A stretch of 36,222 nt of DNA from a virus. The first letter of the stretch is position 1. Each line of letters starts with the position of its first letter. Below are positions 1-36,222 of the stretch, one piece after another. A program made the translations under genes and the position numbers. Below the pieces are notes generated by a model. That model made no database searches, had not been told where the DNA came from, and saw only the letters and a program-made list of their open reading frames with translations. The stretch is from positions 1 to 36,222 of the IMG/VR virus record IMGVR_UViG_3300021092_000104; one strand, written 5' to 3'.

Positions 1-450
1 TGACTGAGTCCACTCTTTCGAGTAGTTGTCAACACCATCAGCGATGCGATCTGTGGCCTCTTGGTCGTACTCCTGTGCAGTGAGTCGACCCCTCGAGACT
101 TCAATCATGGGGACATTTCGCGGCCACGAGATCGGGCCATAGGTGCTGAAACCGGGGAAGTCTTCAATGCGAATCTTCCCAGTCAGTTCGACACAATCAC
201 TCTGCGTGTAGGACACCGACCAGCCAATGCGAAGTCCAAGTTTCTGAATGTTCTTGACTTGATTTCCGTCTGCTAAATCTAACCGACCAGCTTTCTTACA
301 GAACATTTCGTAGATCATCTCGTCAATCAGTTCGTTAGGGAACATTTCCCACATCTGTTGAGTCAGGATTTCTAACGCCTTGCGTCGAGCACCGGGTGCT
401 AGTTCATCGAGCGTGTAGACGTTCTTGTGGACATGGACTAACTCAGGCAT
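1..450 (-). CDS. Conserved phage hypothetical protein, 3' end cut by window
   Basis: The reading frame starts at ATG 450-448 and stays open to the left window edge, giving 150 codons with no stop. The start is preceded by a strong AAGGAGG ribosome site about 5 bases upstream and overlaps the stop of the preceding gene by 8 bases. The N-terminal half is helical and acidic (motifs LDELAPGARRKALE, NELIDEMIYEMF) and is followed by a Cys/Lys-Ala-Gly patch. The part near the edge (IGWSVSYTQSDCVELTG) looks beta-rich. I cannot name a function; the compact fold and the context of small accessory genes suggest a host-interaction or regulatory protein. The missing C-terminus lies outside the window. Confidence 0.75.
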   Translation of the reverse strand, partial: MPELVHVHKNVYTLDELAPGARRKALEILTQQMWEMFPNELIDEMIYEMFCKKAGRLDLADGNQVKNIQKLGLRIGWSVSYTQSDCVELTGKIRIEDFPGFSTYGPISWPRNVPMIEVSRGRLTAQEYDQEATDRIADGVDNYSKEWTQS

Positions 451-817
451 TGCCTTCCTCCTTGATAGGACAATCATTGTATGGCGGTTCATCTGTTTCG
501 CAACTGCACCAGCCAAAGGTATTGACCTGCCGTTCGTGGTTCAGTTCTGCGATCTGTGACCACGAGTAGTCACGCTGGCATGGGCTGTCAGTTCGCAGGC
601 AATCGTCATCGAAAGGCCAGACAAACTCGAGGTCGGTGCTCGTCAACCAGACAATGCGTTCATCCGGCAGCTCGAAACACACTTCCCCGGCATCATCATC
701 GCTGGTGACGTGTCGAGCACCGTGTAGATCGTCATAGGCGTACATTGCGTCGATGCGTGTATCGAGCAGGTGAGTGCTTCCTGCCCAGTGTTCTGAGTGA
801 ATGATGTGCCAGGTCAT
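443..817 (-). CDS. Hypothetical acidic protein, 124 aa
   Basis: I start this gene at ATG 817-815, which overlaps the TAA of the upstream gene as TAATG; an upstream in-frame ATG at 847 would overlap the neighbour by 31 bases and has no better ribosome site. The product is rich in Asp, Glu and Trp (ERIVWLTSTDLEFVWPFDDD) and has several Cys near the C-terminus (CSCETDEPPYNDC) that could bind a metal. No signal peptide or membrane segment is visible. It is translationally coupled to its neighbours on both sides. Function is unknown. Confidence 0.7.
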   Translation of the reverse strand: MTWHIIHSEHWAGSTHLLDTRIDAMYAYDDLHGARHVTSDDDAGEVCFELPDERIVWLTSTDLEFVWPFDDDCLRTDSPCQRDYSWSQIAELNHERQVNTFGWCSCETDEPPYNDCPIKEEGNA

Positions 818-1374
818 TAGTAGTGGTAATCCCATACGATGAGCCACTGGTCTTCCGATCTCTGTGCAACTCGTTTCAGCACTGCATCCTTGTTCGGAGT
901 GTGGGCGGTTACGTCAAAGAAGTGTTGTCCGCTAGTGAAATCCCCCGATACAAGTTCGAGCAGACTTGTCGTTCTGTAGACATTGAGAAAGTCCTCATTG
1001 TGGGCGGATTGACTAGAGGCAGTTCCATCTTTGCCCAACTTCCGGGTGGCGTTGACCATTGCAGGGTCATCGAATCCATCGCCGGATCGGTTGGCTTTCA
1101 GCATCACCAGTTCCCACACGGTCAAAGAACCGACGCGCTGGAGATCTTCGTACATTGCGTTCATGGTGTACGCACGATACTGGTCAATGAAAGACATAAA
1201 CTTATCGGGGTTGTCCCGGTGGCACAGTGCTCCGTTGGGGAAATCACTCTTCCACCTGCCCCATGCTTCGTTCCAATCCGACCAGTCGGCGTAAATGCTA
1301 TTGAACTCCTCGATCAGGTCGAATGCTTCATCCACGTCTACGGCCTCAACAGCTAGAAGAATCCCGGTGTGCAT
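817..1374 (-). CDS. Hypothetical protein, 185 aa
   Basis: The start is ATG 1374-1372, overlapping the upstream TGA as TGATG, with an AGAAGGG-type ribosome site; a GTG three bases earlier is an equally possible start. The N-terminus (GILLAVEAVDVDEAFDLIEEF) reads like a compact alpha/beta domain, with Trp-rich segments around residues 31-42 and an aromatic C-terminus (WLIVWDYHY). The open frame on the opposite strand (823-1356) is a shadow of this gene. I do not recognise the family; proteins of this size with repeated Trp are common as orphan phage early proteins. Confidence 0.65.
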   Translation of the reverse strand: MHTGILLAVEAVDVDEAFDLIEEFNSIYADWSDWNEAWGRWKSDFPNGALCHRDNPDKFMSFIDQYRAYTMNAMYEDLQRVGSLTVWELVMLKANRSGDGFDDPAMVNATRKLGKDGTASSQSAHNEDFLNVYRTTSLLELVSGDFTSGQHFFDVTAHTPNKDAVLKRVAQRSEDQWLIVWDYHY

Positions 1375-1625
1375 CACTTACCCTTCTTCCGTTTCTTCCT
1401 CGCCCTGGCGGTTTCCTCGGCGCACTTCCTCTCGTAGAGGCGTACGAGCGTCATCAGGCTCACTCCTGCGCCCTTCGCTACCTCCGCGTCACCCTGTTCC
1501 AGGGCATCCAGTTCGTCTTCGGTGAAGTTCTCGTCGCTGAAGACGAACGTGCCATCGGCTGCGTCGATGAGTGTCCCCGTTCCGGCGTGGAACGCATAGT
1601 AGTTGACCTTGCGTTTCCTGGTCAT
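1374..1625 (-). CDS. Small basic-tailed hypothetical protein, 83 aa
   Basis: I choose ATG 1625-1623 rather than the upstream ATG at 1655 because it has a GGAGGG ribosome site 9 bases upstream and an ATGA overlap with the preceding stop. The first 30 residues (VNYYAFHAGTGTLIDAADG) look like a small beta-rich domain, the middle is acidic (FTEDELDALEQGDAEVAKG) and helical, and the last 12 residues are almost all Lys and Arg (ARARKKRKKGK). The basic tail suggests nucleic-acid contact. Function is unknown. Confidence 0.6.
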   Translation of the reverse strand: MTRKRKVNYYAFHAGTGTLIDAADGTFVFSDENFTEDELDALEQGDAEVAKGAGVSLMTLVRLYERKCAEETARARKKRKKGK

Positions 1626-1831
1626 TTCTTCTGTCCCTCCTCGTTGGTCTTGCATGGTTGTCCGGCTTCAGAACAGCGACCAATGCGTAAGCCGTTGACT
1701 GCTCCCAATCCCCTACCGCACAGTTGGCAGTAAGAGAAGATGAGTGGTTTATCATCATGTGTCATCTGTGACCTGACTCTGGCACAGATGTAGGTTGCCC
1801 ACTGGTCGAACGCTGTGTCTATCGGCCTCAT
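1622..1831 (-). CDS. Small four-cysteine putative zinc-binding protein, 69 aa
   Basis: The start ATG 1831-1829 overlaps the upstream TGA as TGATG, and the end overlaps the next start as ATGA. Cys35 and Cys38 (CQLC) with Cys53 and Cys60 form a CxxC...C-x6-C pattern typical of small zinc ribbons. This pattern is seen directly; the metal is inferred. No enzyme motif is present. It sits in a run of short co-translated accessory genes, a place where phages carry host-takeover proteins. Confidence 0.6.
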   Translation of the reverse strand: MRPIDTAFDQWATYICARVRSQMTHDDKPLIFSYCQLCGRGLGAVNGLRIGRCSEAGQPCKTNEEGQKK

Positions 1832-2016
1832 CACTTTTCCTCCACAGCAATACGGAACTGCTCGAAGTCTTCGAATGTCACTTGCACCATGCGGTCAAGA
1901 GCCTCGCGTAATGCGTTGATCTGTCCTTCTGACCAGTTTTCAACCGCTTCTCGCGTGATGAATGATGCCCACACTAAAGTGTTTGAATCACCGGGTAGTT
2001 GATGTGCTTCTGGCAT
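1831..2016 (-). CDS. Small hypothetical protein, 61 aa
   Basis: The start ATG 2016-2014 has an excellent ribosome site, AAGGAGGG, 4 bases upstream. The product is acidic and largely helical (EGQINALREALDRMVQVTF), with no Cys, signal or membrane segment. It begins a local overlap chain with the gene at 1622-1831. Function is unknown. Confidence 0.65.
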   Translation of the reverse strand: MPEAHQLPGDSNTLVWASFITREAVENWSEGQINALREALDRMVQVTFEDFEQFRIAVEEK

Positions 2017-2054
2017 TGTCCCTCCTTGTAGGTGTGTTCACTGTACCAGGATGG

Positions 2055-2249
2055 TCAGTCAGAACCAACACTGGTAGGGACGTATTTGGGCAGGCACTTT
2101 GAGCACACTCGAATGTACCGTTCCGGGTTGGGATAGTGTCCCAGTCCCTCCGGCACGAATGCCCCGCAATCATGGCATTTCTGGGCATCGACAAGTTGCT
2201 TGAAGATCTTGGCAACGTGAGTGCCGATGGAGATTGAATCGTCGATCAT
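2055..2249 (-). CDS. Small zinc-finger-like protein, 64 aa
   Basis: The start ATG 2249-2247 overlaps the upstream TGA as ATGA. Two CxxC pairs (Cys25/Cys28 in KCHDCG and Cys49/Cys52 in VCSKC) about 20 residues apart make a classical zinc ribbon or treble-clef pattern. The N-terminal 20 residues look helical. A competing frame at 1988-2215 on the same strand lacks a ribosome site and any motif and is a shadow. It may bind DNA or act as a protein adaptor, but nothing shows its target. Confidence 0.65.
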   Translation of the reverse strand: MIDDSISIGTHVAKIFKQLVDAQKCHDCGAFVPEGLGHYPNPERYIRVCSKCLPKYVPTSVGSD

Positions 2250-2632
2250 TGTGGGCTCTCAGTGCTGACGAGTTCCGCGACTCCAAAGAGAGGATGTTTT
2301 CGAGACTTGTCACGCTCAAGTTTTCGCAGTTTCAAGCGCAGGTCGAGTTCTACGTCAACGAGCTTGTTGATGAGTCGGTCAATCACCTCAAGATTTGCAA
2401 TGCACAGTTGGCCATCAACTGTGGCTGCTTGGTGATCTCCCTTGATAATGCAACTTACACTGACGTTTCCGAAGTTGACTTGCAGAGTGCTGAAAGTTTC
2501 GTGATTCTGAATGTCAACGCCAATGTCATCTGGCGTGAGATCGTACACTGAGAGGTCAACCGCTCCCCCGGTGTTGCTGGTCGAGCTATGTGTGACTCTC
2601 CGTGACGATGTGGATAGCGGTTTCGGTTTCAT
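2246..2632 (-). CDS. Hypothetical protein, 128 aa
   Basis: The start ATG 2632-2630 has an AAGGAGA ribosome site and an unusual CAA-repeat leader just upstream. The first 25 residues are Ser/Thr/Arg rich and probably disordered. Residues about 26-75 look beta-rich (LQVNFGNVSVSCIIKGDHQ), and residues about 75-112 form a Leu/Lys/Glu-rich helix (DRLINKLVDVELDLRLKLRKL) that could be a coiled coil for oligomerisation. The opposite-strand frame at 2234-2551 is its shadow. Function is unknown. Confidence 0.65.
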   Translation of the reverse strand: MKPKPLSTSSRRVTHSSTSNTGGAVDLSVYDLTPDDIGVDIQNHETFSTLQVNFGNVSVSCIIKGDHQAATVDGQLCIANLEVIDRLINKLVDVELDLRLKLRKLERDKSRKHPLFGVAELVSTESPQ

Positions 2633-2641
2633 GTTGTCTCC

Positions 2642-2660
2642 TTGTTGTTGTTGTTGTTGT
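2642..2660 (-). repeat. CAA trinucleotide tract in a leader
   Basis: On the coding strand six CAA units run directly into the AAGGAGA ribosome site of the gene at 2246-2632. Such A/C-rich tracts cannot form stable structure and are known to favour ribosome access. The tract is seen directly; its role as a translation enhancer is inference. Confidence 0.6.
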
Positions 2661-2676
2661 ATTGACTGATGTGATC

Positions 2677-2901
2677 TTATTGCGGAAACGCCTCGTTGAG
2701 TTCATCCATGCGACGGTAGTACTCGGTGCAGTACGGACACTTCATCACGGCCTTCTCGGTGCTGTGGTTGTCCTCGCAAATCCACTCTCCATCCGTCCCC
2801 TTGAGCAAGTCCTCGATGTAGACATCACGAGCTTTGAGCATGAAGGCGCGAGCGTACTTCGGTGTCACGAACTTCGGCTTGCGCCTCTTCTTGGTCTTCA
2901 T
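2677..2901 (-). CDS. Small basic CxxC protein, 74 aa
   Basis: I start at ATG 2901-2899, which has an AAGGAGAC ribosome site 5 bases upstream, rather than at 2961, which lies within the upstream hairpin region. The N-terminus is strongly basic (MKTKKRRKPKF). Cys42 and His46, followed by Cys55 and Cys58 (KCPYC), could form a zinc site. The C-terminus is acidic and helical. It is the first gene after a hairpin and a candidate promoter, so it may head its own transcript. Function is unknown; DNA or RNA binding is plausible. Confidence 0.65.
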   Translation of the reverse strand: MKTKKRRKPKFVTPKYARAFMLKARDVYIEDLLKGTDGEWICEDNHSTEKAVMKCPYCTEYYRRMDELNEAFPQ

Positions 2902-2938
2902 TACTTGTCTCCTTGTTGTGTGATTACTGGTACTACGC

Positions 2939-2967
2939 ACGATAGCAGGGGGGTGTGACATTTACAA
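2939..2967 (-). promoter_or_regulatory. Candidate sigma70-type promoter
   Basis: On the minus strand TTGTAA (2967-2962) and TATCGT (2944-2939) are separated by 17 bases, each matching 4 of 6 consensus positions. It lies in one of the few intergenic gaps, after a strong hairpin and about 38 bases ahead of the gene starting at 2901. The spacing is ideal but the hexamers are only moderate. Confidence 0.35.
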
Positions 2968-3020
2968 CCCGGAGGCATTGACTCCCTCCCAACCAAAGAG
3001 AGCAGGCAACGCCTCCGGGT
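2967..3020 (-). other. Strong intergenic RNA hairpin
   Basis: The 10-base arms 2967-2976 and 3011-3020 are exact inverted repeats (ACCCGGAGGC on the minus strand). The stem extends inward by four more pairs, one of them G-U, with a smaller CTCTC/GGGAG stem inside. No U-tract follows on the minus strand, so it is not a textbook intrinsic terminator. It lies just after a stop codon and before a candidate promoter, so transcript insulation or end protection is plausible. Confidence 0.55.
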
Positions 3021-3050
3021 GACTAACTCAAGGAGTAGTTAGTCTTTTTT
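3021..3050 (+). terminator. Intrinsic terminator facing the plus strand
   Basis: GACTAACT (3021-3028) and AGTTAGTC (3037-3044) form an 8-base stem with an 8-base loop, followed immediately by six T on the plus strand. This is a standard intrinsic terminator for plus-strand transcription, yet no plus-strand gene is present. The T run is also the Lys-Lys codons at the end of the minus-strand gene 3039-3281. Confidence 0.5.
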
Positions 3051-3281
3051 ATCTTCCATCCAGAGTCGATAGACATAATCGTGCGTTGTGGTTGGCACAC
3101 TAACGCGGTGGAATGGATCGTGGATAGTGCCGCGAATGGCCTCAGCCAGTCGGGGGCGCATCGAGGACAGGGTGTTGAAGTAGGTTTGCCCATACCGCCA
3201 TTCAGAACCTAGTGTCAGATGGTTGCGATCCACCTTTTCAAGAAACTCTTCATAGGTCAGGTCATTTCCGGCTGTCGACAT
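3039..3281 (-). CDS. Small hypothetical protein, 80 aa
   Basis: The start ATG 3281-3279 has a GAGGAG ribosome site 4 bases upstream and overlaps the preceding gene by 20 bases. The sequence is mixed alpha/beta with a helical N-terminus (LTYEEFLEKVDRNHL) and a basic-acidic end (WMEDKKD). No motif identifies it. Its stop codon lies inside the hairpin at 3021-3044, so its mRNA end may be structured. Confidence 0.65.
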   Translation of the reverse strand: MSTAGNDLTYEEFLEKVDRNHLTLGSEWRYGQTYFNTLSSMRPRLAEAIRGTIHDPFHRVSVPTTTHDYVYRLWMEDKKD

Positions 3282-3459
3282 TGTGCTCCTCTTCGTACAG
3301 TTCTTTGGCCTTGTCGTAGATCATGTCAGCGTACTTGTCGGTTTCCCAGACTTCTTCGGACAAGGGAAGGCGTACAGACGCAACAAGTTCATCAGTTGCC
3401 CGGTTAATGTATTTATCAAAGGTTTCTGGGTCGAGGTTCTCAAATGTTGGTGTGATCAT
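3262..3459 (-). CDS. Small acidic hypothetical protein, 65 aa
   Basis: The start ATG 3459-3457 overlaps the upstream TGA as ATGA. The product is acidic and helical (ETFDKYINRATDELVASV, YADMIYDKAKELYEEEH) with no Cys or membrane segment. It is translationally coupled on both sides. Small acidic phage proteins of this kind often bind host enzymes, but nothing here shows a target. Confidence 0.65.
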   Translation of the reverse strand: MITPTFENLDPETFDKYINRATDELVASVRLPLSEEVWETDKYADMIYDKAKELYEEEHNVDSRK

Positions 3460-4061
3460 ACTTCCGTATCCTTCATAGGTAGTTCTCCTCCATTTTTAGG
3501 GTCGGTATCTTCTACCCAGTTAGCCCACTCATCATAGGTCATAGCTCGAGTGAATGGGTCGTTGTCACCACGCTCATACACGTCGAACACAATGCCCTCG
3601 TCTGTAAGCGTAATAGTCATTATCCGGCCATCGATCAGGTTGATGAGATGTCTTGACGTGCATTGTGGAACTTGGGTCATACCATGCGATTCTTGTGGAT
3701 CTTGGTGCCGGACAGAGGTTCGTGCATTAGGCACGTTATGCCAGTCGTGATGAAACTCCAAAAATGCCTCAAGGTTGAAAGCATCACACAGTGTTCTAGC
3801 TGTCACCGGGGCAGGAAAAACATCATACAGTGTTTCATTTGGTAGCTCGATAAGGGTAGTTTCCGGGTCGTTCCCTTCAAAGATGAGGGTTATCGCGTCA
3901 ATGCAGGGCTTGACAAAAACTCGGTCAACACGCGGATAGTGATTAGACGTGAGATGCCACTCCATAATGTCTTCGAGTGTCATAGGGGGCTCGTTCAACT
4001 CACCGTTTTCCAGCCAGGCGTAATACTCACCAAGCATGGAATAGATTTGCATTGCTCCCAT
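3456..4061 (-). CDS. Hypothetical protein, 201 aa
   Basis: The start ATG 4061-4059 overlaps the upstream TAA as TAATG. The protein is acidic with Trp- and His-containing patches (EFHHDWHNVPNARTS). A central helical stretch carries PVTARTLCDAFNLEAFLEF, and the C-terminal part looks beta-rich (GRIMTITLTDEGIVFDVYE). It has no signal peptide. It is the largest gene of this accessory block. I do not recognise the family. Confidence 0.65.
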   Translation of the reverse strand: MGAMQIYSMLGEYYAWLENGELNEPPMTLEDIMEWHLTSNHYPRVDRVFVKPCIDAITLIFEGNDPETTLIELPNETLYDVFPAPVTARTLCDAFNLEAFLEFHHDWHNVPNARTSVRHQDPQESHGMTQVPQCTSRHLINLIDGRIMTITLTDEGIVFDVYERGDNDPFTRAMTYDEWANWVEDTDPKNGGELPMKDTEV

Positions 4062-4459
4062 TACTTTTTTACTTTCTTATTCTTGTTCGGCCTTTTACCC
4101 AAGTCTTTCAAAGTGATGTTGAGGCGTTCGCATACCATGAAAGCTTGAAATGAGTCAGTTGGATCATCTCCCCATGATTCTCCCCCGGTAAGTGCAATGG
4201 TCATGCCGTTCGCAAACTTGTATCTGCCGGAGTCACGACGCTTTTCGTCGTAGACGGTTTCAACACAACTGTTCAGAAAAAACAGAACATCTCGTGGCAA
4301 GATTTCTCGATCTGGGTCATCAAACAGATAGAACTCGCTTGCCAAAGTGTTGAGTGTCTTTTCAAAGTTCTCATTGTCTACAAGTTTTTGTGCGTTCTTT
4401 TTGGCTTGAAGTTCAGTCACTTGAAGTTCATTGATGGAAAAGTTGAAATCAGCACCCAC
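4061..4459 (-). CDS. Hypothetical protein, 132 aa, GTG start
   Basis: The start is GTG 4459-4457 with a GAGGAG ribosome site 6 bases upstream; that site lies inside the 3' end of the tiny gene at 4461-4541. The N-terminus is helical (INELQVTELQAKKNAQKLVD), the middle contains DREILPRDVLFFLNSCVETVY, and the end is Lys-rich (GKRPNKNKKVKK). The phrase KFANGMTIALTGGESWGD recalls small conserved phage proteins that begin with a substrate-like beta hairpin, but I cannot assign it. Confidence 0.65.
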   Translation of the reverse strand: MGADFNFSINELQVTELQAKKNAQKLVDNENFEKTLNTLASEFYLFDDPDREILPRDVLFFLNSCVETVYDEKRRDSGRYKFANGMTIALTGGESWGDDPTDSFQAFMVCERLNITLKDLGKRPNKNKKVKK

Positions 4460-4460
4460 G

Positions 4461-4541
4461 TCAGTCTCCTCGTACTTTTAAGTAGATCAATGAGAGCATC
4501 GTAACAACGAATAAATAGTAAAACACCATTGATTTGCTCAT
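4461..4541 (-). CDS. 26-residue single-pass membrane microprotein
   Basis: This short frame runs from ATG 4541-4539, overlapping the upstream TGA as ATGA, to TGA 4463-4461, one base ahead of the GTG of the next gene. Nearly the whole product is one hydrophobic segment, about residues 5-22 (VFYYLFVVTMLSLIYL), followed by a short basic end. It fills what would otherwise be a gap of about 80 bases exactly, with coupling at both ends, which argues that it is real. A role in the host membrane is likely but unspecified. Confidence 0.55.
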   Translation of the reverse strand: MSKSMVFYYLFVVTMLSLIYLKVRGD

Positions 4542-4726
4542 TTAACTTGCTCCGGTGCGTGACTTTTGGCGGGTAGTTCGCGGGGCTCAATGGCAGGTTT
4601 GTTTTGATTTACAAACAAACATGGCTCAGAATCCATCATTAACTTGATGAGTAAAGCAGGCTGAATGTTCGTTGTTTTTTGTTCTCGCTTGTATTCCTCG
4701 ATGTCGTGGGTGTCCCTGCTCGTCAT
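4538..4726 (-). CDS. Small hypothetical protein, 62 aa
   Basis: I prefer ATG 4726-4724, which overlaps the preceding TGA as TGATG; a GTG at 4747 would lengthen it by 7 residues. The first half is charged (TSRDTHDIEEYKREQK), the middle hydrophobic (ALLIKLMMDSEPCLFV) and the end Pro/Lys/Glu-rich. The hydrophobic part is too short for a confident membrane segment. It sits between two small membrane proteins and may act with them. Function is unknown. Confidence 0.55.
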   Translation of the reverse strand: MTSRDTHDIEEYKREQKTTNIQPALLIKLMMDSEPCLFVNQNKPAIEPRELPAKSHAPEQVK

Positions 4727-4890
4727 CAGAAGTTGTTCCCAATGCACGATGACGCTAAAGCGGCCATAAATACAAAGTAAAGCAGGATTCCACCGGTAAG
4801 CAAATACTTACCAAATGTACGATACTTTCTAACGTATTTGTATTCGTTTCTCATTGGCATGGCCCAGTCACCCCACTTTTCATTATTCAT
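4726..4890 (-). CDS. Small single-pass membrane protein, 54 aa
   Basis: The start ATG 4890-4888 has a GAGGG ribosome site 8 bases upstream and overlaps the preceding gene by 8 bases. The first 27 residues are charged and aromatic (EYKYVRKYRTFGKY); residues about 28-50 form one membrane helix (LLTGGILLYFVFMAALASSC). The positive charges before the helix predict a cytoplasmic N-terminus. Candidates include a spanin-like, antiholin-like or exclusion protein, none supported by a specific motif. Confidence 0.6.
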   Translation of the reverse strand: MNNEKWGDWAMPMRNEYKYVRKYRTFGKYLLTGGILLYFVFMAALASSCIGNNF

Positions 4891-5209
4891 CACTTGTGCC
4901 CTCAATTTGCTTACGCACGATTTCCATTGCGTGTGACACCTCCTGAATAAATGCTCTCCAAATGTCATCTCCGCCAAGAACGTAGTACCCGATTGATTCG
5001 ATCTGAGCGTCTGAACGCTCAAGCCACCACTTACGCATCTCTTTGGTAGATAGGTGTTCATTATGGGTTAGTTCGTATCGCAAATCTGATGCCATGAACG
5101 ACATACACAACCGGGGATCTAAACCGATGGTTGGTGCGTTCACAATGGATGTGATTATTTGAGTGTTATTTTCTTCAATTCGGTTTGGGTTTTCGCTCCA
5201 CTTTGCCAT
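4883..5209 (-). CDS. Hypothetical protein, 108 aa
   Basis: I start at ATG 5209-5207, five bases after the WhiB stop; a GTG at 5218 is the alternative and would overlap that stop. Neither has a strong ribosome site, so translation is probably coupled to WhiB. The sequence has a helical body (RLCMSFMASDLRYELTHNEH, ALEIVRKQIEG-like end). No motif is recognised. Co-expression with the WhiB regulator is likely. Confidence 0.6.
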   Translation of the reverse strand: MAKWSENPNRIEENNTQIITSIVNAPTIGLDPRLCMSFMASDLRYELTHNEHLSTKEMRKWWLERSDAQIESIGYYVLGGDDIWRAFIQEVSHAMEIVRKQIEGTSDE

Positions 5210-5214
5210 GTTGA

Positions 5215-5499
5215 TCACACTACCAGTTCACCATCAGCTTTTGCAACTTGCTTCATACGCCTGCGTTGTTTGTGTGACGTACCGCCCCAGATACCAACCT
5301 CGTCATTGTCAAGCGCGAATCTAAGACATGGGTCTTTGACCGGACATGAGTTGCACACTTGTATCGCTGACTTGTGATCTTCCCCGCGTTCAAGAATAAA
5401 CAGTGATGGACTTGATGACCTGCATTTGGCGTGTTGTCTCCATTGTGGGTCATCACGCTCGATAAGGGTCAGAGCGTCATAAACGTAATCGTCACTCAT
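5215..5499 (-). CDS. WhiB-family iron-sulfur transcriptional regulator, 94 aa
   Basis: WhiB-like proteins carry a [4Fe-4S] cluster and act on transcription, usually by binding the primary sigma factor region 4. Cys26, Cys49, Cys52 and Cys58 give the family pattern C...CxxCxxxxxC, followed by the turn GIWGG (69-73) and a basic Arg/Lys tail (HKQRRRMKQ) that contacts DNA. I choose ATG 5499 because of the GGAGG site 4 bases upstream; the longer frame from 5568 overlaps the neighbouring gene. Phage WhiB proteins (mycobacteriophage TM4) are known to interfere with host whiB2 and cause superinfection exclusion; the same role here is inference. Confidence 0.93.
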   Translation of the reverse strand: MSDDYVYDALTLIERDDPQWRQHAKCRSSSPSLFILERGEDHKSAIQVCNSCPVKDPCLRFALDNDEVGIWGGTSHKQRRRMKQVAKADGELVV

Positions 5500-5830
5500 T
5501 GTTCCTCCAAAATCCGAATAATGCTCCATCTCCTTCTGTTGTAGTAAAAGAACAACCATCTGGAGCAATCACATCCAGTACCGCAAAAAGATACTGAGCC
5601 AGGTCGTACTGGTCTTGCAGATCTTCGTCGGTCAAATCCTCAAGGCTGAGTTTGCTGAACACGTCAGACCACTCAGGCAAAACAACATCGTTGTAGTAGA
5701 TTTTGTTGCGCTCACTCGAGTGCAAAAGTACGTCTGAGCAACGAACAATCAGATCGACTGTTCGCAGTGTTCCTTCCGACACCACCGTGTCTACCCATGT
5801 GTCATCAAGCTTGAGAGGTTGTTTCTCCAT
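5492..5830 (-). CDS. Acidic hypothetical protein, 112 aa
   Basis: I start at ATG 5830-5828, with AAGGAG 7 bases upstream, rather than at the distal ATG 5878, which lies inside the upstream gene. The protein is acidic with a helical core (LSLEDLTDEDLQDQYDLAQY) and a C-terminal beta-like stretch ending FGFWRNNE. Its end overlaps the WhiB start by 8 bases, and the WhiB ribosome site lies within its last codons, so the two are coupled. Function is unknown; it could be a partner or modulator of WhiB. Confidence 0.6.
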   Translation of the reverse strand: MEKQPLKLDDTWVDTVVSEGTLRTVDLIVRCSDVLLHSSERNKIYYNDVVLPEWSDVFSKLSLEDLTDEDLQDQYDLAQYLFAVLDVIAPDGCSFTTTEGDGALFGFWRNNE

Positions 5831-6008
5831 CCCGGTTCTCCTTGTTGCCATGATACGGCTTCTTACCGCCTTTGACAACTGGTGTCAGGGGTAGCCATTT
5901 GTCTTTGTGCGAACTTCCCCCACAGGGGTGCATAGGGGGTTCAGAGGGTTTGATGTGGAGAACGATCTTCGCCCCACAGCGTTCGCAATAGTAGGTCGTG
6001 GCTGGCAT
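5805..6008 (-). CDS. Small zinc-ribbon-like protein, 67 aa
   Basis: The start ATG 6008-6006 lies 20 bases after the lysin stop; no strong ribosome site is seen. Cys8/Cys11 (YCERCG) and a His27-Pro-Cys29 pair separated by the phrase LHIKPSEPPMH resemble a small zinc protein family seen in many actinobacteriophages, as I recall them. The C-terminus is basic and polar (KGGKKPYHGNKENRD). DNA or RNA binding is plausible; no function is established. Confidence 0.6.
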   Translation of the reverse strand: MPATTYYCERCGAKIVLHIKPSEPPMHPCGGSSHKDKWLPLTPVVKGGKKPYHGNKENRDGETTSQA

Positions 6009-6028
6009 AGCTGCCAGTCTAGTAGAAC

Positions 6029-6574
6029 TTACGAGCCAGAAGTGGCTTTCCAGTGCCCAAGGCCCCCATTGTCGTAAAGGTACTTGGCAACCCGGAGGTT
6101 GCAGTCCAGGGTAAGCAAGAGCTCGAGACCCCCACCACAGATGTTCTTGGTGACGGTTCTCCATGACGAGTTGATTTGAAGTAGGCCGGAGTCGTACGAC
6201 CCATTTTTGTTGAGAGTCCAGGTGATGTTGCCTTGATCATCCCACTTGGCGTTGACTGCCTTGATCCTACACCTAGACTCCCTCCACGCAATGTAGGAGA
6301 ACTTCTTGGGAGGCAAACCATACTGTTTGAAATAGGGCTCCCATCTGGGGCATCGTCGGTCAGATTCGTTTCCAACGTATTTGTCGTCTGGAATGGTGGT
6401 AGTAGCTGTTTCCCCTATTGTTGTCACCGGGGTAGTGGTAGTAGTAGTGGTGGTGGTGGTAATAACCGGTTCGGTAGTGCTTTGTTCTGATTCTGTTGGC
6501 TGTGTCACTCCGTAGATCGTTGCAACCACGAGGTTGGTGATCATCAGGGCAAGCACCGCAGGAACTTTAAACAC
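6029..6574 (-). CDS. Membrane-anchored or secreted lysozyme/transglycosylase-like protein, 181 aa
   Basis: It probably cleaves peptidoglycan. A hydrophobic N-terminal segment (residues about 3-22) is a signal peptide or anchor, followed by a Thr-rich linker (about 32-61, with a run of ten Thr) and a C-terminal domain from about residue 74. That domain carries the lysozyme-like hallmarks WRESRC, with the likely catalytic Glu99, and DSGLLQIN (128-135), as in soluble lytic transglycosylases and resuscitation-factor-like domains. Four Cys (75, 102, 146, 158) could form two disulfides, which fits export. The start is GTG 6574-6572 with AGGAG 5 bases upstream. It follows a terminator, so it may be transcribed separately from the genes at 6641-7706. 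Endolysin is the likely role; a virion-associated or exclusion function is possible. Confidence 0.8.
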   Translation of the reverse strand: MFKVPAVLALMITNLVVATIYGVTQPTESEQSTTEPVITTTTTTTTTTPVTTIGETATTTIPDDKYVGNESDRRCPRWEPYFKQYGLPPKKFSYIAWRESRCRIKAVNAKWDDQGNITWTLNKNGSYDSGLLQINSSWRTVTKNICGGGLELLLTLDCNLRVAKYLYDNGGLGHWKATSGS

Positions 6575-6593
6575 TCTGTCTCCTTTGTTTGGT

Positions 6594-6635
6594 TAATAAA
6601 AATGGCTCGAACAAAGCAAGACGCTGTGTTGAGCC
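6594..6635 (-). terminator. Intrinsic terminator after WhiB gene
   Basis: On the minus strand GGCTCAACACAGC (6635-6623) pairs with GCTTTGTTCGAGCC (6617-6604) across a 5-base loop, with one bulge and one mismatch, and is followed by ATTTTTATT. It begins 5 bases after the TAG of the WhiB gene at 6641-7063. Stem plus U-tract makes this the best terminator in the window for the coding strand. Confidence 0.8.
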
Positions 6636-6640
6636 TGTAT

Positions 6641-7063
6641 CTATTTTACCGTACCAAGGGAGTTGAACAACGCAAAATGAACTTTTTTAACTTTGTAGCT
6701 TTGCCCTAAACCGGGAACAAAACTGAGATCGTATGGTGTGTCACACGCCTCTTTGTGGGCTTGTGCGCACTTTTTATTGGTAGAACCTTGTCGAAAGCGA
6801 ACAAATGTTTCTGTTTCAGCCAAATGTTTTATTTTTTGTGGAGATTTAAACGGAATGCGTTCTTTTGGAGTTAGCCCACCCCACATACCCCAGATCTCTT
6901 TTTTTCCAGATTCAAGACACTGCTTCCATACCGGACATGACGCGCAAACGGCTCGAGCAATGTCATAGTAGGGTTGTTGATCTTCAACATCCTCGGGTGG
7001 AAACCAAAAGTCTCCATTAAGTCTTCGACACTTGGCTTCGAGTACCCAATCAGGAGTTTCCAT
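6641..7063 (-). CDS. WhiB-family regulator with C-terminal extension, 140 aa
   Basis: Cys12, Cys40, Cys43 and Cys49 form the WhiB [4Fe-4S] pattern, and WGMWGG (58-63) followed by LTPKER is the family's turn and DNA-binding start. The core ends near residue 70; a further 70 residues carry two more Cys (99 and 107) and a basic end, which is longer than usual. The start ATG 7063-7061 lies inside the end of the DUF6378-like gene, a 14-base overlap with only a weak ribosome site, so translation is probably coupled. It is the last gene before the terminator at 6594-6635 and lies downstream of the promoter at 7739-7768, so it is likely expressed as a defined three-gene unit. Confidence 0.92.
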   Translation of the reverse strand: METPDWVLEAKCRRLNGDFWFPPEDVEDQQPYYDIARAVCASCPVWKQCLESGKKEIWGMWGGLTPKERIPFKSPQKIKHLAETETFVRFRQGSTNKKCAQAHKEACDTPYDLSFVPGLGQSYKVKKVHFALFNSLGTVK

Positions 7064-7415
7064 TTTGTTCCATTTTCTTATGTATTGCCATTGATAGACA
7101 ACCTAAATACCCGATGGCATCAACAAGTGAATCATGGTGTAGAACGTCTTTTTCTAAATTGGTACGGAGTCGAGCCAACTTTACGCACACCATGAACAAG
7201 ATGGCTTGTTCTACGGTAAGAGAAATCCCAGTAGTGGCTTCAAAAAGATCTCGTACTTTGGTGTAATCGTTCAACGGATGACTGTAGTCAGCTTGACGTT
7301 TTCCATTGATAAGCTTGAACGCTTCAACAACAACTTCTGAGCCATCACTGAAATTTGGGTTCTTGTTGTATTCAAAGATAAAGGCGTTGCCACGAATGTC
7401 GTCACCTATTGCCAT
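7050..7415 (-). CDS. DUF6378-like phage protein, 121 aa
   Basis: The central pattern NGKRQADYSHPLNDYTKV, then LTVEQAILFMVCVKLARL and HHDSLVDAIGYLGCL, matches a widespread family of phage proteins that I know as DUF6378. The helical layout with conserved Asp, His and Glu suggests an all-alpha domain that may bind nucleotide and metal (MazG-like architecture), but that activity is inference. The start ATG 7415-7413 has an AAGGAT ribosome site. It lies between the 85-residue gene and the WhiB gene in one promoter-terminator unit. Confidence 0.75.
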   Translation of the reverse strand: MAIGDDIRGNAFIFEYNKNPNFSDGSEVVVEAFKLINGKRQADYSHPLNDYTKVRDLFEATTGISLTVEQAILFMVCVKLARLRTNLEKDVLHHDSLVDAIGYLGCLSMAIHKKMEQNGNS

Positions 7416-7448
7416 TGCAAATCCTTATTGTGTTGAACTTGAGAAAAA

Positions 7449-7706
7449 TTACTTGTTGTTACGATGCCATTCACTGAGGGCTTGAAGTAAGGAAGCCATG
7501 TGTCCTGACGGATCTTCGATTTCATCTTCCATTGCCCTACAGTAACCATTGGCCGCTTTAATGACCTTTTCTGCGTTGGCAAGTTTGGAAATCAGGGCAT
7601 TCACGGTTTCTCGGAGTTCACGCTTGTCAGTATGCGCGTACTCCAAAGAAAGCTGTAAATCCCGGATTACTGAGTGTTCATAGGCAATTGCCATGTCCAC
7701 TGCCAT
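7449..7706 (-). CDS. Hypothetical helical protein, 85 aa
   Basis: It is the first gene after the promoter at 7739-7768, with a predicted leader of about 25 bases. The start ATG 7706-7704 has only a weak GAGAT-type ribosome site. The whole product reads as two or three long helices with heptad-like spacing (LQLSLEYAHTDKRELRETV, LISKLANAEKVIKAA), so a coiled-coil dimer is likely. Function is unknown; its position suggests early expression with the WhiB gene. Confidence 0.65.
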   Translation of the reverse strand: MAVDMAIAYEHSVIRDLQLSLEYAHTDKRELRETVNALISKLANAEKVIKAANGYCRAMEDEIEDPSGHMASLLQALSEWHRNNK

Positions 7707-7738
7707 ACCGATCTCGCTTTCGATAGTTACTACTATCT

Positions 7739-7768
7739 AATTTAGCACTATACAGCGAAACTTGTCAA
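7739..7768 (-). promoter_or_regulatory. Sigma70-type promoter
   Basis: On the minus strand a perfect TTGACA (7768-7763) and TAAATT (7744-7739) are separated by 18 bases. The -35 box overlaps the TGA of the 478-residue gene. The predicted start point lies near 7731, about 25 bases ahead of the gene starting at 7706. It is the best -35/-10 pair I found. Confidence 0.7.
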
Positions 7769-9201
7769 GTAACCTCTCCCAAATCTAAAACGTCGGTGTA
7801 CAGTCGGTCAGTCTGGCCTCGATCAAAACCCCCATTGGGGAGTTGTTTGCTTGCCTCACCGACATGTGTTCCAAAGATTCGGGAAAGCACTCCAGATGAC
7901 CCCCTGGCCTCTACTTCTAAGCGCACCATGTCTCGGTTATCGCTAATGTCTTTAAACTTCTCAACTAGGGAAAACACCCTCTCCACCTCGGTAGACAGGT
8001 TGGGGTCAAGACCTTGTCCTTCGAGCTCTTCGGCAAAACGAGCGAACAGCACTCGGCTTACTTGCATCTCAAGCATTGCCCGGAGGGCAGACTGTAGTTG
8101 GTCTTTAGTACGGATCTCAACAGGTAGTTTAAAACCGCATTCTGAATTTTCTCTGAATATGGGACATCGAGAGCTCAAATAGCAACTATTACACTGCCTC
8201 AAAAGATTGGATTCGTACCGAATTGTGGGTGTTTTTTCAATTCCAAGCTGTTCACTTTCCCCTGATTCCATTAAGTTTTCTGCAAGTTGTGGGGTAACGT
8301 ATTCAACGCCCATAACTGGTAGCAATACTTTGTCTTTTTCGTGCCGCGGTACAGGTATTGATATATCAATACTTGTACCTGTAGAAACCACTTTTGGCGC
8401 AGTTGGTGTTTGGTCGATATAGTTACTATTTGTCTCAATTTCTGATAGACCCAAAAACTCGTTTGAGTCGTCTTTCGGGGGGTCATAGTCCCCAAAATTC
8501 CTCGACTCCCAAGCCTTCCAAGACATGATTGCCAGACGTGCCACCTCGGCATTATCATCTTCGTCAATGGCCTGAATGTTTATACCTAGACGGATAATGT
8601 CCCCTCGGTGCTTCTTTCGGGAAGATTCCTTTTGCTGGGCGGGGTATCGGCGCAAGCCGTGACCATCCCAAACCTGTGTTTCCCCGTAGCGAACCGCGCT
8701 AGTCCATGATCCAACAATGGCGGAATCCCACTCGATGTTTTCAAGGGTTTCGGGCTTGGATGACAAAGCCACCAACTTGGCGTTCCATCGAGACATGGCA
8801 TTTCTGATCCGGGTCACAGTCTTGCCTGTAACGGCTTTGTCGCTTATGGCTACCCGACCATACTTCTGGCATAGCCATGACAAGCGTTCTAGGTCTTCGG
8901 GGTCGTTCCAGACTGGAATGTATTTATCATTCATCCACGATCCGTCATAATCCGGTCTGCCAATTACAGCGTGAATGTGGTCAATATGCTCTCGGATAAA
9001 GGCATCGTACCGGGCCACATCTTCGTCATTTTCTGACGTATAAACAACGACTTCTCCGCCTTTAAACATTTCTTCAAGGTTGACAGCCTTTTTCTTAGGG
9101 ATTTGAAAATGGGTCAAATTGATAGCAAATTTGGTGATATTTGAGGCAATCAAAAGGGAGCGAAAAGATGACTTTTCGGCATTAGAAAAATAAATCTTCA
9201 T
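7765..9201 (-). CDS. Two-part phage protein, TIM-barrel-like N-terminus and Cys-cluster C-terminus, 478 aa
   Basis: The start ATG 9201-9199 overlaps the upstream TGA as ATGA. Residues about 1-235 look like an alpha/beta enzyme domain; the stretch around 118-175 (AISDKAV, LVALSSKPETL, then WDS and SWTSAVRYG) recalls the TGT/DpdA transglycosylase barrel, though I cannot confirm catalytic residues. Residues about 240-330 are a low-complexity linker. Residues about 330-445 carry Cys337, Cys340, Cys346 and Cys355 followed by a helical region (LRAMLEMQVSRVLFARFAEE, SGVLSRIFG) that I associate with phage proteins sometimes called small terminase or DNA-binding. A combined DNA-modifying or packaging-recognition role is possible. 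The two neighbours upstream are probably functionally linked. Confidence 0.55.
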   Translation of the reverse strand: MKIYFSNAEKSSFRSLLIASNITKFAINLTHFQIPKKKAVNLEEMFKGGEVVVYTSENDEDVARYDAFIREHIDHIHAVIGRPDYDGSWMNDKYIPVWNDPEDLERLSWLCQKYGRVAISDKAVTGKTVTRIRNAMSRWNAKLVALSSKPETLENIEWDSAIVGSWTSAVRYGETQVWDGHGLRRYPAQQKESSRKKHRGDIIRLGINIQAIDEDDNAEVARLAIMSWKAWESRNFGDYDPPKDDSNEFLGLSEIETNSNYIDQTPTAPKVVSTGTSIDISIPVPRHEKDKVLLPVMGVEYVTPQLAENLMESGESEQLGIEKTPTIRYESNLLRQCNSCYLSSRCPIFRENSECGFKLPVEIRTKDQLQSALRAMLEMQVSRVLFARFAEELEGQGLDPNLSTEVERVFSLVEKFKDISDNRDMVRLEVEARGSSGVLSRIFGTHVGEASKQLPNGGFDRGQTDRLYTDVLDLGEVT

Positions 9202-9683
9202 TGTGACTCTTTCGATGCTCTATACAGGGATTGCACTTCTATTTCGCGTACTAAATCATCCCACACTGGGCGATCCTTTGTTCTTCCATCGCGCCACTCA
9301 GGGCGAACAAACCCCGGCAGACAGGGCATCAAGCAGGGAACGGCATCTTCCATGACCAATTTGACCGTTTTGGGGTTGGTATCGACAAACCAATCAATTT
9401 TGCCAAAAACTGCGTTTAAATCCCTAACTCTGTCCCGAACGGCCTCTGGTTCAGTCTTGGGGATGAGATCAATACTGGCGTACTTGAACCCCTCCATTTT
9501 TGTCCAATCAATCATTACCTCATTGGTGGTTTTTCCGGCTACCAAAAGGATCATTTTGCCGTGATACTGCTGATACAGCGAGTGCCATAGCCGACGAGTG
9601 TCGGGAATGGGCTGACGTGCCCCAAATGATGTTTGTTCGTCCTTTACCGGATACGCAAGCGCATCAAGCGTAAAGATAATCAC
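9198..9683 (-). CDS. Degenerate HAD-like domain protein, 161 aa
   Basis: The order of segments matches a HAD fold: an N-terminal strand with Asp (MIIFTLDALAYP), a strand ending in a small residue (MILLVAGKTT), and a late strand and loop (DWFVDTNPKTVKLV) followed by LMPCLPGFVRPEWR. The canonical DxDxT nucleophile motif is reduced to TLDAL, and the acidic pair of motif IV is D-T, so phosphatase activity is doubtful. The start is GTG 9683-9681, overlapping the upstream TGA. It is coupled to the Cys-rich protein upstream and the 478-residue protein downstream. It may bind a ligand or nucleic acid end without hydrolysing it. Confidence 0.55.
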   Translation of the reverse strand: MIIFTLDALAYPVKDEQTSFGARQPIPDTRRLWHSLYQQYHGKMILLVAGKTTNEVMIDWTKMEGFKYASIDLIPKTEPEAVRDRVRDLNAVFGKIDWFVDTNPKTVKLVMEDAVPCLMPCLPGFVRPEWRDGRTKDRPVWDDLVREIEVQSLYRASKESQ

Positions 9684-10180
9684 TTCTGGTCGTAGAGACC
9701 CAGCGCTTCTCGCTCCTTACGGGCGTACCATTCGGCAGCCGGGCAGTACATACATAGATATTGACGCTTCTCTTTGGGAACACCAATTTTGCGACCAATG
9801 GTTTTTGATTCATCGCACCAATCCAGGCATCCAGTGCTTGGGCGGTTATGCCTATTGAAGCACTGCAACGCGTCAACCTTTAATTCGTCACGGAAATCTC
9901 GAATGTACAAGTCATGTGCCTTTAATTCATTCTTGATCGCCGTTTCAGCGTCGAGTTTGCTGGCAGTTTCTTTATCGGTACGGAAGATCAACGCCCGCCA
10001 ATTTTCGTGGTCGGGGTTCTTTGCCTTATGACGTTCCAAAATGTCAATGAGCTCCATGTCGTACTCAGGAGCACCGTCATAGGGGCGCATTTTGTACATG
10101 ACAGCGCCAGTCTTTTTGCCGTTTGGCTCTTCACGCCACGTTACCAAAAGACGATGCGCTTGTTCTTTCAACTCCATCAT
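9680..10180 (-). CDS. Conserved cysteine-rich phage protein, 166 aa
   Basis: The start ATG 10180-10178 has AGGAG 6 bases upstream. The first 100 residues look alpha/beta and acidic; the C-terminal third carries Cys107, Cys118, Cys122, Cys143 and Cys146 in the context CFNRHNRPSTGC and YLCMYCP, with His111. Five Cys and a His suggest one or two zinc or Fe-S sites. I recall similar C-termini in many actinobacteriophage proteins of unknown function. It heads the three-gene chain that runs to 7765. Confidence 0.6.
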   Translation of the reverse strand: MMELKEQAHRLLVTWREEPNGKKTGAVMYKMRPYDGAPEYDMELIDILERHKAKNPDHENWRALIFRTDKETASKLDAETAIKNELKAHDLYIRDFRDELKVDALQCFNRHNRPSTGCLDWCDESKTIGRKIGVPKEKRQYLCMYCPAAEWYARKEREALGLYDQK

Positions 10181-10210
10181 GTTGTGCTCCTAATAACTAT
10201 TCAGTTGTAC

Positions 10211-10459
10211 TTATTTATAGTTTTCTTCGTCTTCTTCCGAAACAGACGCGGCAATGTCAGCCGGATCTCCGCCAAGATATTCGCTAAGTTCGTCAAGATA
10301 CGGCTGTTGCTCTTTAGCAATACGACCCATTGCCTCAGAGTCCATAATGTCGACAGGAGTTTGGTTCAACTCCACGCCGTGCGTAGCCAGAATAAAAGTC
10401 AGGCGTGAACGATCAACCTTTCGGTTTTCGTTATGACGTTCGTCATTACCTCGTGCCAT
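10211..10459 (-). CDS. Small MARGNDERHN-type protein, 82 aa
   Basis: The protein begins with the ten residues MARGNDERHN, identical to the start of the next gene upstream (10463-10705). After this shared head come a helical middle and a very acidic tail (SVSEEDEENYK). The start ATG 10459-10457 lies 3 bases after the upstream stop. The shared head suggests a duplication or a common docking or processing signal. Function is unknown. Confidence 0.65.
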   Translation of the reverse strand: MARGNDERHNENRKVDRSRLTFILATHGVELNQTPVDIMDSEAMGRIAKEQQPYLDELSEYLGGDPADIAASVSEEDEENYK

Positions 10460-10462
10460 AAC

Positions 10463-10705
10463 CTATTCGATGCGCTTAATTCCCGGCGTTGCGTCGAGTG
10501 AGTCAGCAATTTTTTGCACTAGGTACGTACTTGGGTCTTCATCGTACTCCGCTTGTTGCGAAGCGCTCCTCGCTCCAGTAAGCCCCAGCGCTAAACCTTT
10601 GCCTATTGCCGTGCCGAAATTGGGAGTATCGGACTTACCCATAGAAATGATTGGACGACGAATACGTCGTGCAGGATTGTGTCGTTCATCGTTACCTCGT
10701 GCCAT
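10463..10705 (-). CDS. Small MARGNDERHN-type protein, paralogous head, 80 aa
   Basis: I start at ATG 10705-10703, with GAGGT 4 bases upstream, because this gives the same MARGNDERHN head as the downstream neighbour; a start at 10795 would overlap the upstream gene by 83 bases. The next residues are basic (ARRIRRPIISMGKSD), then Gly/Ala-rich helical (AIGKGLALGLTGARSASQQ), then polar. The bodies of the two paralogous-head proteins do not otherwise look alike. Function is unknown. Confidence 0.65.
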   Translation of the reverse strand: MARGNDERHNPARRIRRPIISMGKSDTPNFGTAIGKGLALGLTGARSASQQAEYDEDPSTYLVQKIADSLDATPGIKRIE

Positions 10706-10712
10706 GTTGACC

Positions 10713-10928
10713 TCAGTGTAGGTAGGGCTCGGCAACTTCCGCAAGCGGGTTGCGATCAGTAAAGCCGTGCATTGTTGGGTATGTGCCTTGCTCAAGAACA
10801 GTCATGCGCTTCTTGACGAAGGCCTGTTCCACGTCACCACCTCGACTTGGGGTAAGGCTCTTATACGCCCCATCGAGAGCGCCTTGACGCATATCTTTGT
10901 TCATTGAACGTGAATTATTGATTGCCAT
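10713..10928 (-). CDS. Small hypothetical protein, 71 aa, possibly leaderless
   Basis: The start ATG 10928-10926 has no clear ribosome site, but an extended -10 box (TGGTAAAAT) lies 6 bases upstream, so the mRNA may start at the ATG itself. The product is polar and basic in the first half (NNSRSMNKDMRQGALDGAY) and ends with a Pro/His-containing segment (TYPTMHGFTDRNPLAEV). No known motif. It belongs to the block of orphan genes that may encode virion or DNA-compaction proteins. Confidence 0.6.
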   Translation of the reverse strand: MAINNSRSMNKDMRQGALDGAYKSLTPSRGGDVEQAFVKKRMTVLEQGTYPTMHGFTDRNPLAEVAEPYLH

Positions 10929-10934
10929 ATCTCT

Positions 10935-10943
10935 ATTTTACCA
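10935..10943 (-). promoter_or_regulatory. Extended -10 promoter element for a possible leaderless mRNA
   Basis: On the minus strand TGG precedes TAAAAT, and the ATG of the gene ending at 10713 follows after 6 bases. In Actinobacteria leaderless transcripts typically have a TANNNT box 6-9 bases ahead of the start codon. No -35 match is seen. Confidence 0.45.
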
Positions 10944-10947
10944 CCTA

Positions 10948-11703
10948 TCAGGGAAAGTTAATGCTTTTTACGTTAGTAACATCTCCGCTTTGTTGAACAG
11001 GAAAACTCATATTTGATGTTTGGGTTGCGGGGCTTTGTCCCGGATTTTGGGCAGGAGCTTTACCCTTTGGTGTTCGTGGAGTACGCGTCTTTGGCGTAGC
11101 CCCGGACTGCTTGGCAGCAGCCCTGCGAGCACGAGCTTGTTCGTTTCTTTTTGCCTTCTGCTCATCAGTAGCAGGCTTTCGAGTGCGAGCAGGCTTGGCT
11201 GGTGTTGCCCCAGGGGTTGCTGCTGGGCTACTAGCAAGGTTTTGGTTGTTTGTGGAGAATGGGTTCCCACCTGTGATATCGCCTTCATTGTTTCCGGCAA
11301 TTGTTACACCTTGGACTGCTCCGGCATTTTCGTATGCACCATGACCTTTTTGATCTGAAAAATTGATGTTGTACGTGTTTCCACTGCCACTGCTACCATC
11401 TCCACCGCCTCCACCGCCTCCACGTCCACCGCCGCCTCTACGACGACCACCACCGAAGCGGCCTCCTTCGCCATAAACAACATTATGAAGGGGATTGAGG
11501 GGACTCCAAACACTTTGCATTTGTTGGGCTATAAATCCGGCCTGGGGCTGTTGACGTGGGTCTCCGTCAAAGTTCTTTGCTACACCAGCGGCAGGGGCTT
11601 TAAAAGGTTGCGCGGTAGGGCCCTGCTCCATATCCCTGGGATTACGACCAGTAACGTTATAAATCGGCTGAGTGTTTACAGATCCAAAACGATTTGCGGT
11701 CAT
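10948..11703 (-). CDS. Glycine-rich basic protein with shared GDITGG module, 251 aa
   Basis: The layout is: a polar N-terminus (1-75), a Gly/Arg-rich stretch (80-101), a beta-like segment (107-117), a module at about 119-154 (GAVQGV, GDITGG, PFSTNNQ) that recurs in the 515-residue protein, a Lys/Arg/Ala/Thr-rich segment (160-220) that is probably disordered and nucleic-acid binding, and a second beta-like end (SGDVTNVKSINF). There is no ribosome site at ATG 11703-11701, but a perfect TATAAT lies 5 bases upstream. The repeated N/G/D pattern suggests a beta-solenoid or amyloid-like assembly domain. A virion structural or DNA-binding role is inferred. Confidence 0.6.
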   Translation of the reverse strand: MTANRFGSVNTQPIYNVTGRNPRDMEQGPTAQPFKAPAAGVAKNFDGDPRQQPQAGFIAQQMQSVWSPLNPLHNVVYGEGGRFGGGRRRGGGGRGGGGGGGDGSSGSGNTYNINFSDQKGHGAYENAGAVQGVTIAGNNEGDITGGNPFSTNNQNLASSPAATPGATPAKPARTRKPATDEQKAKRNEQARARRAAAKQSGATPKTRTPRTPKGKAPAQNPGQSPATQTSNMSFPVQQSGDVTNVKSINFP

Positions 11704-11708
11704 ACTTA

Positions 11709-11714
11709 ATTATA
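11709..11714 (-). promoter_or_regulatory. Consensus -10 box immediately before a start codon
   Basis: TATAAT on the minus strand lies 5 bases ahead of ATG 11703-11701, a gene without a ribosome site. It overlaps the stop of the preceding gene. No -35 box is seen at the right spacing. The arrangement fits leaderless transcription. Confidence 0.45.
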
Positions 11715-12030
11715 CCCATAGGCTTTGCATTGAGTATCTGCCCGAACCACTGAATTGATCGTCGGTCATTTGTGCCCTCTGGAGCATTACTGGTGCACCG
11801 GACACCCATGACCTATAAGTAGGGGCATACCTATCCACTGACAATATGTCAAGCACCCCCAGTTCGTTCTTGACAAAGCCTCGAGTCTGGGGCATCAATT
11901 GCTGGGGAACAACAGGGCGGGTTTGTCGGATGGTATCTAAATCGGAAATGGCTGATTGTAGGGCGATATCTACCAGCATCTCTTCACGTGATTGCCACGG
12001 ACGACGAGATCGGTAGTTATCGACAGCCAT
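11710..12030 (-). CDS. Hypothetical protein, 106 aa
   Basis: The start ATG 12030-12028 overlaps the upstream TAA as TAATG. The N-terminal half is helical and basic-acidic (WQSREEMLVDIALQSAISDL), and the rest is Gln/Pro/Arg rich (TRPVVPQQLMPQTRGFVKN) and then aromatic and polar (YAPTYRSWVSGAPVML). It looks like a small virion or assembly protein, but no family match is evident. Confidence 0.6.
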   Translation of the reverse strand: MAVDNYRSRRPWQSREEMLVDIALQSAISDLDTIRQTRPVVPQQLMPQTRGFVKNELGVLDILSVDRYAPTYRSWVSGAPVMLQRAQMTDDQFSGSGRYSMQSLWV

Positions 12031-12158
12031 TACTTTTTCTTAGCTTTCTTAGTTTTCTTTGATTTTTCTGCGGGAACGCAATTAGGAACTAATTTACCGT
12101 TCTTCTTCTTCATGCCTTTTTGCACGTAGCCATCCCAGCAAGGACCTTGTTTAGCCAT
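12030..12158 (-). CDS. Tiny basic phage protein (PCWDGY / GMKKKNGK / PNCVP type), 42 aa
   Basis: A 43-codon frame from ATG 12158-12156 to TAA 12032-12030, coupled at both ends as TAATG. The product has a conserved-looking core with two Cys, PCWDGYVQKGMKKKNGK and VPNCVP, and a Lys-rich tail (KSKKTKKAKKK). I recall the same core in small proteins of many environmental tailed phages; this is memory and not a search result. Coupling and the recognisable core support it as a real gene. The role is unknown; nucleic-acid binding is plausible. Confidence 0.65.
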   Translation of the reverse strand: MAKQGPCWDGYVQKGMKKKNGKLVPNCVPAEKSKKTKKAKKK

Positions 12159-12316
12159 TACTTTTTCTTCTTTGCTACTGCCATGTTGTCTACGAGGTTG
12201 GGGTAAGGGCGGCCTGCTTTTTTAGCGCGAGCCTTGGCCTCAGCCTTTTCAGACGGGTCAAGCTTCTCTGACTTTTTCTTGGGATTCTTTTTATCCCATA
12301 CTTTTTTCTTTGACAT
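12158..12316 (-). CDS. Tiny Lys-rich phage protein (AGRPYPNLVDNM type), 52 aa
   Basis: A 53-codon frame from ATG 12316-12314, directly after the TAA of the DUF6321-like gene, to TAA 12160-12158, which overlaps the next start. The N-terminus is Lys-rich (SKKKVWDKKNPKKKSEKL), the middle an Ala/Lys helix (EKAEAKARAKKA), then the phrase GRPYPNLVDNM and a Lys tail. I recall similar small proteins beside DUF6321-type genes in environmental phages. Function is unknown. Confidence 0.65.
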   Translation of the reverse strand: MSKKKVWDKKNPKKKSEKLDPSEKAEAKARAKKAGRPYPNLVDNMAVAKKKK

Positions 12317-12586
12317 TTAACAGTCCCACTTTCTCAATGATTTGTTAATACGGCTATCTGGATCACGTGCGGTTTTAGACGACGTGTTTTTCTTTTTCAT
12401 GCCCTCCATTCGAGCACAAAAAGACTTTCGGCGCTTTGCCTTTGACTTTGATTTGGAAGCTTCTTCACGTGACACGGGCGGCTTGAGGTTGTGCCCCTCT
12501 TTTTTAGCAGACGCACGTCCTTTAGCGTTCAAGCCACCTTCGGGATTTTTACCCTCTTTACGTTGCCACGCTGCTGTTTTAGCCAT
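12317..12586 (-). CDS. DUF6321-like basic protein, 89 aa
   Basis: I start at ATG 12586-12584, giving an 8-base overlap with the upstream gene; a start at 12652 would overlap by 74 bases. The core AAWQRKEGKNPEGGLNAKGR, then KKEGHNLKPPVS, then RRKSFCARMEGM and SRINKSLRKWDC, matches the phage family I know as DUF6321. The protein is short, very basic and has two Cys near the end. The family has no proven function; the charge suggests a nucleic-acid or capsid-interior role. Confidence 0.8.
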   Translation of the reverse strand: MAKTAAWQRKEGKNPEGGLNAKGRASAKKEGHNLKPPVSREEASKSKSKAKRRKSFCARMEGMKKKNTSSKTARDPDSRINKSLRKWDC

Positions 12587-14126
12587 TGTTTTTGGTAGTG
12601 CGTCGACCACCACGTGTGGCATTCTTGGCTCGAGGATGGTTAGCAGCAGCACCGCTGTTACTTATTACCCCACCTTTGCCACCACCGGCTGCACGACCAC
12701 TATTGGTGATCGTCGAAGGCAAACCACCGCCTGCACCTCCACCGCCACCATAATTTATTGTCTGGTTGTTGGTAGAAAACGGACTGCCACCGGTTATATC
12801 GCCACTGTTATTTCCGCCAATGTTTACACCTTGGACTGCCCCAACATTGTTAAATGCTGAATGTCCGCCCTGGAAAGCACCAGAACGACCACTTGCTGGG
12901 GCACCACCGCCACCCGCTGGAGCACCACCGTCTGATGGAGAGGTTGGAGCGTCTTCGAGGCCTTTTCCTCGAAGCCTTCCTTTACCACCGCCTGCCGGAG
13001 GAGTCGGAGGGACTGCACCACCACCTGAACCAGATGGTGGAGTCGGAGGAGACGGAGGAGCGTCTGCCGCTGCTTGTGCCTCTCCTCTCTTTCGTATGTC
13101 TACTTCAGATCCACCAAGCCACTTGCCAACTTTAGCAAGTGTTCCTCGAAGCCTTCCACCCTTTTTGGAAGAATCCTCAGTTGGGGCTGAGGGGTTAACA
13201 GGTGTAACTTCTGGACCCTTGGCTGGAGATTTACTAGGCTCGCTAACGAGTCCTGTATCTTTATCCCACTCGTCTGTACGCATCATTTCCATGCCGCCTC
13301 GACTTGCACGTTCGGCTGAAGCTTTACGCTCTTCGTCCCAATAGCCACCATCACCCTTTTTCTTTGCGCCAAAGTTCTTGGGCTTACCAGTACCGCCCTT
13401 TTTGGTGTCTTCAGGAGCTTCTCCGTATGACATACCGCCACCTGCGGCCTTTGCATCGTCCCAGATGGTGCTCTTTTCTTTCTTTGCGCCAAAGTTACGA
13501 GGACCAGTTGATGGGGAGTCTTCTTTCTTTGCTGGAGCATCTTCTTTCTTTGCCATTGATTCGGATGCCTTATTAACGGCAGCATCCACTGCTGGAGTGG
13601 TCTTCTTCGGACGACCACGCGGCCTCTTTTCCTTGGAGGCAGCGGGCTGCTTCTCGGCGGCGGGCTGCTTCTCAGCAGCGGGCTTCTTTTTCTTGGAGTC
13701 AGTTTTCTTTTCTTCCTTGGCCTCTGGTGCGTTTGCAGGCGTATCTGGAGTCTTCATTTCAGAAGATTTATCTTTCTTTTTTGCCACAGTGGGATCCTTT
13801 CGCTCACTTGCTTTTCGCTCTTTAACTTCTGTATCTTCTAGGTTGTATGACTCCTCTGTTTTTGGATCAAGAAGCCGCTTCAATTCTTTTTGACTATTTG
13901 CAACATTCTTCGCCAAAAAGTCTTGATGCTTTTTTAATTTGTCGCCAGTTAAACCTGGTTCATATCTTGTACCACCTGGGCTTACCATGCTACGTACTTG
14001 TCCGCCCTCGCCCGTACCAAACACCTTGCCGGGATCGGCAATAATACGTTCATGCATACGAATATGCCGCTTCAAACGCGAGTTTTTAACCTTGTCAGCA
14101 GCAGATGCTTTCTTTTTCTCAGCCAT
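12579..14126 (-). CDS. AT-hook / histone H1-like low-complexity protein with shared GDITGG module, 515 aa
   Basis: Residues 1-110 are basic and helical. Residues about 110-200 are Lys/Ala/Pro/Glu-rich like histone H1 tails and contain a canonical AT-hook, KRPRGRPKK (167-175). The phrase NFGAKK occurs twice (211-216 and 251-256), each followed by an aromatic, Asp-rich segment. Residues 355-420 are Pro/Gly-rich. A module at about 419-455 (GAVQGV, GDITGG, PFSTNNQ) also occurs in the protein at 10948-11703. The tail is Gly-rich and basic. The start ATG 14126-14124 has GGAGG 4 bases upstream. Minor-groove DNA binding at AT-rich sites is inferred, for example in genome condensation or host nucleoid takeover. 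The plus-strand frames here are shadows of its repetitive codons. Confidence 0.7.
   Translation of the reverse strand: MAEKKKASAADKVKNSRLKRHIRMHERIIADPGKVFGTGEGGQVRSMVSPGGTRYEPGLTGDKLKKHQDFLAKNVANSQKELKRLLDPKTEESYNLEDTEVKERKASERKDPTVAKKKDKSSEMKTPDTPANAPEAKEEKKTDSKKKKPAAEKQPAAEKQPAASKEKRPRGRPKKTTPAVDAAVNKASESMAKKEDAPAKKEDSPSTGPRNFGAKKEKSTIWDDAKAAGGGMSYGEAPEDTKKGGTGKPKNFGAKKKGDGGYWDEERKASAERASRGGMEMMRTDEWDKDTGLVSEPSKSPAKGPEVTPVNPSAPTEDSSKKGGRLRGTLAKVGKWLGGSEVDIRKRGEAQAAADAPPSPPTPPSGSGGGAVPPTPPAGGGKGRLRGKGLEDAPTSPSDGGAPAGGGGAPASGRSGAFQGGHSAFNNVGAVQGVNIGGNNSGDITGGSPFSTNNQTINYGGGGGAGGGLPSTITNSGRAAGGGKGGVISNSGAAANHPRAKNATRGGRRTTKNNG
13642..13677 (-). repeat. Two tandem 18-base units in the AT-hook gene
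   Basis: Two adjacent 18-base units encode AAEKQP twice just before the AT-hook, differing at a few bases; a third partial unit follows. This looks like a recent slippage expansion within a disordered tail. Confidence 0.6.
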
Positions 14127-14144
14127 AGATCCTCCAGAATATCA

Positions 14145-15086
14145 TTAAAAGAGCTCTAATTGCTCTGCTCCCCAGTCACCGCCAAATTGGTTCTTGGATA
14201 AGGGTTTTGATGGGGCTTTTGGCTTTTCAACTTTTGTTGGGCTGGGCTTTGGCTTCTTTTTTGACTTAGGGGCATTCTGTTCTTCTACGTTGCGTCGTAG
14301 GGCTTCGTGGTTTGGAACGTGGTTAGTTACGTATTCTTCAATAGTAGTTTTAGGCTGACCTGCTCGAACCCTGTCATATTGGTGTTGTATAAATCCTCGA
14401 TATTCAGGGTAATAATGACCAGTTTCCCAGTCCTTAGCTGGTAATGCCCCCACGCCTTTAGTAAGCCACTTTCCAGTAATTACATGGTGGGAGTTATCAT
14501 CCCAGGAAAGGGTGTCCATTGGGTTGTGATCAGCATCATCTCTTGACCTTATTTTACGTTTAACACCCTTTTTGGGAAGTTGATCTTTTGTCATAAAATC
14601 TAGTTCGTCATACCCAAATCTTGCTACTTCGTCAGTGTACGACCCGCTGAAAACTCTTTTGGGGTAATAATCTTTTCCTGATAGATGTCCACCAGTTTTT
14701 TCTCTGTAGTAGTGGTTGTAATAATTGTCGGTTGCTGCCTCTTTTATGTCAAAAGCATCCGGTAACCTCAACCCAGACATATACTCATTTGCTTCTTTTT
14801 CAAGACTAGGAATGTGTCTCATGTTGTCATCAAGACTTGTTCCTTCGTAAAAATGCGGGGTCATATCCCAAGGTTCTCCGGGATTGGGATTTGCATAATG
14901 GCTGCGACTCCACCAACTCGCATCTTCATCTTCAAAGTTTTGAGAATCTTTTATATCTTGTTTGTATCCTTTGACGTGCATTAAATTATTAGCTGCACTA
15001 GTCATTGCTGTGTGGCTAACCGGGTACAAATACTCAGGCGCAACATCAAAACGCTTTAAGGAGTTGCTTGTGCCTTTACGGGCCAT
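14145..15086 (-). CDS. Hypothetical protein, aromatic-rich with basic Pro/Lys tail, 313 aa
   Basis: The start ATG 15086-15084 has GGAG 6 bases upstream, overlapping the previous stop region. Residues 1-230 are rich in Tyr, His, Asp and Trp (DNYYNHYYREKTGGHLSG, WWSRSHYANPNPGEPWD), without a signal or membrane segment. Residues about 270-300 are a Pro/Lys-rich disordered tail (KSKKKPKPSPTKVEKPKAP). The C-terminus ends GAEQLELF. This composition fits an internal virion protein or a nucleic-acid-associated protein; no enzyme motif is visible. Confidence 0.6.
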   Translation of the reverse strand: MARKGTSNSLKRFDVAPEYLYPVSHTAMTSAANNLMHVKGYKQDIKDSQNFEDEDASWWSRSHYANPNPGEPWDMTPHFYEGTSLDDNMRHIPSLEKEANEYMSGLRLPDAFDIKEAATDNYYNHYYREKTGGHLSGKDYYPKRVFSGSYTDEVARFGYDELDFMTKDQLPKKGVKRKIRSRDDADHNPMDTLSWDDNSHHVITGKWLTKGVGALPAKDWETGHYYPEYRGFIQHQYDRVRAGQPKTTIEEYVTNHVPNHEALRRNVEEQNAPKSKKKPKPSPTKVEKPKAPSKPLSKNQFGGDWGAEQLELF

Positions 15087-15088
15087 AC

Positions 15089-15586
15089 TTATCTCCAGGT
15101 TGGGCGCAGAGTCTGCAATTGCGCCCTTCGCTCAGCATTGACTTCGACAGTTACTTCTTGATCGGTGGTCCTGGGCAAACCTTTAGGGCCGACTTTGCCA
15201 TCGTTCGTTAGGCGTACAGGCTCAGCTCCCGGAGGTGCAAACTTTATACCAGCCTGTTGGTACTGAAGACCAGTGTAAAGATTGAACTCTTGAGGCCAGA
15301 GGTAATCACCTTGGTTGATGCGTTCACCTTTGTGAACACCACGAGAGTACTGTCGAGCATTCATTCGGCTCAACGTGCCAAGGATCTTGTCCTGTCGTCG
15401 GTTGGCCGACATTGTCCCTAAGTATCCGTCTGGATACGTAGTGTCTTGCAGGGTTCGATACCCTGCTAGTTGGTAGTCCTTTGCGCTGCGAAAAACAGGT
15501 GCGGGGCCAAGAAGAGGTTGCGACCCAGCGTCGGGTGGCATGCTGGGGTTATTCCAGTTAGCAAATGCTTGCGTCTGCTGGCTCAT
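15089..15586 (-). CDS. Hypothetical, probably structural protein, 165 aa
   Basis: The start ATG 15586-15584 overlaps the upstream TGA as ATGA. The protein is Gln/Asn/Pro/Tyr-rich (YPDGYLGTMSANRRQDKILG, QGDYLWPQEFNLYTGLQYQQ) with an Arg-containing C-terminus. There are no Cys and no hydrophobic segment. The composition resembles minor virion proteins of tailed phages, which is an inference from residue usage and neighbours only. Confidence 0.6.
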   Translation of the reverse strand: MSQQTQAFANWNNPSMPPDAGSQPLLGPAPVFRSAKDYQLAGYRTLQDTTYPDGYLGTMSANRRQDKILGTLSRMNARQYSRGVHKGERINQGDYLWPQEFNLYTGLQYQQAGIKFAPPGAEPVRLTNDGKVGPKGLPRTTDQEVTVEVNAERRAQLQTLRPTWR

Positions 15587-15960
15587 TTCTTACCTCTACC
15601 CTTTGGCGTTCTTTTACGTACATACAAGTATCCACCATCTCCGTCATCAATGTATGGAACTGCACCAGCTACGTCTACGCGTTCTACTAAATTTAAAGCC
15701 TTTTTTCTACTTATAGGCTTGTGCCAATTATCTGCTGAAAGAGCGTATCTGGCAGCGTCTTCGGGCTTGTGTGTGACCCATATGGCCTCATGATTTCTAA
15801 ACTGTCGCAAAAACCCTTTTGGGATATCGTTACCACGTTCCCGTTCGGTTTTTACTATATCCTTAAGATTTCCCCATTGGGGAGAATTTAACATATCACT
15901 AGCTCTGTAACCAAACTTCTGTGGTTTTACAACAGGAAGAATTGGTTTTTTACCAGTCAT
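15583..15960 (-). CDS. Hypothetical protein with faint ADP-ribosyltransferase-like pattern, 125 aa
   Basis: The start ATG 15960-15958 overlaps the upstream TGA as ATGA, with a GGTAGGGG ribosome site. The central phrase HEAIWVTHKPEDAARYA recalls the second strand and helix of ADP-ribosyltransferase-fold proteins often found in phages. The first and last motifs of that fold (Arg or His, and the QxE or ExE) are not clearly present. The C-terminus is very basic (YVRKRTPKGRGKK). An inactive or divergent fold is possible, as is an unrelated structural role. Confidence 0.5.
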   Translation of the reverse strand: MTGKKPILPVVKPQKFGYRASDMLNSPQWGNLKDIVKTERERGNDIPKGFLRQFRNHEAIWVTHKPEDAARYALSADNWHKPISRKKALNLVERVDVAGAVPYIDDGDGGYLYVRKRTPKGRGKK

Positions 15961-16064
15961 CCCCTACCGCCCATGGATGTCATAAAACCGCCACCGGCTC
16001 CGGCAGCGGATGAAATAGGCCTGGGCTTGGCTTTCTTTTTGGTGGTTTTCTTTTTCTTAGGCAT
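15957..16064 (-). CDS. Tiny Lys-rich protein, 35 aa
   Basis: I choose ATG 16064-16062, which overlaps the upstream gene by 8 bases; the same frame continues upstream to 16184 but would overlap by 128 bases. The product is a Lys-rich head (MPKKKKTTKKKAKPRP) followed by a Gly/Ala/Met-rich end. The ribosome site is poor. Such short basic proteins are plausible DNA-binding or capsid proteins, but the gene is short enough that it needs expression evidence. Confidence 0.45.
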   Translation of the reverse strand: MPKKKKTTKKKAKPRPISSAAGAGGGFMTSMGGRG

Positions 16065-16572
16065 ACCAATCGTCATCTTTGTTGGGCCACTTGTCTTTGT
16101 TTTTATCTTCGGGGTAACCATCCGGGAAACCATCTTTTTGAATTCGGGGCTTTTTGGGCGGCTTTTTACCGCTACCACCAGCATCGGTTTTTTTTACTTT
16201 TTTTGGATACCTAGTTTCTTTATAATCTTTTGGTAGTTGGTATTTATCATAATTCTCATTTTGGTTACGCAATGGTTCGTCTTGATAAAGACTTTCGTCT
16301 TGACCAATCACACCCATCTTTTTGCCGATGTGGTCCATGGTGCGCATGGCATACGACGTAAATCGGCCAGCGGTTCCCGGGCGTTTCATGCCTAACTTTG
16401 GAAGATCAACCTGGCTTTGGTAATGCGCCTCTAGTGGATGAATATCCCTAACCTTGTAATCAGGTGATTCGCTATGGGCAGCATCTCGAGCTGCGGAAGC
16501 TTTGCGACCACGATACTCATTGATATCGGTGATCGAACCTTTGGGCTGGTCGTGCTTTCGAATAAAACCCAT
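16057..16572 (-). CDS. Basic hypothetical protein, 171 aa
   Basis: The start ATG 16572-16570 lacks a good ribosome site at normal spacing, so coupling with the upstream gene, 8 bases away, is likely. The N-terminus is polar (RKHDQPKGSITDINEYRGR), the middle carries LPKLGMKRPGTAGRF, and the C-terminus is Lys/Pro/Asp-rich and probably disordered (PKKVKKTDAGGSGKKPPKK). No known domain. It resembles neighbours in composition, suggesting a co-evolved set of basic disordered proteins. Confidence 0.6.
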   Translation of the reverse strand: MGFIRKHDQPKGSITDINEYRGRKASAARDAAHSESPDYKVRDIHPLEAHYQSQVDLPKLGMKRPGTAGRFTSYAMRTMDHIGKKMGVIGQDESLYQDEPLRNQNENYDKYQLPKDYKETRYPKKVKKTDAGGSGKKPPKKPRIQKDGFPDGYPEDKNKDKWPNKDDDWYA

Positions 16573-16580
16573 ATTAAAAC

Positions 16581-17144
16581 TTAGATCCTAATGTCTTTGT
16601 GGTATTCACCCTGTTTCATTTTTTCTTCGTGAGCTTGCTTTTCTTCGTGAGCCTTGGCTGCTTCAGCACGTGGCTTCCTACCATACGTCTTTTTGTCGTA
16701 CTTCTCGACACCCTTGAACCCGCCCTTAGCGTACGCTTCGGCAACTCCACCCTTGGCAACCGACTCAATACGACCATCCTTTTTTTCTCTAAAGGTGTTC
16801 TGGCCAAAAGTGTCAAGCCTACGTTCTTCGTCTGCGCGGGCACGGTCATAAACACGACCACGCCTTTGTGATTCGTCACGATTCTTGGGTTTGTTAATTT
16901 CCTTCATCGCCTTGTCTTTACGGCGCTGTTCTTTCTTAGACAACGGAACAGCTGGAGCAGTGGACTCACTATCGATTTGAACTTTGTAGCCAACACTGCC
17001 ATCTGGCTTGGCATACCTTTTTGTATCCCCACGCATTACTGACTGGTGCACATCATCTATGTTGCGTACGGGCGGGGGTTTGGTCACGCCATGCGGATCG
17101 TCGTAGCGCCCACCATGATGACCTTTGTGTCGAAACAACGGCAT
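16581..17144 (-). CDS. Highly charged basic protein, 187 aa
   Basis: The start ATG 17144-17142 has GAGGTAG just upstream and follows the SpoVS-like gene by 2 bases. The N-terminus is His/Gly/Arg-rich (FRHKGHHGGRYDDPHG). From residue 65 on it is a nearly continuous charged helix (KKEQRRKDKAMKEINKPKNR, AEAAKAHEEKQAHEEKMKQ) that may be a coiled coil or single alpha-helix. Nucleic-acid binding or scaffold-like behaviour is possible. Function is unknown. Confidence 0.6.
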   Translation of the reverse strand: MPLFRHKGHHGGRYDDPHGVTKPPPVRNIDDVHQSVMRGDTKRYAKPDGSVGYKVQIDSESTAPAVPLSKKEQRRKDKAMKEINKPKNRDESQRRGRVYDRARADEERRLDTFGQNTFREKKDGRIESVAKGGVAEAYAKGGFKGVEKYDKKTYGRKPRAEAAKAHEEKQAHEEKMKQGEYHKDIRI

Positions 17145-17146
17145 GA

Positions 17147-17437
17147 CTACCTCACTACAGGTTTAAAGGAGATTGCCGAAATGCTCTCTCCGTTCTCTCC
17201 AATAATATCATCAAAGCCAATAATGTAGGTCAGATCAATACCACGGGGGGCAACAAAACCACGTGCAATAGCAGCAGATTTTGCTGCTTGGTTAACCGCA
17301 CTGGCTCCAATTGCTCGCATCTTGGGAAAATGTCCAGCAACGACAGATCTAGCCAAAATTGAGCCTACACTTTGAGGATTACTACTTCCCGAAACTTTAA
17401 GGACATCGTCAATCTTTGTAACCTGTTCTTCAGCCAT
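17147..17437 (-). CDS. SpoVS-like (Alba-related) protein, 96 aa
   Basis: From residue 10 the sequence follows the SpoVS family closely: VLKVSGSSNPQSVGSILA, then AIGASAVNQAAKSAAIARGF, then VAPRGIDLTYIIGF. SpoVS is a small dimeric protein with an Alba-like fold that in Firmicutes affects sporulation and septation, and it is thought to bind nucleic acid. I use ATG 17437-17435 with AGGAGACAAT upstream instead of the ATG at 17452. It is full length for the family. In a phage it may alter host division or chromosome state, or coat nucleic acid; the location directly after the recombination nucleases is notable. Confidence 0.85.
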   Translation of the reverse strand: MAEEQVTKIDDVLKVSGSSNPQSVGSILARSVVAGHFPKMRAIGASAVNQAAKSAAIARGFVAPRGIDLTYIIGFDDIIGENGESISAISFKPVVR

Positions 17438-17468
17438 ATTGTCTCCTAACAATGAACCTAAAACAAGT

Positions 17469-17885
17469 TTAGCAGAACCCCAAATCTTTTAAAATAGCAA
17501 CAATGTCGGACAAGCGCATGACCGCGTAGGAATCACCAAGTGATTTTTCTCCCTTGCCGGGGCGTTTAACCACCAAAATGGGCAGGGCAGCTTGGCGAAA
17601 AGCAGTTTCAGAAAGGGGGGCATTGTCTAGTCGGACAGCCTGATCCACGGTGTCGTTAAGCCACTCACTTAACTTAAACGTTTTTTGATTCTTGCATTGA
17701 ATACAAGCTTTTCGGACAATAGTAACACCAGAATTGTGTCTGGTCTGCTCTATGCCGTGAATGTCTCCTTTATCTTGCCCGCCTTCCAACGCTGTGCGGT
17801 GGGCTTTCTCAAAGCCATTGGCGTTAAGATATTCACGTATGGCAGTCTCAAACGACGTGCCTTTGGCTTTATGTTTATTACCCAT
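17469..17885 (-). CDS. PD-(D/E)XK nuclease, Holliday-junction-resolvase-like, 138 aa
   Basis: The catalytic layout is visible: Glu13 in the first helix (SFETAIREYL), Asp41 (KGDIHG), and Gln63-x-Lys65 (IQCKNQ), followed by a helix with Trp (KLSEWLNDTVDQA). This matches archaeal Hjc-type and phage Holliday-junction resolvase families. I start at ATG 17885-17883, an 8-base overlap with the upstream zinc ribbon, because the frame upstream to 17969 runs through that gene. It likely resolves branched DNA before packaging, acting with RecA and the Cas4-like nuclease. Substrate specificity is inferred. Confidence 0.75.
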   Translation of the reverse strand: MGNKHKAKGTSFETAIREYLNANGFEKAHRTALEGGQDKGDIHGIEQTRHNSGVTIVRKACIQCKNQKTFKLSEWLNDTVDQAVRLDNAPLSETAFRQAALPILVVKRPGKGEKSLGDSYAVMRLSDIVAILKDLGFC

Positions 17886-18042
17886 CGATCTTTTCCCACT
17901 CAGCTTGACTAAACCCACGAATACGACCATCGGTTTCGATGTACACCCAGGTCGGTGCATCTGGGTCACAACCGCAACCCGTTATTTGACGGGGGTTGTG
18001 CTCAACTATCGTTCCGCACTTTAGACACCTAACTTTGATCAT
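17878..18042 (-). CDS. Small zinc-ribbon protein, 54 aa
   Basis: A 55-codon frame from ATG 18042-18040, overlapping the upstream TGA as ATGA, to TAA 17880-17878 inside the next gene. Cys6 and Cys9 (RCLKCG) and Cys23 and Cys25 (GCGC) form a compact zinc ribbon, followed by a beta-like segment with Trp. It resembles small phage proteins of the DUF7695 type, as I recall them. It fills the gap between two real genes exactly and is coupled on both sides. Its partner may be the resolvase that follows. Confidence 0.65.
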   Translation of the reverse strand: MIKVRCLKCGTIVEHNPRQITGCGCDPDAPTWVYIETDGRIRGFSQAEWEKIDG

Positions 18043-18524
18043 GGTATGTATTTATACAGTTTCTTTTCGTGCGGAACAATACTAATACGACGACTCAGTT
18101 CCCTTGACAGGAGATGAGAGCCACGTTCACATCGATCAAATACTGTATCAACAAGTTTTCGGTACGCACGGGCTTTTGTATAGGCGTTTTGGGCGCTCAC
18201 TACAGTTTCTGACACACTGCTTTTCGCCTTAGCAATAGTGACTAACTCACCTTTGATTTTGGTATCCCACTGATTAATCAACGTAGTGGCTTTGGCAAAA
18301 TCTAGATCGTTGGAAAAGCTCTCTTCTGCAATCTCGGCAAGAACTAACTGTGACTTTGCGTAGTTAAGCCAAGCCGTGTATTGGGCGTAATACTTCATTA
18401 ACTCCGAATCGGTCAAATCATCAAGGTTAAATGGAATATCTGGAATTTCATTGCCGGGTTTAGTCGGCAACGAAAAATGTTGATGAAAATTTCCGTACTC
18501 TTCTTCAAGGGTTTCAATTGACAT
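18039..18524 (-). CDS. Conserved helical actinophage protein, 161 aa
   Basis: I start at ATG 18524-18522, after the Cas4 stop; the longer frame to 18545 would overlap that gene. The body is almost all helix (LTDSELMKYYAQYTAWLNYA, AKSQLVLAEIAEESFSND, AQNAYTKARAYRKLVD) with an Arg-rich end (SRELSRRISIVPHEKK). I recall related proteins beside recombination nucleases in actinophages, without known function. A partner role in DNA processing is inferred from position. Confidence 0.65.
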   Translation of the reverse strand: MSIETLEEEYGNFHQHFSLPTKPGNEIPDIPFNLDDLTDSELMKYYAQYTAWLNYAKSQLVLAEIAEESFSNDLDFAKATTLINQWDTKIKGELVTIAKAKSSVSETVVSAQNAYTKARAYRKLVDTVFDRCERGSHLLSRELSRRISIVPHEKKLYKYIP

Positions 18525-18529
18525 GACAC

Positions 18530-19393
18530 TCACGCTTTCCAGCACCTTTCTTTGTAGTGACAGTTTTTGCAGGTTGTGTGGGTTTGTTCTTCAGCCCAGG
18601 CTGGCCGCTCTGGCGGGATACCATCCTCCAAAGCATCCATTACCTTGGAACAATTGTCAAGTATGGGTTTAATGAGTTCCGGCATGAACTCAATAGAAAA
18701 CTCTTTGACTTCTTGGGAAGCCTTCCACTCATAGATAAAAATTAATTTATGAATGCCGGTAACGTGCATGTACAACATGCCTTGGCGAATATGTGTGGCA
18801 AACGGTTGACGTAGTGACTTCCACACACCATCGTAGGTAAGTGTTCCATCCGCGTATTGTTTATGAATATCTGGGGCCTCCATACGTATCGTTCCCATAC
18901 CCACTGATTTGATTTCAATGAGTGCCCTTTTTTTACCGCTAGTAAAAATGCCATCGGCGTGTCCAAGGATCATGTACTTGTCGTCTTTAAGTGGAATTTC
19001 TCGATAGTAAATTTTGTGACTGGAGCACTTTGGACATGTCTTTGGAGAAATATCCCACCATTCATGTTGGCAGTCTTGACAACCCCATTGCCCTTCCAAC
19101 ACTCCTGCTTCCCACATCCATTTTTGCCACTTGCTATGGATGGCGTGACCTTCAGCAAAGATATTTAAACGCTGATAGGACATGGGTTTTGTTGGGGGCT
19201 TTTCCTCAGATGAGATGGTGTACCAGGATGCTCGTGGACACCAATCTTTTTTGGACAACTCACTTGGATGTAGATGCATAAAATCTCGTTTGGCATCTCG
19301 AACTTCTTGATTACGCAGCATCTGAACTGCTACGACAGGGAGAACATCCCCCGACATTGTCAACAACTTTTTGTAGGACTCACTGTTACTCAC
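18530..19393 (-). CDS. Cas4-like PD-(D/E)XK exonuclease with zinc insertion, 287 aa
   Basis: Catalytic residues are visible as GH145A-D147, Glu160 and Lys162 (ALIEIKS). Cys52 together with Cys275, Cys278 and Cys284 (CKNCHYKERC) forms the [4Fe-4S] set typical of Cas4 and AddB-type nucleases. A CxxC pair at 105/108 and another at 120/123 form a zinc ribbon inserted between the Fe-S Cys and the catalytic core. The start is GTG 19393-19391 with GGAG 7 bases upstream. Phage Cas4-like enzymes process DNA ends for recombination; here it lies next to RecA. No CRISPR array is present, so a CRISPR role is unlikely. Confidence 0.85.
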   Translation of the reverse strand: MSNSESYKKLLTMSGDVLPVVAVQMLRNQEVRDAKRDFMHLHPSELSKKDWCPRASWYTISSEEKPPTKPMSYQRLNIFAEGHAIHSKWQKWMWEAGVLEGQWGCQDCQHEWWDISPKTCPKCSSHKIYYREIPLKDDKYMILGHADGIFTSGKKRALIEIKSVGMGTIRMEAPDIHKQYADGTLTYDGVWKSLRQPFATHIRQGMLYMHVTGIHKLIFIYEWKASQEVKEFSIEFMPELIKPILDNCSKVMDALEDGIPPERPAWAEEQTHTTCKNCHYKERCWKA

Positions 19394-19718
19394 TGATCAT
19401 CTCCAGAAAATCGTCTTCGGCAAGAACAACGTACCTGCGCCCACCGCAATCAAACTGTAGTACAGGGGTGCGATCCTCTAAAATTGCACGTTCTCGAAGT
19501 TCAACTAAATCCATAGATTTTAAGGTTATCCCCTTGATGTTGGCGGTCAACTTGTTCTCAATCAAAAAGTTATGGCTACGTACATCGTTCTTGCGCATCC
19601 AACCAGCACCTGACCGGGCGTTGCGGGACCCCTTATAGGTGTCAGCCGTTCTAACCTCCTGCTTCTTTGACTTCTTCAGGAGTTTTCTGGTCTTATCTGG
19701 GTCTCGTCCTAAAATCAT
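19386..19718 (-). CDS. Small PD-(D/E)XK nuclease-like protein, 110 aa
   Basis: The pattern SKKQEVR (17-23), SGAGWMRKNDV (36-46) and FLIENKLT (51-58) gives Glu21, Asp45 and Glu54-x-Lys56, the core of a minimal PD-(D/E)XK nuclease; the following strand and helix (LQFDCGGRRYVVLAEDDFL) complete the fold. The start ATG 19718-19716 overlaps the RecA TGA as ATGA. I recall similar short phage nucleases annotated as resolvase-like. It may cut branched or nicked DNA made by RecA-driven exchange. Confidence 0.65.
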   Translation of the reverse strand: MILGRDPDKTRKLLKKSKKQEVRTADTYKGSRNARSGAGWMRKNDVRSHNFLIENKLTANIKGITLKSMDLVELRERAILEDRTPVLQFDCGGRRYVVLAEDDFLEMISE

Positions 19719-20740
19719 CGCTTAATGCCAAAGTGCTTTTCAACGTCTACTTTAAGTTTTTTTTGCATTGTCACATCCTCACGGAAAGCGGCAATCATCT
19801 TGTCTTTACCCTGCCAACGTTCTTTTCCATATGAGTAGTAAGCACCAGAACGAGTGATGATTTCTACAACTGTGGCAATGTTAATCATGTCCTTTACTAC
19901 ATCAAATGACCCAAGGGAAAAACCATGGTGCTCCGTAAAATAGAAATCAACAACAGCAACCTGTGATGGTCGATAGGTCTTGTTCTTCAGGGTTCTGGCT
20001 TTGATGCTCTGGCCCACAATTTCATCTTTTTCTTTTATCCACTCATCACGCTTTACCTCAACACGCGTAAAGTAATGGAAGTTCTTTGCTTTACCGCCGG
20101 GGGTGGTGCGTGGATCTCCCCATAGCACACCGATCTTGTCACGCCACTGATTGATCATAATGCCAACACAGGAACGTTCTTTGTGAATCATGGAACGCTT
20201 TTGGGCCTCAGATGCCTTTCTAAAAAACTTAGATGTAACTCGAGCACCAAGACCAACGGTAAACTCATCCATCGACTTTTCAGACTCGGTGGATGGAACA
20301 AGAGCCGGAAGAGAGTCAATAACGACACAGTCAGCGGCTCGATTGGCCATAACTTCCAACACAAGGTTATAGGCATGTTCCATCAAATTGGTTTCAACTA
20401 TCCATAACCTAGACAAGTCAACACCGATGGCTAGGGCGTAGCTTGGAACAAACTCTTCAGCGGCAACCCATACAGCAGTCCACTCAGGGTCAAGTTGTTG
20501 ATTGGCGGCAATAGTGCGAAGGGCAATAGCTGTCTTTCCAGACGACTCATCTCCAACAATTTCGCTCCACTGATTGGTGGGCCACCCTCCACCAAGCATG
20601 AGGTCATACGCCAAGATTCCGGTGGTGATGCGCGGCAAGGCCGGTTGCATATCACTGCCAAGGATGACGCAAGATTCTCCTAAGTTCTTGTTAACTCCGG
20701 CAACGATGTCCTTAAGACTTGCCCACTGTTGTTGATCCAT
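19715..20740 (-). CDS. recA: RecA-like recombinase, 341 aa
   Basis: It likely forms ATP-dependent filaments on ssDNA for strand exchange. Walker A is GDESSGKT (63-70), the catalytic acidic residue lies in AAEEF (93-97), and Walker B is VVIDS (139-143). The L2-type loop with NQWRDK and TTPGGKA (197-218) is clear. The C-terminus is shorter than in bacterial RecA and lacks a long acidic tail. The start ATG 20740-20738 has AAGGAG 5 bases upstream. It sits at the centre of the nuclease group, so a phage recombination or recombination-dependent replication system is likely. Confidence 0.93.
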   Translation of the reverse strand: MDQQQWASLKDIVAGVNKNLGESCVILGSDMQPALPRITTGILAYDLMLGGGWPTNQWSEIVGDESSGKTAIALRTIAANQQLDPEWTAVWVAAEEFVPSYALAIGVDLSRLWIVETNLMEHAYNLVLEVMANRAADCVVIDSLPALVPSTESEKSMDEFTVGLGARVTSKFFRKASEAQKRSMIHKERSCVGIMINQWRDKIGVLWGDPRTTPGGKAKNFHYFTRVEVKRDEWIKEKDEIVGQSIKARTLKNKTYRPSQVAVVDFYFTEHHGFSLGSFDVVKDMINIATVVEIITRSGAYYSYGKERWQGKDKMIAAFREDVTMQKKLKVDVEKHFGIKR

Positions 20741-20749
20741 TTGTGCTCC

Positions 20750-21112
20750 TTATACTGCCCATGATGACTGATCCGCTTGTCTGTAAAGCCCATTCCACCC
20801 GCACTCAAAACACCGCGGGGCTGGTGGGTTTGTAGATAACCCACTGTTTGAGCGACTAAATACATTCTTACTTCCACAATTAGGACAAGTCAAGTTGCCA
20901 TCTCGTCGGTGGGCTTCCCCACCTTTCCATGTTCTAATTGCCGTGCCCATCGTAGTCTGTCCTGTTGGATCCTGCTGTACGACGGTGGTGCGTGACGGTG
21001 TAGTCGTTTGCTGAGTGAACACAGGCAATACCGGCCTATGCGTTGTGGGCGGTAACGAAGCTTTAGTCGACTCGGTATCGCCATTTAATTTCTTTTCCCA
21101 CCAGGAACTCAT
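20750..21112 (-). CDS. Protein with C-terminal zinc ribbon, 120 aa
   Basis: The start ATG 21112-21110 overlaps the upstream TGA as ATGA. It begins with an aromatic head (SSWWEKKL), has a Pro/Thr/Gln-rich disordered middle (residues about 15-65), and ends in a zinc ribbon with Cys76/Cys79 (CPNCGS) and Cys101/Cys104 (CFECGW). It is positioned between DNA polymerase and RecA, so it may tether or load replication or recombination factors. No enzyme motif is seen. Confidence 0.65.
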   Translation of the reverse strand: MSSWWEKKLNGDTESTKASLPPTTHRPVLPVFTQQTTTPSRTTVVQQDPTGQTTMGTAIRTWKGGEAHRRDGNLTCPNCGSKNVFSRSNSGLSTNPPAPRCFECGWNGLYRQADQSSWAV

Positions 21113-21474
21113 TCCACCACCACTTCTCCTAATAATGCAATCTTTTCGTTCATAAGCAACTTTTGAACCAGGGCAACGCCGTAGGCAAGGATAATTGTTT
21201 TGGTCTGCTCAACCAGTGCCTCAGTTTGTGGCATATCGTCGTCGGAGTCGATCATGCCTTTGGTCAGCACTTCAGAAAACCATTCTACCGATTCAACAAC
21301 TTCGTTAAAGACCCCAAGTTCATACAGCATTTCCCATTGATTAGAAATCCACTCTTGTTCTTTTTCTTTAACATCGTCTGATGTGCCGGTAAAACCATGT
21401 TTATATGCAATGTCCTGACCAAGGTACAAGGAGAGCATGAGATAAAAATTTCTCTTATCAATGATGTGCTTCAT
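21109..21474 (-). CDS. Helical hypothetical protein, 121 aa
   Basis: The start ATG 21474-21472 overlaps the polymerase TGA as ATGA. It is almost entirely helical and acidic (VKEKEQEWISNQWEMLYELG, EALVEQTKTIILAYGVALVQ). It has no Cys near a second Cys, no signal, and no recognised motif. Coupling to DNA polymerase suggests a replication accessory role, which is inference from position. Confidence 0.65.
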   Translation of the reverse strand: MKHIIDKRNFYLMLSLYLGQDIAYKHGFTGTSDDVKEKEQEWISNQWEMLYELGVFNEVVESVEWFSEVLTKGMIDSDDDMPQTEALVEQTKTIILAYGVALVQKLLMNEKIALLGEVVVE

Positions 21475-23513
21475 TTGCCTTTAGCCTCCGACCAGCTACG
21501 TGCCGTGTGACACGATACTTTAAGTGACACACCCATAATAGATCGGTTATGACCCATGGCGTTTATAAAAAGTTCTTGAACGTCTTCATCTTCAGGAGAA
21601 ACTGCTATAAGTTCGTCGTGAACCTGCACAACAAGTTTTGATTTTGTGTTCTTAAATACAGAAAACACCTCAATCATTGCGTCTTTGCATATATCTGCGG
21701 CAGATCCTTGAATAACCGCGTTAACTGCTTGGCGTTCTGCCCTCGAAACCTTCTCTTGATCTGACGACGTAATATCAATAAGCCTTCTACGGCGACCACT
21801 CAAGGTGGTTACATATCCTTTCTTTTGGGCTACGGCAATTACTTTGTTCTTCCACTGAGTAAGCCCTTTAAAACTTTTCCTATATGCAGCCATGATATTT
21901 TGGGCATGCTCATCACTAATACCTGTGGTCCTAGCAAGTTTGGCATACCCACCGCCGTAGGCGGTAAGGAAATTGACTCCTTTACCTATCTGTCGTTCTT
22001 CTGAGGTTACTTGTTCTAGTGGTTTTTTAAATACGGCTGCGGCGGTGGCGGTGTGAATGTCTATGCCTTCGTTAAAAATACGAAGTAGTTCTTTGTCTTG
22101 ACTAAACATGGCCATGACTCGCAGTTCAATTTGGTCATAGTCGGCAACTAACATCCTGTACCCTTCCGGTGGTACAAAGAGTTTTCTTACTGTTGACTCT
22201 CTCGGAATGTTCTGAAGGTTGGGGTCTGAAGATGACAATCGACCTGTTGCAGTCCTGTGCAAATGAAATGATGGGTGAAGTTTTCCCTTATTTAGTTTTG
22301 GAATAAGACCCTCAACGTAAGTGGACTTAAGTTTTTGTAACTCTTGCCACTCAAGTAAGAGAGGGACAATAGGGTGCTTACCCCGAAGTTTTTCCAAAGA
22401 CTCACTATCCACAGATGGTGCGTTATTTGGTGTTTTCTTAGGTGGCTTGAGACCAAGACCACCCTGTCTCTTTTTGTTAAAAAGAAACTGTTGTTTTTCC
22501 TTATTTGAGTCTGGGTTAAACCCAGGGTAAGCGATTTCTGAAATAGCCAACAACGTGTCTTTAAGTTTGCTGTCAAGTTCCTTACGCAAGGACTTGAGTG
22601 AATGGTGATCAACGGAAATGCCCTCTTCTTCCATATGCATAATCACATACAACAACTCCATGTCCTTTTCTAGGACTGGAATAAGGGGGCAGTCAATCTT
22701 AATTTTGGCAATAAGTTTTTTATAGGTAAGCCATGCCCACCGTGCATCTAAATGAACATACCGGGCTGCCACGTCGAAGGGAACACTGTCAATGTTTTTA
22801 CCGATCTTTCCCTCGCGGTAGGCGTTGTGGTTGGCAAAGTTATGTTGAATAAGGCTGACAAGTGAGAAACTACTAATGTTTTCGTCACAAATGTGCTGTA
22901 GCACCATTGTGTCGCAATAAGGTTTTGACGGTAAAGAACCGTAGTACTTTTGAATAGATCGTGCGTCAAACTTGACGTTGTGGTTGATCTTTAAACACTC
23001 ACTAAAAAACAATGGCCGTAGGTATTCAAATACTTCAAAACGGTCAAGTTGTTGAGGTGCTGGTTCAAACGTGGCAGGGATTACGTACTTGGCTTTAGCA
23101 AGAGACTCAGTTCCATCTTTCAAAACCTTGCGATGCCCGGGCGGTGGAATAGTGGAACCGTCGCCTCGTTCTTCTGGAGCAATTAGTTTTCCTACCTTGT
23201 GACCCATAGGAATTGCCCACGACTGTTCAGCAGTTGCAAGACCAATCCAAAAGACTTCATTGCGTTTTGGATCAAGTGCCAACTGAGATAAATATCGCTG
23301 GTGTATGACTTCTGTAGAACGTGCAACAATGTCGGCACTGGGGTTCTTAAGCGTTTTGATGTGATCGGAACATTCTTTTTCAAAATGCTCCATTACATCA
23401 GGATGACGCTCAAGAACCCCACGTGACTCGATATCAAATGAGAATGCCCCAACTTTTTGTATTTCAGAAACAATCTCGTTGATTTCGGAAACGGTATGAA
23501 CCGTTAGGGCCAT
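21471..23513 (-). CDS. polA: Family A DNA polymerase with 3'-5' exonuclease domain, 680 aa
   Basis: Phage replicative DNA polymerase. The exonuclease domain has D27xE29 (FSFDIES), Asp183 (HNVKFD) and Tyr252/Asp256 (YVHLD), so proofreading is probably active. The polymerase domain has TGRLSSSDPNLQNIP (423-437), motif A with Asp458 (ADYDQIELR), motif B with Arg507, Lys511, Phe515 and Tyr519 (RQIGKGVNFLTAYG), and motif C H632-D-E (VHDEL). No 5'-3' exonuclease domain is present, as usual for phage enzymes. The position equivalent to E. coli 762 is Phe. The start ATG 23513-23511 has a weak ribosome site. Confidence 0.96.
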   Translation of the reverse strand: MALTVHTVSEINEIVSEIQKVGAFSFDIESRGVLERHPDVMEHFEKECSDHIKTLKNPSADIVARSTEVIHQRYLSQLALDPKRNEVFWIGLATAEQSWAIPMGHKVGKLIAPEERGDGSTIPPPGHRKVLKDGTESLAKAKYVIPATFEPAPQQLDRFEVFEYLRPLFFSECLKINHNVKFDARSIQKYYGSLPSKPYCDTMVLQHICDENISSFSLVSLIQHNFANHNAYREGKIGKNIDSVPFDVAARYVHLDARWAWLTYKKLIAKIKIDCPLIPVLEKDMELLYVIMHMEEEGISVDHHSLKSLRKELDSKLKDTLLAISEIAYPGFNPDSNKEKQQFLFNKKRQGGLGLKPPKKTPNNAPSVDSESLEKLRGKHPIVPLLLEWQELQKLKSTYVEGLIPKLNKGKLHPSFHLHRTATGRLSSSDPNLQNIPRESTVRKLFVPPEGYRMLVADYDQIELRVMAMFSQDKELLRIFNEGIDIHTATAAAVFKKPLEQVTSEERQIGKGVNFLTAYGGGYAKLARTTGISDEHAQNIMAAYRKSFKGLTQWKNKVIAVAQKKGYVTTLSGRRRRLIDITSSDQEKVSRAERQAVNAVIQGSAADICKDAMIEVFSVFKNTKSKLVVQVHDELIAVSPEDEDVQELFINAMGHNRSIMGVSLKVSCHTARSWSEAKGK

Positions 23514-23516
23514 GAA

Positions 23517-24233
23517 TTATTCCGCTTGAACTATCTCTGACGCAATTTCCAAGAGATCGGTGTGCGACGGAACCTGAATGATGTCGGATGAGTACGCCTT
23601 GTTGCGCAAAACCGACATGTTGTCATCGGTCAACCCTTCAAGGTTGAACTCTTCAAGGTCACGCTCACGAACGAGCTGCAAAAGGGTCTGTGTCTGAGCG
23701 CCCTTACCGGTGCGTGAGATTGCCCAGTAGTGCTTGGACAGCGGTCCCTGTCGGGGGTCGTTGTGGTAATTGCGGAGCTGGTCAATGAGGCGAACGCCGA
23801 CTTCCAATGAGCGGATTTCGGGTTCCTCATTGCTGGCCAACAGCGCCACGTTGAATGCGAACTTGCTGGAAGCACGGAGACCGGCTTTGCACAATGGGCA
23901 TCCATCGGGGTGGTTGCTGAGGCAGATGAATGACTTCTGGCCTTCGCGCTCGACCCAGTGTGTGCGGAACGATGCGTATGGCTCATCCTCAATGAACTTG
24001 ATGATTTGAACATCTTCGGTGACCTTGAGGCGCTGTGCGTAAGGCGTGGTTGCCTCTTGCACTTTTTGTGCGGCTCCCCATCCACGTCGGATGATTGCCA
24101 CTGCTGATGCGGTGGAGGGTTGGGCAGTTTCGACCCGAGCCTTCTTTGTCATCGTGGTGGTTGCTGCTTCGGTGATTTGTTCCATGTTGACGGTGTCGTC
24201 AATCTCGAACTCTTCATTGTATTTGTTTGGCAT
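23517..24233 (-). CDS. Single-stranded DNA-binding-type protein, 238 aa
   Basis: The N-terminal 50 residues are acidic and Thr-rich. A beta-rich core follows (EDVQIIKFIEDEPYASFRTH), and HWVEREGQKSFICL with CPLCKAG (about residues 110-116) marks the fold I associate with actinophage ssDNA-binding proteins of gp32 type. The C-terminus is acidic (EIASEIVQAE), as expected for a protein-interaction tail. It uses many more C-ending codons than neighbours, which fits high expression. The start ATG 24233-24231 has AAAGGA about 9 bases upstream. Position directly before DNA polymerase supports the role. Confidence 0.75.
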   Translation of the reverse strand: MPNKYNEEFEIDDTVNMEQITEAATTTMTKKARVETAQPSTASAVAIIRRGWGAAQKVQEATTPYAQRLKVTEDVQIIKFIEDEPYASFRTHWVEREGQKSFICLSNHPDGCPLCKAGLRASSKFAFNVALLASNEEPEIRSLEVGVRLIDQLRNYHNDPRQGPLSKHYWAISRTGKGAQTQTLLQLVRERDLEEFNLEGLTDDNMSVLRNKAYSSDIIQVPSHTDLLEIASEIVQAE

Positions 24234-24248
24234 GACGTTTGTCCTTTG

Positions 24249-24683
24249 TTACTTTGTCCAATGTTGCTTGATGTATTTCTTGAATTCATTCCAGTTAGCT
24301 GACCTCTGCCTTGGTTCATCACCAATGAATTTGTCAACTGCTTGGATGATCAACTCTACCTGCGCCCGAGTGTAAAGACGACGACCCTGGGTCTTTTTTC
24401 CAGGAATTTGTTCTCCTTTCGGCATCGGGCTCCTGTATGTTGCGGGAGGAATTCGCCCCCGGCTTTCCCACGCCCGCACGGTAACTGGTCGTCGGCCCAA
24501 AAGCTTTGCCAGTTGCCCTACGGTGTAGAACTCTATACGCACACCGTTCATGGTGTAAAACGTTGGTTTTACGTTAGCAGAGGGGTCTCCCAGAGTTTCG
24601 TACTCTTTTCTATTCTTTGGCTTTTTGGAACCGGGATAGTTGGGAAGATCCCCAAAAATGTTATCTATACTTTCAGTGCCCAA
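24249..24683 (-). CDS. MerR/excisionase-like helix-turn-helix protein, 144 aa, TTG start
   Basis: The DNA-binding domain spans residues about 51-110: FYTVGQLAKLLGRRPVTVRA, then WESRGRIPPATYR, and the wing-like GRRLYTRAQVELI. The start is unusual: TTG 24683-24681 has GGAG 8 bases upstream, within the previous gene, while the only ATG (residue 45) lies too close to the domain and has no ribosome site. It probably binds DNA as a regulator or an origin accessory factor. Located between helicase genes and SSB. Confidence 0.75.
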   Translation of the reverse strand: MGTESIDNIFGDLPNYPGSKKPKNRKEYETLGDPSANVKPTFYTMNGVRIEFYTVGQLAKLLGRRPVTVRAWESRGRIPPATYRSPMPKGEQIPGKKTQGRRLYTRAQVELIIQAVDKFIGDEPRQRSANWNEFKKYIKQHWTK

Positions 24684-25057
24684 GACTCTTTCTCCATGTA
24701 AAAGGATTTAACCTGTTCCTGCAATTCGGGATTTTGCCACGCTAACCCAAGGATCTTATCCTCGTTTAGTACTTCGACTACTTCTTTTACTACATCCCAA
24801 TGACCGTTTTGTTTTGCCCATGCTTCAGCGGCAGCGGAATTAAATACTTTACTAACGCGGCGCTCGCGTTTGATCTCAACGTCATCAAGAGTCAACCATA
24901 GGTGGCCGTTACTATCAGGGGACCCATTGGCAACAAGAGCGTCTGTCAGTTTGGTCTTCATCTCAGCGTTGCGCTTTTCAAGAGCGTCAATCATCTCTTT
25001 GGCTTTCTTGTACTCACGTACAAGGCCCTTGATGTAGTCGTTATCTACTTCTGCCAT
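24665..25057 (-). CDS. Coiled-coil protein, 130 aa
   Basis: I start at ATG 25057-25055, with GAGG upstream that spans the stop of the helicase gene; the longer frame begins inside that gene. Residues 5-45 are a long heptad-like helix (YIKGLVREYKKAKEMIDALE), followed by a mixed domain with LWLTLDDVEIKRERRVSKVF and a helical C-terminus. It is a plausible accessory factor of the SNF2-type helicase or SSB. Family is not recognised. Confidence 0.7.
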   Translation of the reverse strand: MAEVDNDYIKGLVREYKKAKEMIDALEKRNAEMKTKLTDALVANGSPDSNGHLWLTLDDVEIKRERRVSKVFNSAAAEAWAKQNGHWDVVKEVVEVLNEDKILGLAWQNPELQEQVKSFYMEKESWALKV

Positions 25058-25058
25058 T

Positions 25059-26600
25059 TTATACCTCGCTTGTTTTGAGAAAATCGCTGAGTGTTCCAAG
25101 TGTTAATTGATAACTGTTGTTGTAATCATATCCACCGTCAATGAACGCTTTGTTGATGTTGCGCTTCTCTTGAAGCATTTCATACTGACGCTCTTCGACG
25201 CTTCCTTCCATGACCAACGCCACGATATTAACGTGGGTGTGTTCGGATGACAACCTGATGATTCGAGATTCCCGCTGATCTAGTTTACCGGCGCTCCATG
25301 GCAGGTCATAGGAAATTAGGTAGTTAGCAATGGGCAAATCCAACCCATAGCCACCGGCATCTGAGGATAGGAACAAACGTACAGACTCGTCATTGGTGAA
25401 CAATTGTTTTGCTGTATCTCGTTGGGCGTTATTCATTGTTCCGTCAAAAATAACGCTTTTAGTTAAATGTGCTGTTGCTTTTTGAATAAGTTTCAAGTTG
25501 TAGGTATAAAACGAAAACAATACAACTTTGTTCTTTGAATCTTCAGCAAGAACAGTTTCAAGGTATTCAATAAGCACCTCGAGTTTAGGTGATTTCATTC
25601 GTGTAGCAATTACACCGCGACTAACGAGCTCATAAGCATATTCGCTACCTTGATTGTTAGTGGTTCCGTACAGGTGGGCTGACAACTGAACTAAATCTGG
25701 GTTGTCGCAAAACATACGTAGCGCGGTAATTTGTGACATGATTCGTCCCTGATCAGTTTTGTCTTGTCGACCAAAATAGTGAGTCCATAGGTCAAAGCCA
25801 CGCCCAAATGATGTAATGGCTTTTTGAATGGAGTTAAGTAGTTCCTTGGCAATAATTCTGTATGCCTTTGCCCCGTCTTTATCAAAAGGAACTGGGATGA
25901 CTGAATGAATGATCTTGGGCAACTGATCTGCAATGTCTTCACGTCGTTTACGAATCATTGTCGTCTTTAACGTTTCACTCAATACGTCAAGATTTCTGTA
26001 ACGCAATGGCTTACCAAACATTTTGTCTCTAACAATAAATGTCCGGTCAAATGTTTTAAAATCACCTAATAGTTTTGGATCAACAAATTGCATAATGGAA
26101 AACAATTCCTCTGGACGATTTTCAATGGGTTGGCCAGTAAGGGCGAACCGATAGTGGTAGGTCTTGCCAATCTTTTTTAGAATACGCGAACGTTGGGACC
26201 TGGGGGTTTTAATCATTGTCGCTTCGTCAATAACCATTGCGTCAAAGCGGTGTTCTGAATAATACGAAAGATCTCGTTTTAAAGACTCTGGGTTGACAAT
26301 GACATATCGAGACCCAATTGATTTACGCCATTGGTCAATACGTGCTGACTGAGCCCCATCAATAACGGTTGAATGGGCATCTGTAAATTTTTGTATTTCT
26401 CGTTGCCATTGATACTTGAGTGCTGCCGGGACAACAATGAGAGCTTTTTGTATCTCTTTGCCCTCATGTAGGTGTTCTAGGGCTGCCAGCGTTGTAACCG
26501 TCTTACCAGCACCCATGACGAGGGCAAGAAGCATTTGCCCACGTTCGACCATCGCGTCGACAGCCTCTTGTTGGAATGGGTAAAGTTTTCCGTTAAACAC
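25059..26600 (-). CDS. SNF2/DEAD-type superfamily 2 DNA helicase, about 513 aa
   Basis: Numbering from the distal GTG at 26630, Walker A is MGAGKT (39-44), motif II is DEAT (135-138), motif III follows as ALTGQPIENRPEEL (163-176), and the second RecA-like domain has DAGGYGLDL and QRESRIIRLSS. This is the SNF2 layout as in phage helicases such as UvsW or T5-like enzymes. I prefer GTG 26600-26598, which has GGTGGA 6 bases upstream and an 8-base overlap; the 26630 start would add 10 residues. It may remodel recombination or replication forks and could support origin-independent replication. Confidence 0.9.
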   Translation of the reverse strand: MFNGKLYPFQQEAVDAMVERGQMLLALVMGAGKTVTTLAALEHLHEGKEIQKALIVVPAALKYQWQREIQKFTDAHSTVIDGAQSARIDQWRKSIGSRYVIVNPESLKRDLSYYSEHRFDAMVIDEATMIKTPRSQRSRILKKIGKTYHYRFALTGQPIENRPEELFSIMQFVDPKLLGDFKTFDRTFIVRDKMFGKPLRYRNLDVLSETLKTTMIRKRREDIADQLPKIIHSVIPVPFDKDGAKAYRIIAKELLNSIQKAITSFGRGFDLWTHYFGRQDKTDQGRIMSQITALRMFCDNPDLVQLSAHLYGTTNNQGSEYAYELVSRGVIATRMKSPKLEVLIEYLETVLAEDSKNKVVLFSFYTYNLKLIQKATAHLTKSVIFDGTMNNAQRDTAKQLFTNDESVRLFLSSDAGGYGLDLPIANYLISYDLPWSAGKLDQRESRIIRLSSEHTHVNIVALVMEGSVEERQYEMLQEKRNINKAFIDGGYDYNNSYQLTLGTLSDFLKTSEV

Positions 26601-27522
26601 TGGGGATCCACCATGGTAGTACTGACGCACCGGTAACTGCTTCGTAGATCTCAGAGTCCGTCATGTCACCAAGATCCTTAACAGACGTATGACGATACCT
26701 TAACCATGTAACAGGGTTTTTAAAGGATGGGAGAGAAAGCTTTAATTTCTTTGCCGCGTTAATGCCAGCTTCGTCATTGTCTAGGGCCACAACTAACTTG
26801 TTTACATATAGTGAAAGCAGGGCAATTTGGCTTTTGCTGATATGTGCGCCAAAGGATGCAAGACCACAGACCCCATCCATAACTGTGCTTAGCCTGACCA
26901 CATCAAGAGGGGACTCAACCAACACACAAGTACCTGAGTTGATGGAGTCAAGACCAAACAGAGTTTTTGATTTAGAAACGCCGGTGGGATAGTTAAGGAC
27001 TCGAGACTTTGATTTAGATTGCCAACCCATTAATTCTCCTGTGGGTGCAACAATTGGAATGATCCATGACTGTGTTGATGTGTCCCACCGGATACCGTAA
27101 CGACGCACTGCTTCCCTATCAAGGTTCTTTTCCTGTAGTCGAGCATCTGATGGTACGGAAAACTTGCTAAACGTAAACCAATCAATGGGTACAGCTTTCT
27201 CTTCTACCTTTGGAGTTGATATCCGATTAAGACTGTTAGTAATCAAAAACTTATGAATCGCAACGATGGAGTCTGTTTCCCCGGTGATTTCAGAAACAAG
27301 TTGTGAAAGAGTTCCCCGTGCTCCACATGAGTAACAAATCCACAAGCCGGTATTGCCGTTCATCGACCACGACGGAGACTTATCCTCCTTGCCAGTGCGC
27401 TTAAAGTGGACTGGGCATCGAGCAGATATTTCTTTTTCTCCTGCCCTAATAACGTCAACGCCTAATCGACGCAGAACGTCAGCAAGATCAGTAGTACCAG
27501 TTGTCGGTGTCATTGTCATCAT
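26593..27522 (-). CDS. DNA primase with CHC2 zinc finger and TOPRIM domain, 309 aa
   Basis: The zinc finger has Cys36, His39, Cys63 and Cys66 (CPVH and CYSC). The TOPRIM domain has Glu202 (VESPLDV) and Asp247-x-Asp249 (ALDNDEAG). The RNA polymerase-like basic region lies between them (residues 110-190). It is shorter than bacterial DnaG because no helicase-interaction domain is present. The start ATG 27522-27520 has AGGAG 9 bases upstream and overlaps the DnaB-type gene by 35 bases, so the two are co-translated. It makes primers for the polymerase at 21471-23513. Confidence 0.92.
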   Translation of the reverse strand: MMTMTPTTGTTDLADVLRRLGVDVIRAGEKEISARCPVHFKRTGKEDKSPSWSMNGNTGLWICYSCGARGTLSQLVSEITGETDSIVAIHKFLITNSLNRISTPKVEEKAVPIDWFTFSKFSVPSDARLQEKNLDREAVRRYGIRWDTSTQSWIIPIVAPTGELMGWQSKSKSRVLNYPTGVSKSKTLFGLDSINSGTCVLVESPLDVVRLSTVMDGVCGLASFGAHISKSQIALLSLYVNKLVVALDNDEAGINAAKKLKLSLPSFKNPVTWLRYRHTSVKDLGDMTDSEIYEAVTGASVLPWWIPSV

Positions 27523-28750
27523 CGGTATCGTCTCCTACTTCGGTGAAATTCATATTTGCCCAATCCCAGTTAATCTTGATTTCCCCAAGAGGAGCCGAGC
27601 GAGCAAGTACTACGCGAATAATGGCTTGATCTTCAATATCTGGGTCGGCTTCAACACCAAGCACTAGGTCTGAGTCTTGGGCAAACGAAGACGTGTAACC
27701 GATTGCATCAGACGTAATCTTTCTAGATTTTCTGTTATTTAGTTTCCATGACAGAACCTGGGTGGTTCCGACAATGGGGATGTCTTCATTCTGTGCCACA
27801 CGCTTTAATGCACGAGTGATGTTGGTCAGGGCTTGTGGAGAACCCTTTGGCTCTCCGTTTTCGTCATCCATCAAATACACACCGTCAACAAACAAAATGT
27901 CCGGTTTGTATTCTTTAATTTTTGCGGCCAGTGCACCGACTGTTGTAAGAGAAGACGTGTCTTCAGTGATGATGAATGGGTGCATGTTCTTGCGCATGCG
28001 TAACGTATTTGAAACCTTTTCAAGTTCCTGTTCGCTCATAGATCCACGCAAGATGTTGCTGTAGGGAACACCAGCAACAATTGCGTCGTATCGAGCAGCT
28101 TGTTCATCTGCTGACATTTCAAAGGAAACAAACAGTGGTGTCTTACCGTGTAGGTGGGCGGCGTTTGCCATGTACAGCGTCATAAGCGATTTACCACGCT
28201 TTGCTTCACCAACAAAGGTAATCAACTGCTGTGGTCGGAGTCCAGAGGTAATGCGGTCAAGACCAAGTAGCCCGGTGGGAATTCCACGAAGTCCGTTGGG
28301 TGTTTTTTGCAACTCAATGTATTTCTCAACACGTTGTTCCCATGTCTCAATAAGGTTTACATCTCGAAGCCTGGTGGTGTCAGTAGTGGCTTTGTTTACG
28401 CCTCTAGTCAGCAGGGTTAGGGCCGCATCAACGGCGCTTTGTTCCAGCGCTGGCATTGCTTCTGCGACTGCTTCTAGCAAACTCCTGTGTTTATACGCTT
28501 TGTAAACCTCTTCAATCAACCCACTAAACGGCTCTTTAGAAGCGTCAACAAGCGTAATGTCGCCAAACTGTTGCTTGACTGCTCGAGCAGTTGGAACCGA
28601 GTTGTGTTCTCTCCAGTAGATCAGAACCCATTCCCAAACCTGTCCCCATGTTTGAGTGAAGTGAATGTTCTTGACACCAAGCTTCAGTGGATGGGTGATG
28701 TTCTGGTCTTGAATGACCTTGCTGATAAGAAGGTGTTCTGCACTAGCCAT
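27488..28750 (-). CDS. dnaB: DnaB-type replicative helicase, 420 aa
   Basis: The start ATG 28750-28748 overlaps the upstream TAA as TAATG; the ATG at 28762 is within the preceding gene. The N-terminal helical domain spans about 1-110. The RecA-like motor has Walker A GEAKRGKS (181-188), the H1a-type phrase FVSFEMSADEQAAR (207-220), Walker B ILFVDG (285-290) and the Gln motif in IVGTTQVL. The C-terminus is an Asp-rich tail. It unwinds DNA ahead of the polymerase after loading by the DnaC-like protein at 29177-29824. Confidence 0.93.
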   Translation of the reverse strand: MASAEHLLISKVIQDQNITHPLKLGVKNIHFTQTWGQVWEWVLIYWREHNSVPTARAVKQQFGDITLVDASKEPFSGLIEEVYKAYKHRSLLEAVAEAMPALEQSAVDAALTLLTRGVNKATTDTTRLRDVNLIETWEQRVEKYIELQKTPNGLRGIPTGLLGLDRITSGLRPQQLITFVGEAKRGKSLMTLYMANAAHLHGKTPLFVSFEMSADEQAARYDAIVAGVPYSNILRGSMSEQELEKVSNTLRMRKNMHPFIITEDTSSLTTVGALAAKIKEYKPDILFVDGVYLMDDENGEPKGSPQALTNITRALKRVAQNEDIPIVGTTQVLSWKLNNRKSRKITSDAIGYTSSFAQDSDLVLGVEADPDIEDQAIIRVVLARSAPLGEIKINWDWANMNFTEVGDDTDDDNDTDNWYY

Positions 28751-29190
28751 TACAAGTTCCAACTTGTTTCAGGAGTAACTACAGTTGCCTTCATGCCAAT
28801 CCTTCTTGCGTATTCTTGGTCTGCGACGTAGATGGTTTTAATTTCTGGAAAAAACTTTGAGGTCTCTGTCAAATCATCTATGTCAGCGTAGGGGACCACA
28901 GTAGTAGAGATGTTGCGCTTAATCAACCACCGGTCAATTGCTTCGGCAACTTCAACCGGAAGAAGTGTGTATACAACTACGCCAATTTGTTTTCGATTAA
29001 TGGTGTCAATTACGTGTTTTAATGGAATCTCATGTGCTTTCCAATAGGTGAGGTATGCATCATAATCGTTAGCTCGTAGGCGGATGTTCGCAATGACCTT
29101 ACCTAGTGTATCGGGTGGTGAGGCCAGTACCCCTTCAAAAAGTACGGCGAGTCCCGGTGGGGCGTATGCGGAAATGTCACCCCTCTCCAC
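28750..29190 (-). CDS. HAD-fold-like conserved phage protein, 146 aa
   Basis: I start at GTG 29190-29188, which has GGAG 5 bases upstream and a 14-base overlap; the frame extends to 29286 but that would overlap the loader gene by about 100 bases. Segments resemble the second half of a HAD domain: VVVYTLLPVEVAEAIDRW, a strand with TTVVPYAD, then FFPEIKTIYVADQEYARRIG and a final strand MKATVV. The catalytic Asp set is not evident, so it may be inactive. The actinophage family has no known function. Position between helicase and loader suggests a replication role. Confidence 0.6.
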   Translation of the reverse strand: MERGDISAYAPPGLAVLFEGVLASPPDTLGKVIANIRLRANDYDAYLTYWKAHEIPLKHVIDTINRKQIGVVVYTLLPVEVAEAIDRWLIKRNISTTVVPYADIDDLTETSKFFPEIKTIYVADQEYARRIGMKATVVTPETSWNL

Positions 29191-29824
29191 TGGCTCTCCA
29201 TAGTCGGTAATCGCCACCAAGAAATGGAATGAACAAACAACAGTCGGTGATAATTGACGAAAGTCTGTTCCCATAAATTTGAGCAAGCTTTTTCATGGGG
29301 ATGTCTGTTGTGATGATTGTTGGTAACTGATTCTCATATCGTTTACTTAACATAGATGTAAGCGACTTCTTTGCAAATTCTGTTTGCCTTCGTTCAGTAC
29401 CTAACCCATCAAGAACCAGCAGATCGTAAACATTGTCAATGTAATGAACCGTATCTGCATCAGATGATTCATCGTCGTATCGTTCGTCATCTAAGGCCGA
29501 ATAGGAAACATCAAGATATTGTTCTGCTGTAATGAAATACCCACATGTTTCTGTTGTGGCAACTGCTCGTTTCAAAATAGACGTAGCAATGTGGGTTTTA
29601 CCACTTCCGGTTCCGCCAAACAAATACAACCCAGTGCCTTCGTTTAGGTTCTGTTCAACGTTGTTTACCCAGTGCCGTGCGTATAAAACAACATCTTGAC
29701 TTCCGTGTTCTTCATCATAGTTATCAAGGGTTGCGGCCAGATATTTTTTAGGGATCTTTGTGTTATGGAGTCGTTCCTCTAGGGGTCTCTTTCTCCAGTA
29801 TTTTTGACTCTTAAGCTCAGCCAT
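29177..29824 (-). CDS. DnaC-like AAA+ helicase loader, 215 aa
   Basis: I start at ATG 29824-29822, with AAGGA 7 bases upstream and an 8-base overlap; the frame to 29890 runs through the upstream gene. Walker A is GGTGSGKT (70-77), Walker B is LLVLDG (135-140), and the sensor I region is TIITTDIP. The N-terminal 60 residues lack a zinc domain. DnaC/IstB family loaders open the DnaB ring and deliver it to origin ssDNA. The order initiator, loader, helicase, primase in one operon parallels lambda O-P. Confidence 0.88.
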   Translation of the reverse strand: MAELKSQKYWRKRPLEERLHNTKIPKKYLAATLDNYDEEHGSQDVVLYARHWVNNVEQNLNEGTGLYLFGGTGSGKTHIATSILKRAVATTETCGYFITAEQYLDVSYSALDDERYDDESSDADTVHYIDNVYDLLVLDGLGTERRQTEFAKKSLTSMLSKRYENQLPTIITTDIPMKKLAQIYGNRLSSIITDCCLFIPFLGGDYRLWRASGEG

Positions 29825-30221
29825 TTTTATTTCCTTTTTTGAAGCGCTTGTCAACAGTATACGACTCGTAGGTGTAGGTATTCGATCCAATTTTTATTTT
29901 TTCATACAAAGAATCTAATCGAGAAACAAAGCCCCGCCACGCCGGAATAGCGGTTGGTAGGGGAGCCTGTTTGATGTCGTGTGCAAACTGATCAATCATC
30001 AAAACAATTTCATCGTTGGATATTCCACGTTGTCGTAAATTCTTAAATGCCTTCATTAAAGCCACGCCGTTTACTGGAGCTGACAACGTCATCGTTGTTG
30101 GAATTACGGTGTCTTTAAAATAATAAACAAGTGACTTTAAAGACGTTTTCTTTTTTGGTTGAACAACAACTTTTTCTTCATCGTCTTCACCTAGCGCCTT
30201 ACCCCATGAATCAGAAATCAT
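29817..30221 (-). CDS. Hypothetical helical protein, 134 aa
   Basis: The start ATG 30221-30219 overlaps the upstream TGA as ATGA. Residues 1-25 are acidic then basic (EDDEEKVVVQPKKKTSLK), followed by helices (FKDTVIPTTMTLSAPVNG, MKAFKNLRQRGISNDEIVLM) and a Lys-rich end. It precedes the helicase loader with coupling and may be a loader or primosome accessory factor like DnaT or phage-specific proteins. No motif proves this. Confidence 0.65.
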   Translation of the reverse strand: MISDSWGKALGEDDEEKVVVQPKKKTSLKSLVYYFKDTVIPTTMTLSAPVNGVALMKAFKNLRQRGISNDEIVLMIDQFAHDIKQAPLPTAIPAWRGFVSRLDSLYEKIKIGSNTYTYESYTVDKRFKKGNKNG

Positions 30222-30775
30222 GTCAACGATTCATGGAGTGCTTCATGCATTTCTGCAAGCTCTTCTTTAAATGTTTCCACGTCCTCATCTTGAACCATGA
30301 TCGATATTGCCATTGAAAAAAGATTACTAGTGTGTGCATTTACCAACGCAATGGGTGTTGAGTACTGCACTCGATGTTCAAGTAGATCGGTGGCCCATTG
30401 ATTAAACACATTCTTGCGTCTACCAATTTCATCGTCGTATCCACCGGTTGTCCACCCGTCTACTACGCACGTCCATCCAGGAAGTGTGATGTCCATGTAC
30501 CCGCGCCACATGCTGGTAGAAACCCACTGTGCTCTTACTTTGAGAGGTTTTTTTCGCCACATAATCGGAGAATCGCCGTACTCATCCAATTGAACAAAGT
30601 TAGCAATGTAATACGTTGAGACCTCTTCACCGTCAACAATAAAAATTGTTTCGCAGTTGTCTAGGTCGGCGCTGTAACAACTTTCGCAGATCGGACCGTC
30701 GCCATCTTCGGGGTACCAAGAAAAATCATTTTCCTCAATTTTGGCTTCACACAAAACACAGGCGGTTGGGTACAT
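30218..30775 (-). CDS. Protein with N-terminal zinc finger, 185 aa
   Basis: Cys6/Cys9 (ACVLCE) and Cys30/Cys33 (CESC) form a treble-clef or zinc-ribbon pattern. The remaining domain is beta-rich with many aromatic residues (FSWYPED, VRAQWVSTSMWRGYMDI, PGWTCVVDGW) and a helical acidic C-terminus (VETFKEELAEMHEAL). The start ATG 30775-30773 has GGAGGA just upstream, one base after the initiator gene's TGA. It follows the initiator, so it could take part in origin opening. Function is unknown. Confidence 0.65.
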   Translation of the reverse strand: MYPTACVLCEAKIEENDFSWYPEDGDGPICESCYSADLDNCETIFIVDGEEVSTYYIANFVQLDEYGDSPIMWRKKPLKVRAQWVSTSMWRGYMDITLPGWTCVVDGWTTGGYDDEIGRRKNVFNQWATDLLEHRVQYSTPIALVNAHTSNLFSMAISIMVQDEDVETFKEELAEMHEALHESLT

Positions 30776-30776
30776 A

Positions 30777-31316
30777 TCATTCCTCCGTTTTGGGATCTGG
30801 CTTAAGTTGCTGTCTCCACTTGGGATCAGTGTTAAACAAATCTAGTACACCATTAGACCTCCGCCCCCGGGTCTTGTCTTGGTTTAGATTAGTCTTTCTT
30901 GATTGGGTGTCACCAGTGACACCCCCAAGGGGTGTCTGGCGTGGCACTGGGGGGGTGTCAGGTGTGACACTGCTCTCGGGGAGGGTGTCTGACGCGACAC
31001 CCCTAATTCGAGCCATTGGATTGTTGAAGTCGATCATGTACTTGTTGGTCAACTGCCGACCACCTTTGCCGTGTCGGTGGTTGAGCTCAATCACCCCAAC
31101 TTCGTGAAGTCTTGCCATTGCCCTAATGACTGTGCGTCGGCTATACCCAGTCTTTTCTGCCAGATGCTCATACGAGGTGGTTAGTTCTTGCGTTTCGTTG
31201 TTTAAATACTCTAGGGCTGTAACCAGCACGTGGAGCGATACAGAATCGCCCTTGATGTAGTTCATTACCCACTTTGGGACTGGTATAAACGGTCCTCCAA
31301 ACTTGCTTCCTGCCAT
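30777..31316 (-). CDS. Winged-helix replication initiator (lambda O-like), 179 aa
   Basis: Residues about 28-95 form a winged helix: LHVLVTALEYLNNETQ, HLAEKTGYSRRTVIRAMARL with the recognition helix, HEVGVIELNHRHG and a wing. Residues 100-150 are a Pro/Thr/Asp-rich linker whose DNA contains four dyads (30905-31002). The C-terminus (GVLDLFNTDPKWRQQLKPD) probably contacts the loader. The start ATG 31316-31314 has AAGGAA upstream. Gene order and origin placement match the phage lambda O gene, although the protein is much shorter. I infer that it binds the dyads within its own gene to start replication. Confidence 0.75.
   Translation of the reverse strand: MAGSKFGGPFIPVPKWVMNYIKGDSVSLHVLVTALEYLNNETQELTTSYEHLAEKTGYSRRTVIRAMARLHEVGVIELNHRHGKGGRQLTNKYMIDFNNPMARIRGVASDTLPESSVTPDTPPVPRQTPLGGVTGDTQSRKTNLNQDKTRGRRSNGVLDLFNTDPKWRQQLKPDPKTEE
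30872..31002. other. Candidate replication origin: four dyad iterons plus A+T-rich tract
   Basis: Four 20-base units start at 30905, 30930, 30953 and 30983 on the plus strand. All have the left arm GGGTGTC, a 6-base spacer, and right arm GACACCC, GGCACTG, GACACTG or GACACCC. The first and last are exact inverted repeats. Next to them (30872-30904) is a 33-base stretch of about 70% A+T. The whole lies inside the initiator gene, as in lambda, where four iterons and an A+T-rich region lie in gene O. The second unit is in a different codon phase from the others, so the repeats are not a by-product of protein repeats. Confidence 0.7.
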
Positions 31317-31378
31317 GGTTGCTTCCTTTCTTTTGTGGTGCTATTATGTATCCCAAGGGTAAGTTATACACCTGAATC

Positions 31379-31408
31379 CGCAGCTGGCCTTCGGGAATAC
31401 AACTGCGG
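31379..31408 (-). other. Hairpin in initiator leader
   Basis: CCGCAG (31379-31384) and CTGCGG (31403-31408) on the plus strand are exact inverted repeats closing a loop of 18 bases. It lies between the larger hairpin and the initiator gene's ribosome site. The role is unknown. Confidence 0.4.
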
Positions 31409-31410
31409 TC

Positions 31411-31469
31411 CTGTGGGGGTTTGTGGCCGGGGGGTTTTCCTTCCTTCTTGACCCCGGCCCCCCCCACAG
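31411..31469 (-). other. GC-rich nested hairpin in the largest gap
   Basis: The outer arms CTGTGGGGG (31411-31419) and CCCCCACAG (31461-31469) are an exact 9-base inverted repeat, and the inner arms GGCCGGGG (31425-31432) and CCCCGGCC (31452-31459) an exact 8-base repeat. It is far richer in G+C than the surroundings and has no U-tract on the minus strand. It starts 5 bases after the stop of the gene at 31474-32124 and precedes the initiator by about 95 bases. Terminator, pausing site or protein site are options. Confidence 0.55.
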
Positions 31470-31473
31470 ATGG

Positions 31474-32124
31474 TTAGGACAAAGCGTTGACAAACCTAAC
31501 GATTTGATCTCTTGAACCAGTGAATGACTCAAGTACCCCGTGGTCGTTTACGTATGCCAGTACAAACACCATGTCAGACGCATTAGGAAGCGTTTTAAGA
31601 GGCGGTTTAGCTTGGGGGGCTGTCTCCCTAGGGGTAGCAGTTTTTGTCGCATCCTGGGGCTTCCCAGAGGCCTCTGGTGCCAAGCCAGTCTCTGGCTGGT
31701 CTAGGTACAACGGAACCAACCCATTGCAGAGGTCAACTGTCTGCATACCACGGCTAAGTGATGACATGCAAATCTCAGTTGTGAGAGCCGTTGGGACACC
31801 ATCAACGTCATCCCACAAAACCAGGGTTGTGTACTTTGGATACAAGTTAAAAAAATCAGCCATCAAATGATCAACTTTGAGTATTTCTCCAGCCGCCTCC
31901 TTGACTACTGGATGGACCTTGGTGGTTCCGTCGTGGATAACCGTGAACTGGCCCTCTTTAAACGTAATCAACCAATCAAGCACATGTGCCTGACCATCGG
32001 AAGCCTTACCATCCCAAAGATAGACAATGTGGGAATTATCTCTCAAGTCATTTAGTCCAGCCTGGATTACCGTTTCTCCTGCTGTACCCTTACCGGCAAT
32101 TAAGCAAATGCGTTCTTGTTCCAT
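31474..32124 (-). CDS. Conserved actinophage protein, 216 aa
   Basis: The start ATG 32124-32122 has AGGAG 6 bases upstream. The N-terminus has a Gly-rich loop (ICLIAGKGTAGETVI), followed by strands VYLWDGKASD and a late segment TTLVLWDDVDGVPTAL and MQTVDLCNGLVPLYLD. I recall the last pattern (LVLWD ... DLxNGLxP) in many actinobacteriophage proteins without known function. Residues about 145-180 are a Pro/Ala/Thr-rich linker, and a short C-terminal domain follows. A Rossmann-like or TIR-like sensor fold is imaginable but not shown. Confidence 0.65.
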   Translation of the reverse strand: MEQERICLIAGKGTAGETVIQAGLNDLRDNSHIVYLWDGKASDGQAHVLDWLITFKEGQFTVIHDGTTKVHPVVKEAAGEILKVDHLMADFFNLYPKYTTLVLWDDVDGVPTALTTEICMSSLSRGMQTVDLCNGLVPLYLDQPETGLAPEASGKPQDATKTATPRETAPQAKPPLKTLPNASDMVFVLAYVNDHGVLESFTGSRDQIVRFVNALS

Positions 32125-32133
32125 GTTGTTCTC

Positions 32134-32388
32134 CTATTTAAGTGATTTACGAAAGGCCATGTCACCCATCAAGGTTAGACATCGAAGGATGGCGTGGCAT
32201 GCACCAGCAAGTGTGGAGATGACAAGGCCGCCAAGAATCATGTTCTCAATGTCAACCAAAAACGAGATTGCATATGAGGCAACTATTCCAGCGACCACCT
32301 TAACCCAAGTCATGGGCTCCCTGGGCAGAAGTAAGTCCACCACTTGTAGGAGTTTGTAAACGGCTAGTGCTCCAAGTATGTATTCCAT
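32134..32388 (-). CDS. Small membrane protein, 84 aa
   Basis: Hydrophobic segments at about residues 2-20, 28-45 and 50-72 suggest two or three membrane helices, with a short basic C-terminus (FRKSLK). The start ATG 32388-32386 has AAAGGA 5 bases upstream. Size and topology fit a holin, and it lies after tail genes, but the lysin is 25 kb away; actinophage tail-adjacent membrane proteins of unknown role also look like this. I rate holin as possible only. Confidence 0.6.
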   Translation of the reverse strand: MEYILGALAVYKLLQVVDLLLPREPMTWVKVVAGIVASYAISFLVDIENMILGGLVISTLAGACHAILRCLTLMGDMAFRKSLK

Positions 32389-32397
32389 GTTATTCCT

Positions 32398-34035
32398 TTA
32401 CGTTTTGTTTGGGATCCAATCGTAGACTATGTCGTAATCAATTGATGTGTCAATCAGCATAGTGACAGGAAGAAGTTTTGGCAACACGCGTTCGATTGCA
32501 TCAATGGTTTTTTTACGATTTGTTGTGTATGTGGAATATGATGCGTAATTGCTTCCAGACCACTGGTGATCTGAAAAAGTGTTTTGATACATAAATCCAC
32601 CGAAGTCAGATGCACCATTAAAGAAAATTCCGTAGGTCCTTGGCTCAACCATCCATTTAGTAACTAACATGGTTGCCCCAGCATCGATTCCAAAAATACC
32701 AACCGGGTATGCCGATGATGCAGAGGTGGTTTCTGGCATTAACATGACAGCACGGTTTTCTGGAGACAACGCCGCTGGAATAATTCGATCATTAAGTTTT
32801 GTTGTTGACCAATCAGAAAATGTTGCTGATGAACTAACCCACTGAGATCCCCAAAACTGACCGGCACTTGCTGTCATGTTTAATGACATCCAGTAATTAA
32901 CTGTGTTATCAACTGGAACACCCAGTAGTGATTGCACGGAAAATTGAGCAGACGATGACCCTGTATTTGTTACAAGAAGACCACCACTAGCAGTGGTATA
33001 CGAAACTGATGCGTTCTGAGAAGCAAATTCCCATTTTTTAGTTGCGGACGTGATGACAAATAATGAATCAGGTATCAAGTTTGCTTTTTCCGCGTACACG
33101 CGAAACTTAAATCGAGGTGTTGAGTTTGATTCAACAACATCAACTGCACATCCGCTAAGTGCTGTCAAATAAGCAATCGCTGCCTGTAGTGTACCTTTTC
33201 TCTGCCGGTAGTAACCAATGTCTTTAAGTACTTGTCTTATTTTAGAAACACCAAGTTCGTCAACCCCAGATTCCAAACCCATTTGTTTTGCAAGGTAGTT
33301 AATTGAATTTGATTCACATTTGTCAGGGTCGTATTGGTTAATAACAGAGTCAATAAGTGTTCGTTCTTTGTCCATTTCAAAACCAAAGATGTACAAAAAG
33401 CGATACAACAAACCGTGGCCTAAGTTTTCAGGATCGTCAGCTTGCCCATAAATATCAGATTGTTGTTGATAATAGGGAATTCGACTCCACAAAGAGTCAA
33501 TTGAGTTATAGTCAAATGGAACGAGTTCTTGTATTGTGGCAACTCGCTCGTACCAACTAACGCCACTAGGGCCTGTCCCGTTTTGATTCCAATGTAGGAA
33601 AAGAGAATAGTAAGCCCATTTACCCGATTCGACACCCACGTGATCAACTGCGTATGTGTTATCAAAATGCTTTTGAGTTTTAATGATTTTCCCATCAGCA
33701 ACCGTTTCAGGAGACCCAGTAGGTGAATACACCAAAACAATTCCTTGAATGTTTGTAACGCCAGATGCATTTGTTTCTGGGTCGACGATATTTAAAGGTG
33801 ACCAAGATAAACGAACACGATTATGGTCAACTGATTGAGCGATAATAAAAGCTTCAAGATCGAGTTCCGCAACTGGAATAAGAAAACCATCGGCCCTAAG
33901 AGCCGAGTCCGAGTCAACGCGAGTAAATCCGGATGGCGCTGTTGTATCGTCTGCTCTTAGGTAAGAACCGAATGCATTTGCATCCGGGCTTGCTACAAGG
34001 TCAGCTCTCCTGACTCGAAAAGATACGACAGCCAT
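32398..34035 (-). CDS. Tail protein I-like baseplate protein with C-terminal extension, 545 aa
   Basis: The start ATG 34035-34033 overlaps the TAA of the baseplate J-like gene as TAATG. Residues about 1-195 look like a beta-rich fibronectin-type or adaptor domain (HNRVRLSWSPLNIVDPETNA). Residues about 200-300 match the P2 gpI family: LLYRFLYIFGFEMDKERTL, CESNSINYLAKQMGLE, IGYYRQRKGTLQAAIAYLT. Residues about 320-520 look like a jelly-roll, carbohydrate-binding-type domain with Ser/Thr/Ala-rich strands. In P2-like phages gpI links the baseplate wedge to fibres. The extra domains may contact the host surface. Confidence 0.85.
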   Translation of the reverse strand: MAVVSFRVRRADLVASPDANAFGSYLRADDTTAPSGFTRVDSDSALRADGFLIPVAELDLEAFIIAQSVDHNRVRLSWSPLNIVDPETNASGVTNIQGIVLVYSPTGSPETVADGKIIKTQKHFDNTYAVDHVGVESGKWAYYSLFLHWNQNGTGPSGVSWYERVATIQELVPFDYNSIDSLWSRIPYYQQQSDIYGQADDPENLGHGLLYRFLYIFGFEMDKERTLIDSVINQYDPDKCESNSINYLAKQMGLESGVDELGVSKIRQVLKDIGYYRQRKGTLQAAIAYLTALSGCAVDVVESNSTPRFKFRVYAEKANLIPDSLFVITSATKKWEFASQNASVSYTTASGGLLVTNTGSSSAQFSVQSLLGVPVDNTVNYWMSLNMTASAGQFWGSQWVSSSATFSDWSTTKLNDRIIPAALSPENRAVMLMPETTSASSAYPVGIFGIDAGATMLVTKWMVEPRTYGIFFNGASDFGGFMYQNTFSDHQWSGSNYASYSTYTTNRKKTIDAIERVLPKLLPVTMLIDTSIDYDIVYDWIPNKT

Positions 34036-35837
34036 TACGCTTCAGTAATCCCTCCGCTACCGTTTATCATTACGTTGGTAAGCAGAAGCAGTTTGGTGTT
34101 TTCAGCCTGGACTCCGTAGACACTTGGAGAAGAACTAATTGTGTCAATACCAGAAGTTGCCGTGGTGAACTTTGTAATGTTTACATAGTCAACTCCAGAA
34201 ACATTCATAATTATTCGGTAGAGTTCACCAAGGGTAATTTTTTGACTAAACGTAACGGCATCAAAAGTAAATAGATCTTTTATTGCCAGTCGAACATCGT
34301 CAACTACTTTTTCCTGGATGTACGCCGGTAGTATGGCAACGTCACATTCAACTTTTACGTTTTGTAGGCTTATAGATGGGAGAACTACGGAGTTAACGCC
34401 AATCATTTCCCTTGGGCGTAGATACTCATAAATTGAGTCACGGTATGAACTGCTCAACAGTAAGGGGCTTGTGGTTGCCCCCTCAGCAAGAGTTCCATCG
34501 TAAATATCTTGTGGTGTAAGTGCAAGAATTTCAACTTGGGCATTCATGTATGTCCCAGCTGCAACACTTGCTGAAGAAACGTTTGCCGATGCAACATCAT
34601 AAAGAAGCGATGATCCAGAAGATCCGGTTTTAACTACAAAAGTTCCATCAAATGGTTCACCAACACCAAAGATTGCGATGGTGTCACCAACCGAAAGGTC
34701 ATGTGCGGAGCTAGTAGTTAACGTAGCAACGCTTGCAGATAAAACCTTGTTTGTAACAACACCACGTTTAGCCGTTTTACCAACGTTTACCTTGGCGGTA
34801 GCTTTTACAATTCCTGGAACACGAAGAACTAGGTCAATGTAATCCTGCAAAGATACAGCCCTGTCCTGAGAACGGAAAGCAGCCGGAATGTTATTTTTAA
34901 GCGATGCGGCACTTTCTGAATCAGATCCACCAAATGCTCGAGAGGTGTTTGGAGTAATGACAATACCGTCATATGACGGGCCAAAGTTATTGGTGAGTGA
35001 TTCAAATTCTTTAATTGCATTTGGACCAACGTTTCCAGCCGAGCCGCGGCTTCGTCGATAAACAATACTAATCAACGCGTTATTAGTTGGCACTTTTCCA
35101 TGGACACCGTTACCAAAATTCAAGGTAGATGAATCATTTGCGTTTAGATCAACAGAGTACACAAGTGACGTGCTTGAGTACTCAACCAACCGTTCAACAT
35201 TTCCGTAACGTATAGCGTTTCCGCCTGCGCCCTCAAACACGTCAACGCGAATAGAACTGTGAACAATGCCTGTTTTATTAAGAGTAAATTTTTGAGTAGC
35301 CAATCCGTTACTTGTAAATGATTCCGAAAAGATTTCTCCTTCTATAACAGGAACCGTAATCAAAGACGATTTTTGATATGTGTCGTATCCAGTTACAGGT
35401 GTTCCAGAGACATTAAAAGCAGTATCGCGATCAAGGGTAAACACCACTTTTTCAGCACCCTCAACCAGTGGGGTTGCCAAGAAACGGGTACCTGCCGGGA
35501 TAAGGATTGGAGAAGCATCAGTTGCCTCTGACAACGTTGCATCTAATTTGATAGACGACACCGCAGCGGTACGCCCAATTGGAATGTAGTCAAGAAGTTT
35601 TGCAATAGACAACAACGAGTCTCGTTGCGTTGCTGTTTCTAGGAATGCTTCCCTTGAAGCCCTATCAACGTAATAGTGCAGAACATCTCCCATGTAAGCC
35701 CACAGGTCGACAAGCAGCATGCCAAAATCAGATTGATCCCGACTTGTCCACTCTGGAAAAATTAACGTCGCACGTTCTAGCAGTGCGTCCTTGATCGATG
35801 CAAAATCGCGGTTTGTGTAGTCAAAACTTAAAGTCAT
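34035..35837 (-). CDS. Baseplate J / gp6-like wedge protein, 600 aa
   Basis: The N-terminal region has the family hallmarks: FDYTNRDFASIKDALLERA, MLLVDLWAYMGDVLHYYVD, REAFLETATQRDSLLSIAKL and LLDYIPIGRTAAV. The middle includes GNGVHGKVPTNNALISIVYR and the ring-forming core LQDYIDLVLRVPGIVKA, a clear baseplate J signature. The C-terminal part (REMIGVNSVVLPSISLQNVK) ends the wedge dimerisation domain. The start ATG 35837-35835 overlaps the gp25-like TGA as ATGA. Together with the gp25-like gene it indicates a contractile tail. Confidence 0.93.
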   Translation of the reverse strand: MTLSFDYTNRDFASIKDALLERATLIFPEWTSRDQSDFGMLLVDLWAYMGDVLHYYVDRASREAFLETATQRDSLLSIAKLLDYIPIGRTAAVSSIKLDATLSEATDASPILIPAGTRFLATPLVEGAEKVVFTLDRDTAFNVSGTPVTGYDTYQKSSLITVPVIEGEIFSESFTSNGLATQKFTLNKTGIVHSSIRVDVFEGAGGNAIRYGNVERLVEYSSTSLVYSVDLNANDSSTLNFGNGVHGKVPTNNALISIVYRRSRGSAGNVGPNAIKEFESLTNNFGPSYDGIVITPNTSRAFGGSDSESAASLKNNIPAAFRSQDRAVSLQDYIDLVLRVPGIVKATAKVNVGKTAKRGVVTNKVLSASVATLTTSSAHDLSVGDTIAIFGVGEPFDGTFVVKTGSSGSSLLYDVASANVSSASVAAGTYMNAQVEILALTPQDIYDGTLAEGATTSPLLLSSSYRDSIYEYLRPREMIGVNSVVLPSISLQNVKVECDVAILPAYIQEKVVDDVRLAIKDLFTFDAVTFSQKITLGELYRIIMNVSGVDYVNITKFTTATSGIDTISSSPSVYGVQAENTKLLLLTNVMINGSGGITEA

Positions 35838-36222
35838 AGGATTGATCCTTCACCTAACTCGTCGGGGTTTACTATCTCAACAACAGCCGTACGAACACCA
35901 AACGCTGGCAAACTGAAAGTTACTTCCACCATTACGGTGTTTTCTGCGTATTGAGATAATGTGTCATTTTTTATTTCAACTAATTTCAAATCAAGAATTT
36001 GTGCCCCAGAAACATTTTGTTTAAGACCATTCAGTGCTTCGTTTCTATATTCACTAAATACAAGAGAGTCATAGTTATCAAACAAAAGTTTTGAAGTGTT
36101 AGCGCCATAGCTTGGGTTCATTACTCGTTCCATAACGTTTGTGGTCAAATAATCCACTATTTTTTGAGAAACAATGTTTTCTGTTTTTGTAAGAACGGTA
36201 AGGCCACCGCCATCGGAAACTT
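35834..36222 (-). CDS. gp25-like baseplate wedge protein, N-terminus cut by window
   Basis: The frame is open to the right edge; the first visible in-frame residues are VSDGGGLTVLTKTENIVSQK. The GTG at 36157 is an internal Val and not the start. The core NVMERVMNPSYGANTSKLLF and LDLKLVEIKNDTL matches the T4 gp25/lysozyme-like wedge fold. Such proteins form the sheath initiator at the baseplate hub. The end overlaps the baseplate J start as ATGA. Confidence 0.85.
   Translation of the reverse strand, partial: VSDGGGLTVLTKTENIVSQKIVDYLTTNVMERVMNPSYGANTSKLLFDNYDSLVFSEYRNEALNGLKQNVSGAQILDLKLVEIKNDTLSQYAENTVMVEVTFSLPAFGVRTAVVEIVNPDELGEGSIL

Follow-up and report, generated by a model that had tools for sequence, protein, structure and literature searches.

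The window analysed here is a whole virus record (IMG/VR IMGVR_UViG_3300021092_000104) with a length of 36,222 bases. Two genes coding for WhiB-like (Wbl) proteins, one long and one compact, lie in it on the minus strand, and the elements of this locus are given below in the order in which they would be transcribed.

7739..7768, minus strand: predicted promoter of the long WhiB unit, TTGACA-18-TAAATT, matching the consensus at 10 of 12 positions
7449..7706, minus strand: unit gene 1, 85 aa; no family over cut-off; kept in 7 of the 8 loci compared (all but L009)
7050..7415, minus strand: unit gene 2, 121 aa, DUF6378 (PF19905, 47.7 bits; cut-off 27.1)
6641..7063, minus strand: long WhiB-like protein, 140 aa (PF02467, 51 bits; cut-off 23.6), with Cys 12, 40, 43 and 49 and a GMWGG turn
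6644..6853, minus strand: C-terminal extension of the long protein, residues 71-140; a degraded HNH-type Cys module, kept by relatives and here deprived of HGT and two of its three Cys
6595..6635, minus strand: intrinsic terminator after the long WhiB gene, with a hairpin at 6604-6635 and a T-run
6029..6574, minus strand: gene 3' of the terminator, 181 aa, with a Thr-rich linker, lysozyme/transglycosylase-like (SLT, 17.3 bits, below the cut-off of 21.3)
5805..6008, minus strand: small CxxC gene, 67 aa, its start set by comparison with the related locus L007 (71.6% identity to L007:3053-3256 over 67 aa)
5492..5878, minus strand: 128-aa gene that precedes the compact WhiB gene and overlaps it, true start uncertain; kept in all 7 compared loci that show it ahead of the compact gene
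5215..5499, minus strand: compact WhiB-like protein, 94 aa (PF02467, 69 bits; cut-off 23.6), with Cys 26, 49, 52 and 58 and a GIWGG turn
4883..5218, minus strand: gene, 111 aa, overlapping the end of the compact WhiB gene by 4 bases (from the ORF table; relatives in L005 and L007)

The two full WhiB cysteine patterns that a sequence-only reading had recognised in this region are borne out, since both ORFs lie on the minus strand at the positions assigned to them and exceed the Pfam cut-off; PHROG hits add to this. They are two distinct proteins, as had been claimed, with 27 identical residues over 77 aligned positions (35%). Both contain CxxC-x5-C within the four conserved Cys, and the pattern of four Cys followed by W[GA]G occurs in two frames of the window against none in 200 codon-block shuffles. 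Among the relatives, each of the 49 unique long proteins and each of the 38 unique proteins from the second WhiB gene has the four Cys. The turn G[I/V]W[G/A]G is described as a trait of the Wbl family in the available text of PMC10245118; the compact protein has GIWGG, and the GMWGG of the long protein retains the invariant W and G with Met in place of Ile/Val. The C-terminal AT-hook RGRP of the WhiB7 type was also looked for, and neither protein of the window has RGR. The predicted structures are poor, with mean pLDDT values (40.8 for the long and 54.2 for the compact protein) too low for use. Among the solved chains, the WhiB of 8dy9 is the best match to the compact protein (62.4 bits), followed by WhiB4 (44.7 bits). 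The long protein, as a single sequence, is at about equal distance from all of them (22.6-29.3 bits), and as a profile it is nearest to WhiB1. Entries 8dy7 and 8dy9 are presumably Streptomyces WhiB, of the WhiB2 type.

The long gene is the last of a three-gene unit (7706-6641) bounded by a promoter and a terminator. This arrangement, proposed from the sequence, is supported by the relatives, in which both elements stay in place. A consensus scan of 3000-12000 gave 7 promoter-like sites where chance would give 11.2; as this class of sites shows no excess, the promoter rests on its conservation. Its -35 element is in place in all ten aligned loci, as TTGACA in nine and CTGACA in L058. The -10 element is TAAATT or TACATT with 18-nt spacing in six of them, and in the other four a poor TACGCT with 17-nt spacing and 3/6 matches to TATAAT. 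The dyad at the promoter was considered as an operator and rejected, because among the ten loci only the window (2/300 shuffles) and L058 (6/300) stand out. The terminator is absent from the consensus-scan listing, though the fold test picks out 6590-6645 (-16.7 kcal/mol, z -4.94, 0/200 shuffles as good). A hairpin with a T-run follows the long gene in all 16 loci inspected, several of which are near copies of each other, and from 0 to 2 of 40 shuffles per locus are as good. These 16 loci show four unrelated stem sequences; since the hairpin is kept while the stems are unrelated, the pattern is as expected if selection acts on structure rather than on sequence.

The claim that a WhiB gene has its own promoter-terminator unit holds for the long gene only; the compact gene belongs to the next gene group. 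The start codon that follows lies 29 nt beyond the terminator hairpin, and no promoter is seen in this gap, so the compact gene would need either read-through or an unproven promoter located further downstream. A second promoter for it at 5878-5850 was not established, being a consensus match and nothing else. The protein encoded at 6029-6574, directly past the terminator, has a hydrophobic N-terminus and a Thr-rich stretch and is kept in 8 of 8 loci compared. In L058 two genes at 9782-10551, with DUF7768 and DUF1599 (nucleotide modification associated), stand in for the DUF6378 gene. Upstream of the unit, a 478-aa protein (7765-9201, minus strand) matches phrog_887, 'queuine tRNA-ribosyltransferase' (E 1.4e-35); this transglycosylase-like gene suggests 7-deazaguanine DNA modification. 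The window contains no Rfam match at gathering scores and no tRNA, and megablast of 4001-9000 against the annotated collection found no close phage by DNA.

Relatives were gathered through each of the WhiB proteins, through the 478-aa upstream gene and through profiles; they number 320 for the long protein and 178 for the compact one. WhiB genes were counted with the Pfam model in 45 related virus records, which comprise the window, G001-G007, a further set of 13 and 24 of 25 chosen records, the remaining one being G007, already included. The latter were taken from the best 80 of 320 relatives because they were large or showed no second WhiB nearby, and are not a random sample; several records are near copies, such as G001, G002, G006 and the window. 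The count was made apart from 13 records reached through the compact protein (G008-G020), with one WhiB each. Exactly two WhiB genes are present in 40 of the 45 records and none has three. The five records with one WhiB measure 4.3, 10.3, 11.4, 11.8 and 20.1 kb, and the largest of them (L183) leaves only 644 bases beyond the long gene. Judged from these records, the WhiB pair is no accident of one contig: the two proteins noticed within about 2 kb are indeed a pair whose members are kept together.

The arrangement of the pair is variable. The order long gene, lysozyme-like gene, small CxxC gene, gene of about 110-128 aa and compact gene is found in 5 of 7 near-relative loci with both WhiB genes; in the other two (L058 and L069) extra genes lie between the long and the compact one. 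Among the best 80 of 320 relatives, the rule defining a long WhiB dropped six loci (including L201 and L227, which are nonetheless among the 25 chosen records) and left 74. A second WhiB is found inside the fetched stretch in 46 of these 74 loci, on the same strand in 19 and on the opposite strand, 0.8-2.3 kb away, in 27, which are distant lineages. No second WhiB was seen in 15 loci despite at least 2.5 kb downstream, and the remaining 13 have less room. Of those 15, all but L190, L211 and L242 were searched as whole records, with the result that nine have a second WhiB 5.2-7.4 kb off and three have one WhiB each in records of 10.3-11.8 kb. Turns of the W[AN]G type replace [WF]GG in 14 of the 38 unique second WhiB proteins, and the second WhiB of the distant lineages is only a candidate for descent from the ancestor of the window's compact protein. 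From these comparisons, the two genes are tied by being kept and not by a single operon plan. The L229 record (94,522 bases) has its two WhiB genes at opposite ends; joining the ends would leave about 2.4 kb between them, an arrangement that suggests a permuted genome close to completeness. The genomes whose contigs supply the WhiB genes of L107, L109, L114 and L125 bear the labels Verrucomicrobiales, Saccharibacteria and Gammaproteobacteria; these contigs may come from actinophages and have been assigned to the wrong host during binning.

Phages with paired WhiB genes are already known. A 2021 survey (PMC8612146) reports WhiB as the most abundant actinobacteriophage regulator and, in the text available, two WhiB homologues (25-48% pairwise identity) in each of 182 Mycobacterium, Propionibacterium and Gordonia phages. 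A close parallel is found in cluster F (Cheoctovirus), with pairs such as RockyHorror gp58/gp60, VRedHorse 57/59, Mozy gp66/gp68, Nitzel gp55/gp57 and Galactic 56/58. In these phages a longer WhiB of about 164 aa is followed, on the same strand and within about 0.5 kb downstream, by a compact one. However, a single gene lies between them (helix-turn-helix in the annotation of two records), and no terminator is reported. TM4 (gp49) and its cluster K relatives resemble the window in having a compact phage Wbl protein, but the cluster K records examined (Hammy and BarrelRoll) have one WhiB place each. PMC10914622 and PMC6802176 mention freshwater actinophages in which whiB occurs more than once ('multiple whiB genes', 'sometimes even in multiple copies'); the portions of these accounts at hand do not describe a long and compact set, an HNH-type tail or an insulated unit.

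The origin of the pair was addressed with a tree of 79 columns and 91 rows, built after removing near copies, sequences fetched twice, hits that scored under 45 bits and rows whose branches were long or which carried little information (the latter being L172, L157, L167, L125_831, L111, L109, L110, L127 and L122). Eleven long proteins form one clade with support 100/97. Ten compact proteins fall into two supported groups, one of six that includes the window (98/87) and one of four (99/93), and they have no supported grouping with WhiB2. In AU tests a single compact clade is not rejected (p 0.324), nor is the union of all long and compact rows (p 0.144). With 79 columns only, joining the compact proteins to those of cluster F is weakly rejected (p 0.031), and joining the long proteins to their cluster F counterparts is not (p 0.093). 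The question raised from the sequence, paralogy or separate acquisition, is thus answered in part: on this tree the split between long and compact proteins is older than the phage group of the window, and the p value of 0.144 fits either duplication or separate capture. Between the window and L054, dS is 0.079 for the compact gene against 0.185-0.671 in six neighbouring genes; the compact gene may have been exchanged recently.

The two WhiB proteins could also be duplicates that do the same job and are kept for dosage or as a spare. The union of long and compact rows in one clade, which the AU test tolerates, would suit this explanation. Nevertheless, the proteins share only 35% identity, differ in their tails and belong to separate units, the long proteins form a clade of their own, and both genes persist in 40 of the 45 records, for which reasons redundancy is considered quite improbable.

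The main difference between the two proteins is the tail. An extension of 70 residues with two more Cys had been noticed in the long protein; the extension is present, and its two Cys beyond the WhiB four (99 and 107) are not simply additional ones. The first of them, Cys99, closes a degraded CxCxxC module, of which Cys107 is not a part. The intact module, HG[TS]-x3-R[YF]RQxCxCxxC or a close form, occurs in 42 of 45 unique tails (from the 74 loci among the best 80 of 320 relatives). Its HGT and two of its three Cys have been lost in the window, L054 and L007, so that among the tails compared the loss is limited to the window's own lineage.

The tails of all six relatives scanned match phrog_23251 (HNH endonuclease) near the C-terminus of this family, with modest E values for single relatives (1.4e-6 to 0.014). 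Among whole long proteins, 5 of 11 match the HNH profile at E 0.001. In the same profile scan the tail of the window gives no family match, and no Pfam model reaches its cut-off on the tails of the relatives. The corresponding motif, HGTxxxYxxGC[KR]CEEC, is found at the C-terminal end of phage HNH endonucleases (phrog_23251, Mycobacterium phage Alice gp148 and Salmonella phage BPS17W1 FDJ22_gp110), where it follows a nuclease domain instead of a Wbl domain. Searches by tblastn were weak with the tail of one relative (18 records, best E about 0.1; 0.1-0.2 in pairwise comparison with HNH endonucleases) and found nothing with that of a second relative, so the HNH likeness rests on the profile matches and on the sequences of two HNH enzymes. 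The long WhiB of cluster F also has a Cys-rich tail resembling HNH families (phrog_1271, 5.1e-10; phrog_15471, 4.1e-7), but its Cys module is of another type than that of the freshwater relatives. Weak HNH matches of LazerLemon and BENtherdunthat (0.0027 and 1e-4) were set aside because the tail queries took in part of the WhiB domain. Since the module is shared with the C-termini of HNH endonucleases, the tail may, by analogy, contact DNA.

With HGT and two of the three Cys of its module gone, and no family match, the tail of the window might be a non-functional leftover drifting since that loss, in which case the long protein would act as a plain Wbl. This is unlikely in view of the dN/dS values within the lineage, 0.115 (window-L054), 0.270 (window-L007) and 0.255 (L054-L007), which are rough estimates from 67-71 codons and compare with 0.15-0.41 in relatives with the intact module. 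R89, R91, Q92, C99 and H103 are, moreover, retained in all 11 rows aligned. On these estimates, purifying selection continues to act on the tail of the window. What is new is the conserved unit, together with the HNH-type tail and the loss of the tail module in the window's lineage; no paper on a WhiB protein with an HNH-type tail was found in an open-access library.

As for the function of the pair, Wbl proteins bind region 4 of the sigma factor by means of the cluster and four aromatic residues (a Trp near the N-terminus, the Trp of the turn and two Phe), and the change of F31, F32 or W76 of WhiB3 to Ala abolishes sigma binding (both in the available text of PMC10245118). According to the alignment with WhiB3 and WhiB1, the long protein has aromatic residues at all four contact sites (W6, W20, F21 and W61). 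The compact protein has them at three (W20, F34 and W71), with Ile35 at the fourth, in place of a Phe whose change to Ala abolishes sigma binding in WhiB3. Docking on a host sigma factor is therefore predicted for both proteins, with a more complete set of contacts in the long one.

No match to Sigma70_r4 over the cut-off was obtained in the 13 records of the group, which may be fragments, whereas control genomes gave matches. Matches below the threshold (17.8 bits against 24.1) were found in two of the 13, in short frames (G002:36650-36763 and G003:31067-31180) that possibly encode a small helix-turn-helix protein. Phages E7 and F5 of 'Ca. Nanopelagicales' are reported to contain a whiB-like gene together with a sigma-70 factor (PMC10202952, in the text available).

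Taking the family, the pair, the unit, the tail resemblance and its conservation as observed, the explanation that we favour, with about an even chance of being right as a whole, is that the two proteins are specialised Wbl regulators, maintained as a fixed set, that redirect the host RNA polymerase. Each would be expected to bind a [4Fe-4S] cluster and to dock on region 4 of the host primary sigma factor, by which the polymerase would be redirected. The long protein, made from its own promoter-terminator unit, would add the C-terminal tail; in nearly all relatives examined the tail is a small Cys/His module that would contact DNA and direct the polymerase to phage promoters. The lineage of the window has lost the likely metal ligands and its tail is still selected, so the contact may have changed rather than vanished.

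For the compact protein, a role like that of TM4 gp49 would be expected, with interference at host promoters, the whiB2 promoter for instance. In the part of the 2021 survey available (PMC8612146), no phage other than TM4 had had its WhiB investigated for a role in infection; this WhiB is reported to inhibit the host whiB2 and to block superinfection. Along with the severe toxicity, on overexpression, of the 92-aa WhiB gp57 of the cluster F1 phage Girr (PMC11075535, available text), the superinfection-resistant phenotype conferred by TM4 WhiB also suits a different explanation. According to it, the compact protein is chiefly a host-killing or superinfection-exclusion factor, the long protein alone regulates phage genes and no joint set exists. 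It is possible but rather unlikely, since the two genes stay together across records despite changes of order, strand or distance.

Under the favoured explanation of a fixed regulatory set, two sigma-docking regulators would thus have different targets, host promoters for the compact protein and DNA sites for the tailed long one. The sequential or opposing control of host and phage transcription proposed from the sequence would be compatible with such targets, their timing being likewise supposed; nothing in the sequence of the window shows opposition.

A more far-reaching version can be offered tentatively, and its chance of being correct is well below even. The two Wbl proteins would be a built-in set for seizing the host primary sigma factor in a large group of uncultured freshwater phages without a clear sigma factor of their own, and the set would be kept even when its genes lie on opposite strands or 5-7 kb apart. 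The long protein would be a hybrid of a sigma-docking Wbl domain and a DNA-contacting tail of the HNH-endonuclease type that aims the polymerase at phage promoters, and the window's lineage would have changed this aim by discarding the metal ligands.

A group of phages with two WhiB proteins, an HNH-like tail and a natural loss of Cys in one lineage provides a ready comparison for the role of the two copies and for the way in which a phage Wbl protein finds DNA. Should the tail indeed contact DNA, phage WhiB proteins would amount to factors that dock on sigma and carry an address label taken from elsewhere.
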